Shown here in pieces: positions 1 to 64,000 of a stretch of 64,000 bases of DNA. The translations under genes were made by a program, and so were the position numbers. Position 1 is the first letter of the stretch. Every line of letters begins with the position of its first letter. The notes beneath the pieces were generated by a model. The model did not search any database. It was not told where the DNA came from and worked only from the letters and a program-made list of their open reading frames with translations. This DNA is from Amycolatopsis alkalitolerans (lineage in GTDB: Bacteria; Actinomycetota; Actinomycetes; Mycobacteriales; Pseudonocardiaceae), in contig NZ_VDFW01000028.1 of the NCBI RefSeq assembly GCF_006152065.1, positions 1-64,000 of the forward strand. Reading direction: 5' to 3'.

Positions 1-63
1 AACCGCCCAGCCACCACCACCATCGACATCCAGCCGATCTTGACAACACCGCCGCCGACCTAA
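1..63 (+). CDS. C-terminal tail of an unidentified protein (partial)
   Basis: The first frame is open from the window edge to a TAA stop ending at 63. It encodes a Thr/Pro-rich tail ending ...ILTTPPPT. The rest of the gene lies to the left of the window, so the product cannot be named. A short Thr/Pro run can arise by chance in a GC-rich frame, so even its coding status is uncertain. Confidence 0.3.
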   Translation, partial: NRPATTTIDIQPILTTPPPT

Positions 64-101
64 CTGAACGGCTTTGGCTCTAACCCCCCCCACACCCCCG
101 C

Positions 102-163
102 GAGTCCGGCTTTCACCGCGGGTGAGTCCGGCTTTCACCGCACCCGAGTCCGGCTTCCACCCC
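102..163. repeat. Three tandem copies of a 22-bp repeat
   Basis: The unit GAGTCCGGCTTTCACCGC plus a 4-base spacer starts at 102, 124 and 146, so the period is exactly 22 bp. The first two 18-bp cores are identical; the third differs at two positions. The repeats fill the gap between the truncated tail ending at 63 and the sigma-factor stop at 176. A period of two helical turns would put the copies on one face of DNA, which suits a protein-binding array, but no function is known. Confidence 0.7.
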
Positions 164-175
164 GGACCAACGCCG

Positions 176-682
176 TCACAGCAGGGAACGCAGTGTCGTC
201 AGCGCACGATGCTGCGCCACCCGCACCTGGTTCACCGTCAGGCCCAGCACCACCGCGGTGTCGGCGGCCGACAACCCGGCCGCGACCCGCAGCAGCACGA
301 TGTCACGGTCCAGCGGCGGCAAGGTCGGCAGTAGGCTCGTGAGATCGGAATCGGCAGCGGGCCCGTCGACGGGCGCCAGTTCGTCGACCGTCGTGGTCAC
401 GACGGAGTACAGCAGCCGAAGGAACGGGCCGTCGCGATGACGGGGCACGGCCGCGAGCACCGCCCGCCCCGCCTCCGCGGCGACTTCGTCCGCCTCGTGA
501 TACGAGGTGCCGCGCCGGCCCAGCCGCGCCCGGCAGTACCGGACCACCAACGGCGCGACCTCCGCCAGCAGCCGGGCGACGAGCTCCGGTTCGCCGGTGG
601 CGGCGTCGCGCGCGAGCCGGTCCAGCCGGGATTCCGGCTGGACCGGCACCGGACCGCTCGTCAGCTCGCCGTGCACGGTCAA
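176..682 (-). CDS. Small sigma-70-like RNA polymerase sigma factor
   Basis: This 168-residue protein has the ECF/ShbA-like layout. A sigma-2 part (about residues 30-95, with RPLVVRYCRARLGR-like wording as LAPLVVRYCRARLGRR) is followed by a sigma-4 helix-turn-helix (about 115-165, LPPLDRDIVLLRVAAGLSAA then VNQVRVAQHRAL). The N-terminal sigma-2 part looks compressed compared with typical family members. The TTG start overlaps the stop of the upstream VOC gene in a TTGA junction, so translation is probably coupled. An in-frame GTG two codons later is an alternative start. No adjacent anti-sigma gene is visible. Promoter specificity cannot be judged from sequence alone. Confidence 0.75.
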   Translation of the reverse strand: MTVHGELTSGPVPVQPESRLDRLARDAATGEPELVARLLAEVAPLVVRYCRARLGRRGTSYHEADEVAAEAGRAVLAAVPRHRDGPFLRLLYSVVTTTVDELAPVDGPAADSDLTSLLPTLPPLDRDIVLLRVAAGLSAADTAVVLGLTVNQVRVAQHRALTTLRSLL

Positions 683-1443
683 GCGGGCATCGGGTTCGTC
701 TTGATGACGCAGAAGGCCGCCCCGGCCGGGTCGCTCAGTACCGCGAACCGGCCCACCGGGATGTCGACCGGCGCCACCGTCACCTTCCCGCCGAGCCGGC
801 TGGCGGCGGCGACCGTCTCGTCGGCGTCGTCCACCACGAAATAGGGGATCCAGTACGACGGCACCTCGGCCGGCCAGCTCTCGTCCATCGCCATCATCCC
901 GGCGACCTGCCGCTCACCGACACTCCACACCGTGTATTCGCCACCCATCTGCTGATCGGCGGACTGCCAGCCGAAAATCGCCTGGTAGAAGCTTTTCGCG
1001 GCGTCGAGATGCCGGGTCGCGAGCTCGTTCCAGCCCAGCGTGCCGTGCTCGTTGACCAGTTCGGCCCCGGCGAACTCGCCAGGCTGCCACACCCCGAACA
1101 CCGCCCCGCCCGGGTCGGCGAAGACGGCCATCCGGCCCGCGGACATGACGTCCATCGGCTCCACGAGCACCTGTCCCCCGGCCGCGGTGACAGCCTTCGT
1201 CGCGACGTCGGCGTCGGTGACCGACACGTAACCCGTCCAGCTCGGCGGCATGCCCGGCTGCTGCTGCGCCATCATGCCCGCCACGGGCTTACCGCGCAGG
1301 TGGCACATCCGGTAGCCGCCGACGTCCTCGCCTCCTTCGATCACCTCCCAGCCGAACAGCTCGCCGTAGAACCGCGCCGCTCCCTCGACGTCCGGTGTGG
1401 TCAGGTCGACCCAGCACGGAGTGCCGGGTTCGTATCCCGTCAT
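679..1443 (-). CDS. VOC family protein with two glyoxalase/bleomycin-resistance-like domains
   Basis: About 254 residues form two successive VOC (vicinal oxygen chelate) domains, roughly 5-120 and 130-252. Each opens with a substrate-pocket phrase (GTPCWVDLTTPDVEGAARFY, then GTLGWNELATRHLDAAKSFY) and closes with a DPxGAxF strand. Such actinobacterial proteins are usually annotated as glyoxalase-like or hydroxylase-like, with no known substrate. The ATG at 1443 has an AAGG sequence about seven bases upstream; a GTG six bases further upstream is also possible. The gene ends inside the start codon of the sigma gene, so the two form a coupled pair. Confidence 0.85.
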   Translation of the reverse strand: MTGYEPGTPCWVDLTTPDVEGAARFYGELFGWEVIEGGEDVGGYRMCHLRGKPVAGMMAQQQPGMPPSWTGYVSVTDADVATKAVTAAGGQVLVEPMDVMSAGRMAVFADPGGAVFGVWQPGEFAGAELVNEHGTLGWNELATRHLDAAKSFYQAIFGWQSADQQMGGEYTVWSVGERQVAGMMAMDESWPAEVPSYWIPYFVVDDADETVAAASRLGGKVTVAPVDIPVGRFAVLSDPAGAAFCVIKTNPMPA

Positions 1444-1520
1444 CTCCACGTCCTTACACCCCTTCCCATTCCACGCACGCCCTCCTGTCGAGAATCGCTT
1501 TTCCGGTCCGCTTCCGGTTA

Positions 1521-1534
1521 GGGCCTAAAGGCCC
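1521..1534. promoter_or_regulatory. GGGCCT-AA-AGGCCC inverted repeat, DevR-box-like
   Basis: A 6-bp perfect inverted repeat with a two-base AA spacer sits between the divergent VOC and AbiEi-like genes, inside the wider context TTAGGGCCTAAAGGCCCCTA. It resembles the DosR/DevR box (TTSGGGACTWWAGTCCCSAA) with a symmetrical A-to-C/T-to-G change. Whether a NarL-type regulator uses it is inference. Confidence 0.35.
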
Positions 1535-1704
1535 CTATCCGGATGGGCCACCCGGACCGGCCCCGACCGGCTCGCCACTCCACTGTGGACCGGCCGGGTG
1601 GTGAGAAACCCTGATGTGACAGCGGGAAGTGACCACAAGTTCGTCCATCCGGTGCCTTGTCAGTCCCGCCGCCCGGTCCGTACCCTCAACCGAGGGTGAT
1701 GGAC

Positions 1705-2337
1705 ATGACACGAGAAGTGATGGTAGACGTACTGCCCGCGCTGCTGCGCCGCGCCGTCCGGGTGGTGCCCGCGCAGGAGGACGACTACGGCACCCCGCTG
1801 CATCCGGGGCTGATCCGGCTCGCCGGCGCCGGAATGCTGCACCGGCTCACGCCCGGCTACTACGCGCTCGTGGCCAGCGACCGGATCGGCCGGTCCTGGC
1901 TGCCGGACCTCGAATCGGCGGCGTGGGGCATAGCCGCGGCGGACGACGGGCCCCGTTCGGTCGCGCTGATGGGCCTGTCGGCGGCGCGAGTGCACGGCGC
2001 GTTCGAGGACTCGCCCGGAGTCGGCGTGGTCGCCACCACCCGCAACCGGCCGACCCTGCGCCTGACCGACCGCGAAGCCACGGTGTCCTTCGTACGACGG
2101 GACGCGCGGCGGCTCAAGATCGAGCGCTACACCAGCACGTTCGGCGCCGGCTGGGTGACCACGGTCGAGCAGACCCTGCTGGACCTCGCGGCGTACCCGC
2201 AACTCGGCGGCAGGCCGGACCTCGCGGCGGAGGGCATCACCACGCTGATCGACAAGGCCGATCCGCATATCCTGCACAGCCTGGCCAATGCCCAGCGCCG
2301 CCTCGGCGCGCTCGACCGCATCCTGCTCCAGGTCTGA
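1705..2337 (+). CDS. AbiEi-like (type IV antitoxin family) protein, orphan
   Basis: About 210 residues. An N-terminal winged-helix-like part includes GMLHRLTPGYYAL. A middle part has ALMGLSAARVHGAF, a phrase typical of AbiEi antitoxin-family proteins, and WVTTVEQTLLDLA further on. AbiEi proteins are DNA-binding antitoxins paired with the nucleotidyltransferase toxin AbiEii. No AbiEii gene is adjacent: the next gene is a convergent TetR regulator, so this is an orphan and may simply be a regulator. The ATG at 1705 is chosen because a GAGGG sequence lies eight bases upstream; ATG 1699 and GTG 1696 are alternatives. Confidence 0.65.
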   Translation: MTREVMVDVLPALLRRAVRVVPAQEDDYGTPLHPGLIRLAGAGMLHRLTPGYYALVASDRIGRSWLPDLESAAWGIAAADDGPRSVALMGLSAARVHGAFEDSPGVGVVATTRNRPTLRLTDREATVSFVRRDARRLKIERYTSTFGAGWVTTVEQTLLDLAAYPQLGGRPDLAAEGITTLIDKADPHILHSLANAQRRLGALDRILLQV

Positions 2338-2344
2338 ACGAGCG

Positions 2345-2956
2345 CTACTCGCCGTGCCTCGCCAGAGCCGCGGCCAGTAGCGCCTGCGCCGACTCGCGCA
2401 TGAGAGCCGCGGCCTCCTTCCGTGAGACCGCGGCGATGTCGACCATCCAGATCCACGACTCGATCCCGCAGCCCGCGCGAATGGCCACGGCCAGCCGCCT
2501 GCGGTCGAGTGCCGGATGGGTCCGCGCCAGTGGCGCCAGTGCGTCTTCGATCCAGGCGATGGCCCTGCCCTGCCGCAGCACCGGCCGGGCGTCACGCGGG
2601 GTCCGCGGTTCCTGATCCAGCGAAAGCCGCAGCGCGGCCCGAAGCTGCGGTTCCCATCTGCGGAGGATCGCCACCTGCCCGGCGATGACCAGGTCGAGCC
2701 GGGCGCCGGCCTCGTCCGGCGCCTCCTCGCCGAGCAGGCTGGGCCGGTCGATGTCGGGGATCGCCGCCAGGAGCAACTGCCGCTGGTTCGGGAAGTACCG
2801 GTACGCCGTGGTGCGCGAAATGCCGGCCGCGTCGGCCGCCTGTTCCACGGCCGGGGTCTGCCCGCCCTCCAGCAGCGACCGGGCGGCCTCGACGAGCGCG
2901 TCACGAGTGCGCTGCTTCTGCCGGGTCCGCCCCGTCGATTCATATGGTACTGGCAT
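2345..2956 (-). CDS. TetR/AcrR family transcriptional regulator
   Basis: This is a 203-residue TetR-type repressor. The N-terminal helix-turn-helix (about residues 12-58) reads RDALVEAARSLLEGG then AADAAGISRTTAYRYFPNQ. The rest is a divergent ligand-binding domain. It is divergent from the cupin gene at 2979, with only 22 bases between the two starts; a perfect inverted repeat fills that gap and is the probable operator. The ATG at 2956 has AAGGG immediately before it; an in-frame ATG at 2980 would overlap the cupin start. The ligand is unknown, and the small cupin protein is the likely regulated partner. Confidence 0.88.
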   Translation of the reverse strand: MPVPYESTGRTRQKQRTRDALVEAARSLLEGGQTPAVEQAADAAGISRTTAYRYFPNQRQLLLAAIPDIDRPSLLGEEAPDEAGARLDLVIAGQVAILRRWEPQLRAALRLSLDQEPRTPRDARPVLRQGRAIAWIEDALAPLARTHPALDRRRLAVAIRAGCGIESWIWMVDIAAVSRKEAAALMRESAQALLAAALARHGE

Positions 2957-2959
2957 CCC

Positions 2960-2983
2960 TTCATGGTATCGTAGTCCCATGAA
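2960..2983. promoter_or_regulatory. Probable TetR operator TTCATGG-N10-CCATGAA
   Basis: A perfect 7-bp inverted repeat with a 10-base spacer occupies the short gap between the divergent TetR and cupin genes. It covers the cupin start codon and the TetR ribosome-binding region. Position and symmetry fit autorepression plus repression of the cupin gene. This is inferred from layout only. Confidence 0.6.
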
Positions 2984-3317
2984 TGATCCAGTGGTGACCG
3001 ACCCGCGGCTGTACCGGGTCGTATGGGAGAACGAACGCGTGCGCGTGCTCGAGTACCGCGACGCACCGGGAGACATGACGCATCTGCACGGCCATCCGGA
3101 CAGCGTCATGGTGACCCTGTCGTCGTTCCAGCGGGTGATCTCGGCCGAGGGCCGGGAGGTGCCCGTCGAGCTCGAGGCGGGGCAGGTCCGCTGGCTGGAC
3201 GCGCAGGAGCACCAGGGCCGCAACGCCGGCCGGACGGAGACCCATGCGCTGTTCGTCGAGCTGAAGGAACCCAGGCCCGGCGCCGGACACCCGGAGGCCG
3301 TGCTGGGTCCGTCCTGA
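2979..3317 (+). CDS. Small cupin-fold protein
   Basis: This 112-residue single-domain cupin has the first-motif-like stretch DMTHLHGHPDSVMVTLS (histidines near residues 32-35) and a second half with VRWLDAQEHQGRNAG and ETHALFVELK. Small cupins of this kind occur next to TetR regulators in actinomycetes and lack a defined reaction. The ATG overlaps the right arm of the inverted repeat. No Shine-Dalgarno sequence is visible, so the transcript may be leaderless. The gene ends four bases before the convergent hmgA stop. Confidence 0.8.
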   Translation: MNDPVVTDPRLYRVVWENERVRVLEYRDAPGDMTHLHGHPDSVMVTLSSFQRVISAEGREVPVELEAGQVRWLDAQEHQGRNAGRTETHALFVELKEPRPGAGHPEAVLGPS

Positions 3318-3321
3318 ACGC

Positions 3322-4638
3322 TCAGCCGGTGAAGTTGCGGCGGACGCCGCGCCAGACCGCGTCGTAGTCGGGCTGCAGGTACGAGGCCGAGCGCGCGAGC
3401 TCCGTGGTCACCACGGGCCAGCGCGTCTCGAACATGAACGCCAGCGTGTCGTCGATCTTCTGCGGCACCAGCTCCTGCGTGCTCGCCTTCTCGAACGTCT
3501 CGGCGTCGGGCCCGTGCGCGGACCACATGTTGTGCAGGCTCGCCCCGCCGGGCACGAAGCCCTCGGCCTTCGCGTCGTAGACGCCCTTGACCAGGCCCAT
3601 GAACTCGCTCATGACGTTGCGGTGGTACCACGGCGGGCGGAAGGTGTCCTCACCGACGAGCCAGCGCGGCGCGAAGATCACGAAATCCGCGTTCGCCTGG
3701 CCCGGGGTGTCGGTCGGCGAGGTCAGCACCGTGTAGATCGACGGGTCGGGGTGGTCGTAGCTGACCGTGCCCATCACGTTGAACCGCGCCGTGTCGTACT
3801 TGTAGGCGGCATGGTTTCCGTGCCACGCCACGACGTCCAGCGGCGAGTGGTCGTAGTCCGCCGCCCACAGCCTGCCGCCGAACTTCTGCACGACCTGCAC
3901 GGTCTCTTCGCGGTCCTCGAACGCCGCCACCGGATAGAGGAAGTCGCGCGGGTTGGCGAGCCCGTTCGCGCCGATCGGGCCGAGTTCGGGCAGGGTGAAG
4001 GCCTGGCCGTAGTTCTCACACACGTACCCGCGGGCCTGGCTTTCCAGCAGCGCGACGCGGAACCGCACGCCCCGGCCGATCACCGCGACCTCGCCGGGGT
4101 CGACACGCAGGCGGCCGTACTCGGTGTGCAGCAACAGCCCGCCCAACTGCGGCACGAGCAGCAACTCGCCGTCCGCGTCGACGAAGTAGCGGTCCTCCAT
4201 CGACTTCGTCGCCAGGTACCAGTGGATGCCGATCCCGGCACGCTGCAGCACGTTCCCGTTGGCGCCCACCGTGGCCAGGCCGTCGACGAAGTCCGTCGGT
4301 GTACCGGGCAGCGGCGGCGCGCTCCAGCGCAGGCGGTTCGGATCCGCCACGCCGTCGAGGATCGGCGCGCTGCGCACGGCGCCGTCGGAGTACGGCCGGA
4401 ACGCCGGATGCGCCGCGGACGGGCGGATCCGGTAGACCCAGCTGCGGCGGTTTCCCCCGCGGGGTTCGGTGAACGCGGTCGCGCTGTGCTGCTCGGCGTA
4501 GAGCCCCAGCGGCGCGCGCTGCGGTGAGTTCCGGCCTTCGGGCAACGCGCCCGGCACGGCTTCGCTGTGATGTTCGTTGCCGAACCCCGCCGAGTAGTCG
4601 AGCCTGGTACCCGTCCCCGCCTCGATCGTGCTCGTCAT
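3322..4638 (-). CDS. hmgA: Homogentisate 1,2-dioxygenase
   Basis: A 438-residue homogentisate dioxygenase, the family's usual length. It is the Fe(II) ring-cleaving enzyme of tyrosine/phenylalanine degradation, giving maleylacetoacetate. Family signatures include [19 protein letters not shown] at the N-terminus, [10 protein letters not shown], and the iron-ligand region [15 protein letters not shown] followed by [16 protein letters not shown]. No maleylacetoacetate isomerase or fumarylacetoacetase gene is adjacent, so the rest of the pathway must lie elsewhere. It is divergent from the carboxylesterase gene at 4730, and the 91-base gap shows no obvious palindrome. Confidence 0.96.
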
Positions 4639-4729
4639 CGCACACCCCCGCCTCTCGTCTCCGCTGGCAGGGTTTCAGCCTGGTCCCAGCCCCTCCCCCG
4701 GTCAACCCGTGACGATCTAGAGTTGTGGC

Positions 4730-6100
4730 GTGGTGAAGACCAGCAGCGGTGAGCTCCGGGGCCTGGTCACCGCGTCCGGCCCGGCCGTGTTCCGCGGTGT
4801 GCCCTATGCCCGCGCGGACCGGTTCGCGCCGCCGGAGCCCGTTCCGCCGTGGAGCGGGGTACGGGACGCGACCGAGCACGGCCCGATGAGCCCCCAACCG
4901 CCGTTTCGCATCGGGGCGGTCATGGGCGAACCCCCGGCGGGCCTGCCCCAGGGCGAAGACTGCCTCAACCTGACAATCGTCACGCCCGCCGCCGACGGGC
5001 GGAAACGGCCGGTGCTGGTCTGGCTGCCGGGCGGCGCCTACGTCACCGGCGCGGGCTCGCTCGACTTCTATGACGGGCAGCGGCTCGTGACCGAGGGCGA
5101 CGTGGTGTTCGTCGGCGTGAACTACCGGCTCGGCGCGCTCGGCTACCTCAAGCTCGACGGCCTGTCCCCCGGCAACCTCGGGCTGCTCGACCAGGTCGCC
5201 GCGCTGCGCTGGGTGCGGGACAACATCGCCGCGTTCGGCGGAGATCCGGACCAGGTCACGGTGTTCGGGCAGTCGGCGGGCGCGCATTCGATCGCGTGCC
5301 TGATGGCCGCGCCCGCGGCGGACGGGCTGTTCCGCCGCGCGATCCTGCAGAGCGCCCCGATGGCGATGAAGATCGCGAAACCCGCGCGGGCGGAACGGAT
5401 CGCGCGGCTGTTCCTCGCCGCGCTGGGCACCGACCCGCGCACCGCGAGTATCGAGGAAATCCTTGCCGCGCAGGAAAAGGCGCTCGCGCGCGCGGCCGGC
5501 CCCGGCGGGCTGTACTCGGTGCCGCAGTTCTGCCCGGTCGCGGAAACCGATCCGCTGCCCCCACTCGCCGGCTGGCAGCCCGCCGCGGTGCGCCAGTCGC
5601 GTGAGGTGGACCTCATCATCGGCACGGTGCGGCACGAGACGAACGCGTTCCTCAACGGAAAACCGGGAATCACGCAGATCGAGGCGCTCCCGTTCGGCCC
5701 CGCAGTCGCAGCCGCGGCGAAGAACGCCATCACGCGCTGGATGTTCGACGCACCCTCGCGGCGGTTCGCCGACGCGCTCGCCGCGGCGGGCGGGCGGGTG
5801 TTCACCTACCGGTTCGACTGGTCCGCCCCGGCGTCGGGTTACGGTGCCTGCCACTGTGTCGAGTTGCCGTTCCTGCTGGGAGACCGGGAATCCTGGATCG
5901 GCGCCCCGATGCTCGCCGGCGCCGGATGGGACGATCTGGCGGAACTGGGCCGCAGGCTCCGCGGCGCGTGGCTGTCGTTCGCGAAGACCGGCGATCCTTC
6001 CCTTGGCTGGCAACGGCATTCGCCCCGGGGCCGGCCCGGGTACGTGTGGGCGCGAAGTGGTCCGGACCGCGCGCTCGCCCAGGCCGGGTCGCCGGAGTAG
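4730..6100 (+). CDS. Type B carboxylesterase
   Basis: This 456-residue alpha/beta hydrolase has the carboxylesterase type B signatures EDCLNLTIVTP (near 77-87), an oxyanion segment LPGGAYVTGAG (99-109), and the nucleophile elbow FGQSAGAHS with Ser182. Gln replaces the Glu of the usual GESAG. The family hydrolyses carboxylic esters, and substrate cannot be inferred. There is no signal peptide, so it is probably cytoplasmic. The GTG start follows a 91-base gap from divergent hmgA; a role in aromatic-compound catabolism is only a guess from that neighbour. Confidence 0.9.
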   Translation: MVKTSSGELRGLVTASGPAVFRGVPYARADRFAPPEPVPPWSGVRDATEHGPMSPQPPFRIGAVMGEPPAGLPQGEDCLNLTIVTPAADGRKRPVLVWLPGGAYVTGAGSLDFYDGQRLVTEGDVVFVGVNYRLGALGYLKLDGLSPGNLGLLDQVAALRWVRDNIAAFGGDPDQVTVFGQSAGAHSIACLMAAPAADGLFRRAILQSAPMAMKIAKPARAERIARLFLAALGTDPRTASIEEILAAQEKALARAAGPGGLYSVPQFCPVAETDPLPPLAGWQPAAVRQSREVDLIIGTVRHETNAFLNGKPGITQIEALPFGPAVAAAAKNAITRWMFDAPSRRFADALAAAGGRVFTYRFDWSAPASGYGACHCVELPFLLGDRESWIGAPMLAGAGWDDLAELGRRLRGAWLSFAKTGDPSLGWQRHSPRGRPGYVWARSGPDRALAQAGSPE

Positions 6101-6132
6101 GGTGACGGGCGCCGATCCACGAGGGGGCCCTC

Positions 6133-7224
6133 ATGCGAATTCCCGGCCGGTCACTGCAGGTCGCGCTCGCCATCGCGCTGGGCGGGGTGTTCGCCCTGGC
6201 CGGCTCCCACACCGAGGACGGGCTTTCGCCGCGGCAGCAAGCGGGCCAGCGCGTCATCTACTCGTATTCCGGGCTGACCCCGCCGCAGAGCCTGCTCGAC
6301 CGCATTCGCGCCGGCGAGGCGGCCGGGGTGATCTTCTTCGGCGAGAACATCTCGGACACCGCGCAGATTTCGGGCGTGATCGCCCAGCTCGAGGACGCGA
6401 ACGCGCAGAGCCCGGTGAAGGCGCCGTTGCTGCTGATGACCGACCAGGAGGGCGGCCAGGTCCGGCGGCTGCCGGGCGAGCCGGTGCTGTCGGAGAAGCA
6501 GGTCGCCGCGGCGGCCGATCCCGTCGCCGCCGCGACCGGCGCCGGGACCGGTGCCGGGCAGAACCTCGCCGGGGTCGGGATGAACGTCAACCTCGCGCCG
6601 GTGCTCGGTGTGTACCGCGCCGACGGTGACTTCCTGGACCGCTACGGCCGCTCGTACAGCAAGGACCCGGCACTGGCCGGGCAACTGGGCAAGGCGTTCA
6701 TCGGCGCACAGCAGCAGGCGGGCGTCGCGGCGACGGCGAAGCACTTCCCCGGGCTCGGCGCGGCGACCGCCAGCCAGAACACCGACGCCGCGCCGGTGAC
6801 CCTGGACGTGCCGCTGCAGACGCTCCGGGATGTCGACGAAGCGCCGTACGCCGCCGCGTTCTCCGCCGGGGTCAAGCTCGTCATGGTGTCCTGGGCGACC
6901 TATCCGGCGCTCGACCCGGACCGTCCGGCGGGGCTGTCGCCGGTGGTGGTGCGCCAGGAGCTGCGGCAGCGGCTGGGCTTCACCGGCGTGACGATCACCG
7001 ACGCGCTCGAAGCCGGGGCGCTGCAGGGCAACACGGGCCAGCGCGCGGTGGCGGCCGCCGCTGCGGGGATGGACCTGATCCTGTGCTCGGCCCGCGACGC
7101 GACCCAAGGCGATGACGCCGCGAACGCACTCGTGGCCGCCGTGCAGTCGGGCCAACTGGACCAGAACGACTTCACCGCCGCGGTGAACCGCGTCTCCGCC
7201 CTCCGCGCAGCCCTGGCGCACTAG
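6133..7224 (+). CDS. Glycoside hydrolase family 3 N-terminal domain protein, exported
   Basis: A 363-residue single-domain family-3 protein resembling beta-N-acetylhexosaminidases (NagZ/LpqI). An N-terminal hydrophobic segment (about 8-24) is a likely signal peptide without a lipobox Cys. Substrate-site phrases include LLMTDQEGGQVRRLPG, and the nucleophile region is TITDALEAGAL. The loop that in NagZ reads KHFPGHG...DSH is here KHFPGLG...SQNTD, so the histidine of the Asp-His acid/base dyad is not where expected. It may recycle or remodel cell-wall sugars with an altered mechanism. It lies 32 bases after the esterase and may be co-transcribed. Confidence 0.85.
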   Translation: MRIPGRSLQVALAIALGGVFALAGSHTEDGLSPRQQAGQRVIYSYSGLTPPQSLLDRIRAGEAAGVIFFGENISDTAQISGVIAQLEDANAQSPVKAPLLLMTDQEGGQVRRLPGEPVLSEKQVAAAADPVAAATGAGTGAGQNLAGVGMNVNLAPVLGVYRADGDFLDRYGRSYSKDPALAGQLGKAFIGAQQQAGVAATAKHFPGLGAATASQNTDAAPVTLDVPLQTLRDVDEAPYAAAFSAGVKLVMVSWATYPALDPDRPAGLSPVVVRQELRQRLGFTGVTITDALEAGALQGNTGQRAVAAAAAGMDLILCSARDATQGDDAANALVAAVQSGQLDQNDFTAAVNRVSALRAALAH

Positions 7225-7251
7225 CCTGCCGCACCCCCGAACGTCGAGGGG

Positions 7252-8226
7252 TTACTCGCCGCGGTCTTGTTGTTCGGCGAGGAAGCGTTCGAACTCGGCG
7301 CCCAGCTCCTCGGCGGTCGGCATCTGGGCGACCTCATCGGCCAGCAGGTTCTTGCGGTCCATCGCCTCGGCGAACGTGTCGTACTGCCGCTCGAGCGCGC
7401 GTACCACCTCCGCGACCTCGTCGGATTCGGCGACCTGGCGCTCGATCTCGGCGTCGGTGCGCCGGGCCGAAGACACCAGGGCCTCGTCCGGGATCGACAG
7501 GCCGGTGGTCCGCGAGACCGAGCCCAGCAGCGTCAGCCCGGCGGCCGGATACCGCGACTGCGCGAGGTAGTGCGGCACGTGGGCGGCGAATCCCACCGCG
7601 TCGTGGCTGGACTCCCCGAGCCGGAACTCCACCAGCGAGGCCGCGCTGCCGGGCACCTGCAGCTGGTTGAACACGGGCCGGTAGTCCCCGATCAGCTCCC
7701 GCCGGGTCGCGTGCGCGGTCACCCCGAGCGGCCGGGTGTGCGGGGCGCCCATCGGGATCCCGTGGAAGTTCACCACCATCCGCACGTGCCAGCGGTCCAC
7801 GAGGCTGCGCACCGCCACGGCGTACCGCTCCCATTCGTGATCCGGCTCCGGACCGGTGAGCAGCAGGAACGGCGTGCCCGCTTCGTCGTGGAACAGGCGC
7901 ACGACCAGTTCGGGTGCCTCGAAGGTCTCCCAGTGGTCGGCGGCGAACGTCATCATCGGGCGGCGGGCCCGGTAGTCGACCAGGCGGTCCACGTCGAACC
8001 GGGCGGCCACGGTGTGCTCGAACTGGGACTCGAGATGCTCGGTGACGGTCTGGCCCGCCATGCCGGCGTCCACGAACCCGTCCAGCTGGTGCAGCAGCAC
8101 CGCGCCGGACAGTTCGGGAAGCTCCGAGTCCACCTCGTAGAGCTCCTCGGGGTCGAACACCATAGCCTCCTGCGTCGGGTCAAGCTGTCCTTCTTCAGAA
8201 TGAACGTAGCGTGGGGGCGAATTCAT
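7252..8226 (-). CDS. PAC2 (proteasome assembly chaperone-like) family protein
   Basis: A 324-residue PAC2-family protein, recognised by AVLLHQLDGFVDAGMAGQTV, LVDYRARRPMMTF and the DHWETFEAPELVVRLFHDEAGTPFLLLTGPEPDHEW stretch (given in pieces by the family profile). Actinobacteria carry such ATP-grasp-associated or proteasome-linked proteins, whose function is unsettled. The C-terminus is acidic and helical. The ATG at 8226 gives the N-terminus usual for the family; an internal ATG at 8163 has AGGAGG only two bases away and is an alternative. It converges on the family-3 glycosidase gene. Confidence 0.85.
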   Translation of the reverse strand: MNSPPRYVHSEEGQLDPTQEAMVFDPEELYEVDSELPELSGAVLLHQLDGFVDAGMAGQTVTEHLESQFEHTVAARFDVDRLVDYRARRPMMTFAADHWETFEAPELVVRLFHDEAGTPFLLLTGPEPDHEWERYAVAVRSLVDRWHVRMVVNFHGIPMGAPHTRPLGVTAHATRRELIGDYRPVFNQLQVPGSAASLVEFRLGESSHDAVGFAAHVPHYLAQSRYPAAGLTLLGSVSRTTGLSIPDEALVSSARRTDAEIERQVAESDEVAEVVRALERQYDTFAEAMDRKNLLADEVAQMPTAEELGAEFERFLAEQQDRGE

Positions 8227-8405
8227 CCCGCGACGGGCAGCGGCCGGGCAACCCCCCTACTGAACCAAAACGCTGGGCCGGAAGGACGAAACCCGCACTT
8301 GTCGGCGCGTTGTGATGATACTTTGGGTGTCTCCCTGTCACAGCGGCCGCGAGTCCGCGGCGGAACCCGCCTATGTGCGCCGCCGCGATTTCCGGGGGGT
8401 GCACG

Positions 8406-9971
8406 ATGAATTTGGCGAATCAGGCCCAGCGACTCCTCGCCGGGATGGCAACGGATTCCTTCGGGGATTTCTCCGCATCACTCTACGAAACGGGCCGGGT
8501 GGCCGCGCTGGCGCCCCTCCTGCAGGGCCACGAAGGCAGAATTCGCTTCCTCCTCCACGAACAGGGAAGTGACGGAAGCTGGGGCGGGCCCGGGGAGTAT
8601 GCCCTGCTACCGACGCTGTCGGCGACCGAAGCCCTGTTCACCGAGCTGTCCCGGACGGCGGACACGCGGGTGGGCACGGCCGTACACCGAGGACTGGAGG
8701 CGCTGTTCGCGAAGCTTGGCGGCGAAGTGTCGCTGCCGGACACCGTGGCGATCGAGCTCCTCGTGCCGTGGCTGGTGTCCGCGCTCAACACCCACCTCGC
8801 CGCACTCGAGACGAAACCGTTGCCAGGATTGGAGATCTGGCGTGACGGCAAGCGGCTACCCTGCCCCGGCGGCACCTATCCCGAACTCCTGGTGCACCTG
8901 CGTGAGGCGGTCGAACACGGTGCGGTGCTGCCCGAAAAGCTCTGGCACTCGCTGGAAATGCTCGGTCCTCTCGCGCAGGGCGCTTCCTTCGTGCGAGCGG
9001 GCCGGTTCGGCGTCGGTTGCTCCCCCGCCGCGACCGCGGCCTGGTTCGGAACCGGGGCGCGGCGAGGGAATCCGCATCCGGGCGTGCGGTACCTGGAACA
9101 GGTTCAGGCTCGTCACGGCGGTCCGGTTCCGGTCGCCGCGCCGCTGGACGTGTTCGAACGCGCGTGGGTGCTCACCACGTTCACCGACGTCGGCCTGCCC
9201 GTGGCGGTCCCGTTCGAGCTCGTCGAAGGTCTGCGGTCGGCCTTCGGGGAGTCCGGGGTGGCCGGTGGCGCGGGTCTGCCGCCCGACGCCGACGACACGT
9301 CGACCGCGCTGCACGCGCTGGCGAACCTCGGCATGCCGTATCCCCTGGATTCCCTGTGGGAGTACCAGGTGGACGAGCACTTCAGCACCTTCCCGGAGGA
9401 GCGCACGCCTTCGGTGACGACCAACGCGCACGTCCTGCAGGCGCTCGCGGCGTACCCGCGCGGTGATCGCCGCACGGCCGACACGATGCTGGGGCTCACG
9501 GAATGGTTGTGCGGCCAGCAGCACGCCGACGGCAGCTGGACCGACAAATGGCATGCCTCGCCGTACTACGCCACTGCGACCTGCGTCGTCGCGCTCGCCG
9601 GCTGCGGTGAAAGCACGGCGGCGGAACGCAAGGCGGTGCGCTGGGTGCTCGAGACCCAGCATGCCAACGGTGCCTGGGGCTTCTGGGACGGTACGACGGA
9701 GGAAACCGCCTTCGCCGTGCAGATCCTGTTGCGCGCCAAAGGCATCCGTCCGGACGCTGCGATCGAGCAGGCGGCGGCCCGGGGCTGCTCGTACCTGCTC
9801 GAAGCCGGTGACGCACCCTCCCCGCCGCTGTGGCACGACAAGGACCTGTACACCCCGGGCCGCATCGTGCGCGCCGAGACCATCGCCGCGTTGCACGTCG
9901 CCGGGACCAATCCGCGCGTCGCCGCCCGTCTCGCCCGGTCACACGCCGAACGCGCGGGGCGGACGGCGTGA
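8406..9971 (+). CDS. Class II terpene (diterpene-type) cyclase
   Basis: A 521-residue beta-gamma-fold protein of the squalene-hopene/prenyltransferase type. The protonating motif DxDD is present as DADD at 294-297 (PPDADDTSTALHAL). QW-type repeats occur near 53-60 (QGSDGSWG), 371-378 (QHADGSW) and 418-424 (QHANGAW). Length and motif match bacterial class II diterpene cyclases (copalyl or halimadienyl diphosphate synthases) and drimenyl diphosphate synthases, rather than the longer hopene cyclases. It should cyclise GGPP or FPP by protonation and keep the diphosphate. The ATG at 8406 follows a GGGGGGT ribosome site by about five bases. Its stop overlaps the P450 start by one base (TGATG), so the two are coupled. 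No GGPP synthase is nearby. Confidence 0.88.
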   Translation: MNLANQAQRLLAGMATDSFGDFSASLYETGRVAALAPLLQGHEGRIRFLLHEQGSDGSWGGPGEYALLPTLSATEALFTELSRTADTRVGTAVHRGLEALFAKLGGEVSLPDTVAIELLVPWLVSALNTHLAALETKPLPGLEIWRDGKRLPCPGGTYPELLVHLREAVEHGAVLPEKLWHSLEMLGPLAQGASFVRAGRFGVGCSPAATAAWFGTGARRGNPHPGVRYLEQVQARHGGPVPVAAPLDVFERAWVLTTFTDVGLPVAVPFELVEGLRSAFGESGVAGGAGLPPDADDTSTALHALANLGMPYPLDSLWEYQVDEHFSTFPEERTPSVTTNAHVLQALAAYPRGDRRTADTMLGLTEWLCGQQHADGSWTDKWHASPYYATATCVVALAGCGESTAAERKAVRWVLETQHANGAWGFWDGTTEETAFAVQILLRAKGIRPDAAIEQAAARGCSYLLEAGDAPSPPLWHDKDLYTPGRIVRAETIAALHVAGTNPRVAARLARSHAERAGRTA

Positions 9972-11215
9972 TGAACCGGACGGAATTCGAACTCGCCTTC
10001 CGCACGCTGCCCTTCCTCGACGCGCATGCCGACCTGCCGGCAGGAGTGCTGCGGCAGAGCGCGGAGCCGCAGCAGCGGTACCTCGTGTGGGCGCCGGAAG
10101 CCGTCGCCGAACTCTTCCACGCCGATCAGCACCTCGGACATCCCGGCAGCCGGTCGTTCCGTCCCCTGCTGGGTCCGCGTTCCCTGCTGTGGCAGGAAGG
10201 ATCGCGTCACGCGCAGTACCGCCGCGTGCTCGGCGCACCGCTGCGCGGCCGGAACCTGCGGGCCTACCACGGCACGATCGCGGAGACGGTGGGCACGGCG
10301 ATCGACCAGTTGCGGCCGGGCGACGAACTCCGGATCGCCGACTGGACCCGGCAAGTCGCGCTGCGCGTGATGGCCTCGATCGTGTTCGGGCGCGCGCAAA
10401 GCGACTTGCTGGCGCCGTTCGCCCATTGGATGGACCGGGCGCTCGGTTCGCGCTACCGCACGCTCGCCTACCGCTACCTCCGCAGCCGACTTCCATTGCT
10501 GGACAATGAAGTCGCGGATCGGTTTGTCCACAGTGCACGGACAGCGGCCCGCGAGGACCCCACGACACTCGCGGGGCGGCTGCTGGCCCCAGGCGGTCCG
10601 TTCGCCGACATCGACGACGGCGAACTGCGGGACCAGCTCGTCTCGCTACTGTTCGCAGGACACGAGACCACGGCGTCGACGGCGGCGTGGGCGCTGTTCT
10701 GGCTGGACCGCAACGAGTCCATACGTGACGGCCTCCGCGCCGAGCTCACCACCACGGGCGAAGACGGCTTCGACGCCGAACTCGTTCCGCTGCTGAACGC
10801 GGTGGTGCAGGAGACGCTGCGGATAACCCCTCCAGTTCCGGCTGCCGGAAACCGTGTGCTGCCAACGGGATGCCCGCACGCCGGTGGGGAACTTCCGGCC
10901 GGGACCGTGCTCACCCCGAGCATCTACCTCGCCCACCATCGCGCGGAGTCCTTTCCGGACCCGCACCGATTCGACCCGGACCGGTTCCTGCACGGCCGTG
11001 TTCCCGCGGACCGGTACTTCCCGTTCGGGGGCGGGATCCGGTACTGCCTGGGCAGCCAGCTCGGACAACTCGAGGTCCGCATGCTCGTGGCCGCGCTCCT
11101 GCGCCGCCGCGAAATTCGCTGCGTGAATCCGCGGGCGGGCGTCCCGCAATTGCGCGGGCACGCGATGGCGCCATCGCCGAAACTGCGAATGAAGGTGATG
11201 TCTTGCCGCGATTGA
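9971..11215 (+). CDS. Cytochrome P450
   Basis: A 414-residue soluble P450 with the I-helix AGHETT (229-234), the K-helix ETLR (281-284) and the heme-binding FGGGIRYCLG with Cys359 as thiolate ligand. Bacterial P450s of this size take electrons from ferredoxin, but no ferredoxin gene is adjacent. The start codon overlaps the cyclase stop (TGATG), and the last 13 bases overlap the UbiA gene. It is therefore almost certainly part of the same transcript and likely to oxidise the terpene skeleton made by its neighbours. The oxidation position is unknown. Confidence 0.95.
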   Translation: MNRTEFELAFRTLPFLDAHADLPAGVLRQSAEPQQRYLVWAPEAVAELFHADQHLGHPGSRSFRPLLGPRSLLWQEGSRHAQYRRVLGAPLRGRNLRAYHGTIAETVGTAIDQLRPGDELRIADWTRQVALRVMASIVFGRAQSDLLAPFAHWMDRALGSRYRTLAYRYLRSRLPLLDNEVADRFVHSARTAAREDPTTLAGRLLAPGGPFADIDDGELRDQLVSLLFAGHETTASTAAWALFWLDRNESIRDGLRAELTTTGEDGFDAELVPLLNAVVQETLRITPPVPAAGNRVLPTGCPHAGGELPAGTVLTPSIYLAHHRAESFPDPHRFDPDRFLHGRVPADRYFPFGGGIRYCLGSQLGQLEVRMLVAALLRRREIRCVNPRAGVPQLRGHAMAPSPKLRMKVMSCRD

Positions 11216-12117
11216 CCACGCGATCGACATGGCAGGATTTCGCCGTCGTACACCGTTTGCAGTTTCCGTTGCCCATCAATTACCTGTGCTACTCCATTTG
11301 GGGGTGCCTGTTTGCCGACCCCGATCCGCGCCGGTTACTCGATGCACCCGCCCTCCTGGCGATCGCCGCCGCGCTTCTGCTCATCGTGGCCCCGCTCGCG
11401 CTGAATGTCGCCGTCGACATGGCGACCGACGAGGCGCACGCGGACAAGCGATACCTCGCCGGCGCGGCCGGGCGATTCGGCAGTGCACGCGCGTTGCGCT
11501 GGGCCGGCGCCGAGATGGTCGCCGCTGTGGTCGCGGTCCTCGCGATCGGGATCGGCTGGGGACGGTGGTGGCCGCTCACGGTGGCCGAGGCGATCATCAT
11601 CGCGCAGCTGATGTACAACCTCGAGCCCGCGCGCCTCAAACGGCACGGGCTGGTGGGTTCGGCCGCCTTCGGGGCCGCCTCGGTCGGGCTGCCCTGCCTG
11701 CTCGGGTACACGGCCGTGACCTCCGCCGTCGCGACACCGATCTGGCCGATCGCCGCCGGGGTCGCCGTGCTGTCCACCGGGCGCACGGTGTGGTGGGCCA
11801 TACCGGACTACGACGCCGACACCGCGACCGGGGTCGGCACGCCGACGGTGCGCTACGGGCAGGCCCGCGCCTTGGTGCTCGCCTGCGCGATCCTGCTCGC
11901 CGGACTGCTGCTGACGGGCTGGGGACTGTGGTGGCGTTACGGGGTGTGGGGTCTGCTCGGCGTCGCGGCGCATGCCGCGTTCCTCGGGCTGGCGCTGGCA
12001 CAACTGCGGCCGACGCTGCGGGGAAGACCACCACGCGCGGGCCCCATGCTCAGGCGCACGCTACCGGTGGCCACGCTCGGCGAGGTCATGATCGCGGTGG
12101 TACCGCTTGTCGCCTAG
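11203..12117 (+). CDS. UbiA-fold prenyltransferase or UbiA-type terpene cyclase
   Basis: About 304 residues, with seven to nine hydrophobic segments. Both Mg-diphosphate motifs are kept: NVAVDMATD (68-76, NxxxDxxxD) and DYDAD (202-206, DxxxD). A YNLEPARLKRHG loop typical of the UbiA superfamily is also present. The family moves prenyl groups onto acceptors, but PtmT1 of platensimycin biosynthesis is a UbiA-fold ent-atiserene synthase acting after a class II cyclase. As no alpha-fold class I synthase is present here, this protein is the best candidate to ionise the cyclised diphosphate. The TTG start at 11203 is chosen for GAAGG five bases upstream; it overlaps the P450 gene by 13 bp. Confidence 0.85.
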   Translation: MPRLTTRSTWQDFAVVHRLQFPLPINYLCYSIWGCLFADPDPRRLLDAPALLAIAAALLLIVAPLALNVAVDMATDEAHADKRYLAGAAGRFGSARALRWAGAEMVAAVVAVLAIGIGWGRWWPLTVAEAIIIAQLMYNLEPARLKRHGLVGSAAFGAASVGLPCLLGYTAVTSAVATPIWPIAAGVAVLSTGRTVWWAIPDYDADTATGVGTPTVRYGQARALVLACAILLAGLLLTGWGLWWRYGVWGLLGVAAHAAFLGLALAQLRPTLRGRPPRAGPMLRRTLPVATLGEVMIAVVPLVA

Positions 12118-12935
12118 GCCTTGCGGCCGAGTCCGGCGTACATGTGCGCAAGCTCGGGGTTGCGGCCCAGCTCCTCCTCGGTGAGCGGATGCCACAGGAG
12201 CACCGGGACGACGCCGGGCTCGACCACCTCCGCGTCACCGAAGTACCGTTCGAGCTCGTCACGCTCCCGCAGGGTGACGACCGGTGGCTGCCCGAACATC
12301 CGGCTGAACATGTCGAGCCCTTCGCTCAGCTGCGAGTTCTCGCCACAGTGCGACATACCGAGGTAGCTGCCGCTGGGCAGCGCGGCCAGGTACGAGGCGA
12401 CGAGTCCGCCGGGATCGTCGGAGTCGGGCAGGTACAGCAGCGTCTCGATGGCGAGCAGTGCGACCGGTTCGGTGAAGTCGATGAGTGCGCGCGTGCGGGC
12501 GTCACCGAGCACCGCGTCCCGGTCGCGGACGTCGGCGTGCAGGTAGACCGCGTTGTCGTTATCGGAGAGGATGGCGCGCCCGTCGGCGACCACACCGGGA
12601 TCCAGGTCGACATACACGACACGGCATCCGGCGTTCAGCTCCTGCGCGACCTCGTGCACGTGACGCTGAGTCGGGATACCCGAACCGAGGTCGATGAACT
12701 GGCGGACGCCGTGTTCGACCAGGTAGCGGATCATCCGCCCGGTGAGCGCACGCGAGGCGCGGACGAGGTACGGGATGTGCGGTGCGCACAGCTCGATCCG
12801 CCCGGCGTACTCGACGTCGTCCGGGCCGTGGTTGTGACCCTCGAGCCAGCAGTCGTTGACGCGGGCGATGCTCGGGTATCTCGTCATGGTGCCATCAGCA
12901 CCGCCGCGGCCAGGTGCTTCGGTAGGCGAGGCCAC
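12114..12935 (-). CDS. SAM-dependent methyltransferase, DUF574 family
   Basis: A 273-residue member of the actinobacterial DUF574/S-adenosyl methyltransferase family. It begins with PSIARVNDCWLEGHNHGPDD, corresponding to the family's ARxYDYxLGGxxNF phrase. The SAM-binding glycine motif is QFIDLGSGIPT, followed by RVVYVDLDPGV. The substrate is unknown for nearly all members. It converges on the UbiA gene, and the two stop codons share the palindrome CTAG at 12114-12117. A role in tailoring the terpene is possible but not shown. The GTG at 12935 has GGAGG ten bases upstream; an ATG at 12887 is an alternative. Confidence 0.85.
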   Translation of the reverse strand: MASPTEAPGRGGADGTMTRYPSIARVNDCWLEGHNHGPDDVEYAGRIELCAPHIPYLVRASRALTGRMIRYLVEHGVRQFIDLGSGIPTQRHVHEVAQELNAGCRVVYVDLDPGVVADGRAILSDNDNAVYLHADVRDRDAVLGDARTRALIDFTEPVALLAIETLLYLPDSDDPGGLVASYLAALPSGSYLGMSHCGENSQLSEGLDMFSRMFGQPPVVTLRERDELERYFGDAEVVEPGVVPVLLWHPLTEEELGRNPELAHMYAGLGRKA

Positions 12936-12963
12936 TTCCGGTACGCCTCCTCCAGGTGCTCTC

Positions 12964-12998
12964 CACCTATCGGTGACTGATCTTCAGTCACCGAGGTG
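12964..12998 (-). terminator. Strong hairpin between metH-type and DUF574 genes
   Basis: TCGGTGACTG (12970-12979) and CAGTCACCGA (12985-12994) form a perfect 10-bp stem with a five-base loop. Outer CACC/GGTG arms extend it past a two-base bulge. It lies 56 bases past the homocysteine methyltransferase stop and 29 bases before the DUF574 start, both on the minus strand. It therefore fits an intrinsic terminator without a U-tract, or alternatively an operator for the methyltransferase gene. Confidence 0.6.
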
Positions 12999-13049
12999 AG
13001 CGATTCTACTGCGATATGCCGCGGTGTGGAGCGTTGCGTACCTCGGACT

Positions 13050-13967
13050 TCACTTACCGACCGATTGAGCGAAAGAATCCGCCGGACCGCCGGTACCACC
13101 TGACGGTCGGTGACCAGGAGATTCACCCACCTGGGTGGCGGCCAGGGTGGCGATTGCCGCCGGCTCTACCCGGCAGCAGCCGCCAGCCAGGTCAGCCCCC
13201 GCAACCCGATCGGGGCTGAATCTCGCCCGGCCGGACCATCGGCGCGCCCGGGCGTCCCACTCTTCGCCACTGTTCGGGTACGCGATCACGGGCTTGCCGC
13301 TGACCTCCCGCGCCACCGTGACGGCCCGCGCGGCGTCGTCCGGGTCGCAGCAGTTGACGCCGACCGCGACCACCTCGTCCCGGCCCGCGGCGACCGCGAA
13401 CGCCTCCTCGATCGGCTGCCCGGCGCGGGTCCGGTCCCCCTCGATCGTGTAAGACAGCCAGGCCGGAAGCCCGAGGCCCTCGATCGCCGCGAGCATCGCG
13501 ACCGCCTCGTCGACGTCCGGCACCGTCTCCAGCGCCAGCACATCCGGCTCCGCTTCGGCGAGCGCCTCGGCTCGCGGCTGGTGGAACGCCGTCAGCCGGG
13601 CCACGCTCAGCCCGTACCGGCCGCGGTATTCCGAGCCGTCCGCGAGTGCCGCGCCGTACGGGCCGACCGACGCGGCGACCCAGCGCCGGCCACCGGTGAC
13701 GGCGCCCGCTTTCCTTGCCAGTTCGACACTTCTGCGCAACAGCGCCGCGGTCTGGCGGGCATCGAGCCCGCGCGCCGCGAACCCTTCGAAGCTCGCCTGG
13801 TAGCTCGCCGTGGTCGCGATCCGGGCTCCCGCGCGGAAGAACGCCTCGTGCGCGGCGACGATCGCCGCCGGATCGTCGGCGAGCAGCCGCGCCGACCACA
13901 GCGCGTCGGACAGGTCATGGCCACGGGCTTCGAGTTCCGTCGCCAGGCCACCGTCCAGAATGATCAC
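13050..13967 (-). CDS. mmuM: Homocysteine S-methyltransferase
   Basis: About 305 residues of a Pfam homocysteine methyltransferase. The zinc-thiolate cysteines are visible as GVNCCDP in the middle and GGCC near the C-terminus (ADLAGGCCRVEP). The N-terminus is the typical ILDGGLATELEARGHDL. Family members transfer a methyl group from S-methylmethionine or SAM to homocysteine, giving methionine. The GTG start overlaps the TetR stop as GTGA, so the gene is coupled to the regulator upstream. The order MarR, TetR, MmuM suggests one leftward operon. Why it sits beside the amide genes is unclear. Confidence 0.92.
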   Translation of the reverse strand: MIILDGGLATELEARGHDLSDALWSARLLADDPAAIVAAHEAFFRAGARIATTASYQASFEGFAARGLDARQTAALLRRSVELARKAGAVTGGRRWVAASVGPYGAALADGSEYRGRYGLSVARLTAFHQPRAEALAEAEPDVLALETVPDVDEAVAMLAAIEGLGLPAWLSYTIEGDRTRAGQPIEEAFAVAAGRDEVVAVGVNCCDPDDAARAVTVAREVSGKPVIAYPNSGEEWDARARRWSGRARFSPDRVAGADLAGGCCRVEPAAIATLAATQVGESPGHRPSGGTGGPADSFAQSVGK

Positions 13968-14623
13968 CGCGGGGCACCCTCGCGCAACAACGTCAGCTCG
14001 CGGAACCACACATCTGCCAGGATGTCCAGCATCAGCTCGCGATCGTGCTCGACGCCACGGACGAGCCAGTGGTAACACAGCCGTTCCAGCTGCAGCACCA
14101 GCAGCGTCGCGCGGGTCAGCCCGACCCGCTCGCCGGTACCCGGCCACTCCGCGAGGCGCACGGCTTCGGCGATCCAGTGGTAATGCCGGGCCGCGACGGC
14201 GGGATCCGCCCCCATCGCGTGATTGACCGCCTCGACTTCGACACGGTACTGCGCCCAGAATCCGAGCACCTGCTCGCCGAGCCAGGCGCGCATGTGTTCC
14301 CGGGTCAGTTCGGGAAATTCCGCGACCCGGTGGTACATCGCGGCACCGGCCGGGAGCGCGCGCTCGAACAGGCAGGCCGCGATGTCCGCCTTGTCGCGAA
14401 AGTGCGCGTAGAAGGTCGCGCGGCTGCCGTTGGCCGCTTCGACGATGTCCGCGACGGTCGCTCCGTGGTACCCGAGCCGCTCGAAAACCGTGCGGGCGCA
14501 AAGAAGATAGCGTTCATGTGCCTCGCGCCGCTGCTGCTCACGGAAGGCGTTGCGCACCGGCGCGGCGGTCGTCGCAGAACTCACGTGTCCCATGGTAATG
14601 CCGCCAAAACCCCGGCGCCGCAT
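13964..14623 (-). CDS. TetR family transcriptional regulator
   Basis: A 219-residue TetR regulator. Its helix-turn-helix (about residues 32-78) reads RTVFERLGYHGATVADIVEAA then RATFYAHFRDKADI. The C-terminal half is a typical helical ligand domain. It lies 24 bases after the MarR stop and overlaps the mmuM start by 4 bp, so it is probably co-transcribed with both. An in-frame ATG at 14593 would remove a ten-residue leader. The ligand is unknown. Confidence 0.9.
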   Translation of the reverse strand: MRRRGFGGITMGHVSSATTAAPVRNAFREQQRREAHERYLLCARTVFERLGYHGATVADIVEAANGSRATFYAHFRDKADIAACLFERALPAGAAMYHRVAEFPELTREHMRAWLGEQVLGFWAQYRVEVEAVNHAMGADPAVAARHYHWIAEAVRLAEWPGTGERVGLTRATLLVLQLERLCYHWLVRGVEHDRELMLDILADVWFRELTLLREGAPR

Positions 14624-14647
14624 GGAATCCGCAATGGACCGGTCAAC

Positions 14648-15082
14648 CTACCGCGCGGTGGTCCGGGGACGCTCGTCGAGGGAATCGCACAGGTCCGAGA
14701 GCTGGCCCGCGAGCGCACCGCTGCCGGCGAGCTCCGCCTCGTGCGCGGCGACCCGGCGCCGCAGCAGCAGGTAGCGATCCTGCCCGCGGGGCGTGAGGTA
14801 CGCGCGGACGCGGCGGCGGTCTTCGGCGTCCGCGCGGCGGTACACGAGATTGTCCGAAACCAGCCTGTCGACGAGCTTCGTCAGCGTCGGCGCGAGCAGC
14901 AGCGCGTACTCGGCCAGCTCGCTCATCGTGTGCCCCTCGGCATCCGAGAGGAGATCGAGCACACGCCATTCCTCGATCGACGCACCGTCCGGTTCCAGCG
15001 CCGCGCGCAGCCGCGCGGTGAGCCGGTGCTCCACCTGGCTGACCAGATGCGTGAGACTCCGAGGCGGTCGGTGAGGGCGCAT
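14648..15082 (-). CDS. MarR family regulator of the amide locus
   Basis: A 144-residue winged-helix protein with the MarR signatures EEWRVLDLLSDAEGHTMSEL, LLLAPTLTKLVDRLV and the wing RRADAEDRRRVRAYLTPRG. It is divergent from the AmiC-like sensor gene, 64 bases away. Mycobacterial acetamidase operons likewise pair a MarR-type repressor with an AmiC-like protein, so control of the permease and amidase genes is the likely role. The palindrome at 16238-16249 is the best candidate site. It heads the leftward MarR-TetR-mmuM operon. Confidence 0.9.
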   Translation of the reverse strand: MRPHRPPRSLTHLVSQVEHRLTARLRAALEPDGASIEEWRVLDLLSDAEGHTMSELAEYALLLAPTLTKLVDRLVSDNLVYRRADAEDRRRVRAYLTPRGQDRYLLLRRRVAAHEAELAGSGALAGQLSDLCDSLDERPRTTAR

Positions 15083-15146
15083 TGCCTGAAACTCCTCCTC
15101 GGTCTACGTTCGGTCCTTGCCCAGTTAACCAGCCCCGGAGGCGCCC

Positions 15147-16199
15147 GTGACCGGTACGGCGCTCGCGATCGGTCTCGTTTTCCCTCTGCACGGCCCCGGC
15201 GGCGTTTTCGGCCCCTCGTGCGAGTTGTGCGCGCAACTCGCGGTCGAGGAGATCAACGCCGCGGGCGGGCTGCTCGGCCGTGAGGTCCGGCTGGTGCCCG
15301 TGGACGGTGGCGCCCCGCCCGCCCGGGTGGCGGCCGAGGTCGGCAGGCTCATCGCGACCGGGGAGATCCAGGCCGTCACCGGCTGGCACACCTCGGCCGT
15401 CCGGCAGGCTCTCGTCCCCCGCGTGGCCGGGCGGGTGCCGTATGTCTACACCGCCTTGTACGAAGGCGGCGAGCGCACGCCTGGTGTGTTCGTCACCGGC
15501 GAGACCCCGTCCGCGCAACTGCTGCCCGGGATGAGCGTGCTGGCGCGAGAATACGGCGCGCGCCGGTGGTGCCTGGTCGGCAACGACTACGTCTGGCCGC
15601 GCCACACGGCGAAGTACGCGCGCGGCTACGCCCGCGTGCTCGGCTGCCGCATCGAGACGGAAGCCTACGTCCCGCTGGGCACCGAAGACTTCCGTCCCGT
15701 ACTGCGCATGATCGAGCGCGCGGCGCCCGACGCGGTGCTGATGCTGCTCGTCGGGGACGACGCCGTGCGGTTCAACCGTTCCTTCGCCGAGGCCGGGTTC
15801 GACCGGGACTGCCTGCGCCTGACCACGTTGATGGACGAGAACATGCTGCTGGCCACCGGCGCCGAGGGCACGCGCCGGCTGTATGCGACCTCCGGGTACT
15901 TCGAAACCCTTGCCACCGAGGAGAGCCTGGACTTCGCCGGCCGGTACGCGCGCCGGTACGGCGTCACCGCGCCGGCGGTCGGCAACCTCGGCGAGTCATG
16001 TTACGAGGGTGTAAGGCTGCTGGCCGCGCTGATCGAAGCGGCCTGTTCGGTCGAGACCGCAGCGATCGCCGGAGTCGCGGATTCCGTGTCGTACGAGGGA
16101 CCTCGCGGTCGCTTGCGCCTGGAAGGCGGGCACGTCGCGCAGCGGATCTACCTGGCCGAGGCCGACGCGATGGATTTCACCGTCGTCACACAGCTTTAA
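15147..16199 (+). CDS. AmiC-like cytoplasmic amide-binding protein
   Basis: A 350-residue periplasmic-binding-protein fold of the AmiC/urea-binding type. It starts GTALAIGLVFPLHGPGGVFG and has EINAAGGLLGREVRLV, GWHTSAVRQALVPRV and YVWPRHTAKYARGY. It has no signal peptide or lipobox, so it should act in the cytoplasm as a sensor rather than as a transporter component. In Pseudomonas, AmiC binds acetamide and controls amidase expression. Here it sits between the MarR repressor and the permease/amidase genes, which fits an inducer-sensing role. No AmiR-type antiterminator is seen. A ribosome site CGGAGG lies about six bases before the GTG at 15147. Confidence 0.87.
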   Translation: MTGTALAIGLVFPLHGPGGVFGPSCELCAQLAVEEINAAGGLLGREVRLVPVDGGAPPARVAAEVGRLIATGEIQAVTGWHTSAVRQALVPRVAGRVPYVYTALYEGGERTPGVFVTGETPSAQLLPGMSVLAREYGARRWCLVGNDYVWPRHTAKYARGYARVLGCRIETEAYVPLGTEDFRPVLRMIERAAPDAVLMLLVGDDAVRFNRSFAEAGFDRDCLRLTTLMDENMLLATGAEGTRRLYATSGYFETLATEESLDFAGRYARRYGVTAPAVGNLGESCYEGVRLLAALIEAACSVETAAIAGVADSVSYEGPRGRLRLEGGHVAQRIYLAEADAMDFTVVTQL

Positions 16200-16210
16200 C
16201 ACCGGTCGCG

Positions 16211-16249
16211 TTGACACTTCCCCGCGCGGTCACTTAATTTCCTAGGAAA
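16211..16249 (+). promoter_or_regulatory. TTGACA promoter overlapped by a TTTCCTAGGAAA operator
   Basis: TTGACA at 16211-16216 is a perfect -35 box. Eighteen bases later TAATTT (16235-16240) can serve as -10. The 12-bp perfect palindrome TTTCCTAGGAAA (16238-16249) overlaps the -10, as expected for a repressor site. It lies 88 bases before the NCS1 permease start, so permease, formamidase and amidase would be controlled together. The MarR gene upstream is the natural candidate repressor; this is inference. Confidence 0.65.
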
Positions 16250-16337
16250 GTACTTCGCATTCGGCCGATGCGCGCCCAACACCTCGCTCAACGACGAGCG
16301 GACACGGTTCCGTCCTCCCCGACCACGAGGTTTCCCG

Positions 16338-18026
16338 ATGTCCGAAGCGCTCGACTCCCCGCCGGTGACCGCACCGGTTACGCCCGCCGGTTCCTCGCGC
16401 ACCTATAACAAATGGACGCGAAACAGCACGCTGGAAGACTACTCACTGCGCTATGCGCCACGATCTTTTCGCAAGTGGACGCCGTATGTGGTCGCCACGA
16501 CCGCACTCGGCGGGATCGCCTATCTCGCCGACTTCGCGATCGGCGGTTCCATCGCCATCACGCACGGGTTCGCCAGCGCAGTCACCGCCATCCTGGTCGC
16601 CGCGCTGGTGATCTTCCTGACCGGGGTGCCGATTTCCTACTACTCGGCGAAATACGCTATCGACATGGACCTGCTGACCCGCGGCGCCGGGTTCGGGTAC
16701 CTGGGTTCGACGCTGACCTCGCTGATCTACGCGAGCTTCACGTTCATCTTCTTCGCGCTCGAAGGCTCCATCATGGCGCAGGCCTTCGAACTGGGCCTGC
16801 ACATCCCGCTGGCGGCCGGCTATCTCATCGCCTCGCTGGTGATCATCCCGCTGGTGATCTTCGGCATGACGGCGCTGTCGAAACTGCAGGTGTGGACCCA
16901 GCCGATCTGGCTCGTGCTGATGTTCGCCCCGTTCGTCTCGATCGCCTTCATCGATCCCGGCAAGTACGCCGAATGGACGTCCTTCGCGGGCAACTCCACC
17001 ACCGGTTCGTCGATCAGCCTGCTCGGGGTCGGACTCGGTGCCGGCGTCGCGCTCTCGCTCATCGCGCAGATCGGCGAACAGGTCGACTACCTGCGGTTCA
17101 TGCCCGACAGGACGCCCGAGAACTCGAAGCGCTGGTGGACCGCGGTACTCGCGGCCGGGCCCGGCTGGGTCATCCTCGGCGCCTTCAAGCAGCTGGGCGG
17201 CGCGTTCCTGGCCTTCTACGTCGCCAGCGACGTCGGCCTGGTCAAGGCCGGTGAGCCGATCGAGCAGTTCCTCGCGGGGTTCAAGACATTCATGCCACCC
17301 TGGCTCGCGCTCACGATCGCGACGTTCTTCGTCATCCTGTCGCAGGTCAAGATCAACGTCACGAACGCGTACTCGGGTTCGCTGTCGTGGTCGAACTTCT
17401 TCTCCCGGCTGCTGCACAAGCATCCCGGTCGCGTCGTGTGGATCTTCCTCAACGTCGGGGTCTCCCTGGCGCTGATGGAGTTCGGCGTGTTCGGCTTCCT
17501 CAACTCCGTGCTCGGCTTCTACTCCAACGTCGCGATCGCCTGGATCGGCGCGGTCACCGCGGATCTGGTGATCAACAAACCGCTCAAGCTCAGCCCCTCC
17601 TACATCGAGTTCAAGCGGGCGCACCTGTACAACTTCAACCCGGTGGGCTTCGGCTCGATGCTCGTGGCCTCGGTCGTGTCGATCATGGCGTTCTTCGGGC
17701 TGTTCGGCGAGACCGCGCAGGCATTCTCCCCGTTCATCGCGCTGGTGCTGGCGTTCGTGCTCTCCCCCATCACCGCGCTGGTGACCAAGGGCAAGTACTA
17801 CATCGCCCGCACCGACGACCAGGAGGAGCCGCTGTTCGTCGACGGTGCCCTGTCCGGTAAGGAATCGGAGTGCACGGTGTGCGCGGAGACGTTCGAGCGT
17901 CCCGACATCGTGGGCTGCCCGTTCCATTCGGGCGCGGTGTGTTCGCTGTGCTGCAGCCTCGAAAGCGACTGTCACGACGCCTGCAAGAAACCGGTCGACC
18001 TCGGCATGCCCGCCGTCGCACACTGA
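16338..18026 (+). CDS. NCS1-type permease with C-terminal Cys-rich domain
   Basis: A 562-residue membrane protein of the nucleobase:cation symporter-1 (cytosine/purine/allantoin) type. It has about twelve hydrophobic segments between residues 48 and 495 and family phrases such as RSFRKWTPYV, LLTRGAGFGYLGS and IGEQVDYLRFMPDR. Beyond the last helix it carries a 45-residue cytoplasmic tail with eight cysteines spaced C-x2-C-x11-C-x7-C-x2-CC-x5-C-x3-C, probably a zinc- or iron-binding module. The next genes encode formamidase and aliphatic amidase, so the substrate may be an amide rather than a nucleobase. The start is ATG 16338; the downstream gene follows after 13 bases. Confidence 0.9.
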   Translation: MSEALDSPPVTAPVTPAGSSRTYNKWTRNSTLEDYSLRYAPRSFRKWTPYVVATTALGGIAYLADFAIGGSIAITHGFASAVTAILVAALVIFLTGVPISYYSAKYAIDMDLLTRGAGFGYLGSTLTSLIYASFTFIFFALEGSIMAQAFELGLHIPLAAGYLIASLVIIPLVIFGMTALSKLQVWTQPIWLVLMFAPFVSIAFIDPGKYAEWTSFAGNSTTGSSISLLGVGLGAGVALSLIAQIGEQVDYLRFMPDRTPENSKRWWTAVLAAGPGWVILGAFKQLGGAFLAFYVASDVGLVKAGEPIEQFLAGFKTFMPPWLALTIATFFVILSQVKINVTNAYSGSLSWSNFFSRLLHKHPGRVVWIFLNVGVSLALMEFGVFGFLNSVLGFYSNVAIAWIGAVTADLVINKPLKLSPSYIEFKRAHLYNFNPVGFGSMLVASVVSIMAFFGLFGETAQAFSPFIALVLAFVLSPITALVTKGKYYIARTDDQEEPLFVDGALSGKESECTVCAETFERPDIVGCPFHSGAVCSLCCSLESDCHDACKKPVDLGMPAVAH

Positions 18027-18039
18027 ACGGAGACCCGCA

Positions 18040-19218
18040 GTGCCCAAGATCCTCAGCCCGGTCGACCTGTCGGTGACCCGGTTCGACCAGGCCGTGCCCG
18101 GGCACAACCGGTGGCATCCGGAGATCCCGGCGATCGACACCGTCGAGCCCGGTGAGGTGTTCCGGCTGGAATGCCTCGACTGGCTCGACGGGCAGATCAA
18201 GAACAACGACGATCCCTCCGACGTCCGCGACGTCGACCTGTCGGTCGCGCACGTGCTCAGCGGTCCCGTCGCCGTACGTGGCGCGGAGCCGGGCGACCTG
18301 CTCGTCGTCGACATCCTGGACATCGGCACCCTGCCGGACATGGAATGGGGCTTCACCGGGATCTTCGCGCGGGAGAACGGCGGCGGGTTCCTCACCGACG
18401 TGTTCCCCGAAGCCGCCAAGGCGATCTGGGACTTCTCGGGCATCTACGCGACTTCGCGGCATATCCCGGGGGTGCGCTTCGCCGGGATCACCCATCCAGG
18501 GCTGATCGGCTGCGCGCCCTCGCACGAACTGCTCGCGAAGTGGAACGCCCGGGAGCAGGCGCTGATCGACACGGCGCCGGATCGCGTGCCGCCGCTGGCG
18601 AACCCGCCGGTGAGCGACAACGCGCTGCTCGGGCAGGTCTCGTCGGGTTCGCCCGACTACGCGCGGATCGCCGCCGAGGGCGCGCGCACGGTGCCGCCGC
18701 GTGAGCACGGCGGGAACTGCGACATCAAGAACCTCTCCCGCGGTTCGCGGTTGTACCTGCCGGTGTACGTGCCAGGCGGCAACCTGTCGGTCGGCGATCT
18801 GCACTTCTCCCAGGGCGACGGGGAGATCTCGTTCTGCGGGGCGATCGAGATGGCCGGCTGGATCGACCTCAAGGCCGAGGTGATCAAGGGCGGCGTCGAG
18901 CGCTACGCGATCACGAACCCGATCTTCAAGCCCGGCCCCGTCGAGCCGCACTACAGCGAGTACCTCGTCTTCGAGGGCATCTCGGTGGACGAGAACGGGG
19001 AACAGCACTACCTCGACACGAACCTCGCCTACCGCAACGCCTGCCTGAACGCGATCTCCTACCTGCAGAAGTTCGGCTTCACCCCGGAACAGGCGTACCT
19101 GCTGATGTCCTGCGCGCCCATCGAGGGCCGGATCAGCGGCATCGTCGACGTGCCGAACGCCTGCTGCACGCTCGCGATCCCCACCGCCATCTTCGAAACA
19201 CCCATCACTCCGTCCTAA
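18040..19218 (+). CDS. fmdA: Acetamidase/formamidase (FmdA type)
   Basis: A 392-residue member of the FmdA/AmdA family, which hydrolyses formamide or short amides to ammonia and the acid. Signatures include [16 protein letters not shown] near the N-terminus, [19 protein letters not shown], the metal/active-site phrase [20 protein letters not shown], and [20 protein letters not shown]. The GTG at 18040 has GGAG seven bases upstream. It is cytoplasmic and lies between the permease (13-base gap) and AmiE (13-base gap), clearly the same operon. Two unrelated amidases side by side suggest complementary substrate ranges. Confidence 0.95.
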
Positions 19219-19231
19219 GGAGACTGTCCAG

Positions 19232-20251
19232 ATGCGACACGGAGACATCAGCTCCAGTGACACCGCCGTCGGCGTCGCCGTGGTCAACTACAAGATGCCC
19301 CGCCTGCACACGACGGGCGAGGTGCTGGCGAACTGCCGGAACATCGCCGAGATGGTGCGCGGGATCAAGACCGGGCTGCCCGGGCTCGACCTGATCGTGT
19401 TCCCCGAGTACTCGACGCACGGGATCATGTACGACCGGCAGGAGATGTTCGACACCGCGTCCGAGATCCCCGGCCCGGAGACCGAGATCTTCTCGGCGGC
19501 CTGCCGGGACGCGGGCGTGTGGGGCGTGTTCTCGCTGACCGGCGAGCGGCACGAGAACCATCCGGACAAGCATCCGTACAACACGCTCGTGCTGATCGAC
19601 GACCAGGGTGAGATCGTGCAGAAGTACCGGAAGATCCTGCCGTGGGTGCCGATCGAGGGCTGGTATCCGGGGGACCGGACGTATGTCAGCGACGGTCCCA
19701 AAGGGATCAAGATGAGCCTCATCGTGTGCGACGACGGGAACTACCCGGAGATCTGGCGCGACTGCACGATGGCCGGGGCGGAACTGGTGGTGCGCTGCCA
19801 GGGCTACATGTACCCGGCGAAGGAGCAGCAGGTCCTCGTCGCGAAGGCGATGGCGTGGATGAACAACACCTACGTCGCGGTGGCGAACGCGAGCGGTTTC
19901 GACGGGGTCTACTCCTACTTCGGGCATTCGGCGATCGTCGGGTTCGACGGCCGGACGCTCGGCGAATGCGGCACCGAGGAGAACGGGATCCAGTACGCCG
20001 AACTGTCGCTGCCGCTGATCCGCGACGCGCGGGCGAACTGGCAGTCGCAGAACCACTTGTTCAAGCTGCTGCACCGCGGCTACACGGGCGTCTTCCACTC
20101 CGGCGACGGGGACAAGGGAGTGGCCGAGTGCCCGTTCGACTTCTACCGCACCTGGGTCGAGGATCCCGCGCGGGCGCAGAAGCAGGTCGAGGAGATCACC
20201 CGGTCGACACTCGGCACGGCGGCGGCTCCGGTCGAGGGCCTGCCCCACTGA
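19232..20251 (+). CDS. amiE: Aliphatic amidase (nitrilase superfamily)
   Basis: A 339-residue aliphatic amidase that hydrolyses short-chain amides such as acetamide and propionamide. The catalytic triad is fully conserved at the numbering of the Pseudomonas enzyme: Glu59 (FPEYSTHG), Lys134 (YRKILPW) and Cys166 (VCDDGNYPE). [14 protein letters not shown] and [19 protein letters not shown] are also diagnostic. AGGAGA lies ten bases before the ATG. It is the last gene of the amide operon, followed 60 bases later by a strong terminator hairpin. The close relative formamidase AmiF is the main alternative. Confidence 0.95.
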
Positions 20252-20310
20252 GCCGGACCGGCCACTGTAGAACTCACCGTCCTGAATGTAGATCTCGGCG
20301 AGGTGAGGAG

Positions 20311-20338
20311 GCGGGGACCGCCCCTGCGCGGTCCCCGC
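20311..20338 (+). terminator. Rho-independent-type terminator after amiE
   Basis: GCGGGGACCGC (20311-20321) and GCGGTCCCCGC (20328-20338) form a perfect 11-bp GC-rich stem with a six-base loop, 60 bases after the amiE stop. No T-tract follows, as is common in high-GC actinomycetes. It ends the amide operon. Confidence 0.8.
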
Positions 20339-20452
20339 GGCGGTGGAACGGCACCCGGCGCCGGATCTCGGCCCGGGACAAAGACTCAACCCGACGACGA
20401 GTGCCTGCCTCTAGGCTGAACGAAGGAATTCGTCACGGAAACGAACTGCTGT

Positions 20453-20474
20453 TGCACTTACGGTGCACTTGCGG
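20453..20474. promoter_or_regulatory. Tandem 11-bp direct repeat upstream of HTH-TPR operon
   Basis: TGCACTTACGG (20453-20463) is followed directly by TGCACTTGCGG (20464-20474), one mismatch in eleven, 26 bases before the GTG of the regulator gene. Direct repeats with an 11-bp period suit tandem binding by a helix-turn-helix protein, possibly the regulator itself. Confidence 0.5.
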
Positions 20475-20500
20475 CGCCCTTCGCCGGTTAACCTCATCGA

Positions 20501-21589
20501 GTGGTCACCGGGGACACCAGCCAGGTCGCCGCCACCGCCCACCACTGGAGTGGGCGCGAGGCGCGGCTGCTGAGGCACGCGCTGCGCCTGTCGGTCCGCT
20601 CCTTCGCCTCCTACCTGGGGGTCGCCGCCAGAACCGTGGCGAAATGGGAGTCCGGGGGCGCGAGCACGGTGCCGAGGCCGGACACCCAGGCGATCCTCGA
20701 CACGGCGCTCTCCCGCGCCGGCGCCGACGCGCGCAACCGGTTCGAGATGCTGCTGCGGCAGCCGGACGAAGGCGCCGTGGCGCCCGTGACCGGGTACGAC
20801 TACGACGCCTGGGCCGATGATCTCGACCGGACGCTGGCCTGCCTCGGCCGCCAGGAGTTCCCGCTCGCCCGCACCCTGCTCGACCGCTGGCTGCGCCGCT
20901 TCCACCCCAACAGCAACGACACCCGCGGGATGCACCTCTACGGCCGGTCGCTGCGCCTGCTCGGCGAGGTGCTGCAGGACCAGGGCGTCATCCACGGCCC
21001 GGCCTCGGCCGAGCACACCTACCGCAAGGCGCTGCGCGTGTTCACCGAACTGGGCACCCCGCGCCGGGTCGCGCAGATCGAACTGAAGCTCGTCGTGCTG
21101 GAGGAGATGGCGGGCCGGCTGGAGACCGCCGCCCGGCACTACGAGTCGCTCACCGCGGACGAGCGCCTGAGCGACCACGACCGCACCCGGGCCCGCCTGT
21201 GGATCGGCACGGCGCTGAGCAAGCGCGGGTTCAACGAGCCCGCGACCCGGCATATCGTGCCCGCCATCCAGGACTTCGAGACGATGGAGGAGCCCGAGGA
21301 CTGGTCGATCGCCCACCAGAAACTCGCGCTCGCCCACCGCGGGGCCGGCGACCTGAGCGCCGCGGGGCACGCGATCGACGTCGCGCTGAACCACCGGGTC
21401 AACGACACCCCGCTGCAGAAGGTGCGCCTGGACACCGCGCACGCGCACATCCTGCTGTCCGACCGCGCGACCGCCGCGGGCGGCCTGACGATTCTCGACC
21501 GCTGTGCCCGCATTTCCACCAAATACGGGCTGCTGCATCAATTGCGGAGCATCGACGGGATCCGCCGCGCGTTCGAGCGGCAGGCGTGA
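20501..21589 (+). CDS. XRE-type HTH regulator with TPR-like helical domain
   Basis: A 362-residue regulator. An N-terminal helix-turn-helix (about 20-52, LRLSVRSFASYLGVAARTVAKWESGG) is followed by a long alpha-helical region (about 100-355). That region has tetratricopeptide-like repeats, for example LARTLLDRWLRRFHPNSND, ASAEHTYRKALRVFTELG and AGHAIDVALNHRV. Such proteins act as peptide- or partner-responsive transcription factors in actinomycetes. The gene's stop overlaps the GTG of the YdcF-like gene as GTGA, so regulator and targets appear to share an operon. Confidence 0.8.
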   Translation: MVTGDTSQVAATAHHWSGREARLLRHALRLSVRSFASYLGVAARTVAKWESGGASTVPRPDTQAILDTALSRAGADARNRFEMLLRQPDEGAVAPVTGYDYDAWADDLDRTLACLGRQEFPLARTLLDRWLRRFHPNSNDTRGMHLYGRSLRLLGEVLQDQGVIHGPASAEHTYRKALRVFTELGTPRRVAQIELKLVVLEEMAGRLETAARHYESLTADERLSDHDRTRARLWIGTALSKRGFNEPATRHIVPAIQDFETMEEPEDWSIAHQKLALAHRGAGDLSAAGHAIDVALNHRVNDTPLQKVRLDTAHAHILLSDRATAAGGLTILDRCARISTKYGLLHQLRSIDGIRRAFERQA

Positions 21590-22260
21590 GATCGGTACCG
21601 GACCGGATGCGGAAAGAACTGCTCGCGGACACCTGGGCGGACGCGGAGATCATCTGGCGTTATCACCGGCTGGGTCACCGGCCGAAGAAATGCGGCGCGG
21701 CCGTGGTCCTCGGTTGTCACGATCTGACCGTCGCCGCGTACGCGGCGGAGCTTTATCATCGCGGCCTTTTCCCGGTCGTCGTTTTCAGCGGGGCCAACAG
21801 CCGCGAAACGTTCGACATGTTCCCGCGTGGCGAGGGCGTGCACTACCGCGAGCGGGCACTCGAACTCGGCGTCCCGGACGAGGCGATCCTCGTCGAGCCG
21901 CAGGCGACGAACACCGGCGAGAACATCACCCTTTCGCGTGAAATCCTGTGCGGGGCCGGGATTTCCGCCGATCCGGTGATGCTCGTGTCGATGCCCTATA
22001 TGGAGCGGCGCGCCTACGCCACGACTCGCAAGGTGTGGCCGGAGGTCGAGCCTGTCTGCGCCTCCGTCCCGCTGTCGCTCACCGAGTACCGGCAGGCCGG
22101 TGACCACGGCACGGAACTGATCGACATGATGATCGGCGATCTGCAACGGATCATCGAGTATCCCGGTCAGGGATTCGCGATTTTCCAGGATGTTCCCCCA
22201 CCCGTGCGCGCCGCCTATCAGCGACTGGTGGCCGCCGGATTCTCCAGCCGCATGCTGTGA
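21586..22260 (+). CDS. YdcF-like (DUF218) family protein
   Basis: About 224 residues of the DUF218/YdcF family, recognised by AVVLGCHDLTVAAYAAELYHRGLFPVVVFSG split by short gaps, then ATNTGENITLSREIL and PYMERRAYATTRKVWP. The family includes ElyC and SanA, linked to envelope and isoprenoid-carrier metabolism, and E. coli YdcF, reported to bind SAM. No signal peptide is visible here, so it is probably cytoplasmic. The GTG at 21586 overlaps the regulator stop; ATG 21607 is an alternative. A WbqC-like gene follows 13 bases later. Confidence 0.82.
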   Translation: MRSVPDRMRKELLADTWADAEIIWRYHRLGHRPKKCGAAVVLGCHDLTVAAYAAELYHRGLFPVVVFSGANSRETFDMFPRGEGVHYRERALELGVPDEAILVEPQATNTGENITLSREILCGAGISADPVMLVSMPYMERRAYATTRKVWPEVEPVCASVPLSLTEYRQAGDHGTELIDMMIGDLQRIIEYPGQGFAIFQDVPPPVRAAYQRLVAAGFSSRML

Positions 22261-22273
22261 TCGAATAGCGGCC

Positions 22274-22990
22274 GTGGCCGATACCGACCCGAGATCCTGT
22301 GCCGTCCATCAACCGAATTTCTTTCCCCGTTTGACGACTGTCGCGAAGCTTTTTCAGGCCGATGTGTGGGTGGTGCTGGACGATGTCCAGTTCAATGCCC
22401 GCGACTACCAGCACCGTGCCCGCCTGGCCCCGCTGGGCGACCCCGCGGTGCAGCGCTGGCTGACGGTGCCCGTGCACCGCCCGCGCGGGCGTGAAAGCCG
22501 GATCCGCGAACTGCTGCTCGCCGACCCCGGCGGCAGCCGGCGCCGCGTCTCGCGCCTGGTGCACCAGTACTACCGTCAAGGCCCGTACTGGGCGAGCACC
22601 CGGGACGCCGTCGAAGAGGTGCTCGCCGCCCTGGAGCTGACCGACCGGGTCGCCGACGTCGCCGAAGTGTCCACCCGGGCAGTGCTGGCGCGGCTCGGCT
22701 GGCGTGGCGAGGTCGTGCGCAGCAGCGAACTGCACGCCGGCGACGAACGCTCCGCGCGCCTGGCGGACCTGACCCGCGCGGTCCGCGCCGGCACGTACCT
22801 GTGTGGCCGCGGTGGGGCGCGCTACCTCGACGAAGCCCCGTTCGCCGCACGCGGGCTGACCGTCCGGTACCCGCCGCCGCCCGAACTCACCGGCAAGGAC
22901 GGGATGCGCACGCTGAGCTCCCTGTGGGCCCTCTCGGTACTCGGGCCGGACGGGCTGCGTGAGGAGATCAACTCCGCGGTGACCGTCTGA
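22274..22990 (+). CDS. WbqC-like family protein
   Basis: About 238 residues of the WbqC family. The diagnostic N-terminal phrase is AVHQPNFFPRLTTVAKLF, followed by VLDDVQFNARDYQHRARL; a C-terminal RGGARYLDEAPFAARGLTV matches the family. WbqC-like proteins occur in O-antigen and natural-product sugar loci, where they are suspected to act on amino-sugar or thioester substrates, without a proven reaction. The GTG at 22274 is the only sensible start. The last 23 bases overlap the convergent HAD phosphatase gene. With YdcF it may modify a small glycosylated or lipid-linked metabolite; this is speculative. Confidence 0.8.
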   Translation: MADTDPRSCAVHQPNFFPRLTTVAKLFQADVWVVLDDVQFNARDYQHRARLAPLGDPAVQRWLTVPVHRPRGRESRIRELLLADPGGSRRRVSRLVHQYYRQGPYWASTRDAVEEVLAALELTDRVADVAEVSTRAVLARLGWRGEVVRSSELHAGDERSARLADLTRAVRAGTYLCGRGGARYLDEAPFAARGLTVRYPPPPELTGKDGMRTLSSLWALSVLGPDGLREEINSAVTV

Positions 22991-23732
22991 TCAGTTCCGG
23001 CACGTCCCCGAACCCGCCGACAACGTGGTCGGCTTCGCCGGTGTCGGTCTCCGGCCGGTACTTCCCCGTGCGGACCAGCACCCCGGTCAGGCCGCATGCC
23101 TGGGCGGCGAGGACGTCCGCCTCGATGTCGTCGCCGATCATGAACGATCCGGCCGGGGACGCGTCCAGCGCCGCCAGCGCCGAGACGAAGAACGCCTCCG
23201 CGGGTTTGCCCACGATCTCGGCCTCGACACCCGCCGCGCGTTCCAGTCCCAGCAGGAACGCCCCGGTGTCCAGTTGGAGACCCGCGTCGGTGCGCCAGTA
23301 CAGATTGCGATGCATCGCGACGAGCTTCGCGCCCGCCTGCAGGAAACCGAACACGCGGTTGAGCTCCGGGTAGCCGAACTCGGGCCCGGCGCCGCCGACG
23401 ACCACCACCTCCGGTTCGTCCTCGACGAGCCTCACGCCGTCCAGATCGTCCGCGATATCCCCGCTGTTGAGCAGGAAGCACCGCGCGTCCGGATAGTGGG
23501 CGCGCAGGTACCGCCCGGTGAGCACCGGCGCGGTGAAGATGTCCTCGGTCCCGACCGGAAACCCGCCGTCCACCAGTACCGCCGCGATCGACGCCCGCGT
23601 CCGCGACGTCGTGTTGGTCAGCAACGCGAAGTCCTGACCGTCTTCACGCAGGCGGCGCAGCGCCTCGACCGCCCCGGGTAACGGCCGCCACGAGAGCGTG
23701 AGCACGCCGTCGATGTCGATCAGAACCGCCAT
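22968..23732 (-). CDS. HAD-IIA (NagD-like) family phosphatase
   Basis: A 254-residue HAD hydrolase of subclass IIA, the family of NagD, phosphoglycolate phosphatase and p-nitrophenyl phosphatase. Motif I is LIDIDGVLTLSW (nucleophile Asp near residue 6), motif II is ALLTNTTSR, and motif III/IV is VGKPAEAFF then FMIGDDIEADVLAAQACG. It follows the transhydrogenase gene with a one-base overlap (TGATG) and should be translated with it. Substrate is unknown. Confidence 0.9.
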   Translation of the reverse strand: MAVLIDIDGVLTLSWRPLPGAVEALRRLREDGQDFALLTNTTSRTRASIAAVLVDGGFPVGTEDIFTAPVLTGRYLRAHYPDARCFLLNSGDIADDLDGVRLVEDEPEVVVVGGAGPEFGYPELNRVFGFLQAGAKLVAMHRNLYWRTDAGLQLDTGAFLLGLERAAGVEAEIVGKPAEAFFVSALAALDASPAGSFMIGDDIEADVLAAQACGLTGVLVRTGKYRPETDTGEADHVVGGFGDVPELIRRSPRS

Positions 23733-25144
23733 CAGGTGGTGAACCGGTCCAGTGCGCGGATCTTGTTCGTCGCGTCGAGCGCGGCGACCTTGTACGCCTC
23801 GGACAGCGTCGGGTAGTTGAACACCGCGTCGACGAGGTAGTCGACCGTGCCGCCGCAGCCCATCACCGCCTGTCCGATGTGGACGAGGTCGGTCGCCCCG
23901 GTGCCGAACACGTGCACGCCGAGGAGCTTGCGGTCCGTTGTGGACACCAGCAGCTTGAGCATGCCGTAGGAGTCGCCGGCGATCTGCCCGCGCGCCAGCT
24001 CGCGGTACCGCGCGGTGCCGACTTCGTACGGTACGGAGGACGAGGTCAGCTCCGCCTCGGTCGCGCCGACGTAGGAGATCTCCGGGATGGTGTAGATCCC
24101 GATCGGCTGCAGCGCGCCCAGCTCCTCGGCCGGCTCACCGAACGCGTGGTAGGCCGCGAGCCGCCCCTGGTCCATCGAGGTCGCCGCGAGCGCCGGGAAA
24201 CCGATGACGTCGCCGACCGCGTAGATGTGCTCGACCCCGGTCCGGTAGTGCTCGTCAACCGACAGGCGACCGCGGTGGTCCGCCTCCAGGCCCGCCGCCG
24301 CCAGCTCCAGGTCCTCGGTCAGGCCCTGGCGACCCGCCGAGTACATCACCGCGTCGGCCGGCATGCGCTTGCCGCTGACCAGCGTCGTCACGGTCGCGTC
24401 GGCGGAGACGTCGACGTTCGCGACCTTCTCGCCGAACCGGAAGGTGACCGCGAGATCGCGCAGGTGGAACTTGAGCGATTCGACGATCTCCGGATCGCAG
24501 AACTCGAGCATCCGCTCCCGCTGCTCGACGACCGTGACCCGGCTGCCCAGCGCGGCGAACATCGACGCGTACTCGATGCCGATCACCCCGGCGCCCACCA
24601 CGACCAGCGAGGACGGGATCTCCTCCAGCTGCAGGATCTCGTCGGAGTCCAGTACCCGCGCGGCGTCGAAGTCCACCTGGCTGGGGCGCGCCGGGCGGGT
24701 TCCGGTGGCGATCACGATCTTCGCCCCGGTGATCGCATGCCGGTCGCCGCGGTGCGTGCCCTCGACGGCGACCGTGTGCTCGTCGAGGAACCGGCCGGTG
24801 CCGATGAGCAGGTCGATGTGGTTGCGCAGCAGTTGCGCCCGGACGACCTGGACCTCGCGGCCGACGACGTGCCGCGTGCGGGCGAGCAGGTCCGCGACCG
24901 TGATGTCCTGCTTGACCCGGTAGCTCGCGCCGTAGAGCTCCCGCTGGTTCATCCCCGTCAGGTAGAGCACGGCCTCCCGCAAGGTCTTCGACGGGATCGT
25001 GCCGGTGTTGACGCAGACGCCACCGACCATGTCCTGCCGGTCGACGACGGCCACCCGCTTGCCCAGTTTCGCGGCGGCGATCGCCGCCTTCTGCCCGCCC
25101 GGGCCCGACCCGATGACGATCAGGTCATAGTCGAATTCGGTCAC
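23732..25144 (-). CDS. sthA: Soluble (Si-specific) NAD(P)+ transhydrogenase
   Basis: A 470-residue flavoprotein of the pyridine-nucleotide disulfide oxidoreductase fold, close to the 466 residues of E. coli SthA. The FAD-binding start is [19 protein letters not shown]. The redox-site segment is [15 protein letters not shown]: a single Cys with Thr where dihydrolipoamide dehydrogenases have the second Cys, which marks SthA-type enzymes. The NAD-binding motif [20 protein letters not shown] is also present (central part). It passes hydride from NADPH to NAD+. The GTG at 25144 gives the canonical N-terminus. Confidence 0.93.
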
Positions 25145-25269
25145 GCGCCAAGCCTGGTCACCCCGCGGGCATCGCGCAAGAGCGCCACGAAGGTCAAGGA
25201 CAGCCCAGCAAAAGGTAAAGAGCAAGGCCGCAACAGAAGTCTCACCGAAACCTGACTATCGTCGCGGGT

Positions 25270-27372
25270 GTGCAGCTTTCCCGTAACCTCCCCCGATTTG
25301 TCGGTTCCTGCGCGATCGCGGGTGTCCTGGTCGCCGGGGTCCTGGCGCCGGTGGCGATGGGCGCGGGCGTCCTGTCGAACCAGGTGAGCGATTCGGTCGA
25401 CGGGATCTCGGCCAGCCTGACCGCGAGCCAGCAGCCCCTGGTCACCACGGTCACCGACCGCGACGGCAACCCGATCGCGACGCTGTTCGACCAGTACCGG
25501 ATCCCCGTCACCTACAACCAGATCGCGCCCACGATGACCGCCGCGATCGTGGGGATCGAGGACCGCCGGTTCTGGTCCGAAGGCGGGGTCGACCCGAAGG
25601 GCATGGTGCGCGCGGCGCTGCACGACAGCTCCGGCGGTGCCACCCAGGGCGCGTCGACGATCACCCAGCAGTACGTCAAGAACTACCTGATCAACGTCGT
25701 GGACCGGACCGACAAGGCGGCCCAGTACGCCGACCGCGCCGACACGATCGCCCGCAAGCTGCGCGAGGCGAAGATCGCGGTGCAGCTGGGCCAGACCCAG
25801 TCCAAACAGGACATCCTCACCGGGTACCTGAACGTGGTCGAGTTCGCCGGGAACATCTACGGGATCGGGGCCGCCGCGCAGGCGTACTTCCACACCACGC
25901 CGGACAAGCTCAACGTGCAGCAGGCGGCGCTGCTGGCCGGCATGGTGAACAACCCGAACCTGTACAACCCGTACACGCATCCGGAGCAGGCGCTGCAGCG
26001 GCGGAACACGGTGATCGACGCGATGGTCACCAACCGGACGCTCGCCGCCAAGGACGCCGAGGCCGCCAAGGCGAGCCCGCTCGGCGTGATCGACAATGGT
26101 CCGGACATCCCGCCGAGCACCTGCATGGGCGCCCCCGCGGACGCGGGCTTCTTCTGCTCGTACGCGGAAGGCTACCTGCAGCAGGCCGGGTTCACCGCGG
26201 ACCAGCTGGCCACCGGCGGCTACACGATCAGGACCACGATGGACCCGGTGGTGAGCCAGACCGTCAAGAACGCGGTCGACGCCAACGTGCCGACCACCCA
26301 GGACGGCGTCGCGAACACGTTCGCGGTCATCTCACCGGGGCAGGACACCCACGAGGTGCTCGCCATGGTCGCGAACCGCAACCTCGGCACCGATCCGGCG
26401 CAGGGCGAGACCTCGACGGACATCGTCTCGCATCCCAGCAACGTGTTCGGCGCGGGTTCGTCCTTCAAGATCTTCACGTCGGCGGCCGCGATGGAGGCCG
26501 GGAAGGCCGGGCTCAACACTCCCCTGCCGAACCAGGGCGGCCACTGCTTCGTCCAGCCCGGGGCGAACAAGTACACCCCGCCCTACTGCATCCAGAACGA
26601 CGGGCTCCACTACCCCGACCCGATCTCCCTGCGCGATGGCCTGGCCACGTCGCCGAACGTCGCCTTCGTCGGGCTGGAGCAGGAGGTCGGCATGGCGGCG
26701 GTGCTCGACATGGCGCGGCGGCTCGGCCTGCGCAACACGCTGACCACCAACGACGCGGGCGCCACCCCCGATCCGAGCTCGTCGAACCCCCAGTACAGCG
26801 AGCCGCAGTCGCAGTACTTCCAGAACAAGCTGTCGTTCACCCTCGGCAACAGCCCGGTGAGCACGCTGGAGATGGCGAACGTGCCCGCGACGCTGATGAG
26901 CGCGGGCAAGTGGTGCCCACCCAACCCGATCCTGTCGGTCACCGACCGGTTCGGGAAACCGGTGCCGGTCAAGCAGCAGCCGTGCGAGCAGGTGGTGCCG
27001 CCCGGCCTGGCGAACACCCTCATGGCCGGACTGAGCCAGGACACCGTCAGCGGTACCTCAGCCCAGGCGGCCCACGCGGCGGGCTGGACCCACCCCGACA
27101 TCGGCAAGACCGGGACCACGCAGGAGAGCGAGTCCGTCGCGTTCGTCGGCGGGGTCGACAACTACGCCGTGTCGTCCATGGTCTTCGCCGACGGCCGTCA
27201 TCCCGAGGAGATCTGCCCGGGCACCCCGGTGCACCTGGGCAGCTGCGGGCACGGCGCGTTCGGTGGCACGGTGGCGGCGCCGCCGTACTTCAGCGCGTTC
27301 AACCAGCTACTGGCCGGCAAACCGGACGTGCCGATCCCGGCGCCGGACCCGGCGTACCTCAACGCGCACTGA
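25270..27372 (+). CDS. Class A penicillin-binding protein (bifunctional)
   Basis: A 700-residue bifunctional peptidoglycan synthase. One membrane segment (about 12-34) is followed by a family-51 glycosyltransferase domain with catalytic Glu97 (EDRRFWSEGGVD) and QGASTITQQYVKNYL. The transpeptidase domain follows, with SSFK (397-400), SPN in the LATSPNVAF stretch and KTGTT near the C-terminus. It builds cell-wall glycan strands and cross-links them outside the membrane. It starts at GTG 25270, about 125 bases from the divergent sthA gene, and its last 14 bases overlap the convergent phosphodiester glycosidase gene. Confidence 0.96.
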   Translation: MQLSRNLPRFVGSCAIAGVLVAGVLAPVAMGAGVLSNQVSDSVDGISASLTASQQPLVTTVTDRDGNPIATLFDQYRIPVTYNQIAPTMTAAIVGIEDRRFWSEGGVDPKGMVRAALHDSSGGATQGASTITQQYVKNYLINVVDRTDKAAQYADRADTIARKLREAKIAVQLGQTQSKQDILTGYLNVVEFAGNIYGIGAAAQAYFHTTPDKLNVQQAALLAGMVNNPNLYNPYTHPEQALQRRNTVIDAMVTNRTLAAKDAEAAKASPLGVIDNGPDIPPSTCMGAPADAGFFCSYAEGYLQQAGFTADQLATGGYTIRTTMDPVVSQTVKNAVDANVPTTQDGVANTFAVISPGQDTHEVLAMVANRNLGTDPAQGETSTDIVSHPSNVFGAGSSFKIFTSAAAMEAGKAGLNTPLPNQGGHCFVQPGANKYTPPYCIQNDGLHYPDPISLRDGLATSPNVAFVGLEQEVGMAAVLDMARRLGLRNTLTTNDAGATPDPSSSNPQYSEPQSQYFQNKLSFTLGNSPVSTLEMANVPATLMSAGKWCPPNPILSVTDRFGKPVPVKQQPCEQVVPPGLANTLMAGLSQDTVSGTSAQAAHAAGWTHPDIGKTGTTQESESVAFVGGVDNYAVSSMVFADGRHPEEICPGTPVHLGSCGHGAFGGTVAAPPYFSAFNQLLAGKPDVPIPAPDPAYLNAH

Positions 27373-28540
27373 ACACGCCGATCCCGTTCGCCACCGCGCG
27401 TTCCGTGCCGTCGGACGGGATGTTGCGCACCGTCGCCGCCTGACCGTGCCCGCCGACGGCCATCGTGGTCGAGCCGCCGCCGTCGAGGTTCACCCCGACT
27501 GCGGCGCCGGCGGAGTGCAGCAGATCCGCGAGCTCGGCGACGCTCATACCGGAGCTCGCCGCGCTGCGGCCGTCGACCGTGAGCAGGTATGCGGTGCGGC
27601 CGTCCGCGCTGGCGCCCGCCGCCGTGCGCGGCGCGAGGGTGGCGGCGTCCAGACCGGGCACCGGCTGCCCGCCGGAGAGGATCGGGAACCCGCCGACGGC
27701 GAACTCGAACGGCGGCACGTTCCGCGCGCTCAGCCGCCCGCCGACCACGACGTGATCACCGGGCGCCAGCCGCTCCAACTCGTCCGCGCCCTGCTCGCGG
27801 CCGACCAGGACCACGGTGCCCTCCGGGATCGGGCCCGCGCCCAGCGTCTCCGATTCCGACGTCACAACCCCGTGCCGTACCACGACTTCCTCGACCTGCG
27901 TCGTGCATCCCGCGGACCGGTTCGTATCGGTGCCGCACGCCGCGCGGGCCCGCGAGACCTCGCCCCAGTCGTGCGTGTACTCGCCGATCCCGCCGACCGG
28001 GATGGCGTACTGGTTGAGCCCCTCGAGCTCGAAGGTCCCCTTCGACGACACGACCGCACCGTGCAGGTCCACACTGGACACTCGGGCGCGCTGGTCCTCG
28101 CCGAGCCCGAACACGATCTTGGTGGTGGCTCCGGGCGGCATCGCGGGCCCGAACCGCTGGCCGTCCGGCACGGCGAACTTCAGATCCTGGCCGCCGGCGA
28201 TCTCCGGGCCGACCGACGAACCCGTGGCCGGCACCCCGGCGTGGGTCTCGCTGATGTTGAAGAAGTCGCCGTTCGTGCCCGCCACGGCGTGCTGGGCGGT
28301 GGCCATCTCCGCCACTCCCTCCCGTTCGGCCACGTCAGCTGGATGCAGCAGGTCAAGCCGCGCCGTCCGCAGGTCCACGGTCACGAGATAGGCCGTGACC
28401 GGTCCATGTGCGGTGGACACGGTGAAAGTCCGGTAGCCGACCCCGGGCGCGACGAGGTCGTCGGCCGAGGCGGCGGGAGCGGCAACGGAAACCAGTGCGG
28501 CCGCGGCGAGCGCGGCGGCCGTGCGGGCGATGGTCTTCAC
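27359..28540 (-). CDS. Secreted phosphodiester glycosidase family protein
   Basis: A 393-residue exported protein. A clear signal peptide (about 1-26, ending ASADD) is followed by a NAGPA-type phosphodiester glycosidase domain, with AVAGTNGDFFN around 90-100 and the C-terminal VNLDGGGSTTMAVGG plus NGIGVF. The family removes N-acetylglucosamine from phosphodiesters, and bacterial members are thought to act on wall polymers or exopolysaccharide. It overlaps the class A PBP gene tail-to-tail by 14 bp. Confidence 0.92.
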   Translation of the reverse strand: MKTIARTAAALAAAALVSVAAPAASADDLVAPGVGYRTFTVSTAHGPVTAYLVTVDLRTARLDLLHPADVAEREGVAEMATAQHAVAGTNGDFFNISETHAGVPATGSSVGPEIAGGQDLKFAVPDGQRFGPAMPPGATTKIVFGLGEDQRARVSSVDLHGAVVSSKGTFELEGLNQYAIPVGGIGEYTHDWGEVSRARAACGTDTNRSAGCTTQVEEVVVRHGVVTSESETLGAGPIPEGTVVLVGREQGADELERLAPGDHVVVGGRLSARNVPPFEFAVGGFPILSGGQPVPGLDAATLAPRTAAGASADGRTAYLLTVDGRSAASSGMSVAELADLLHSAGAAVGVNLDGGGSTTMAVGGHGQAATVRNIPSDGTERAVANGIGVFSAR

Positions 28541-28573
28541 CGCCCCACCCGATCATGCGTGCGTGAACGGCGG

Positions 28574-28978
28574 TCAGACCTTGCTGATCCGGGCGATGAA
28601 CGCGTCGATGTCGAGCAGTTCGCTCTCGGTGCCGGGCGCGACGACCTGGCAGGTCGCGTCGACGAACTTCTCGACGTCGCGGCGGCGCATCTCGACGACG
28701 GCGTACCCGTCCGGTGATTCGAGTTCGATCACCAGCAGGTCCCTTTCGAACGCCAGATCCGGGCGAACGCGCACGTCACCGAGCCCGGCGGGTTCGACGA
28801 GGCCCTCGATGAGCAGATCCCGGCCGAAGGACCACTCGATCCACCGGCCGCGGTCGGTCCGGAACGCCAGCATCACGACATACGGGTCGCCCGCGATGTA
28901 GGACCAGCGGGAGAACACCGGGGTACCACATCCGTTGAGGGTCACGAACTGATGCTGTTCCACGACGTCGGTGCGCAC
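28574..28978 (-). CDS. SsgA-like sporulation/cell-division regulator
   Basis: A 134-residue SsgA/SALP family protein, found only in morphologically complex actinomycetes. In Streptomyces such proteins recruit FtsZ or mark sites of septation and wall remodelling. Matching phrases are PVFSRWSYIAGDPYVVMLAF, WIEWSFGRDLLIEGL and YAVVEMRRRDVEKFVDAT. The start is the GTG at 28978, with GGAGG six to seven bases upstream. It is divergent from the YibE/F-like gene. Its presence supports a sporulating or mycelial host. Confidence 0.93.
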   Translation of the reverse strand: MRTDVVEQHQFVTLNGCGTPVFSRWSYIAGDPYVVMLAFRTDRGRWIEWSFGRDLLIEGLVEPAGLGDVRVRPDLAFERDLLVIELESPDGYAVVEMRRRDVEKFVDATCQVVAPGTESELLDIDAFIARISKV

Positions 28979-29099
28979 AGCGGTCCTCCGTTCACCAGGT
29001 CTGTCAGGGAGGAGACGCCGGAGAAACCCGGACGTTACGCGGCATCCGGTCACGAATTCGCCACGCGCCGCACCCGGGCGCACCACGCCCGCCGGCGCT

Positions 29100-30506
29100 G
29101 TGCACGATAACGCGGTGGCAAGTGACGACATCGCCGAGGCCGAGACCGGCCCCATCCGCCGCATCACCGGTGAGCCGCCACGAGTCCCCCGCCGGGAACC
29201 GGCCAAACCGCCCGCCCGCCGCCGCGCCCCGGCCACCGGGCACGGGCATGGACATGGCCACGGCCCGGCGGCGCCCGCGTCGCGCCGGGTGCGCCGGCTG
29301 CTGGCCTGGCTGCTCATCCCGATCGCGGCCGCCGCGGTCGCCGGGATGATCGTGCTGTACCCGTGGGGGAAGGCGAAACCGGCCGGCGCCTACGAGCAGG
29401 GCGTGCCCGTGCGGGGCACCATCGTCACGGCACTGAGCGGGCCGTGTCTGGCGCCCGGCCAGGTCCAGGTCGGCTCCGAACCCCAGCCAGGCCAGAAGCC
29501 GTGCCTGACCACGGACGTCCAGCTCACCGACGGTGCCGCCGCCGGGACCAGCATCAAGCTCATCGTCCCGATCGAGCCCAGCACGCCGCGGTTCAGCGCC
29601 GGCGACAAGGTGGTCTTGTCCTACAACGGCGGCGACGCGAAGGACCCGAGTTCGTACCAGATCGTCGACTTCCAGCGTGGCGTGCCGCTGGTGCTGCTGG
29701 CCGCGCTGTTCGCCGTCGCCGTGGTCGTGCTCGGGCGCTGGCAGGGCGTGGCCGCGCTCGGCGCGCTGGTGATGAGCTTCGTCGTACTCGTGCTCTTCGT
29801 CCTGCCTTCGATCCTCGCCGGGGAGAACCCGCTGCTGGTCGCGATCGTCGGCGCGGGCGTGATCATGTTCGTGGCGTTGTACGTGACACACGGGCTCTCG
29901 GCGAGAACCTCGGTCGCGGTACTCGGCACGATGGCCAGCCTCGCGCTCATCGGCGTCCTGTCGGTGATCTTCTCCGTGGCGGCCTCGCTGACCGGGCTCG
30001 ACGACGAGACGTCCACGCTCATCGGCACGCTCGGGCACGGGATCGACGCGCGCGGCCTGCTGCTCGCCGGGATCGTGATCGGCGCGCTCGGCGTACTCGA
30101 CGACGTGACGGTGACGCAGACGAGCGCCGTATGGGAACTGCGCCGCGCCAACCCGGACCTCGGCTGGCGCGAGCTGTACCGGTCGGCCCTGCGGATCGGC
30201 CGTGACCACGTGGGCTCGGCGGTGAACACCCTCGTCATGGCGTATGCGGGCGCCGCGCTGCCGGTGATGCTCTACTCGTCGCTGTCCGGGGTCGGGCTGG
30301 GCGCCATCCTCAGCTCACAGGATGTCGCCGAGGAGATCGTCCGCACGCTCGCCGGCAGTGTCGGGATCGTCGCCGCCGTCCCGGTCACCACGGTGCTGGC
30401 CGCGCTCATCGCGAGCCGCGAAACCGTTCCCAGGGACCACAACAGTCACAGAAGTAAACACAAGCCACAGGTCAAGGCCCCGGTTTCGTCGCGACAGGAA
30501 GCGTGA
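29100..30506 (+). CDS. YibE/F-like multispanning membrane protein
   Basis: About 468 residues. A polar N-terminal region with a His/Gly run (GHGHGHGHG) precedes the first transmembrane helix (about residues 67-87). A soluble extracytoplasmic part (about 95-200) follows, then seven or so helices with the YibE/F phrases GVPLVLLAALFAVAVVVLGR, YVTHGLSARTSVAVLGT and GALGVLDDVTVTQTSAVWEL. The function of the family is unknown; transport has been suggested. The start is uncertain: GTG 29100 is used, and GTG 29115 is equally possible. It is divergent from the SsgA-like gene. Confidence 0.88.
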   Translation: MHDNAVASDDIAEAETGPIRRITGEPPRVPRREPAKPPARRRAPATGHGHGHGHGPAAPASRRVRRLLAWLLIPIAAAAVAGMIVLYPWGKAKPAGAYEQGVPVRGTIVTALSGPCLAPGQVQVGSEPQPGQKPCLTTDVQLTDGAAAGTSIKLIVPIEPSTPRFSAGDKVVLSYNGGDAKDPSSYQIVDFQRGVPLVLLAALFAVAVVVLGRWQGVAALGALVMSFVVLVLFVLPSILAGENPLLVAIVGAGVIMFVALYVTHGLSARTSVAVLGTMASLALIGVLSVIFSVAASLTGLDDETSTLIGTLGHGIDARGLLLAGIVIGALGVLDDVTVTQTSAVWELRRANPDLGWRELYRSALRIGRDHVGSAVNTLVMAYAGAALPVMLYSSLSGVGLGAILSSQDVAEEIVRTLAGSVGIVAAVPVTTVLAALIASRETVPRDHNSHRSKHKPQVKAPVSSRQEA

Positions 30507-30544
30507 GGTACGAAGTCCGGCAAGCGAACAAGAGGGGTGTCGCG

Positions 30545-30832
30545 ATGGATCTCGCACTGCCGCGCCGCCTGTCCCGCTTCGCCCGGACCACGTTCAAGGC
30601 CGTGCAGAGCCTGCCGCGGCTGACGACCGTGCTGACCGAGCTGCGGGACGCGGTGAAGCAGCTCGAACGGCTCGCCACCTTCGCCGCCGAGGAGCTGACG
30701 GAGGTCGTGTACCAGCTGGAACGGGTCCGCGAACAGCTCGCCGAGATCGAGCGCCGGATGCCCGGCGCCGCGGGCTCCCGCAACGGGGAGGTCACCCGGA
30801 CCGGGCCTCGCCGGTCCGCCTCGCCTGAGTGA
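30545..30832 (+). CDS. Small coiled-coil protein
   Basis: A 95-residue hypothetical protein. A basic N-terminus (LPRRLSRFARTTFKAVQSL) is followed by a heptad-like helix (about 25-75, LTELRDAVKQLERLATFAAE and LTEVVYQLERVREQLAEIE). The ATG has GAGGGG eight bases upstream. It sits 38 bases after the YibE/F-like gene and may share its transcript. No family was recognised. A membrane-proximal or wall-assembly scaffold is conceivable from the amphipathic start, but this is speculation. Confidence 0.7.
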   Translation: MDLALPRRLSRFARTTFKAVQSLPRLTTVLTELRDAVKQLERLATFAAEELTEVVYQLERVREQLAEIERRMPGAAGSRNGEVTRTGPRRSASPE

Positions 30833-30853
30833 CGATTTCCGCGACACCGCGGC

Positions 30854-31498
30854 TCAGTCGAGGTGCGCGACGAACCGGCTGACCGCGTCCATGGTGAACC
30901 GCTGGGCGAGCCGGCCGGCCGGCGCGGCGGCGGCGAGCCGGTAGAGCGGCCGGTCGGCGGCGGCGTCCCCGCGGGCTTCGGACTTCAGCTGCGACACCAG
31001 CAGTTCGGAGAAGACCATGCCGTTGGCCTCGATGTTGTTCATCAGCGCGTTCGCCAGCCTGCGCAGGGCGAGCACGTTCAGCTCGCGCCCGCCCGTCCCG
31101 GCGTATACCGCGAGGTCGATCTTCGCCGTCTTGCCGCGCCGGCCGGAGTTGAGCATGAGGCTCACCGTGCGCATCCCCCGCACGTCGGTCACCAGCAGGT
31201 CGATCCGGCTCGCCTCGACGATGTCGACGCGCCGCGTCCGCCAGGTGCGCACCAGCACCGCGGAGCCCTCGAGCCAGAGCCGCCGCCGTGCCGCGAAGAT
31301 CACCACGTACAGCAACGGCACCGCGACCACGGCCGCGACGATCAGGCCGGTGAGCTGACCGCCGATCAGCCCGCCGATCCCGCCGAACGCCGCCGCGAAC
31401 ACCACCGCGCCGATCAGGCCGGACAGCAGCCGCCGCCGGCGGGCCGCCGGATCCTCCTGATGCAGCGGCAGGCGTTCCGGTTCCTTCGGTTCGTTCAC
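30854..31498 (-). CDS. Membrane protein with PH-like domain, function unknown
   Basis: About 214 residues. Two hydrophobic segments (about 25-48 and 52-70) form a hairpin. A soluble domain (about 72-210) then resembles bacterial PH-like folds, with RRRLWLEGSAVLVRTW and a run of short beta strands. No catalytic motif is visible. The GTG start overlaps the MBL-hydrolase stop as GTGA, so translation is coupled. Function is unknown. Confidence 0.75.
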   Translation of the reverse strand: MNEPKEPERLPLHQEDPAARRRRLLSGLIGAVVFAAAFGGIGGLIGGQLTGLIVAAVVAVPLLYVVIFAARRRLWLEGSAVLVRTWRTRRVDIVEASRIDLLVTDVRGMRTVSLMLNSGRRGKTAKIDLAVYAGTGGRELNVLALRRLANALMNNIEANGMVFSELLVSQLKSEARGDAAADRPLYRLAAAAPAGRLAQRFTMDAVSRFVAHLD

Positions 31499-32061
31499 CG
31501 GGCCACCGCCTGTCCGGACAGGAACGCCCGCTCACGCCCGATCGTCGTCGCGTTCCCGTGACCGGGCAGGACCACGGTGTCGTCCGGCAGCGGCAGCAGC
31601 TTGTCGCGCACCGAAGCGGCGAGCGTCTCCCGGTCGCCCCGGCCGACGGAGCCGGCGAACACCGTGTCACCGGTGAGCACCACGCGGCCCCCCTCGTGGG
31701 TGTCCAGACGGAAGATCATCGAGCCCGGGGTGTGACCGGGGGTGTGCCAGGCGTGGACCGCAAGGCCGGCGAGTTCGAGCGTCGTCTCGGCAAGATCACA
31801 AGTGGATATCGGGACGAGATCCCGGTCGCCCGGATGCAGCCACACCGGCAGCCCGAACGTGCCCGCGGATTCGGCATGGTCGGCGTGCCCGTGCGTCACG
31901 AGCACCGCGACAGGTGTCAAATCGTGCTCCCCCAAGGCTTTCTCCACGCCCGCGAGCGCGTCCTGGCCCGGGTCCACGATGATGCAGCGGCTACCGGCCG
32001 CGGGTGCGAGCAGGTAACAGTTCGCCCGTAATACGCCGGCGGCGAATCCGACGACGAGCAC
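31495..32061 (-). CDS. MBL-fold metallo-hydrolase (glyoxalase II-like)
   Basis: A 188-residue metallo-beta-lactamase-fold hydrolase with the metal-binding motif THGHADH (56-62), further ligands in HTPGHTPGSM and LTGDTVFAG, and a final VLPGHG. It matches the small actinobacterial hydroxyacylglutathione-hydrolase-like group, which acts on thioesters of unknown nature. The GTG at 32061 is chosen for GGAGGTGG six bases upstream and because homologues begin VLVVGF. It overlaps the next gene by four bases. Confidence 0.9.
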   Translation of the reverse strand: MLVVGFAAGVLRANCYLLAPAAGSRCIIVDPGQDALAGVEKALGEHDLTPVAVLVTHGHADHAESAGTFGLPVWLHPGDRDLVPISTCDLAETTLELAGLAVHAWHTPGHTPGSMIFRLDTHEGGRVVLTGDTVFAGSVGRGDRETLAASVRDKLLPLPDDTVVLPGHGNATTIGRERAFLSGQAVAR

Positions 32062-32185
32062 GAAACGCCACCTCCAGTCAGTCCGGGTGTTCACCCTAAC
32101 CGGCCCTGTACGGGGTTCTCACAGGCTGTGCCCATAGACTGCCGCCACCCGATCGGTGAAGTCGATACAGATTCTGGAGGGGCAG

Positions 32186-33049
32186 GTGGCGACCAACCAG
32201 CAACGCCGTGAGGCCGCGAAGCGCAAGCTCGAACGGCAGCTCGTCCGCCGCGCCGAGCGCGCCCGCCGGCGCAAGATCATCGGCGTGGGGGCGACCGTGG
32301 GCGTGGTGGTCGTGGTCGCGGGGCTGGTGGTCTTCTTCGCGACGAGGAGCAGCGGCGACAGCGCCAATTCGGCGGCCCCGCCGTCGAGCGCGCCGGAGAG
32401 CCCCCCGATCCAGATCCCGACCCAGCGGGTCAACGAGGTCAAGCGGCCGGCGCCGCTGCCGAACCCGACCACGTGCGACTACCCCGCGGCGTCCGACCAG
32501 CAGAGCGCCAAGAAGGCCACCGTCCCGGGCGGGAAGAACGTCCCGTCGGCCGGCACCGTGAACGTCACGCTGAAGAGCACCGCCGGCGACATCCCGCTGA
32601 CGCTCGACCGCGCGCTCGCCCCGTGCACCGTCAACAGCTTCCTGAGCCTGGTCAACCAGGGCTTCTACACCGGCACGTCATGCCACCGCCTCGGCACGCA
32701 AGGCCTGCAGATGCTGCAGTGCGGCGACCCGACCGGAACCGGCATGGGCGGGCCCGGTTACACCATCCCGGACGAGAACTTCCCGCAGCTGACCTACGGG
32801 CGCGGCATCCTCGCGATGGCGAAGACCTCGCAGCCCAACAGCGGCGGCAGCCAGTTCTTCATGGTGTACGGCGACGCGCAGCTCAGCCCGGACTACACGG
32901 TCTTCGGGTCCATTTCGGACGCCGGCCTGCAGGTGCTGGACAAGGTCGCCCGCGCCGGTATCGACCCGGCTTCCGCCGCGCAGAGCCAGGACGGCACCGG
33001 CACCCCCAAGATGGCGGTCAAGTTCACCGGCGCCACCGTCGCCGCCTGA
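32186..33049 (+). CDS. Membrane-anchored cyclophilin-type peptidyl-prolyl isomerase
   Basis: About 287 residues. A highly basic N-terminus is followed by one membrane helix (31-52), a Ser/Pro-rich linker and a cyclophilin domain (about 120-285). The domain has VNSFLSLVNQGFYTGTSCHR, GMGGPGYTIPDENF, GILAMAKTSQPNSGGSQFF and SPDYTVFGSI. It should catalyse proline isomerisation of exported proteins on the outer membrane face. The GTG start has GGAGGGG five bases upstream. A terminator hairpin follows the stop. Confidence 0.93.
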   Translation: MATNQQRREAAKRKLERQLVRRAERARRRKIIGVGATVGVVVVVAGLVVFFATRSSGDSANSAAPPSSAPESPPIQIPTQRVNEVKRPAPLPNPTTCDYPAASDQQSAKKATVPGGKNVPSAGTVNVTLKSTAGDIPLTLDRALAPCTVNSFLSLVNQGFYTGTSCHRLGTQGLQMLQCGDPTGTGMGGPGYTIPDENFPQLTYGRGILAMAKTSQPNSGGSQFFMVYGDAQLSPDYTVFGSISDAGLQVLDKVARAGIDPASAAQSQDGTGTPKMAVKFTGATVAA

Positions 33050-33070
33050 GGGATCACGCCGTTCTCGAGA

Positions 33071-33096
33071 CCCGGCGCGGTTTTTCCAGCGCCGGG
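33071..33096 (+). terminator. Terminator after cyclophilin gene
   Basis: CCCGGCGC (33071-33078) and GCGCCGGG (33089-33096) pair as an 8-bp stem. The ten-base loop carries five T residues. It starts 22 bases after the cyclophilin stop. Confidence 0.65.
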
Positions 33097-33233
33097 CTCC
33101 CGGCTGTCGTCCGCAGGAATTCAATTTCCGGAGGCGCACCGGCTCGCCTCGCGATTATTGAACAATGTTCGCGAATCGATTTCGCGTCACCGTCCCCACG
33201 AATCGCGTCTTGCTTTTCACCCATTCGAGTGTT

Positions 33234-33245
33234 GTGATCGATCAC
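33234..33245. promoter_or_regulatory. GTGATCGATCAC palindrome
   Basis: A perfect 12-bp palindrome lies 45 bases before the start of the secreted propeller gene. It looks like a regulator site. The half-site spacing is four bases, not the six of CRP-type sites, so the binding protein is not known. Confidence 0.4.
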
Positions 33246-33289
33246 CTGGCGTGGCGACAACGCCGCGCGATCACGCACAGGGAGCGGCC

Positions 33290-34648
33290 ATGGGTGGGTT
33301 CCGGTCACGACGGTCGGGTCGACGGCTTGCGACGACGGCGATGGCTGCGGCGTTCACCGTGGTGCTCGCCACTCCCGGCGCGGCAGGGGTGACGACCGGC
33401 TCGGGTGCCTTCTCCACCGGTCAACTGCAGGTCCAGACCGCGGGACAAACCGGATGCGGCACGAACCAGGCCGGGGAGCCCTCGATCCACGTCTCGCGGG
33501 CCGGGCTCGTCGGGATCAGCTCCGAAACCGGCCTCGGCGGGGGCAGCCAGTACTGGCGCGGCTCCAGCGCCGCCACCGCGTGCGGCCTCACCTATGCGGG
33601 ACAACCCAACGCGATCGGCGGGATCGGCCTGTCCGGCGGGGACACCGACACGGCATTCGCGCCGGTCAAATCGTCGTCCGGGACCTACCGGATGTATGTG
33701 GCGAGCCTGAATCTCGGCTCGGTCAACGTGGCGGTGTCCAACGACAACGGCGTGACCTTCAGCCAGATGCCCGTGCAGGCCGGGCTGCCGCTGGACGACC
33801 GCGAGTGGATCGCCGCCTACGGCGCGGACACCTCCCTGCTGAGCTATCACGACGTCGCCACCGACAACATCGACATCCTGCGCTCGGACAACGGCGGGCA
33901 GCTCTACACCCAGCTGGCCCGCGTCATCCCCGACACCGACTACAAGGCGACCAACAACGAACTCGGCAACCTGGTCATCGACCACCGCAACGCCTCCCCG
34001 GTCGCGGGCGGGTTCTGGGCCTATCAGTCGTTCGTGGCGCCCAGCACCGCCACCGGATCCGCCTACGACGAGGCGTTCGCCGGGGTGTCGGACGACGGCG
34101 GCAGCACCTGGGCCATCAAGCCGATCGGCTGTTCCACGAGCTTCGGCAAGAACGGCCTCGGCCACGTCTTCCCCAACGTTTCCGTCGCGCCCGACGGCAC
34201 GCTGTACTACGCCATGTCCAACGGCTCGGCGATCTACGTCGCCCGCAGCGGCGACCACGGCGACACCTGGACCTGTTCCGGGCCGGTGTCCACGACCAAG
34301 CAGGCCATCGAACCCTGGCTCGTGGCGACCAGCGCGGGTGTCGATCTGGTCTACTACGGCACGCCGGACGCGCGCACCTGGTACGTCTACTTCGCGCAGC
34401 ACACCAGCGGCGACCTCACCTCTTGGTCGACCAGGCAGGTCACGGCCGTGCACCAGGGCAGCGTCTGCGAGGGCGGTATCTCCTGCACCGGCGGCCGCCA
34501 GCTCTTCGACGACTTCGGGGTCGACACCGATCCCGCGGGCTACGCGCATATCGCCTACACCATGGACAGCCCCGCTCTCGGCGGCTCGAACAGCGCCACC
34601 GGCTACGCGGTCCAGACCGGCGGAACTCCTGTGGGCTATCCGAACTGA
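33290..34648 (+). CDS. Secreted sialidase-like (BNR/beta-propeller) protein
   Basis: A 452-residue exported protein. The signal peptide (about 1-33) has an Arg-rich N-region, RSRRSGRR. The rest shows repeated Asp-box-like turns such as SNDNGVTF, SDDGGSTW and SGDHGDTW, as in sialidases and other BNR propellers. The catalytic Arg triad and Tyr/Glu of true sialidases could not be traced, so glycosidase activity is not assured. GGGAG lies seven bases before the ATG. No neighbouring gene points to a substrate. Confidence 0.75.
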   Translation: MGGFRSRRSGRRLATTAMAAAFTVVLATPGAAGVTTGSGAFSTGQLQVQTAGQTGCGTNQAGEPSIHVSRAGLVGISSETGLGGGSQYWRGSSAATACGLTYAGQPNAIGGIGLSGGDTDTAFAPVKSSSGTYRMYVASLNLGSVNVAVSNDNGVTFSQMPVQAGLPLDDREWIAAYGADTSLLSYHDVATDNIDILRSDNGGQLYTQLARVIPDTDYKATNNELGNLVIDHRNASPVAGGFWAYQSFVAPSTATGSAYDEAFAGVSDDGGSTWAIKPIGCSTSFGKNGLGHVFPNVSVAPDGTLYYAMSNGSAIYVARSGDHGDTWTCSGPVSTTKQAIEPWLVATSAGVDLVYYGTPDARTWYVYFAQHTSGDLTSWSTRQVTAVHQGSVCEGGISCTGGRQLFDDFGVDTDPAGYAHIAYTMDSPALGGSNSATGYAVQTGGTPVGYPN

Positions 34649-34814
34649 GCCTGCTCGGCGATCGGGACCGCCCCGGCCACTGACCATTGTGGACGGTCCC
34701 ACCGGGCGCGGATAACGATCTAGGGAACTCCTGGCCGTCAGGGGTTTCCCCGCGGGCGCATCGGCGCGACCCTGGGTACCGGCACAGTTGCGGCGCGGGG
34801 CCAGAGGTGACGCT

Positions 34815-35804
34815 ATGGCTGAGCGGGTCGAGGTCGTACGCACGACGGATGCTGTCCGCCTCCGGCGGTTGCTGCAGATCGCGAAGCTCACCCCGCCACA
34901 GGCACACTTCCTCGCCCGAGAGATCACCGCCGCGGCGATGTCCTCGCACGCCGCGGACCTCGAGTCCGTGTTCGTCGACCAGTACGGAGACGTGGTCGTC
35001 GCTCCGGGAGCCGATCCGGACGGGCTGGCCGGCGTGCTGCGCGTGCTGGCCGCCGTCGCCGGACAGGACGGGACACCGTTGCGGGCCGCGGCCGAAGCCG
35101 CTGCCGCAGGAGCCGGACCGGCGGCAATACTGTCCATAGTGGACGAAGTACCGCTGGCTCCCGAACGGCCGCTGGCCGAGGTATCGGCGCTGGTCCGGGC
35201 CGCGATCGGGCACGAAGCACCGCCGCCGGCGCGACCCAGCCCCGCGCCATTGGCGGCACCGGAGAGTGCGCGCCGCCCGAAACTGCGCGCCACGCTGCGT
35301 CCCCTTTGGCGCGCCTTGGCCGCGCTCCTGGTGCTCGCCGCGGCGGTCGTGGCCGAGTTCGTGTTCCTGCACGACCACATCGCGGGCGACCTGAACCTGC
35401 TGCTGGGCGGCGAGAAACCGGCGGCCCCGCCACCCCAGGCCGTTCCTGCGCCGCTGCTGCCGGTGACGGCTCCCGCGCCGGCGTCCGCCGGGCCGGTCAG
35501 CGGCGTCGACCTACGTGCCCTGCAGCCATGTGACCCCGCGACGACCTGCGACGTCCGGATCCTGGTCCGGCTGCTCCCACCGCCCGCGCCGGTCACGGTG
35601 CGGTGGGAATTCCAGGTCACCGACCGCTGCACGGGCACGCGCACCACGGTGCCCGGCGGCTCGGTCGTCGCCGGTGGCACCGGCCCGACCGTGGTGGGTC
35701 AGGTGCCTCTGCCGGCGGCACGAGCGCTCGCGGTGCACGTCGTCACCACCTCGCCCGCGCGAGCCACCGGCGCGCCGCTCTTGCTGGGAGCCACCTCATG
35801 CTGA
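34815..35804 (+). CDS. Single-pass membrane protein coupled to RodA-PBP fusion
   Basis: A 329-residue protein of unknown function. An N-terminal cytoplasmic part (about 1-150) begins LRRLLQIAKLTPPQAHFLA and is helical. A Pro/Ala-rich linker, one membrane helix (about 177-196) and an extracytoplasmic C-terminal domain (about 230-329) follow; the C-terminal domain has four cysteines that could form disulfides. AGAGGTG precedes the ATG at 34815. The last seven bases overlap the start of the RodA-PBP gene, so the two are made together. It may be an accessory factor of that wall synthase, an inference from position alone. Confidence 0.72.
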   Translation: MAERVEVVRTTDAVRLRRLLQIAKLTPPQAHFLAREITAAAMSSHAADLESVFVDQYGDVVVAPGADPDGLAGVLRVLAAVAGQDGTPLRAAAEAAAAGAGPAAILSIVDEVPLAPERPLAEVSALVRAAIGHEAPPPARPSPAPLAAPESARRPKLRATLRPLWRALAALLVLAAAVVAEFVFLHDHIAGDLNLLLGGEKPAAPPPQAVPAPLLPVTAPAPASAGPVSGVDLRALQPCDPATTCDVRILVRLLPPPAPVTVRWEFQVTDRCTGTRTTVPGGSVVAGGTGPTVVGQVPLPAARALAVHVVTTSPARATGAPLLLGATSC

Positions 35805-38752
35805 CCCTGGAACGCGGTGGGACCGGCGGCTCCTGGCGCCCGGGCAGGCTGAACCGCCGTCAGCGGCGGCGGCTCGGCGGCGGCCGGCACTGGCCCCGGT
35901 TTCGCTTGCCGCACATCGCGTCCGGCGCGTTCGACCTGCTGGCCGTCGTGGCGATGGTGGTGCTGGTCGGGCTGGGCCTGCTGAACCTCTACGCGATCGG
36001 CGGAACGTCGCTCGCCGGGCACCAGGCGATCATCGCGGCCGCGGGCGTGCTCGCGCTCGCGGTGTTCTGGCGCCTGCGCGCCTCGGTGCTGACCGTGCTC
36101 GGCTGGACCTGTTACGCGCTCGCCGTGCTGTTCCTGCTCGCCGTGCTCGTCGTCGGCACGCACGCCAACGGCGCGCAACGCTGGCTGGCGCTGGGCACGC
36201 TCACCTTCCAGCCGTCCGAACTGGCCAAGCTGGGGCTGCTGATCGTGCTGGCCACCGTGACCGGCTCGACCCGCCCGGCGTGGCAGCGGTTCACCTTCGC
36301 CGTCGTGCTCGCGGTGGTGCCGATCGGGCTCACCGTGCTCGAACCCGATCTGTCCACCGCCACCCTGCTCGTCGCGATCACCGTGGCGATGCTCATCCTC
36401 GGCCGGATCCCGATGCGGTTCCTGCTCCCGCTCTTCGGCGGTGCCGCGGTCGCCGCGCCGCTGGCCATCAGCCTGCTGCGGCCCTACCAGATCGAGCGGA
36501 TCACCACGTTCCTGTCGGCCAACCCCGCCGACGCCGGACCAGGATGGGCCGTGCTGCAAGCGCATATCGCGCTCGCCTCGGGCGGCTGGCGGGGACAGGC
36601 GGGCAACCCGCTGCGGCAGTTGCTCGCCGAATACCTCCCCGACCGGGAAACCGACCTCGCGCTCGCCAGCCTGGTCGAGCAATGGGGACTGGTCGCCGGC
36701 GCGGCCGCGGTGCTGGCCGCGCTGGTCCTCGTGTGGCGGCTGGCGCTGGCCGCACGCGTTCCGCGCAGCCGCCCGGGGGCACTCGTCGCGGCCGGGTTCG
36801 CGATGCTGCTCGGTGTGGAAGCCGTCGTGTCGCTGGGCGGCAACCTCGGCCTGCTGCCGGTCGCGGGCGTCCCGTTCCCTCTGGTCAGCTATGGCGGCAC
36901 CGCGGTGGTGGTGCATCTGATCGCGCTCGGGATCGTGCTGAGCGTGCGCCGCGACGGCGCCCGCCGGCGGCTGTGGTCGGCACCGTCGTGGCGGTACGCC
37001 CGCCCTCGCCTCGCCCGGTTCGCCGCGCTCGCGCTGACCGGCCTGCTGGTCGTGTTCAGCCTCTACGCCTGGAACCTGCAGACCACACAGGGCGACGCGC
37101 TCCGCACGGCCGCGCAGTCGCAGATGACCCGGTGCACCACCATCCCGGCCCCCCGCGGAATGATCACCGACCGGCACGGCACCGCGCTGGCGGCCGGCGC
37201 CGGCACCGAGACGGTGCTGGCCACACCCGCTCTGCTGCGGAGTCACGCGGACGACGTCCGGCGCCTGTCCACGCTGACCGGCATTCCGGCGGGCACCCTG
37301 CGTTCGGCACTCGACGCGGCGCCCGCGACCGCGCTGTCGACCCCGCTCGCCGACGTGCCGGACGCGCTGGGCGACAAGATCACCGCCGCCAACCTGCCCG
37401 GGGTCGTGCTGGCCCCGAAACCCACCCGCCACTATCTCGAAAGCGCCACGCTCGCGCCGGTCCTCGGTTTCGCCGGAGTCGCGACACCGGCCGATCTGCG
37501 CCGCTGGCCCGGCCTGCCGAACGGCGAGATCGTCGGCCGGAGCGGGCTCGAACAGACCTATGACGCGGTGCTGCGCGGCGTGGACGGGAAGGACTGCTTC
37601 GCCGTCGACCCGGCGGGCGTGCCGGTCGCGCAGGGTTCGTTCCAGGGGGCCGTCCCCGGCGCCAACCTGCGGCTTTCCCTCGACCTGGCGTTGCAGCGGC
37701 AACTCACCGCCTCTCTCGCGACCGCACTGGCCGCCGAGCCACCGGGCGGTCTCGGCTCGGCGGTCATGATGGATCCCAAGACCGGCGCGATACTCGCGAT
37801 GGCGAGCCTTCCCTCTTACGACAACAACATCTACGGGCCACCGGTGGACACGGCCGGGCTGCGCGACGCCGAGCACGCCCAGGGCCAGCCCATGCTCGAA
37901 CACACCACCCAGGTCGCCATGCCGCCCGGGTCGACGTTCAAACTCGTGGTCGCCTCGGCCGATATGGCCCATCCGGTCTTCGACCCCGGCAACGTGATCC
38001 CCACCGGCGCGTCGTTCACGCTGGGCGGCCACACCTTCCACAACTGGAGCGCCCTGCCGCCCCAGAACCTGGTGCAGGCCATCGCGTGGTCCAACGACGT
38101 GTACTTCTACAAGCTGGCGAACGCTTTGGGCCCGGACGCGCTGACGAGCGTCGCTTCGCAGTTCGGCGTCGGGGCGCCGACCGGCATCGACCTGCCTGCC
38201 GAAAGCGGCGGCTACCTCGGCACCCCGAAGACGGTCCAGCACTGGTACGCGGGTTCCACCGTGATCCTCGGGATCGGCCAGGGCTACCTCACCGTGACGC
38301 CGCTGCAGGACGCGCGCTGGACGGCGGCCGCGGCGACCGGCAGCCTGGTCACGCCGCGGCTCGGCCTCGCGACCGGCACCTCCACCTACACCGCGCTGCC
38401 GCCCCAGGCCCGCGTCGCGTTACCGTTCGCCGGAGCACTCGGCCCGGTGCGTGACGGTATGCGCGCCGCCGTCACCTCGGGGACCGCGAGTCGCCTGAAG
38501 GCGCTGCCCGTCCCGGTCGGGGCCAAAACCGGGACCGCGCAGGACCCGTCCAGCCCCAACGGCGGGCTCGATGACTGGATGACCGCCGCCGCACCGATGA
38601 ACGACCCGTCGATCGTCGCGACCGCGGTGGTGCAGGGGCCGGGCGAGGGCGCCACCAGCGCCGGACCCGTTGTGCAGGAGGCACTCGGCTACTATTTCGC
38701 CCACCAGAACGAGATTCTCGCGATGCCGCCGGTGCAGGCGCCCGGCCGGTGA
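35798..38752 (+). CDS. Natural RodA-PBP2 fusion: SEDS glycosyltransferase plus class B transpeptidase
   Basis: One 984-residue reading frame joins two wall-synthesis enzymes normally made separately. Residues about 40-390 are a SEDS/RodA-FtsW domain with ten or so helices, the catalytic loop LPDRETDLALAS (Asp286) and FPLVSYGGTA. A further helix (about 407-427) leads into a class B PBP. It has a pedestal region with APRGMITDRHGTALA, then the transpeptidase motifs STFK (Ser712-Lys715), SND (765-767) and KTG (910-912). All catalytic residues are present, so both activities should work. No stop or frameshift interrupts the junction. The ATG at 35798 has GGGAG eight bases upstream and overlaps the previous gene. 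MreB is encoded convergently two bases beyond the stop. Confidence 0.93.
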   Translation: MLTLERGGTGGSWRPGRLNRRQRRRLGGGRHWPRFRLPHIASGAFDLLAVVAMVVLVGLGLLNLYAIGGTSLAGHQAIIAAAGVLALAVFWRLRASVLTVLGWTCYALAVLFLLAVLVVGTHANGAQRWLALGTLTFQPSELAKLGLLIVLATVTGSTRPAWQRFTFAVVLAVVPIGLTVLEPDLSTATLLVAITVAMLILGRIPMRFLLPLFGGAAVAAPLAISLLRPYQIERITTFLSANPADAGPGWAVLQAHIALASGGWRGQAGNPLRQLLAEYLPDRETDLALASLVEQWGLVAGAAAVLAALVLVWRLALAARVPRSRPGALVAAGFAMLLGVEAVVSLGGNLGLLPVAGVPFPLVSYGGTAVVVHLIALGIVLSVRRDGARRRLWSAPSWRYARPRLARFAALALTGLLVVFSLYAWNLQTTQGDALRTAAQSQMTRCTTIPAPRGMITDRHGTALAAGAGTETVLATPALLRSHADDVRRLSTLTGIPAGTLRSALDAAPATALSTPLADVPDALGDKITAANLPGVVLAPKPTRHYLESATLAPVLGFAGVATPADLRRWPGLPNGEIVGRSGLEQTYDAVLRGVDGKDCFAVDPAGVPVAQGSFQGAVPGANLRLSLDLALQRQLTASLATALAAEPPGGLGSAVMMDPKTGAILAMASLPSYDNNIYGPPVDTAGLRDAEHAQGQPMLEHTTQVAMPPGSTFKLVVASADMAHPVFDPGNVIPTGASFTLGGHTFHNWSALPPQNLVQAIAWSNDVYFYKLANALGPDALTSVASQFGVGAPTGIDLPAESGGYLGTPKTVQHWYAGSTVILGIGQGYLTVTPLQDARWTAAAATGSLVTPRLGLATGTSTYTALPPQARVALPFAGALGPVRDGMRAAVTSGTASRLKALPVPVGAKTGTAQDPSSPNGGLDDWMTAAAPMNDPSIVATAVVQGPGEGATSAGPVVQEALGYYFAHQNEILAMPPVQAPGR

Positions 38753-38753
38753 C

Positions 38754-39749
38754 TCACCAGCCGCGGAACGCGTCCAGCAGGCGACGATCGCGCAATGCCT
38801 TGGCCGCGCCCTCGGCGACGCAGGTCAGCGGCCGTTCGGCCGGTTTGACCGAGAAGCCGAGCGCCTCGTCCAGCCGGTGATGCACGCCGCGCGCCAGCGA
38901 ACCGCCGCCGAAGGCCAGCAGCCCCTCGGACAGCACGTCGCCGACGCTCTGCGGGGGCAGGTCGTCCATACATGCGGCGAGGGTCTGCACGATCGCGTCG
39001 ATCACCGGGCGCATCGCGGCCTGCAGTTCCTCGATCGTCACCGTCGCGACCTTGGGCCGCCCGGTCGCGGCGTCCCGTCCGGCGACCGCGATGGTCGGGC
39101 CTTCCTCGGTGCTGCACCGGACTTTGATGTCCTCGGCGTCGAGTTCGCCGAGCAGGATCCCGTGCTGTTCGCGCAGGTGGTGAAACACCGCCATGGTCAT
39201 CTCGTCGCCGGCGACCCGGGACGAACGGTGGGCCACCACCTCGCCGAAACAGAACGCGGTCACTTCCGCGGTGCCGCCGCCGATGTCGACGGCGAGGTGG
39301 GTGCGGCGGTCCAGCGGATCGATCCCGCAGCCGATCGCGCCCGCGATCGGCTCGGCCAGCAGCGCCGGCCGGTGCAGACCGGCTTCCTCGGCGGCCTCCA
39401 GCAGCGCCCGGCGTTCGAGCGGGGTCGCGCCCAGCGGCACGCCGACGACCGCGTGGATCCGCAGCCGCTGCCAGCGATGCGGCGCGAGCTTGTGCAGAAC
39501 CGCACGGATGTAGGCCTGGGCGGTGTCGAGGTCGGTGATCACGCCGTCGCGCAACGGGCGCACCGCGGACACGCCGTTCGACGTGCGGCCGACGAGGCTG
39601 CGCGCGTCGTGCCCGACCGCCGCGACCTTCGGGCGCCGGGCACCGGAATCTCGCAGCAGCATCACCGAGGGTTCTTCCAGCAGCAGTTCGCTGCGCGCCG
39701 CGCAGACGACCGTGTTCGTGTTGCCGAGATCAATGCCCAATGCACCCAC
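38754..39749 (-). CDS. mreB: MreB/Mbl-like actin homologue
   Basis: A 331-residue MreB-type protein with the phosphate-1 loop ALGIDLGNTNTVV, phosphate-2 LAVDIGGGTAEVTAF, and the adenosine-site GLLAFGGGSLARG. In rods it organises lateral wall synthesis; in Streptomyces MreB and Mbl act in spore-wall assembly. The GTG at 39749 is preferred because GGAGG lies five bases before it; a start at 39785 would add twelve residues. It converges on the RodA-PBP gene. No mreC or mreD is present in this window. Confidence 0.92.
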   Translation of the reverse strand: MGALGIDLGNTNTVVCAARSELLLEEPSVMLLRDSGARRPKVAAVGHDARSLVGRTSNGVSAVRPLRDGVITDLDTAQAYIRAVLHKLAPHRWQRLRIHAVVGVPLGATPLERRALLEAAEEAGLHRPALLAEPIAGAIGCGIDPLDRRTHLAVDIGGGTAEVTAFCFGEVVAHRSSRVAGDEMTMAVFHHLREQHGILLGELDAEDIKVRCSTEEGPTIAVAGRDAATGRPKVATVTIEELQAAMRPVIDAIVQTLAACMDDLPPQSVGDVLSEGLLAFGGGSLARGVHHRLDEALGFSVKPAERPLTCVAEGAAKALRDRRLLDAFRGW

Positions 39750-39957
39750 AGTCGCCTCCAGTTCCGAAGCGGACACGGTGCGCAACGATCAGCGCCACCC
39801 CATCGTAGATCGCTTTTGCCCCGAAAGGCTGCGGGGGCAACAAAACCGATACCGGCCGATCATGCGCCGGCGCCGCCCCGATCTCACACCGTTTGCGCTA
39901 CCATGAGATGCCTGTTTCATTTATAGCGACTCGGCGCCTGACAAAGGAGTTCAGCCG

Positions 39958-41580
39958 ATGAGCAGGAGCGCAGTCAAGAAAAGGCCCGCCAAACGGCAAG
40001 CCGTCGTGCTCGAGCGCAGGGCGTCCGGTCCGGTCCTGGCACTGCGCGGGGCCGTGCTGGTGCTGGTGATCGCGCTCGTCGTCGCTCCCTGGCTGCCGTG
40101 GCAGGAGCAGAAGACGGGCTGGGCGCTGCTGTCCGGAAAGAGTTTCGCGGATCTCGCGCTCGCCGTGGTGTTCGGCCTCGCCGCGGTGGTCGCCTGGCTG
40201 ATCACGCTGACCCGCCGCTCCCGATGGGCCGGGACTACAGCGGTGCTCATCACCGGCATCGGCGCGGCGGCGGTGCTCACCGCCGCGCTGTCCGGCGGGC
40301 CCGGCTGGCCCGGCCTCGGGCTCGGGCTGGCGGTCGTCGCGCTGCCGGCGCTCCTGATCCTCGCGATCCCGGTGACGCTCACCTGCGATCGCCGGGTACC
40401 GAAGAAGATCACTACTTCGAAGGCAGGCGCGGTCCTCCTGGCCGTCGTGCTGGCGGCGTCGGCCGTGGGCTACGGAGCCAACTGGTACACCACCCGCGTT
40501 CTGACCAGCACGACCGCGGCGGCGGCGCCTGCCGGCGTCCCCGAGGGCCCGCCAGGAAAGGCGCTGTGGACCGTGTCCGCCGGTCCCGATGCCGGGGCGG
40601 TCGTGCTGCCCGGCGGTCTCGTGGCGCTGAAACATGTTGAAGGAACGGACGTGGAGGTTCGCGACGCGGCGACCGGCGCCGAACGCTGGCAGTACACCCG
40701 GCGCGGAGCGAGCCTGTCGGACCTGGTGCTCTCCGATGACGGCAGCACGCTCATCGCGGTCTACCGCGTGAACGACTACGTCGCCGTCGGGCTCGACCCG
40801 GTCACCGGAGCAGTCCGCTGGCACCAGTCCTTCAGCGACACGTTCCTGCCGCTGCCCGGCGCGCTGGTGCATCTCGGGGACAAGCAGATCAGCGCCTACG
40901 ACCCGGACACCGGCCGGCCGATGTGGCACCTGCCGCTCGCCCAGAAGTTCTGCGGGAACACCGGCTCGCTCGCCGCGGCCGCGGGCCTGCTGGTCGCGCT
41001 CGCCCCGTGCGTGTCCGTGCCGCCCGCGAAAACCGGGGACGTGGTGGCCATCGACATGAGCGGCCGGATCCGCTGGACGGCCCCGACCCAGAGCCAGGCG
41101 CAGGACAGCTCCAGCTCGCAGGTCACGGTCGTCAACCGCGACGCGGTGGTCGTGAGCCTCGCCTCCGCCATGCGGGCGCTGGTCGTCGACCCGGCGACCG
41201 GTCACGTGCGCTGGAACGCCGACACCAACACGGAAACGGTCCAGGCGGTCGGCGACGGGGTCGCGCTCACCGCGACGAACGGCCGGATCGCGCTGCGAAA
41301 CGCCGTGACCGGCGCGCCGTCATCCGCGCAGCCGCCCGCCGAACTAATGCCCACCGGGGCGTCGGTCGCCGCCGCCACCATCAACGGGGCTCGCGCCTAC
41401 ATCCTGCTGGACGGCGACCACCCGCGGCTCGCGGTCGTGGACACCGCGACCGGCCGCGCCCTCGGCAGCTACGCCCTACCGGGGAAAGTCTCCAGCGGCA
41501 CTGTGCAACCCACGTCGACGGGCACCACGGTCGTCACCGCCCAGAACGGTTCCTCGACACTGATCACCGCTATTCGCTGA
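39958..41580 (+). CDS. Membrane-anchored PQQ-like beta-propeller protein
   Basis: A 540-residue protein. Four or five hydrophobic segments in the first 180 residues are followed by an extracytoplasmic propeller (about 195-540) built of PQQ/BamB-like blades with recurring phrases [27 protein letters not shown] and DPATGHVRW. Actinomycete proteins of this type have no established role; ligand sensing or envelope assembly are possibilities. AAAGGAG lies seven bases before the ATG. The 3' end overlaps the convergent cysN-cysC gene by 11 bp. Confidence 0.82.
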
Positions 41581-43396
41581 GGCTCTGCAGGATCTTGGTG
41601 GCCATGATGGCGGGGTCTCCGTCGTCGGGCCGCAGCACGAGCTCGGGTGAGGTGGGCTGTTGGTACGCCTGGTCGATGCCGGTGAACCCGCGAATTTCAC
41701 CGGCGCGGGCTTTCGCGTACATGCCCTTGGGGTCGCGCGACTCGCACACCTGCAGTGGCGTGTCGAGGAACACCTCCACGAACGGCAGCCCCGCATCGTG
41801 ATGCGCGCCCCGCACCCGGGCCCGGTCGGCCCGGTACGGACTGATCAAGGAAACTATTGCCACGATCCCAGCATCCGCGAACAACTTCGCCACCTCACCG
41901 ACCCGACGCACGTTCTCCGCCCGCTCCGCCTCACCGAACCCGAGATCCGCGGTCAACCCATGCCGCAGATTGTCCCCGTCCAGCACATACGCCGGGCGCC
42001 CCGCGGACACCAGCAACCGCTCCAACTCCACCGCGACACTGGACTTCCCAGACCCCGACAACCCGGTCAACCACACCGTCGCCCCCCGCGACGCCCGCTG
42101 CCCACGCGTGAACGCGCTGCCATGCCACACCACCCCCGACGCCGCCAGGCTCGGCCCGATGATCATCCCCGCCGCAACCGTGTTATGCGTCGCCGGATCG
42201 ATCAGGATGAAACTGCCCGTCGCCCGGTTCCGCCGGTAGGGATCGAACAGCAACGCCCGCCGCGTCCGCAGCCGCACCCGCCCGATCTCGTTCAACGCCA
42301 ACGACGACGCCGCCTCGTCCCGGTGCAGCGTGTTGACATCCAACCGGTAATCCAACCCCCGCACCTGCGCCGTGGTCAACTGGGTGGTGTGCCGGATCGC
42401 GTACGACGCACCCGGCCGCAGCGTCGACTGCTCCGCGAACCAGCACACCATCGCATCCACCTCGGTGCCGGCCAGCGGCCGGTTCCCGGGACGGCAGAAC
42501 ACATCACCACGCCCGGCATCCAGTTCGTCTGCCAGCTCCACCGACACCGCCGCCGCGGCCGCGGCCTCCGCCAACCGCTGCCCGCCCGGCCCCCACAAGG
42601 CCCGCACCTTCGTGCGGAACCCCGACGGCAACACCACCAGTTCGTCGCCCACCGTCAGCGCACCACTGGCCACCGTCCCCGCATACGCACGGAAATCCGT
42701 CTCCTGACGGCGGATCACATACTGCACCGGGAAACGCGCGTCGATCAGATTCCGGTCCGACGCGATATGCACCTGCTCCAGATGAGGCAGCAGTGGCAAC
42801 CCCTCAAACCACGGCATACTCGCCGACCGATGCACGATATTGTCCCCATGCAACGCCGACACCGGCACGAACGTCACATCGTGCACATCCAGCTTCGCCG
42901 CGAACCGGCGGAACTCCCCGCAGATCTCCGCGAACCGCGCCTGGGACCAGTCGATCAGATCCATCTTGTTCACACACACCACCACATGCGCAATCCCCAG
43001 CAACCCCGCCAGAAACGCGTGCCGCCGCGACTGCTCCAGCAACCCCTTCCGCGCATCCACCAGAATCAACGCCAAATCCGCCGTCGACGCCCCCGTCACC
43101 ATATTCCGCGTGTACTGAACATGCCCCGGCGTGTCGGCGATGATGAACCTCCGCCGCGGCGTCGCGAAATACCGGTGCGCCACATCGATCGTGATCCCCT
43201 GCTCACGCTCCGCCCGCAACCCGTCCGTCAACAACGCCAGATTCGGATACGACTCCCCACGCTCCCGGCTCGCCCGCTCCACCGCCGCCAACTGATCCGT
43301 AAACAACGCCTTCGAATCAAACAACAACCGCCCGATCAACGTCGACTTCCCATCATCGACACTGCCCGCCGTCGCCAACCGCACCAACTCCGGCAT
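41570..43396 (-). CDS. cysNC: Bifunctional sulfate adenylyltransferase subunit 1/APS kinase
   Basis: A 608-residue fusion. The CysN GTPase (about 1-425) has [18 protein letters not shown] and VNKMDLIDW. The CysC domain (about 440-608) has the P-loop [14 protein letters not shown] and [15 protein letters not shown]. With CysD it makes adenosine 5'-phosphosulfate; the CysC half then makes PAPS. The ATG at 43396 is preceded by AAGGAGGGGG. It lies 91 bases downstream of cysD. PAPS can feed sulfite production or sulfotransferases. Confidence 0.96.
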
Positions 43397-43487
43397 TACT
43401 CCCCCTCCTTTGACGCGTACCTTCGGCGAGCGCGCGTCGTGTGTGGTCGCCTTGTATGCAGGGCTACCGCTGATTTCCCACAGGGCA

Positions 43488-44396
43488 TCAGAAGTACCCT
43501 TCCCTCTTCCGGTCTTCCATACCGGCTTCGGAGATCCGGTCGTCGGCGCGTGTCGCGCCACGCTCGGTCAACCGGGTCGCCGCGACCTCCGACACCACCT
43601 CCGCCGGGGTGGCAGCGAGCGACTCCACACAGCCGGTGCACGTGGCGTCTCCCACGGTCCGGAACCGCACCATCGCCTCCTCCGACTGCTCCCCATCCAG
43701 CAGCCGCAAATGGCGAGTGTGCGCGAGCACCATGCCGTCGCGCTGCACCACCCGCCGCCGGTGCGCGTAATACAAAGACGGCAGCTCGATGTCCTCGGCC
43801 GCGACATACGACCAGATATCCAGCTCCGTCCAATTCGACAACGGGAAAACCCGGATATGCTCACCGCGCCGGTGCAGTCCGTTGTACAGATTCCACAACT
43901 CCGGCCGCTGGTTCCGCGGATCCCACTGACCGAACTCGTCACGGAAGGAGAACACCCGCTCCTTGGCGCGCGCCTTCTCCTCATCCCGCCGGGCACCCCC
44001 GAACACCGCGTCGAACCCGCCCTCCCGGATCGCCCGCAGCAACGTCACCGTCTGCAGGCGATTGCGCGACGCACGCGGCCCGGACTCCTCCACCACCCGG
44101 CCCGCGTCGATGTCGTCCTGCACCTGCGCCACCAGCAGCCGCACGCCCAGTTTCTCGACCGTGGCGTCGCGGAACGCCAACACCTCGTCGAAGTTGTGTC
44201 CCGTGTCGACGTGCAGCACCGGGAACGGCAGCGGCGCCGGCCAGAACGCCTTCGCCGCCACATGCAGCATCACCACGGAATCCTTGCCGCCGGAGAACAA
44301 CAGCACCGGGTGCTCAAAGGTCGCGGCGACCTCACGAAAGATATAGACCGACTCGGCTTCCAGCGCCTGCGAATACGACGATTCCAACGTAGTCAT
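43488..44396 (-). CDS. cysD: Sulfate adenylyltransferase subunit 2
   Basis: About 302 residues of the PP-loop ATP pyrophosphatase CysD, with the signature [14 protein letters not shown] near residue 35, [30 protein letters not shown] and [14 protein letters not shown]. It forms the ATP sulfurylase complex with CysN. The ATG at 44396 starts MTTLE, as in homologues; one further upstream at 44423 is possible. It heads a two-gene operon with cysNC and is divergent from the exporter gene. Confidence 0.96.
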
Positions 44397-44508
44397 CGCT
44401 GATGACGCTAAACCACGAAACACCCGCTCAGCGCGGGGTTCTCTTCCGCCACACCCGGGCGAAACCAGCCCTCACCGCTTCCACAGCGAACCCGCCTACG
44501 GTGGCCAG

Positions 44509-45396
44509 GTGGACTTCTCGTGGCTACTGGTACTGGCCGGTGCGCTCGTCGGGTTTTCCGTCGGGCTGACCGGGATGGGCGGCGGGGCACTCATGACCCC
44601 AATCATGGTGATACTCTTCGGCATCAACCCCACCACCGCCGTCGGCAGCGACCTCACCGCCTCACTGGTGATGAAACCGATCGGCGCCGCCGTACACCAC
44701 ACAACACGCACGATCCGCTGGGACATCGTGCGCTGGCTACTGCCCACCGCCATCCCAGCCGCCTTCGCCGGCGCATTCGCACTCCCCCTCCTCGGCCACG
44801 GCGACCCGCTCCAACACCACCTACGACTGGCCATCGGCACCGCACTGCTGCTAGCCGTACTCGGCATCCTCGCCCGCGCACTGCTCGGCCGCCGCACCAC
44901 CGAAACCCCCCACACCCAAGCCCGCCCAGTACCCACCCTGATCATCGGACTCACCGGCGGGCTCATCGTCGGCGTCACGTCGGTCGGATCCGGATCACTC
45001 ATCATCGTCATGCTCATGCTGACCCACCCGCGGCTGCGCGCCAACGAACTCGTCGGCACCGACCTCGTCCAGGCCATCCCCATGGTCGCCGCCGCCGCGC
45101 TCGGCCACCTCATCGTCGGCGACACCAGCTTCGGCCTCGCCGGCACCGTCCTCATCGGAGCAATCCCCGGCATCATCGCCGGCTCACTGCTGTCTGCCCG
45201 CGCACCCAGCGCCTTCCTACGCTGGACACTAGCGATCCTGCTACTCGGCTCCGGCCTCGCCCTCTGGCACATCCCCACCCCGGCCGCCCTGATCAGCTGC
45301 GCCACGCTCGCCATCCTCGCGCTCGCCCGCGCGGGCATCCGCCGCGCCATGCCCGGCCGCCGCCCCCAGCCCGAACCCGCTCGGTCCGGAAGCTAA
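44509..45396 (+). CDS. TauE/SafE family sulfite or sulfonate exporter
   Basis: A 295-residue membrane protein with about eight helices in two homologous halves, each carrying a glycine-rich motif (VGLTGMGGGALMTP and VGVTSVGSGSLIIV). This is typical of the TauE/SafE family, which moves sulfite, sulfoacetate or related anions across the membrane. It is divergent from cysD with a 112-base gap, so sulfite or sulfate transport in sulfur assimilation is likely. It overlaps the convergent radical SAM gene by four bases. Confidence 0.9.
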   Translation: MDFSWLLVLAGALVGFSVGLTGMGGGALMTPIMVILFGINPTTAVGSDLTASLVMKPIGAAVHHTTRTIRWDIVRWLLPTAIPAAFAGAFALPLLGHGDPLQHHLRLAIGTALLLAVLGILARALLGRRTTETPHTQARPVPTLIIGLTGGLIVGVTSVGSGSLIIVMLMLTHPRLRANELVGTDLVQAIPMVAAAALGHLIVGDTSFGLAGTVLIGAIPGIIAGSLLSARAPSAFLRWTLAILLLGSGLALWHIPTPAALISCATLAILALARAGIRRAMPGRRPQPEPARSGS

Positions 45397-47036
45397 CCTC
45401 GCATGACCTGGTGGCGCCGGGGCCAGTGCGACCAGAACGCGCCGGTGTAGCCCAGCTCGAGCAGGCGCAGCAGAAACGGATTGTCGGCGTAGTTGTTGTC
45501 GTCCTCGGTCAGGCCGGGCAGCGTCGGCAGCATCACCCGGTGCTGCTCCGACTCCGGTACCAGGTCCCACAGCAGCCGCACCGTGTTCGCCCAGCGGCCG
45601 TTCGGCGACGCGAGCGTCCCCGGGTCCTCGGGCAGCTCGGGCGAGAGGTAGTAGACCGGGCGGAAGTGGCCGTGGCGGTCGAAGATGAACTGCCGCTCGT
45701 ACTCGATGACGCTCTCGCATGAGGATCGGGGTGTGAGCACGATCGGCTCAGTGGCCGTGTCCGACTGCAGGCCCGGCACCGTGCGCTCCCCCGCGCACTG
45801 CTGCGCGAGCCGGATGCCCAACGGCGAGTAGGGGAACAGGCGGATGCCGAGGCTGTAGCCGGCGACGGTCGCCTCGAGCCCGAGCGTCTGCTCGACCGCG
45901 TCGGTCAGCGTTTCCAGCGTCTCCCCAGGCATGCCGAGCAGCACTTCGAGCATCACGGGAAGCTCGTACTTCCGCACGAGATCCACCACGTGCCGCACGT
46001 CGTCGAAGCCGTAGTAGCGGCGGCCGCCGCGGGTGACCTTCCAGCCGTCGAGCACCTTGTCCCGGACGTGATCCGGCGCCAGGTTGACCCCGGCACAACC
46101 CGCCTGCACGAGCAGGTCGAGCAGTTCCTCGTCGAACGGGGTGGGCTGGGCATAGATCCACAGCCGCAGTTCGTGCAACGGCGAGGACCTGTCGACGACC
46201 TTGCGCCGGATCACCTCACGCAGTACCGCCTTGCTGTGCGCGATCACCAGGTTGAACTCGCTGTCGGCGGTGTGCAGGTCGTGCACGCCTTGCGCGCACA
46301 GCGTTTCCATCTCGTCCACCACCGCCTCCACCGCGCGTCGGGTGAAATGCGTGCCCTTGGCGTCCGGCTCCACGCAATGCGCGCACGAATACGCGCAGCC
46401 GTTCTTGGTCAGGATGTTGCCGAGCCCGCCGCGCCGGTAATAGCGCAGGTTGTCCACTTTGAACTCGATCCCGGACCGGCGCGTGTAACTGGTCGCCGTG
46501 TTCAGCGGAGTGAACACCGCCTCGCGCCGCCTCGGCACGGCCATCCGCTCCACCCGCCCCGGCCCTCGATTGACGAGCAGGCCGGGCACCGTCTCCGGAG
46601 GCTCCCCGGCGAGCAGCGCATTGGCCAGCCGCACGATGACGTTCTCCCCTGGCCCCTTGACGCCGAAGGGGATGCCGAAATAGTCAGTCAGCGCGAACGG
46701 CATCGATGAGAAACCCACACCTCCGGCGACGATCGGCGCCGCGGTACCGGCTTTGATCTCTGCAATGATGTCTCGGTGGTCACCGAGGAAGACACGCTGC
46801 TGCTGCGCGTAAATGGTGTCGGTGTTGCGAATGGTCACCCCCACGAGCAACGGCGACCGTGCCGCGAAGTACTCCCGGATGGCACTCCGCCAGTCCTCGC
46901 GGTGAAACGTCAGATCGACCACTTCGACGTCGAAACCGTCCGAGTCCAGTGACGTCGTCAGGATATCGAGCGCGTACGGCGTGATCGGCGGATGGACGAG
47001 ATTAGGATTGACCAGGGCTACCAGCGCTTTCCCCAT
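45393..47036 (-). CDS. B12-binding radical SAM protein, TsrM-like
   Basis: A 547-residue protein. An N-terminal cobalamin-binding Rossmann domain (about 1-150, VALVNPNLVHPPITPYALDI, then GGVGFSSMP) lacks the classic DxHxxG motif. The radical SAM domain has its [4Fe-4S] cysteines in CAYSCAHC (Cys214, Cys218, Cys221). The layout and the phrase GVTIRNTD (Arg70) resemble tryptophan 2-C-methyltransferase TsrM, where I recall an Arg near position 69 facing the cobalt; that recollection needs checking. Related proteins methylate unactivated carbons. Two regulators and a decayed tryptophanase lie upstream on the same strand, hinting at an indole substrate. It starts at ATG 47036. Confidence 0.85.
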   Translation of the reverse strand: MGKALVALVNPNLVHPPITPYALDILTTSLDSDGFDVEVVDLTFHREDWRSAIREYFAARSPLLVGVTIRNTDTIYAQQQRVFLGDHRDIIAEIKAGTAAPIVAGGVGFSSMPFALTDYFGIPFGVKGPGENVIVRLANALLAGEPPETVPGLLVNRGPGRVERMAVPRRREAVFTPLNTATSYTRRSGIEFKVDNLRYYRRGGLGNILTKNGCAYSCAHCVEPDAKGTHFTRRAVEAVVDEMETLCAQGVHDLHTADSEFNLVIAHSKAVLREVIRRKVVDRSSPLHELRLWIYAQPTPFDEELLDLLVQAGCAGVNLAPDHVRDKVLDGWKVTRGGRRYYGFDDVRHVVDLVRKYELPVMLEVLLGMPGETLETLTDAVEQTLGLEATVAGYSLGIRLFPYSPLGIRLAQQCAGERTVPGLQSDTATEPIVLTPRSSCESVIEYERQFIFDRHGHFRPVYYLSPELPEDPGTLASPNGRWANTVRLLWDLVPESEQHRVMLPTLPGLTEDDNNYADNPFLLRLLELGYTGAFWSHWPRRHQVMRG

Positions 47037-47113
47037 TGACTCCCCCTTCTCACAAGGATTTCCCTACCGAAGAGGGTGCGATCACGGGTGAAACAGGGGC
47101 CAGGAGGCCACTT

Positions 47114-47386
47114 TCACCGCCACAGCCTCCGCAGCGCGCGAGACCGCTGGGCGGCAGCATGCAACTCAGGACGAGAAATGTCGAGGACCAGGCTGAGCCA
47201 CCTCTGCCAGTAGGCGCTGGGAATGCGCCTGCCGCGTTCCCAGCGCGCCACTTCGTCACGGCCGACGCTGTCGTTACCGGAAGCGGCCCGCAGCGCGGTG
47301 GCCAGCTGCTGCTGGGTCAGCTCATGATCGTGGCGCGCGGATCGGATCAACTGGCCGACCGGAAACCGGGCGCCCGGCCCGGCCAC
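47114..47386 (-). CDS. Small XRE-family HTH protein
   Basis: A 90-residue single-domain helix-turn-helix protein (about 10-62, LIRSARHDHELTQQQLATAL and DEVARWERGRRIPSAYW). It lies four bases after the AraC-type gene and 77 bases before the radical SAM gene, all on one strand, so it is likely to regulate this small operon. Confidence 0.82.
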   Translation of the reverse strand: MAGPGARFPVGQLIRSARHDHELTQQQLATALRAASGNDSVGRDEVARWERGRRIPSAYWQRWLSLVLDISRPELHAAAQRSRALRRLWR

Positions 47387-47390
47387 TCAA

Positions 47391-48383
47391 CTAACCTCTT
47401 CGGATGTGCCGGCGGCTCAGGGTCTGCCTCGGCGGCTCGCCGAACCGTTCCCGGTATATCGCAGAAAAGCGGCCGTCGTGCGTAATACCCCATCTGCTGG
47501 CGATTTCGCGCACGGTCGTGGCATCCGATCGCGCCACCGACAGCTCGTCGTGCACCCGCTGCAGGCGCACGCCCCGCAGATACTCACTGGGCGAACTGTC
47601 TAATTGTTCCCGGAACGCCTTCTGCAATGCCCGCACGCTGACGCCGGCCTGCCGGGCGAGACTGGCCGGCGTGTGCGCCCACTCCGGATGCCCTTCGAGC
47701 AGGTCGACCACGGTTCCGACCAGCCGCGAGGGCACCGGGCGCTCGTCGCCGAGGAGGGCTGCCGTGTAGTTGTGCGGCTGCGTCAGCAGCAGCCCGGCCA
47801 TGACGGTCCCTTCGAACTGCTCGACCGCGCGCGGGTGGGCCAGGATGCTCTCCGGGTCGTCCAAATCGGACACGGCATGGGTGAGCAGCTTGTACCAGCT
47901 GCGAGCAGGCTCACTCGCGGTATCCATATCCAGCGTGAAGCGAAGCGGCTCCGGTAGCGAGCTGTCCAGCATCGCGGAGAGCTGGGCCTCCAGCGCCGTT
48001 CGTTCGATCCTGATCACCAGCTGCCTGCAGCTGCCCGACAGCCGCATGCGCAGCGCTTCGGTCGCGGTCACCACGCAGATATGGCGCGGCGTCGTGTGCG
48101 CCTGCTGACCACCGCAGTGCAGGACGCCGTCCCCGGCGACCGGTGCGAACACGACGAAGAAGGAACCGAGTTCGCCGGGATCGACCTGCACCTCCTGGCC
48201 ATAGGCGACGTACGACATCGCCACATTGCGCAGGCGACGGCAGTGCATGACCGCATCCAGCCGTGGCGCGCGGCCCGGGGTATTCATCGTATGCGGGCAG
48301 AATACTTTCGCGACGCGTTCACGAGTGTCGTCGACATCGCGCGATTCGAAGATCTTGTAGCGTTGCAGCGGGTGTCGCGTCAT
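47391..48383 (-). CDS. AraC family transcriptional regulator
   Basis: A 330-residue regulator. The N-terminal ligand-binding part (about 45-210) is of the AraC-binding-like type. The C-terminal double helix-turn-helix (about 225-325) has TPASLARQAGVSVRALQKAF, SSPSEYLRGVRLQRVHDEL and VREIASRWGITHDGRFSAIYRERFG (two parts). It likely activates the genes around it in response to a small molecule, plausibly an aromatic metabolite given the neighbours. It starts at ATG 48383. Confidence 0.9.
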   Translation of the reverse strand: MTRHPLQRYKIFESRDVDDTRERVAKVFCPHTMNTPGRAPRLDAVMHCRRLRNVAMSYVAYGQEVQVDPGELGSFFVVFAPVAGDGVLHCGGQQAHTTPRHICVVTATEALRMRLSGSCRQLVIRIERTALEAQLSAMLDSSLPEPLRFTLDMDTASEPARSWYKLLTHAVSDLDDPESILAHPRAVEQFEGTVMAGLLLTQPHNYTAALLGDERPVPSRLVGTVVDLLEGHPEWAHTPASLARQAGVSVRALQKAFREQLDSSPSEYLRGVRLQRVHDELSVARSDATTVREIASRWGITHDGRFSAIYRERFGEPPRQTLSRRHIRRG

Positions 48384-48599
48384 GATCCCGGGGCAGCCGA
48401 TGAGATGACGATGGCTTGCGTGATGCCCCCCTTCTCACCTCCATCCCCAACCTCCTCCATTCGGGATTCCCACGATACAGCCAAACGGGTGGTCTTTGCT
48501 GAATGCAATTTGCATTAACTTGATCGCCGGCACGCATCCCCCACCCGAACACCGGCGTACCGAGCCCCAGAACCCGCACCGGCCGGCGAGGTACAAACC

Positions 48600-48830
48600 G
48601 CTGGTGAACGTGGTCGCGACCTGCCGCGACGGCGATTCGGCATAGCCGGCGTCCCGCCGCGCGTTCAGATCCAAGTTCTGGACAAACTGGGAGACATCAA
48701 AGAAGCGGGGTATTCCGTACCGGTCACACAATGAACGCGCTCCCGACACGGTCGATACCGAAACCGGCCGCCCACCATTGGCGTTGTTGGTTACGGTCAA
48801 CACGACATACCGAACCCGATTCGCAGCAGG
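48600..48830 (-). pseudogene. Remnant of a tryptophanase/beta-eliminating lyase
   Basis: About 68 codons (48821 down to 48618) match the middle of tryptophanase. NRVRYVVLTVTNN and GGRPVS are followed by DRYGIPRFFDVSQFVQN and RRDAGYAESPSRQ. E. coli TnaA has NNVPYIVATIT, GGQPVS, KYDIPVVMDSARFAEN and KQREAEY in the same order. The region upstream is cut off by a stop in frame, and the PLP-lysine region downstream is absent or shifted out of frame, so the gene is dead. It sits upstream of the AraC regulator on the same strand, next to a TsrM-like gene that may have shared its tryptophan substrate. Confidence 0.7.
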
Positions 48831-48839
48831 GCTTTCGAG

Positions 48840-49239
48840 GAAGTCGGCTGCGGCAAAGGCAGATCCGGCGCCTGCGCCCCGGCCACAAAAGATTGCCGGT
48901 CAGGATCCGCGCGGCCGGCCCGCCCTGACGGACGGGGCACTTCCGGCTCGACGGTCCCGAACCGGAACGGCTCCATGAAACGCGGCACGGCATCTCCCCA
49001 TCCCAGCGTCCCCGGGGACAGCTCCCGGCATCAACAGGGGCTGGTTCCGCCTTACCCCTAACGAAGAGGTCCCGGCGCCAAGGGGGGATGGCGCCGGGAC
49101 CCGAATGCCTGACGCCCCGAGGGGGAGGGCTGGCGCCAGGCAAAACCGAGAACGTGAAATTTTCTTTTCGTTCTTCATGTTTTAGCATACGTCATTGGTC
49201 GCGGTCTGCATAGCTTTGCATCCCACTGTATTACTACGA
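48840..49239. other. Non-coding stretch with twin hairpins
   Basis: No gene was recognised here. Two strong hairpins stand out. GGTCCCGGCGCCA (49068-49080) pairs perfectly with TGGCGCCGGGACC (49089-49101) around a G-rich eight-base loop. TGCCTGACGCC (49106-49116) pairs with GGCGCCAGGCA (49132-49142) with one mismatch, around a G-rich loop. An A/T-rich tail follows to 49200, including GCATACGTCA at 49185. They lie downstream of the minus-strand GNAT gene and could terminate it, or form a structured RNA. Confidence 0.6.
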
Positions 49240-49887
49240 TCACGCACCGTCGTCGGCATGCGGCCACCACCGGTTGAGCAGGTCCATCCGGGCGTCCAGC
49301 AGTCGCGGGCTCTTCAGATCGACGACATGCGCCTCGCGCCAGCGACGGAATCCGATCCGTTCCAGGAGCAGCCCAGCCCGGACACTCGCGAGCTCCGCGG
49401 ACACCCGGTCCGGGTAGGTGTGCCCGAAATCCAACGGGGATATGCGGCACACGGCCAGGCGAGCCGATGGTGCCAGGATCCGCAACACACCGGCGATCAA
49501 GGCGGACGCGAGCCCATGCCCCCGCCAGCATTGCGCGACGGTGAGGTGCCGCAGGATGATCATGCGAGCCGGCCCGGCGCCGATTTCGGCGCCGAGTTCG
49601 GGATGCAACCGGCCGGAGGGATCCAGCACCGTTTCTGCGAGGAACTCCAGCGCCCACTCCCCCACACTCACCGAATCCAGCAGGTTGCGCTCCGCGGTCA
49701 GGTCGGCGATCAGGAACTCGACGTCCGCGACATGCCGGGCCGGCTCGACGCATTCCCCCAGCCGGAACACATCGGCCGAGGCCGTCCAATGTTCCGGGTA
49801 GTCGTCCTCGTCGTCGGTGTGCCAGAACAGACGCCGATGGCTCACCGTCAACTCGATCGACAGCGGATTGCCTGGCAGCTCGCTCAC
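49240..49887 (-). CDS. GNAT-like acetyltransferase, paralogue 1
   Basis: A 215-residue protein. A specific N-terminal domain (NPLSIELTVSHRRLFWH, residues 7-23) is followed by a GNAT-like core with RMIILRHLTVAQCWRGHGLASALIAG, whose RGHGLA loop corresponds to the acetyl-CoA pyrophosphate loop, and a late LLERIGFRRWREAHVVDL strand. It has a close paralogue at 51488-52135. The GTG has GAGAGGAG seven bases upstream. Two HTH regulators lie between the paralogues. The acetylated target is unknown. Confidence 0.75.
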   Translation of the reverse strand: MSELPGNPLSIELTVSHRRLFWHTDDEDDYPEHWTASADVFRLGECVEPARHVADVEFLIADLTAERNLLDSVSVGEWALEFLAETVLDPSGRLHPELGAEIGAGPARMIILRHLTVAQCWRGHGLASALIAGVLRILAPSARLAVCRISPLDFGHTYPDRVSAELASVRAGLLLERIGFRRWREAHVVDLKSPRLLDARMDLLNRWWPHADDGA

Positions 49888-49959
49888 CGTGGTGCTCCTC
49901 TCGGACCGACCCGCACCAAACGGGCATGCCGCTCTCTTTCGCGGCCACTCACCACTACC

Positions 49960-50082
49960 CGCGACACGCCACTACACATCTATTTGCATACGTTAACTAT
50001 CCTGTTCATAGCCTAGTTGTATACCTCTGTCTATATACGTTGGCAAGTGCAGGTATGCATATCCAGGCGCTAACGTCCCGGC
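49960..50082. promoter_or_regulatory. A/T-rich divergent promoter region with GCATACGT and GTATAC motifs
   Basis: This stretch between the GNAT-like gene and the GntR gene is much richer in A/T than its surroundings. It carries GCATACGTTA at 49986 (near-copy of GCATACGTCA at 49185), a GTATAC palindrome and TATATACG shortly after, and TGCATA near 50056. These are likely binding sites for the adjacent GntR-type protein, though no single consensus is certain. Confidence 0.45.
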
Positions 50083-50382
50083 GTGCCATCACGTGATCAT
50101 TCAGGCGAGCGGAAAGCGGACCGGTCAGGCCGGATAATCAGGGAGGGCCCGGCAACTATCTGGGGGCAGGTAGCGAAGGACCTCATCGCCCGGATCAAGT
50201 CCGGGGAATTCCCGCCCCACTCTCGGCTGCCGAACGAGAACGAGATGGCCCGCGACTACGGCGTCGCGCGGGACACGCTGCGCGCCGCAAAGAAGCATCT
50301 CGTCGAAGAGGGCTACCTCGAGGTCACGCAAGGCCGCGGCACCTTCGTGCGCGCGAACCGCCGGAAGCGCGCAGCGACGTGA
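50083..50382 (+). CDS. Small GntR-type winged-helix regulator
   Basis: A 99-residue protein that is almost only a GntR winged helix (about 25-92, QVAKDLIARIKSGEFPPHSRLPNENEMARDYGVARDTLRAAKKHL in parts, then GYLEVTQGRGTFV). It lacks an effector domain, as in the short actinomycete GntR proteins. It is divergent from GNAT paralogue 1 across an A/T-rich gap and may control it. It starts at GTG 50083. Confidence 0.88.
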   Translation: MPSRDHSGERKADRSGRIIREGPATIWGQVAKDLIARIKSGEFPPHSRLPNENEMARDYGVARDTLRAAKKHLVEEGYLEVTQGRGTFVRANRRKRAAT

Positions 50383-50575
50383 TCCCCCTCCCCAACGACG
50401 AATGACCAGTGGCGCACCCACAGACGCGAGCCGCGCCACCGGAGCTACCTCTTGACTGTCGGATCAAAGAGCAGCCGCGTCCACGGTAATCGCCTACCTC
50501 GTAGTCGTCTACCGCCGACGCGACTCGACACGGGGCTTCATCACATCGTGACCCCGGGAAGGGTGCAGGGACAAA

Positions 50576-51484
50576 GTGGACCTGACCGCGGCGGGCCGCA
50601 CCGAGGTGCTCCTGTGGCTGGCCGATGAGCTTCGGCGCCTGCGGGGCAGCCGCAGCCGCGCCGACGCGGCGCGCCGCATCGGGACCACCGCAGGCCACAT
50701 CGGTCATCTCGAAACCGGACGGAACCCGCCGAGCAGGATGGATATCGAGGGCCTGCTCGACCTGTACGGGGCGACCGACCAGGTCGAGCGACTGTGCGCG
50801 CTCCGCGACGCCAGCCGGCACGCGCAGGACTGGTGGTCCGAGTACGCGGACCTCCTCCAGTCCCCCGTCCAGGCCTGGCTCGGCCTGGAAGCGGTGGCAG
50901 CCCGGCTCCACACCTTCGACAGCCATGTACTTCCCGCGCTGTTCCAGATCGCCCCCTACACCGAGGCGGTGCTCCGCGCTCAGCAGGCCTCGCACGAGGA
51001 TCAGCAGCGACGCCTGATCGAATTCGAGCAACACCGTCAGCACATCCAGAACGAGCGAGCTGACCCGGCCCAGTTGCTGGCGATCATCGACGAGCAGGTG
51101 CTGCACCGCCTGGTCGGTGACGCCACCGTGATGAGGCATCAGCTGACCCACCTCGCCCGGGCGTCCCTGCAGCCGCACGTCACCATCCGCGTCCTGCCCC
51201 GCGACCGCGGTCTGCACACCAGCACGGACGCCGCCTTCGCCATCGCGACCATGCCCAGCCACTTCGGGCCTCATCCCGGCGGCGTGTTCGTGCCGTCGCA
51301 TGTGCACCGAGGCTGGCTGCAGAATCCACCGGACAGAGACGTCGCCGCGATCCGCCAAGGAGCATGCTATCGGCGACAGCGGGAGATCCAGACCTATCGC
51401 GCGACCTGGGAACGGTTGCGCGAGCAGACGCTGGATCCCGAACGGTCACGCGAAATCATCGAGCAGACCAGGCGCGACTGGTGA
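50576..51484 (+). CDS. XRE-family regulator with DUF5753 domain
   Basis: A 302-residue protein. An HTH-31-type helix-turn-helix (about 15-65, LRRLRGSRSRADAARRIGTT) is followed by a DUF5753 domain (about 100-290, LPALFQIAPYTEAVLRAQ, LLAIIDEQVLHRLVGD and VTIRVLPRDRGLH). Streptomyces WhiJ-like proteins of this type usually pair with a DUF397 gene; here GNAT-like genes take that place. AGGG lies before the GTG at 50576. It ends three bases before the convergent GNAT paralogue 2. Confidence 0.9.
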   Translation: MDLTAAGRTEVLLWLADELRRLRGSRSRADAARRIGTTAGHIGHLETGRNPPSRMDIEGLLDLYGATDQVERLCALRDASRHAQDWWSEYADLLQSPVQAWLGLEAVAARLHTFDSHVLPALFQIAPYTEAVLRAQQASHEDQQRRLIEFEQHRQHIQNERADPAQLLAIIDEQVLHRLVGDATVMRHQLTHLARASLQPHVTIRVLPRDRGLHTSTDAAFAIATMPSHFGPHPGGVFVPSHVHRGWLQNPPDRDVAAIRQGACYRRQREIQTYRATWERLREQTLDPERSREIIEQTRRDW

Positions 51485-51487
51485 GCG

Positions 51488-52135
51488 TCAGCTTTCGTTA
51501 CGATGCGGCCACCACTGCCGCATCATATCGATCCCGGCGTCCACCAGGGACGGGCTGCGCAGGTCGATGATGTGTACCTCGCGCCATCGCCGGAAGCCGA
51601 TCCGCTCCAGCATCGCCCCGGCGCGCAGGCTCGCCAGCTCCGCGCACATCCGGTCCTGCCCAGGGCAGTGGAAGTCCGCCGGGGAAACCCGGCAGGCCGC
51701 CAGCCGGCCGGACGGCGCCATGATCCGCAGCGCGCTCGCTATCAGCACCCCGCCCAGACCGTGCCCGCGCCATGGCTCGGACACCGTGATCCGGCGCAGC
51801 ACCACCAGCCGCGGCGGCCCCGGGGTGATCCACCGCTCCAGGTCGTGATGCAGCCGCCCGCCCGGTTCGATGACGGTTTCCGCGATGAACTCCAGCGCCC
51901 ACTCCCCGAGCCCCACCGAATCCATCAAATTCTGCTCGCCACTCAAATCCGCGACCGCAAGGTTGATATCCGCGACGTGACGTTCGTCGTCGGGGCATAA
52001 CCCGATCCGCCAGATATCCGCGGAAACGTCCCACAATTCCGGCTGCTCGTCCTCCTCGGCGACATGCCACCAGAGCCGTCGATGAGAAACCGTCAACTCG
52101 ATGGACAACGGATTCGCCGGAAGAGCAGGACTCAT
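51488..52135 (-). CDS. GNAT-like acetyltransferase, paralogue 2
   Basis: A 215-residue paralogue of the protein at 49240-49887. It shares the N-terminal NPLSIELTVSHRRLWWH, the middle DSVGLGEWALEFIAETV, the acetyl-CoA loop WRGHGLGGVLIASALRI, and the C-terminal LERIGFRRWREVHIIDL. Similarity over full length indicates duplication within this region. GGAGG lies four bases before the ATG at 52135. It is convergent with the XRE-DUF5753 gene. Function as for paralogue 1 is unknown. Confidence 0.75.
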   Translation of the reverse strand: MSPALPANPLSIELTVSHRRLWWHVAEEDEQPELWDVSADIWRIGLCPDDERHVADINLAVADLSGEQNLMDSVGLGEWALEFIAETVIEPGGRLHHDLERWITPGPPRLVVLRRITVSEPWRGHGLGGVLIASALRIMAPSGRLAACRVSPADFHCPGQDRMCAELASLRAGAMLERIGFRRWREVHIIDLRSPSLVDAGIDMMRQWWPHRNES

Positions 52136-52138
52136 CAC

Positions 52139-52830
52139 ACCTCCTCATTCCCCGCTGGCACCATTTCGCGAGCCCGAGTCCCCCACGCTAAGTCCTTATC
52201 ACCCGTTCAGACTACCCCTATCCCCCTATTGAGGCAGAATCAGATGGGGAATCGGAAAACCTGGTCACCAACGATACGGCCTGAGACCTATTGGATACCG
52301 TTTCGAAACAACAACGAGATCATTCAGAAAGGGCAACCATCCGGTGTAATATGAAGAAAATTCGGCAATTGCGCCCTGTTCGCCCAACGCAAAGAACTCG
52401 ACGGCGGCTCGCCAGAGCATGTTAACAGCAAGCCGAGAGCCAGCAGGCGGGTTACGAACCGCGACAACTGACAAGCAGACGTGCACAACCGCTCACCGGA
52501 ACCGTGTGGTCACACCAGTCCCTTTAACTTTCATCGCGCACCCACACTCGCGCGAACCCCGCAATCAAGGTATCCTCAAATCTTCTGCCAAGCTTCCCGA
52601 ACCAGAACAACGGGGCGCAATTTGAGCCGTCCTGACGGAAGCCCTCCCGACCCATCAACTGATTAATTCTGTATTCTCATCGTAATACTGCGCACGCCGT
52701 ACCACGTCAGAATCACCGAAAATTCGCAGCAAGTATTCGCGCCACGGCTCACAAGTTCCACCTGCCGGCAATCTGACGTTTCGGAGACCGCCCGTCCGGC
52801 CAGCTAAACCGGGCCAAGGAGGTCACGACC
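52139..52830. other. Gene-free, lower-GC stretch
   Basis: About 690 bases without a convincing gene, and visibly richer in A/T than the surroundings. Short open frames show no recognisable family, ribosome site or actinomycete codon bias. It may be decayed sequence or a border of acquired DNA between the GNAT/regulator block and the IclR-sulfatase block. Confidence 0.55.
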
Positions 52831-52831
52831 C

Positions 52832-52869
52832 TTGTCCTGGCACGGCCAAACCAGGTTACTATATAAAAT
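52832..52869 (+). promoter_or_regulatory. Promoter of first IclR gene with possible operator
   Basis: TTGTCC at 52832 and TACTAT at 52857-52862, followed by an A/T-rich TATAAAAT, give a plausible promoter 33 bases before the IclR GTG. CCTGG (52836-52840) and CCAGG (52851-52855) form a 5-bp inverted repeat with a 10-base spacer between the boxes, a reasonable autoregulatory IclR site. Confidence 0.45.
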
Positions 52870-52901
52870 CTCAACACTACCCACTGAAATGAGGTGCGAT
52901 C

Positions 52902-53708
52902 GTGGGGAGCACGCAGCCACCCGATCCCGACGGCAGCACCCCGTCACCACGCCGGGCCCAGCGGGTCAAGCGTGACTATTCCGTCCGTGCCGTCGAGCGC
53001 GTTTGCCTGATCCTGAACCGCCTCCAGGAGAACGTCGACGGTATCACCCTGAACGAAGTGATCAGCACGACCGGCCTGCCGAAAGCCTCAGCGTTCCGCT
53101 ACCTGCGGACACTGCAGAACAACCACTACATCGAGCGCGGAGAGGACAGCGTGTTCCGCCTCGGCCTCGGTTTCCTCGGTATGCAGTCCCGGCACCTGGA
53201 GATCCTGCGCAGGCGTGCCCTGCCCACCCTGGAACGGCTACGCGACGAGTTCGGGGAAACCGCGAACCTCGGCCTGCTCGACCAGCACGAGGTGATCTAC
53301 ATCGACATCGCCGAGAGCCGCCGGGGCGTCCGGCTCGCGGCTCTCCGCGGCGATCACACCCACCTGCACGCCAGCGCGCTCGGCAAGGCGATCGCGTCCC
53401 GGCTTCCCGATGACCGGGTAGCCGAAATCCTGACGGCGACCGGACTGCCGCAGCGCACGGCCAACACCATCACCACACCCAAGCGCTTCGCGAAGGAACT
53501 CGACAAGGTACGCCGGCTCGGGTACGCCATCGACGACCAGGAGGAACAGGAGGACGGCCGCAGCGTCGCCGTGCCCCTGCTCGGCACCCATCTCCCCGCC
53601 GCGATCAGCGTCAGCGGCCCCGCCTTCCGGTTCGCACTGCCGGACATGGAAACCGTGGCCGAAAAGCTCGTCGCCGCAGCCGCCGATCTGATCGCCGGAG
53701 GACCCTGA
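52902..53708 (+). CDS. IclR family regulator, paralogue 1
   Basis: A 268-residue IclR regulator. The winged helix (about 25-85) has DYSVRAVERVCLILNRLQ, TTGLPKASAFRYLRTL and FRLGLGFLGMQSRHLEI. The effector domain (about 100-260) has GETANLGLLDQHEVIYIDI, SALGKAIAS, GYAIDDQEEQEDGRSVAVPL and PAAISVSGPA. GAGGTG lies six bases before the GTG. It precedes the arylsulfatase by 106 bases and closely resembles the second IclR gene at 56347. The sulfatase is the likely target. Confidence 0.94.
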   Translation: MGSTQPPDPDGSTPSPRRAQRVKRDYSVRAVERVCLILNRLQENVDGITLNEVISTTGLPKASAFRYLRTLQNNHYIERGEDSVFRLGLGFLGMQSRHLEILRRRALPTLERLRDEFGETANLGLLDQHEVIYIDIAESRRGVRLAALRGDHTHLHASALGKAIASRLPDDRVAEILTATGLPQRTANTITTPKRFAKELDKVRRLGYAIDDQEEQEDGRSVAVPLLGTHLPAAISVSGPAFRFALPDMETVAEKLVAAAADLIAGGP

Positions 53709-53709
53709 T

Positions 53710-53727
53710 GACATGTTTCGATATGTC
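53710..53727. promoter_or_regulatory. GACAT-N8-ATGTC inverted repeat upstream of arylsulfatase
   Basis: A 5-bp inverted repeat with an eight-base spacer starts two bases after the IclR stop and 88 bases before the sulfatase start. It is a candidate operator for one of the flanking IclR proteins. The arms are short, so chance occurrence is possible. Confidence 0.3.
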
Positions 53728-53814
53728 GACCACGTTATTGGTCACCTCATTTGAGCCCGGCCTCCGCGGCTGAGAAAATATCGACCCAACATCGGGACGC
53801 AAGAGGAAACTTTC

Positions 53815-56130
53815 ATGGAGAATTCGTCAGCACAAAGTCGAAAGCCGGCAGTTTTCGATACAATTTTCGACAAATCCGCGCAATCACCAGACGGCACGCT
53901 GAACCGCCCGAACATCGTGATGATCGTGTTGGATGATCTCGGATTCGGTGATTTTGGATGCCATGGATCGGGTATCGCAACACCGAATATTGACGCATTA
54001 GCAGATCACGGCCTTCGGTACAATAGCTTTCATGTAACGGCCGTTTGCTCGGCGACGCGGGCGTGCCTGTTGACGGGGCGCAACCATCACGCGGTCGGCA
54101 TGGGAGCTTTGGCGCATTTGTCGTTCCGTTTTCCCGGCTACACTGCTCGCATTCCCAAGTCGGCAGGCACGGTAGCCCGGCTACTGTGTGATGCCGGTTA
54201 CAACACGTTCGCGGTAGGAAAGTGGCACCTGACCCCGACTGCAGAGATAGGGCCGGCGGGACCCTTCGATCGGTGGCCTCTCGGGCTGGGATTCGAACGC
54301 CACTACGGCTTCCTCGACGGGATGACAGACCAGTGGATGCCCGATCTGGTGCGTGACAACGGTTTCATCGAGCCACCCGCCTCGCCGGATGAGGGTTATC
54401 ACCTGACCGAGGACTTGGCCTCGCAAGCCATCCGGCTGGTCCAGGACCAGCAGCAGGCCATGCCGGGCAAGCCGTTCTTCCTGTACCTCGCCACCGGCGC
54501 CCCGCATTGGCCGCACCAGGTACCGGCATCGTGGGCGCAGCCGTATCGGAACCAGTTCGACGCCGGCTGGGAAACCTATCGCCACGACATCTTCGAGCGG
54601 CAGCTCAAGCTCGGCGTCATACCGCCCACGACCATGCTCACCGAGCGGCCGTCGTGGGTGGCACAGTGGGAGGGCCTGCCCGCTGGTGAACGCCGCTTGT
54701 ACGCCCGGATGATGGAGGTCTACGCCGGATTCCTCACCCATGCCGACGCCCAGATAGGCCGGGTCCTCGACTTCCTGAGGACTCTTGGGGTCCTGGACGA
54801 CACACTCGTCATGGTCGTGTCCGACAATGGCGCCAGCGCCGACGGCGGACCCCATGGGATGCTGAGCAGCCCGGACGACGAGATCGCGACGATGCTCAGC
54901 CGCATCGACGAGCTCGGTGGGACGCGCAGCGCCTATAACCATTACGCGTGGGGCTGGGCCTGGGCTGGCAACACACCCTTCAAACTGTGGAAGGAGTACA
55001 CCTGGCTGGGCGGGGTGCGCGTCCCCCTGATCGTGCACTGGCCAACGGCGATCGCCAACGAGAACCACGGCCAGGTACGTGACCAGTTCTGTCACGCCAT
55101 CGACCTGATGCCCACAATCCTCGACGCCGCAGGCGTTGAGCTACCCGAGTCGGTCGACGGCGTCGCCCAGCAACGCGTCGACGGACGAAGTCTGCGGGCT
55201 ACCTTCAATGCCCCGAAAGCCCCGAGTCCACGAAGCACCCAATATTTCGAAATGCTGGGCTCCCGTGCCATCTATCACGACGGCTGGAAAGCAACCACAA
55301 ACCATGTCATCGGTTCGGCCGTGGACCGCCAACTCATCGAAGGCAGCCATTCCTTCGACACCGACAGCTGGTCATTGTATAGCCTGATCGACGACTTCTC
55401 CGAGGCAAACGACCTCGCTTCCGCCCGTCCCGATCAACTTCGCACCATGATCGAACAATGGTGGTTCGAAGCCGGCCGCAACCAGGTACTGCTCATGGAG
55501 GACCCCTACCGCCGTGCTGATGCGATGGAACCAGTGCCGGGCATGGAACCGCCCGTCTCCGCACCCCGTCGGGAAGCTCTGCCCGGTGGTGGCCGGGTCG
55601 ACACCCCATCGTTTCTCGCCGGCTTCCGCCTCACCGCCGAGGTTGAGCTGGCCAGCGATCGAGCGGCCGGCATCGTCGCCGCCCAACGCAACCGGGTCCT
55701 GGGCGGGCCGCGACTTCCCAGAAGCGGATGGGCATGCTATTTCGTCGAGGGCCGTATGACAGTCGCATTCAACCTCGACGGCAGCGCGCACACGAGCACC
55801 ACCGACGAGCCGATCGCCGCCGGCCGGCACGACATAGAGATCACCTATACGCCTTGCCGGGGCACGAGCCAGGGCACGGTTGCCATCATTCTTGATGGCC
55901 GGGAGGTATCCGCTCAGCCATTGCCATCCGAGGCGCAGGCTCCTCCATCGTGGCAGCACGTGCCGGCGACGCTGCTGGTCGGCCGCGACCACGGCTTCCC
56001 CCTCTGCGAGGACTACCAACCGCCCTTCCCGTTCACCGACCACATACACCGGATCACGTTCGAACTGCCCAAGTCTGAGTCACCGCCCCAGCTACACGAG
56101 CAGATCACGACGGCCCTCAAGCACGACTGA
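53815..56130 (+). CDS. Arylsulfatase (formylglycine-dependent)
   Basis: A 771-residue type I sulfatase. Metal-binding Asp40-Asp41 lie in IVMIVLDDLGFGD. The formylglycine site is CSATRACLLTGRN with Cys78 as the residue to be oxidised (C-x-A-x-R form). GKWHLTP and VVSDNGAS are also diagnostic, and a C-terminal jelly-roll-like region (about 590-760) follows. It hydrolyses sulfate esters, but the substrate is unknown. There is no signal peptide, so it is probably cytoplasmic. AGAGGA lies seven bases before the ATG. Two IclR paralogues flank it. An anaerobic or aerobic maturase must be encoded elsewhere. Confidence 0.94.
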   Translation: MENSSAQSRKPAVFDTIFDKSAQSPDGTLNRPNIVMIVLDDLGFGDFGCHGSGIATPNIDALADHGLRYNSFHVTAVCSATRACLLTGRNHHAVGMGALAHLSFRFPGYTARIPKSAGTVARLLCDAGYNTFAVGKWHLTPTAEIGPAGPFDRWPLGLGFERHYGFLDGMTDQWMPDLVRDNGFIEPPASPDEGYHLTEDLASQAIRLVQDQQQAMPGKPFFLYLATGAPHWPHQVPASWAQPYRNQFDAGWETYRHDIFERQLKLGVIPPTTMLTERPSWVAQWEGLPAGERRLYARMMEVYAGFLTHADAQIGRVLDFLRTLGVLDDTLVMVVSDNGASADGGPHGMLSSPDDEIATMLSRIDELGGTRSAYNHYAWGWAWAGNTPFKLWKEYTWLGGVRVPLIVHWPTAIANENHGQVRDQFCHAIDLMPTILDAAGVELPESVDGVAQQRVDGRSLRATFNAPKAPSPRSTQYFEMLGSRAIYHDGWKATTNHVIGSAVDRQLIEGSHSFDTDSWSLYSLIDDFSEANDLASARPDQLRTMIEQWWFEAGRNQVLLMEDPYRRADAMEPVPGMEPPVSAPRREALPGGGRVDTPSFLAGFRLTAEVELASDRAAGIVAAQRNRVLGGPRLPRSGWACYFVEGRMTVAFNLDGSAHTSTTDEPIAAGRHDIEITYTPCRGTSQGTVAIILDGREVSAQPLPSEAQAPPSWQHVPATLLVGRDHGFPLCEDYQPPFPFTDHIHRITFELPKSESPPQLHEQITTALKHD

Positions 56131-56346
56131 CACCCAACGGCGGGAAGCTTGTGTCGTACATCACGTCAGCGCGTCAGGTTCCTGTCCGGCTGGTAGAACG
56201 GCCAGTTCAGCCACACATGGTTACCTCCCGGCGGTCTCTTTCACCGGTAGTCATCACGCGTTCTGGAACTGGCCCCTGACATGCCCGTTCCACTCCCGCT
56301 AGCATCTGAAACATTGAAGCCGACGATCAAAACACAGGAGGCCTCC

Positions 56347-57183
56347 GTGGCGCGACGCAAGAAGAAGGACCGAGACGAGATCGAGGCCTCGGAGGTCGAA
56401 GAGCTATCGGAAGAGCGAGATTACTCCGTTCGCGCCGTCGAGCGGGTGTGCTTGATCTTGAACCTGCTGCAGGAGTCCGTCGACGGTATCGGGCTCAACG
56501 ACGTCGCGCAGACCACGGGCCTGCCCAAGTCCTCGGCCTTCCGTTACCTGTGGACCCTGGAGAATCACCGCTACGTCGAACGCGATCAGGACACCAGCCT
56601 GTATCGCCTGGGGCTCGGCTTCGTCGGCATGCAGTCGCGGCACCTGGAGATCCTCCGCGAGCGTGCGCGGCCGACCCTGGAGAACCTGCGTGACGAGTTC
56701 GGCGAGACCGCCAACCTCGGCCTCCTCGACGGTGACCACATCATCTACATCGACATCGTCGAGAGCCGCCGGGGCGTGCGCCTCGCCGCCACCCGTGGTG
56801 ACCGGGAACCCGTCCACTGCACCGCCCTCGGCAAGGCCATCGCCGCTCAACTGCCCGAAGACCGCGTGCGCCGGCTGCTGAACGAAACCGGCCTGGAGCG
56901 CCGCACCGCGAACACTGTCACCACCGTCGACGACTTCTTCGACGAGCTGGCCAAGGTCAAGCGGCTCGGCTACGCGGTCGACGACCGGGAAAACGAAGAG
57001 GACGGCCGCTGCGTCGCCGCGCCGCTGCTCGGCACTCACCTTCCCGCAGCCATCAGCGTGAGCGGCCCGTCGTCCCGGTTCACCCTGCAGGAGGTGAAGA
57101 AGGTCGCGAAAACCCTGCTCGACGTCGCCGCCGGGATCGCCACGAACCCCATCCCCGACCAGCGGACCGGCCCCTCGGCGTAG
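56347..57183 (+). CDS. IclR family regulator, paralogue 2
   Basis: About 278 residues, closely similar to the protein at 52902. It shares RDYSVRAVERVCLILN, TTGLPKSSAFRYLWTLE, GLGFVGMQSRHLEI, GETANLGLLDGDHIIYIDI, ALGKAIAAQLPEDRV and GRCVAAPLLGTHLPAAISVSGP. The N-terminus is extended by a charged Lys/Glu tract. The GTG at 56347 is chosen for CAGGAGG five bases upstream; an ATG at 56281 would add 22 residues. It lies 216 bases past the sulfatase. It could respond to an inositol or sulfated-sugar metabolite. Confidence 0.93.
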   Translation: MARRKKKDRDEIEASEVEELSEERDYSVRAVERVCLILNLLQESVDGIGLNDVAQTTGLPKSSAFRYLWTLENHRYVERDQDTSLYRLGLGFVGMQSRHLEILRERARPTLENLRDEFGETANLGLLDGDHIIYIDIVESRRGVRLAATRGDREPVHCTALGKAIAAQLPEDRVRRLLNETGLERRTANTVTTVDDFFDELAKVKRLGYAVDDRENEEDGRCVAAPLLGTHLPAAISVSGPSSRFTLQEVKKVAKTLLDVAAGIATNPIPDQRTGPSA

Positions 57184-57190
57184 CGACCCG

Positions 57191-57353
57191 TCAACGGGAG
57201 CGGCGGGCCACGTCATCGCGAACGGTCGCCAAGTCTGCGCCTGCCTCGCCGCGGCGGAGCGCATTCAGGCTCTCACCGATGCGAGCCATCGTCTCGCTGT
57301 CGCCGAGGATCTCGAGGGTGACCTCCCCGCCTTCAAGATCCTCGGACCCCGAA
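57191..57353 (-). pseudogene. Truncated Phd/RelB-like antitoxin remnant
   Basis: The frame ends in a C-terminal stretch (VTLEILGDSETMARIGESLN then AGADLATVRDDV) that resembles the tail of Phd/RelB-type antitoxins. No start codon, N-terminal DNA-binding part or toxin partner is found. It continues out of the shifted higA-like frame just upstream, so it is probably a relic of a second toxin-antitoxin pair. Assignment is weak. Confidence 0.4.
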
Positions 57354-57666
57354 TCAGGCGATGGCGGCAATGTCCCCGTCCTCGAAGTAGATCGATTGGT
57401 GCAGCCTGCCACCAATGCCGCCGCGTAACGTGCCAACGTGTCCTGACCCGAGATCTTGCCCTGCTCGATCTGGCAGATCCGTCGCTTCGTCACACCGACC
57501 CGGTCGGCGAGCTGTTGCTGGGTGAGGCCACGGTGCGGCGGATCTCGGCCAAACGGTAGCCCCGCACCGTCGCGAGTAGCTCGCGCTTACCCGCTTCAAC
57601 GGCCTCCTCATCGCCGGCACGCTCCACATGCTCCGCGCGAATGTCCTTCCACCGTGCGTAACCCAT
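57354..57666 (-). pseudogene. HigA-like XRE antitoxin gene with two frameshifts
   Basis: The intact reading would be MGYARWKDIRAEHVE, then GLTQQQLADRVGVTKRRICQ, then GGRLHQSIYFEDGDIAAIA. It lies in three successive frames, broken by one-base losses near 57530 (a CCC-to-CC context) and near 57425 (a GGG-to-GG context). Each shift restores the expected family sequence. Both breaks are in short homopolymers, so a sequencing error is conceivable, but the toxin beside it is also damaged. It follows the toxin remnant with a TAATG overlap, the normal higBA order. Confidence 0.6.
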
Positions 57667-57860
57667 TACGACCTGCCCTCCTCGGCTTGCCGTGCCTTCA
57701 GGTAGATCTCGTATCGCTGCTCGCTGAGCGGGATCATGTCTCCACGGATCGAACGCGAACAAGATTCGCGCTGTTCCTGGCCGCAACTCCTTCAGGTTCC
57801 CGACCTGGGAACCGACGATCGTGTCAGCCAGCGGCGGACACAGGCCACGTATAGCAGAGC
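57666..57860 (-). pseudogene. HigB/RelE-like toxin remnant
   Basis: Pieces of a HigB-type RNase toxin remain. PLADTIVGSQVGNLKELRPG and ARILFAFDPW in one frame are followed in another by IPLSEQRYEIYLKARQAEE and a TAA that overlaps the antitoxin start. The central part that normally links them (about 20 residues, around a GDK motif) is missing, so an internal deletion with a frameshift has destroyed the toxin. The N-terminus is also degraded. Confidence 0.6.
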
Positions 57861-57886
57861 TGTACACCAAGGGCATCGGTCGATGC

Positions 57887-58087
57887 CTAGAATGCCCTGC
57901 TTTCGCCGTCGAGCTCGGCGTGCTCCGAGTGCCGCCCCTCAAGCTGCAGGCACTTCGGGCAGCGCGGGTCGATGTCGTCGACCAGCCAGCCGTCCCGTTC
58001 CATGGCGGTGAACAGGTCCGTGAGCCGGTCGTAGGCCGGACCGCTCAGCCGTGTCTTGCACCCCACGCATTCGGCTATCAGTACCAT
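57887..58087 (-). CDS. Small four-Cys (zinc-ribbon-like) protein
   Basis: A 66-residue protein with two CxxC pairs (ECVGCKTRL near the N-terminus and RCPKCLQLEG in the second half), as in small zinc-ribbon proteins. AGAGGTAG overlaps its ribosome site; the ATG is two bases after the stop of the isomerase gene, so it is the last gene of the inositol operon. No family was recognised. It might be a metal-binding or redox helper. Confidence 0.65.
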   Translation of the reverse strand: MVLIAECVGCKTRLSGPAYDRLTDLFTAMERDGWLVDDIDPRCPKCLQLEGRHSEHAELDGESRAF

Positions 58088-58089
58088 CT

Positions 58090-59040
58090 CTACCTCTTTC
58101 CTCTACTCACCGACTCGGCGTTGAGCCCGGTGATGAAGTCGGCGGCCTGTTTGGCGCCCACCTGCGCGGGCTGCAACGGGTCCTCGTTCTCGATGCTGAG
58201 CACGTCCTCGTAGCCGGCTTCCGCCAGCGCCCCGAGGAACGACCGCCAGAACGAGGCAGGGTGCCCCTGCCCGACCGTCCGGAAGATCCACGACCGCCGG
58301 TCGATGTCCGCGAACGGTGTGGCGTCGAGAACACCGTTCAGGGCCAGCGAATCCGCGCGCATCTCGGTGTCCTTGAGATGCACATGGAAGATGGCGGGCC
58401 CGAGCGCGTGCACGACCCGTACCGGATCCATCTGCTGCCAGAACATGTGGCTCGGATCGACATTCGCGCCGATCACCGGCCCGATCTCGGTCCGCATCCG
58501 CTGCAGGGTCGGCACGTTGTACACCAGTTGCAGTGGATGCAGCTCCAGGGCGATCCGCGTGACGCCGTGCTGCACCGCGTACTCGGCCAGATCGTGCCAG
58601 ACCGCGAACGCCCGATCCCACTGCTCGCCGAGGATCGCGTAGCGGTCCTCCGGCCACGGGAACGTGATCCAATGGATCGCCCGTGCCTGCGCCGATTCGC
58701 CGGGGCATCCGGACATCGTCACGATCTTGTCCACGCCAAGGGCGCCCGCGAGCCGGATCGCCGCGCGGATGATCTCCACATGCCGCTCGCCCTCGCGCGG
58801 ATGCATGGGCCAGGCCGAGCAGTTCACCGCGGCCAGCCGCAATCCCCGCTCGCTCAGCTTGTCCACGAACTCAGCACGCCGTCGCGGATCCTCCAGCAGC
58901 TCGAACACCCGCATATGCGGCGCGCTCGACTGGCCGCCGGCCGCGATCTCCACGGCGCTCGCCCCGATGCTCACCGCGAAGTCGAGCGCTTCGTCGAGGG
59001 ACAGGCTGGCCACGGAATCCGTGTAGAGACAAAGATCCAT
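58090..59040 (-). CDS. Sugar phosphate isomerase/epimerase-like TIM-barrel (IolE/IolI type)
   Basis: A 316-residue xylose-isomerase-like TIM barrel. Metal-ligand phrases include GVTRIALELHPLQLVYN, IGANVDPSHMFWQQMDP, HVHLKDTEM and DVLSIENEDPLQ. In inositol operons this fold is used by IolE (2-keto-myo-inositol dehydratase) and IolI (inosose isomerase); sequence alone does not separate them here. The ATG at 59040 has AGGAGAG six bases upstream. It lies 11 bases after the Gfo/Idh gene. Confidence 0.85.
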   Translation of the reverse strand: MDLCLYTDSVASLSLDEALDFAVSIGASAVEIAAGGQSSAPHMRVFELLEDPRRRAEFVDKLSERGLRLAAVNCSAWPMHPREGERHVEIIRAAIRLAGALGVDKIVTMSGCPGESAQARAIHWITFPWPEDRYAILGEQWDRAFAVWHDLAEYAVQHGVTRIALELHPLQLVYNVPTLQRMRTEIGPVIGANVDPSHMFWQQMDPVRVVHALGPAIFHVHLKDTEMRADSLALNGVLDATPFADIDRRSWIFRTVGQGHPASFWRSFLGALAEAGYEDVLSIENEDPLQPAQVGAKQAADFITGLNAESVSRGKR

Positions 59041-59051
59041 AATGGACTCTC

Positions 59052-60212
59052 CTATCCCGCGCTGTAGAGGGACGTGCCGCGCGCCGGCGACCACTCCGGC
59101 AAGGACAGCTTCTTCAGGCCCAGCACGCCGTGCCGGAACACCGGATCGTCCCGGTCGAGCGGGATGCCCACCAGCTCGCCGGTGACAGCCGACTTGTACG
59201 CGCCCACGGTCGCCTCGAGAATCCGCAACCCGTCACGGCCCGGCGCCGCGGCGGGCCGGCCGGTCCGCACCGCATCGGCGAAATCGAGCAGGACCTGCTC
59301 GAACGAGTCCATGATGGGCTGGGGGATCCCGGTCATCTCCCGTTCGTCCGGGCCCAGCACCTCCCGCATGCCGGACGCCGTGTGGACCCGCACGTGTTCC
59401 ACCGGCGCCCACGGTGCGGTGCCCCCGTCGCGATACCGCACCGAAACCCGGCCCAGCTCACCGGTGACCTCGATCCCGCCGGGCCCGAGGCCCCAGGCGA
59501 TGTTGACCAGCGCCGCGTTGGCATCCGTCTCGAACCGGCACAGGGCGAGATCCTCCACGGTCGCGCTGGCTTCCCGGCTGCTGACATACGCCGAGACCCG
59601 CCGCACCGGCCGGCCCAGGAGCGTCTCGGCCAGGTAGACGCCGTGCACCATGTCCATGAGCACGCCGCCGCCGGAACTCACCGCTTCGTGCCGCCACCCG
59701 GCCCGGTACGCGGCCGCGCCCGGCACGTCGACCACCCCGAGGTAGTTGACGACGATTGTGCGGACGGGGCCGATTTCCCCTGAATCGATCACTTCTCGCG
59801 CAGCCTGAATTTCCGGCAGCCACAGGTAGTTGTGCACCATCGCGAGCGTCTGGCCCGCGTCCTCGGCCGCATCCACGGCCGCCGCGGCGTCCAGCGGCAC
59901 GGCCGCCAACGGCTTCTCGCACAGGATGTGCTTGCCCGACACCGCCGAGTTGAGCAGGACCTCCCGGCGCAGATGCTGCGGCGTGCAGATGTCCACCACG
60001 TCCACGTCGTCGCGGGCGATCAGGTGCACCGGATCGGCATGCACCTGCTCCGGGGCCAGGCCCGCCAGTTGCCGCGCCGAGTCCAGTGCCACCTCGGTCG
60101 GGTCGGCCAGCGCCACGACCTGCGCCACCTCGGGATGCGCCAGCCAGGTGGGCAGGTGGATGCGGGCGCCGATGTTGCCGCATCCGATGATGCCGATTCG
60201 CAGTGGTGTCAT
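59052..60212 (-). CDS. Gfo/Idh/MocA family oxidoreductase (probable inositol or sugar dehydrogenase)
   Basis: A 386-residue NAD(P)-dependent dehydrogenase. The nucleotide-binding fold opens LRIGIIGCGNIGARIHLPTW, and the conserved catalytic Lys is in ILCEKPLA. The C-terminal substrate domain has GGGVLMDMVHGVYLAETLLG. In this operon a dehydrogenase of myo- or scyllo-inositol (IolG/IolX-like) is likely. The ATG at 60212 overlaps the mmsA stop as ATGA. Confidence 0.9.
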   Translation of the reverse strand: MTPLRIGIIGCGNIGARIHLPTWLAHPEVAQVVALADPTEVALDSARQLAGLAPEQVHADPVHLIARDDVDVVDICTPQHLRREVLLNSAVSGKHILCEKPLAAVPLDAAAAVDAAEDAGQTLAMVHNYLWLPEIQAAREVIDSGEIGPVRTIVVNYLGVVDVPGAAAYRAGWRHEAVSSGGGVLMDMVHGVYLAETLLGRPVRRVSAYVSSREASATVEDLALCRFETDANAALVNIAWGLGPGGIEVTGELGRVSVRYRDGGTAPWAPVEHVRVHTASGMREVLGPDEREMTGIPQPIMDSFEQVLLDFADAVRTGRPAAAPGRDGLRILEATVGAYKSAVTGELVGIPLDRDDPVFRHGVLGLKKLSLPEWSPARGTSLYSAG

Positions 60213-61693
60213 CGTGTCTCCGGGAAGCCGAGGTCGACCTTCGAACTCGACGGCTCGGGCCATCGCGACGTGATGACCTTGCCGTGCGTGTAGAACTTGA
60301 TCCCTTCCCTGCCGTAGATATGGGTGTCGCCGAACAGGCTGTTCTTCCAGCCACCGAAGGAGAACTGCGCCGCGGGAACCGGGATCGGCACGTTGATCCC
60401 GACCATCCCGGCCTGCACGTCCTGGGCGAACCGCCGCGCGGCACCACCATCGCGGGTGAAGATCGCCGTGCCGTTGCCGTACGGGTTGTCGTTGACCAGC
60501 CGCACGGCCTGCTCGAACGTGCCGACCCGGGTCACGCTGAGCACCGGCCCGAAGATTTCGTCGTCATAAGCCCGCATTCCGGGCTTGACCTCGTCGAGCA
60601 ACGACGGCGCGAGGAAGAACCCGTCGGTGCCGGGCGTCGAGGAGCGCCCGTCGAGCACGACCGTGGCGCCCTCAGCCGGCGCGCGCTCGACATACTCGGC
60701 CACCCGGGCGCGATGATCCCGCGAGATGAGCGGCCCCATGTCGACCTGCTCGGCACCGTTGCCCATGGTCAGTTTCGGGATCCGCTGCCGGATCGCGTCG
60801 ACCAGCGCGTCCCCGACACCGCCGACGGCGACCACGACCGAGACGGCCATGCACCGCTCCCCCGCCGATCCGTACCCGGCCGAGACCGCGGCGTCGGCGG
60901 CCATGTCGATGTCCGCGTCCGGCAACACGATCATGTGGTTCTTCGCCCCGCCCAGCGCCTGACAACGCTTGCCCTGCAAGGTCACGGTCTCGTAGACGTA
61001 GCGCGCGACCGGGGTCGACCCGACGAACGACACCGCCGCCACGTCGCGATGGCGCAGCAGCACGTCGACGGCTTCGCGGTCCCCGTGCACAACGTTGAAC
61101 ACGCCATCAGGCACCCCGGCCTCGCGCAAGAGTTCGGCCATGAACGCCGGCGCCGACGGGTCCTTTTCGGACGGTTTCAGCACGAACGTGTTCCCGGTCG
61201 CGAGCGCGGGCGCCCACATCCACATCGGCACCATCGCCGGGAAGTTGAACGGGGTGATCCCCGCGCACACGCCCAGCGGCTGCCGCACGGAATGCACGTC
61301 GACGCCGGTGGACACCTGCTCGGCGTATTCGCCTTTCAGCAGTTCCGGGATTCCACAGCAGTATTCGATGACTTCGAGTCCACGGACGACTTCGGCGAGC
61401 GCGTCGGTGAGCGTCTTACCGTGCTCGGCGGTGACGCGCCGGGCGATCTCCTCGCGGCGGCGCAGGAAGACCTCACGGATGTCGAAGAACAGCTCGGCCC
61501 GCCGGGCCACCGACATCCCGCGCCAGCCCGGGAAGGCGTCCTTCGCAGCCTGTACCGCACGATCGACCTCGGAGACGGTCGCGAACTCGACACAGCCGGA
61601 CTGCCGGCCGGTCGCCGGGTTGAAGACCGGGCCGGTCTCGCCGCCGTTGACCACGGTGCGCCCGGCGATCCAATGACCGATGTGGTCGCTCAT
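60209..61693 (-). CDS. mmsA: CoA-acylating methylmalonate-semialdehyde dehydrogenase
   Basis: A 494-residue aldehyde dehydrogenase of the MmsA/IolA type, which turns malonic or methylmalonic semialdehyde plus CoA into acetyl- or propionyl-CoA. Signatures are GITPFNFPAMVPMWMWAPAL, LGGAKNHMIVLPDADID, the catalytic Cys in GSAGERCMAVS and NPYGNGTAIFTRDGGAARRF. In inositol degradation it is the last step. The ATG at 61693 overlaps the aldolase stop as ATGA. The gene may equally be called iolA. Confidence 0.95.
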   Translation of the reverse strand: MSDHIGHWIAGRTVVNGGETGPVFNPATGRQSGCVEFATVSEVDRAVQAAKDAFPGWRGMSVARRAELFFDIREVFLRRREEIARRVTAEHGKTLTDALAEVVRGLEVIEYCCGIPELLKGEYAEQVSTGVDVHSVRQPLGVCAGITPFNFPAMVPMWMWAPALATGNTFVLKPSEKDPSAPAFMAELLREAGVPDGVFNVVHGDREAVDVLLRHRDVAAVSFVGSTPVARYVYETVTLQGKRCQALGGAKNHMIVLPDADIDMAADAAVSAGYGSAGERCMAVSVVVAVGGVGDALVDAIRQRIPKLTMGNGAEQVDMGPLISRDHRARVAEYVERAPAEGATVVLDGRSSTPGTDGFFLAPSLLDEVKPGMRAYDDEIFGPVLSVTRVGTFEQAVRLVNDNPYGNGTAIFTRDGGAARRFAQDVQAGMVGINVPIPVPAAQFSFGGWKNSLFGDTHIYGREGIKFYTHGKVITSRWPEPSSSKVDLGFPETR

Positions 61694-62556
61694 CGCAGCC
61701 TCCTTCCGTGCGTGATGCCGACGAGCCGGCCGAAATACGGGACGGCCTCTTCGGCGAGCCATTTCCGTTGCTCGGTTTCGTCCAGCCCCAGCGCGCCGCC
61801 CCAGATGGGCCTCCCGGCGATGAACCCGCGCGCACCCGCGCTCATGGCTATCTCGAGTTGCGCGGCGAAGCTGTCCCGGTCGGTCTCGCCGCCCCCGAGC
61901 AGGACCCAGTCGGCTGCGGCGGTCAACTCGCGGCTTGCCTCAGCACTGCCTGGGAACGCCAGTTTCAACAGGTCCGCTCCGGAGCTCGCCAGGTCACGGG
62001 CCGCGGCGACGACCAGTTCGCCGAACGGGTAGTCCGTCTCGCCCTCGAGCCGGTACACCAACGGTTCCAGCACCAGCGGCAGGCCGTGGGCGTGCGCGTC
62101 CGCGGCCGCCCGCTCGATCAGTTCCCACTGCTGCCACGCGGTCGGGGGATGGTCGGCACGGTAGTAGACAAGCAGTTTGCAGCCGTCGCCGCCGAGCGCG
62201 GCCACGTCGGCGGCGCTGAACTCGAGCCGCGAAACCCGCCCGCCCGCGAACGGCGCGTACCCCTGCGCCTCCAGCGGCATGAGCACGCCGCCATCGCGCG
62301 GACGGCACCACTCGACCGCGGCCGGATCCAGGAGCACCCCGGACGCCTGCACGCCGAGCGCGTCCGCGATGCGGCCCTTGACCTCCAGCATCATCTCGGG
62401 GCTCACGTCCTCGATGCCGATCCGGGCGAAGGCGTTGCGCATCGCATCGCGGTGGTCCAGCGCGAGCAGGCAGAACGCCCCGTCCGCGTTCGCCAGCGCC
62501 CGCAGCCGCTCACCGAACGGCGACAGGGAGCTCAAGGCGTCCACGTGACCAGTCAT
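61690..62556 (-). CDS. LacD/DeoC-like class I aldolase
   Basis: About 288 residues of a TIM-barrel aldolase resembling tagatose-1,6-bisphosphate aldolase LacD. CLLALDHRDAMRNAF is near the N-terminus, the Schiff-base Lys is expected in ADLLKLAFPGS, and VLLGGGETD closes the barrel. In inositol operons the aldolase step (IolJ) splits 2-deoxy-5-keto-gluconate 6-phosphate into DHAP and malonic semialdehyde, so this protein probably fills that role. ATG 62556 is used; a GTG four codons later is possible. It overlaps the iolB gene by 47 bases. Confidence 0.82.
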   Translation of the reverse strand: MTGHVDALSSLSPFGERLRALANADGAFCLLALDHRDAMRNAFARIGIEDVSPEMMLEVKGRIADALGVQASGVLLDPAAVEWCRPRDGGVLMPLEAQGYAPFAGGRVSRLEFSAADVAALGGDGCKLLVYYRADHPPTAWQQWELIERAAADAHAHGLPLVLEPLVYRLEGETDYPFGELVVAAARDLASSGADLLKLAFPGSAEASRELTAAADWVLLGGGETDRDSFAAQLEIAMSAGARGFIAGRPIWGGALGLDETEQRKWLAEEAVPYFGRLVGITHGRRLR

Positions 62557-63286
62557 CGGTAATCCAGCTTGTCGTCGGGTCGAAATACGGTGGTCGAGCA
62601 CGTTCTTCACCAACCGGCTCACCTGCCAGGAAATTGAGGATCCACATATTGGCCGCGGGCGACGGGGTGGTCACGTGGAATCCGCGTGGCACCGCCACGC
62701 AATCGCCGTCGCGTACGGTGAAGATCTCGTCGAACGAACCGTCCTCGAGGTAGTTCCGGTGGAATCCGAAACCTTCGCTGCGATCGAATCGGAAGAAGTA
62801 GGTCTCTTCCAGGTTCGGTGAGCCGTGGCGCCCGTCGTGGCAGTGCGGAGGCCAGCCCGCCCACGAGCCCGCAGGCACGAGCGCCTCGTACACGATCAGC
62901 CGTTCGGCCGGCAACGGATGCGTCAGGACGTGGTGTATCTGTCGCAGCGCCGTGCCACCGCCCCGCTGCTCGACTTTCATCTCCTCGGGCGTGATCAGTC
63001 GCGCCGGATAACGCCCTTCCGCCGGAGCCGTGCCGACTGCGACACACAAGTCCGTCGCCGCGGTCACGGACAAGGCTGCGCCGGGCGGAACGTAGAGCAG
63101 GCTCGACAATTCCTCGAAGACGTTGCGCCGGGCAAGCGTGAACTTCTCGCCGCCCGCGACGATAGTGCCGGCGCCCGAGATGGTCAGCAACCCCGTCTCG
63201 CGCCCAGCGGTGTCCAACTCGGCCGTCTCGCCCGGATTCAGTGACAGGACCTGGAAATCGAGGTATCGCAGCTGTTCAACTCCCAT
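62510..63286 (-). CDS. iolB: 5-deoxy-glucuronate isomerase
   Basis: A 258-residue bicupin of the IolB family, which isomerises 5-deoxy-glucuronate to 2-deoxy-5-keto-gluconate. The diagnostic metal site is PPHCHDGRHGSPNLEETYFF, followed by GDCVAVPRGFHVTTPSP and MWILNFLAG. It overlaps iolC by 11 bases upstream and the aldolase downstream. Confidence 0.95.
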   Translation of the reverse strand: MGVEQLRYLDFQVLSLNPGETAELDTAGRETGLLTISGAGTIVAGGEKFTLARRNVFEELSSLLYVPPGAALSVTAATDLCVAVGTAPAEGRYPARLITPEEMKVEQRGGGTALRQIHHVLTHPLPAERLIVYEALVPAGSWAGWPPHCHDGRHGSPNLEETYFFRFDRSEGFGFHRNYLEDGSFDEIFTVRDGDCVAVPRGFHVTTPSPAANMWILNFLAGEPVGEERARPPYFDPTTSWITDDWSRGRLELPVAVR

Positions 63287-64000
63287 GGCTCACCCCCAGC
63301 AGCTCCGCGACCTCGCCGAGGGTGGGGAAGCCCTCGGAGCAGCCGAACCGGCTGACCGTGATCGCCCCGCAGGCACTCGCGAGCCGTGCCGAGGCTTCCC
63401 AGCTGGATCCGTGGATCCGCCCGGAGATCAGGCCAGCCGCGAACGCGTCCCCGGCGCCCACCGTGCTCGCGACCGGCACGTCGAACACGGGTGCCTCGAA
63501 CTCACGTTCCGACGTCAGTACTCGCGCGCCGTCGCCGCCCCGCTTGAGCACCATCACCTGCTTCTCGCCGGACAGCTCGATGCCCTGCGGGTCCGTCTGC
63601 TGCAGCGCCGCGAATTCCTCGGCCGTACCCAGCACGACGTCGGCGTCGTTCGTCGCCGCGCCGACCAGGAGCGAATACTCGTCCGGTTTCGGCCAATGCT
63701 CGGGCCGCAAATCGAGATCAATGTAGACAGTCGTGTCGTGCTCGCGGCAGGTCCGCATGATCCAGGCCGCCGCGTCGGCCGTCGAGCCGCGTGCGAACAC
63801 ATCCGCGGACACCAGCACCGCGCGGACCTGAGCGAGCGGCAGCGAAGCCGCCTCGTCGACCGTCAGGTGGATATCGGCCGGATTGTCCCGATAGAACGTG
63901 CGCGGAAAGTCATCCGGCGGGATCTGCCCGAGCAACGCCAGCGACGTGTGTACCCCGGGCTTGCGGGCCACATAAGTCGTGTCCACACCGGCCCGCTCGA
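63276..64000 (-). CDS. iolC: 5-dehydro-2-deoxygluconokinase (partial, runs off the window)
   Basis: The C-terminal 240 or so residues of a PfkB-family sugar kinase. The PfkB signature STVGAGDAFAAGLISGRI has the catalytic Asp in GAGD, and STADAAAWIMRTC and VYIDLDLRPEHW match IolC. The reading frame is open to base 64000, so the N-terminus is beyond the window. It phosphorylates 2-deoxy-5-keto-gluconate in inositol breakdown. It is the first visible gene of the leftward operon; a promoter must lie further right. Confidence 0.9.
   Translation of the reverse strand, partial: ERAGVDTTYVARKPGVHTSLALLGQIPPDDFPRTFYRDNPADIHLTVDEAASLPLAQVRAVLVSADVFARGSTADAAAWIMRTCREHDTTVYIDLDLRPEHWPKPDEYSLLVGAATNDADVVLGTAEEFAALQQTDPQGIELSGEKQVMVLKRGGDGARVLTSEREFEAPVFDVPVASTVGAGDAFAAGLISGRIHGSSWEASARLASACGAITVSRFGCSEGFPTLGEVAELLGVSHGS

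Follow-up and report, generated by a model that had tools for sequence, protein, structure and literature searches.

The window considered here, a 64-kb stretch of DNA from Amycolatopsis alkalitolerans, carries a cassette of four genes that probably makes an oxidised, methylated diterpenoid, with a membrane protein of the UbiA fold acting as the class I synthase. The first gene (8406..9971, plus strand; ATG at 8406, stop at 9969-9971) encodes a 521-aa class II diterpene cyclase of predicted CPP-synthase type (Pfam SQHop_cyclase_C, 4e-11). The second (9971..11215, plus strand; ATG at 9971, stop at 11213-11215) encodes a cytochrome P450 of 414 aa (Pfam p450, 7.5e-47) and joins the first in a TGATG overlap, while it shares 13 bp with the third (11203..12117, plus strand; TTG at 11203, stop at 12115-12117), the gene of the 304-aa UbiA-fold membrane protein (Pfam UbiA, 1.3e-21) that is our proposed class I diterpene synthase. 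A SAM-dependent methyltransferase gene of family PF04672 (12114..12935, minus strand; Pfam 8.2e-65), whose GTG start is not certain, converges tail-to-tail on the UbiA gene, and the two frames overlap by 4 bp at the UbiA end. The start codons of the cassette genes are those read from the sequence, and the folds of the cassette proteins are predicted by homology.

The initial annotation had described the first three genes, and the open reading frames, motifs and Pfam matches agree with its positions and overlaps. The grouping of the three is not a matter of chance because they lie side by side in 17 of the 19 genomes of the genus; the proposed set was nevertheless too small, as it left out the methyltransferase (12114-12935, minus strand), which the sequence comparisons indicate to be the fourth member of the cassette. 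The reported lack of a GGPP or FPP synthase and of an alpha-fold class I synthase stands for the window's first 30 kb, where an HMM scan finds neither a prenyl diphosphate synthase nor a class I synthase. In the genome as a whole, PF19086 matches a single 721-aa frame, in two of its domains and on a different contig, so that no other class I partner was found. To regard the class I step as missing, however, overlooks the UbiA protein, which is likely the second terpene synthase of the cassette (the role reported for PtmT1) and the best candidate for the "missing" enzyme.

The cyclase is indeed of the DADD type, as first described: the motif, which would provide the acid starting cyclisation, occupies residues 294-297 (9285..9296, plus strand), and all the CPP-type catalytic residues that were checked are present. 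In the alignment, H342, K381, D112/E117, H181 and Y482 of the window cyclase correspond to H342, K383, D114xxxxE, H180 and Y489 of Tpn2, for which the passages seen of PMC9814783 give the roles of a His activating the Asp, a Lys for the diphosphate, a DxxxxE metal site, a second His and a Tyr. Asp478 of the sequence WHDKDLY (9837..9839, plus strand) aligns with G485 of Tpn2 and D502 of PtmT2, a position that, according to the same passages (PMC9814783), decides between labdane and clerodane products; the Asp, like the other residues compared, is of the labdane type. Tpn2 has Gly at this position, whereas the window cyclase has Asp, and PtmT2 reads WHDKDIY where the window cyclase has WHDKDLY. 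Among the cyclases linked to a UbiA gene, DADD is conserved in 51 of 51, and the Asp at the place of Asp478 in 47 of the 48 rows with a residue there. A similarity search against the PDB places the GGPP-using ent-CPP synthase PtmT2 nearest (5bp8, E 2.2e-112). The cyclase is probably a CPP synthase, converting GGPP to CPP, and specifically to ent-CPP.

A different substrate had also been entertained, in that the cyclase may take FPP and the cluster product may be a drimane-type sesquiterpenoid. The genome contains several prenyl diphosphate synthases (4 PF00348 matches, partial sequences none of which is pinned to one product length), which is compatible with this, but the cyclase is closest to PtmT2, and the bacterial drimenol synthases in the part of PMC9128629 consulted belong to a different protein family, the haloacid dehalogenase superfamily; we consider an FPP-using cyclase very improbable. 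Thus the diterpenoid of the earlier proposal is likely while its drimane option fares badly, with PtmT2 as the nearest relative and prenyl diphosphate synthase genes adjoining the cassette in two relatives (loci L214 and L092).

The P450 contains AGHETT, ETLR and FGGGIRYCLG, which we take to be P450 motifs, and its Pfam p450 match and Cys-ligand heme motif place it in this class. For the methyltransferase, the closest solved PF04672 structures carry PDB labels of "uncharacterised" or unknown function.

The next question is what the UbiA protein does. It has the UbiA fold and both motifs of the superfamily, N-x3-D-x3-D and D-x3-D: the first reads N68-xxx-D72-xxx-D76 (11404..11430, plus strand) and the second D202-xxx-D206 (11806..11820, plus strand), each invariant in 26 of the 26 rows of alignment A1. 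These Asp motifs cannot separate a cyclase from a prenyltransferase, and their retention would also suit a housekeeping enzyme of the menaquinone, heme or arabinan pathway that neighbours the cyclase by chance. Such a role, of which the menaquinone and heme types had been named as the case that would unseat the terpene reading, is hardly credible: the window UbiA falls below the NCBIfam cut-offs for MenA, heme O synthase and DPPR synthase (best 55 bits vs 269), three separate UbiA genes in the genome exceed those for heme O synthase, MenA and decaprenyl-phosphate phosphoribosyltransferase and cover these roles, and the gene overlaps that of the P450 in an order conserved in 44 of 46 loci. The UbiA tree joins long rows to MenA, and the rooting is not based on it. 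None of the UbiA relatives found in this family has a known activity. A plasmid search with the UbiA protein gave zero matches; the corresponding search with the cyclase matched 136 records, all below 60% identity. Across 392 Streptomyces genomes, the UbiA profile finds 2 strong matches (G984 and G688) and 6 weak ones at 68-76 bits, and no class II cyclase was found in the stretches fetched around the six weak loci.

The case for a UbiA protein that acts as the class I synthase comes from the company kept by the cyclases. Sorted by the partner lying no more than 6 kb away, 118 cyclase genes divide into 45 with UbiA only, 47 with a class I synthase only, 1 with both and 25 with neither, so that the two partner types nearly exclude one another. 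These counts are not independent because 50 of the 51 UbiA-linked cyclases share one 60-row clade of only moderate support (80), and it also bears on them that 40 of the 123 regions were chosen through a UbiA hit. Beside its class II cyclase, the UbiA gene takes the position that an alpha-fold class I synthase has elsewhere, the exception being locus L228, which has both (PF19086 at 37.1 bits, cut-off 23.7). At some of the 25 partnerless cyclases the contig end is the cause. Mapped on the tree of the cyclases, the type of partner must have switched 4 times or more, and two UbiA-linked cyclases of Streptosporangium (L193, L216) form the sister group of Streptomyces cyclases linked to a class I synthase (L235-L237; SH-aLRT 98); the trees are quick ones with SH-aLRT support only and long-branch warnings, and this one omits the short cyclases L169, L179 and L256.

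It is also conceivable that the UbiA protein is a true prenyltransferase, which would join CPP or GGPP as a prenyl group to an acceptor (such as an aromatic ring, nucleoside, sugar or lipid) and yield a meroterpenoid for the P450 and the methyltransferase to modify. The structures nearest to it are the UbiA prenyltransferases AfUbiA, ApUbiA and an archaeal lipid synthase, and by sequence it matches chlorophyll a synthase and digeranylgeranylglyceryl phosphate synthase in the PDB. Transfer of a cyclised diphosphate does exist, since homologues of the adenosine-prenylating Rv3378c occur in 44% of the Rv3377c-type cyclase clusters, according to the part of PMC9814783 available. Nevertheless, UbiA occupies the place of the class I synthase beside related cyclases, and from genus to genus the cassette is not accompanied by any recurring gene for making an acceptor; we regard a prenyltransferase as unlikely.

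Returning to the cassette as a diterpene pathway, the set of cyclase, P450 and UbiA is found again in further genera, where the methyltransferase frequently accompanies it, and among the genes found only these four recur in 11-12 of the 14 genera. Within the family, locus counts from HMM searches of six frames give the cyclase in 62 of the 65 genomes with this UbiA and in 21 of the 232 without it. Two genomes (G137, G289) have the UbiA and no cyclase was found in them, and a third (G007) retains the cyclase and P450 with a UbiA relative about 2 Mb away. The cassette-linked methyltransferases group in one clade of a tree from which L270 and all fragments no longer than 600 bp (such as the split frames in L077, L174 and L176) were left out; the gene is missing from 8 of the 17 loci of the genus. 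At L067 and L069 (G012/G009), the cyclase is kept, and next to it the other three genes (P450, UbiA, methyltransferase) have diverged together as a block. Other neighbours were considered as members: PAC2, homocysteine methyltransferase and TetR genes are common within the genus and were rejected because they are not beside the cassette in the other genera compared, and the flanking SAICAR synthetase, AI-2E transporter and ceramidase genes, present in only 4-5 genera, look like ordinary synteny.

Clusters with a class II cyclase and a UbiA protein have already been published, and the window is a further case of this known pairing. In the ptm/ptn clusters of Streptomyces platensis (platensimycin/platencin/platensilin), PtmT2, which is an ent-CPP synthase related to the window cyclase as a member of its family (E 2e-112), is paired with PtmT1, a UbiA-type protein in the passage of PMC10301674, which uses ent-CPP as substrate according to the passages seen of PMC4004862 and PMC10847714. 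This class I synthase reportedly makes ent-atiserene; PMC4004862 gives ACO31274 and ADD83014 as the accessions of PtmT1 and PtnT1. The ptm/ptn clusters additionally have the alpha-fold synthase PtmT3 and at least 14 tailoring enzymes, as given in the part of PMC10847714 consulted, against four genes in the window. A "likely UbiA cyclase" is reported in 14% of 342 actinobacterial ent-CPPS clusters (PMC9814783, in the portion available), the same pair of enzyme types as in the window; this set may well include loci like ours, and section 10 of that source gives neither gene order, methyltransferase nor product for its UbiA-bearing clusters. For StlTC of S. lydicus, also a UbiA-type enzyme, a diterpene product (lydicene) has been reported, as we propose here for the window UbiA; the PMC10301674 passage names no class II partner for it, whereas a class II cyclase adjoins the window UbiA. 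Terpentecin (tpn) and pimarane-type clusters resemble the window in two-step cyclisation followed by P450 oxidation, with an alpha-fold class I synthase where the window has UbiA. Our literature search found no study of this gene set or its product.

Combining this information, the pathway may be pictured as follows. A prenyl diphosphate synthase encoded elsewhere would supply GGPP, which the soluble class II cyclase would protonate to give copalyl diphosphate, probably ent-CPP. In the membrane-embedded UbiA protein, the two Asp motifs would hold Mg2+ that binds the diphosphate of CPP; the protein would then ionise CPP and close further rings. It would thereby substitute for the usual alpha-fold class I synthase, a part that PtmT1 reportedly plays in the platencin pathway. 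Oxidation of the hydrocarbon would fall to the P450, after which the PF04672 methyltransferase would methylate the oxidised product, in what we infer to be the order of these last two steps.

To our knowledge, UbiA-type terpene synthases have rarely been characterised. The cassette is small enough to be expressed whole and has dozens of natural variants, with a built-in comparison of related cyclases that have UbiA or class I partners. It offers a direct test of what turns a UbiA protein into a cyclase rather than a prenyltransferase, and it suggests that PF04672 methyltransferases can serve in biosynthesis. More tentatively, and with somewhat less than even confidence, we suggest that nearly all members of one Amycolatopsis group make this diterpenoid, and that the UbiA proteins are diterpene synthases of the membrane, a large and so far unstudied family making new skeletons, with the same CPP made everywhere and the P450-UbiA-methyltransferase module exchanged as a unit; if the module is so exchanged, related species would therefore make different methylated products.

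The cassette in the window consists of four genes. On the forward strand a class II terpene cyclase (8406-9971), a P450 (9971-11215) and a UbiA-fold protein (11203-12117) follow one another as read from the sequence, and the overlaps between cyclase and P450 and between P450 and UbiA that the initial annotation had described agree with these coordinates. Directly downstream of UbiA, on the reverse strand and convergent with it, lies a gene for a SAM-methyltransferase (12114-12935, PF04672 by Pfam), whose frame shares 4 bp with the end of the UbiA frame.

In the alignment, the window cyclase retains features that the available text of PMC9814783 reports as important: the DxDD motif and its activating His, the Lys for the diphosphate, the metal site DxxxxE, a second His and a Tyr. 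According to the same text, the position of G485 in Tpn2 (the class II cyclase of the terpentecin pathway) decides the product, a labdane with Asp and a clerodane with Gly; the window cyclase has Asp at this place, as does PtmT2, the ent-copalyl diphosphate (ent-CPP) synthase of the platensimycin/platencin pathway. Among the 51 UbiA-linked cyclases (the window, 45 loci from the genome sample and 5 from named records), the DxDD Asps are kept in all 51; at the G485 place 47 carry Asp, one (L090) carries Gly and three have a gap. The window's genome (6.78 Mb, 84 contigs) has four prenyl diphosphate synthase genes, none of them on the window's contig. Such a gene adjoins the cassette in L214 (Streptomyces jumonjinensis) and L092 (G155), and this, together with the kinship of the cyclase, points to GGPP as the probable substrate.

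Cyclase and UbiA are each found in 18 of the 19 genus genomes, and cyclase, P450 and UbiA lie side by side in 17 of the 19; one genome (G007) has the cyclase and P450 with its UbiA relative about 2 Mb off, and in another (G001) neither cyclase nor UbiA was found. Across the family sample of 297 genomes, 65 have UbiA and 83 have the cyclase; the cyclase accompanies UbiA in 62 of the 65, versus 21 of the 232 that lack UbiA. One of the three UbiA genomes without a cyclase match gives a stretch (L273) that ends inside the cyclase gene. Near the UbiA of L271 and L272, from the Lentzea-type genomes G137 and G289, no cyclase or P450 was detected, and the cassette has perhaps eroded there. The order cyclase-P450-UbiA on one strand is kept in 44 of the 46 genome-sample loci having both genes in the stretch, and a convergent methyltransferase within 400 bp in 34 of 46; for the named-record loci with a cyclase (33 of 36 fetched) the counts are 33/33 and 25/33, the two sets sharing genomes and thus not being independent. 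At L167 (G032) the methyltransferase adjoins the cyclase, with P450 and UbiA absent from between. When ORFs were clustered for 30 loci representing 14 genera, a procedure that undercounts, cyclase and methyltransferase were shared by 12 genera each and P450 and UbiA by 11 each; any other gene reaches at most 5, barring opposite-strand frames with example coordinates inside the cassette genes. A meroterpenoid product, with the cassette prenylating an acceptor, is disfavoured by the lack of any acceptor-making gene that recurs with the cassette in these 30 loci, and is in our judgement improbable.

Which protein, then, is the partner of the cyclase? The cyclase is present in 118 of 123 fetched stretches, and within 6 kb of it we find UbiA only at 45 loci, an alpha-fold class I synthase only at 47, both at one (L228) and neither at 25, margins that mean little because 40 of the 123 stretches were chosen for a UbiA match and many others for having none; the telling point is the near-absence of loci with both. 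PF19086 is confirmed for seven of the class I partners and for the class I synthase of L228. At L228 (G984, a Streptomyces) the class I gene lies divergently, next to its own P450, and the two are perhaps a separate small cluster. In the Streptomyces sample the cyclase occurs in 24 of 392 genomes; stretches from 22 of these contain a class I synthase in 17 cases and UbiA in none, and the two remaining genomes, G984 and G688 (S. jumonjinensis), carry UbiA. A tree of the cyclases, built by a quick method from 122 rows, places 50 of the 51 UbiA-linked sequences in a single clade of 60 rows (support 80), in which class I-linked rows occur as well. The partner label requires at least four changes, the clearest being Streptosporangium L193 and L216 (UbiA) beside Streptomyces L235-L237 (class I), with support 98. 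Swapping together with near-exclusion is what would be expected if UbiA performs the class I step. A PF19086 search of the window's genome matches solely two domains in one 721-aa frame on another contig; this profile, in the available text of PMC10055836, has good coverage of the type I synthases of bacteria and gives no match to UbiA-related ones. The UbiA tree groups together six UbiA relatives from stretches without a class II cyclase (L070, L072, L073, L091, L201, L202), of which L072 and L091 come from genomes (G007, G032) whose cyclase has no adjoining UbiA.

Eight class II cyclases without a UbiA or class I partner (L141, L149-L152, L238, L240, L241) form a clade with support 100, in which every member has Glu for the central Asp, lacks the third motif Asp and has lost the DxxxxE site. 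The giant gene adjoining L150 and L151, the two whose neighbours were scanned, is a modular polyketide synthase, and the L141, L149 and L238 stretches contain frames of 2569-2840 aa; these cyclases may act on a polyketide and not on a prenyl diphosphate. In other families of the actinobacterial class (L119-L137) a class II cyclase clusters with a class I synthase and a P450. At L119, the one scanned, the next genes encode a NIT-domain histidine kinase, a Roadblock protein and a GTPase-like protein, which we take to resemble a conservon.

The methyltransferase can be followed in the same loci. The window's genome has 14 PF04672 matches, two being adjacent pieces. A tree of 54 sequences unites every one of the 33 copies located no more than 400 bp from UbiA in a single clade (support 100), together with three more distant copies that lie in or close to clusters of this kind; 12 other methyltransferases of the window's genome fall outside it. 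Within 6 kb of the cyclase the gene is found at 35 of 45 UbiA-only loci, 1 of 25 loci with neither partner and none of the 47 class I loci; it is missing from 8 of 17 genus loci (L060-L066, L068) and from the Streptosporangium, S. jumonjinensis, L092, L204 and L228 loci. Computed in 200-bp steps, identity of the window to L067 (G012) is 76-90% over 7600-10000 (PAC2 and cyclase), 49-72% over 10000-13000 (P450, UbiA and methyltransferase) and 84-85% from 13200; the same zones of L069 (G009) give 73-88%, 46-71% and 79-84%. Across the whole compared length L054 gives 71-89% and L055 64-86%. Inside the block the identity between L067 and L069 is 68-86%, and in the trees both join the window for the cyclase and not for UbiA or the methyltransferase. 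The confinement of the drop to this block and the concordant trees show that P450, UbiA and methyltransferase diverged as a unit with the cyclase kept beside them, most simply by exchange. Such divergence supports both the membership of the methyltransferase and CPP as the common intermediate.

The available texts describe PtmT1 and PtnT1 as ent-atiserene synthases of class I with ent-CPP as substrate (PMC4004862, PMC10847714) and as enzymes of UbiA type (PMC10301674). They also give a type I synthase for 67% and a likely UbiA cyclase for 14% of 342 actinobacterial ent-CPPS clusters (PMC9814783). The pairing of class II cyclase and UbiA is therefore already known. In a literature search that had most subscription journals outside its reach, we recognised no description of the four-gene set or its product. 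Judged from sequence, the cassette appears to be an uncharacterised, widely conserved diterpenoid set of a known kind, its product a predicted one; the membrane UbiA protein is likely the class I synthase and second cyclase of the pathway, and the methyltransferase is a newly recognised member.
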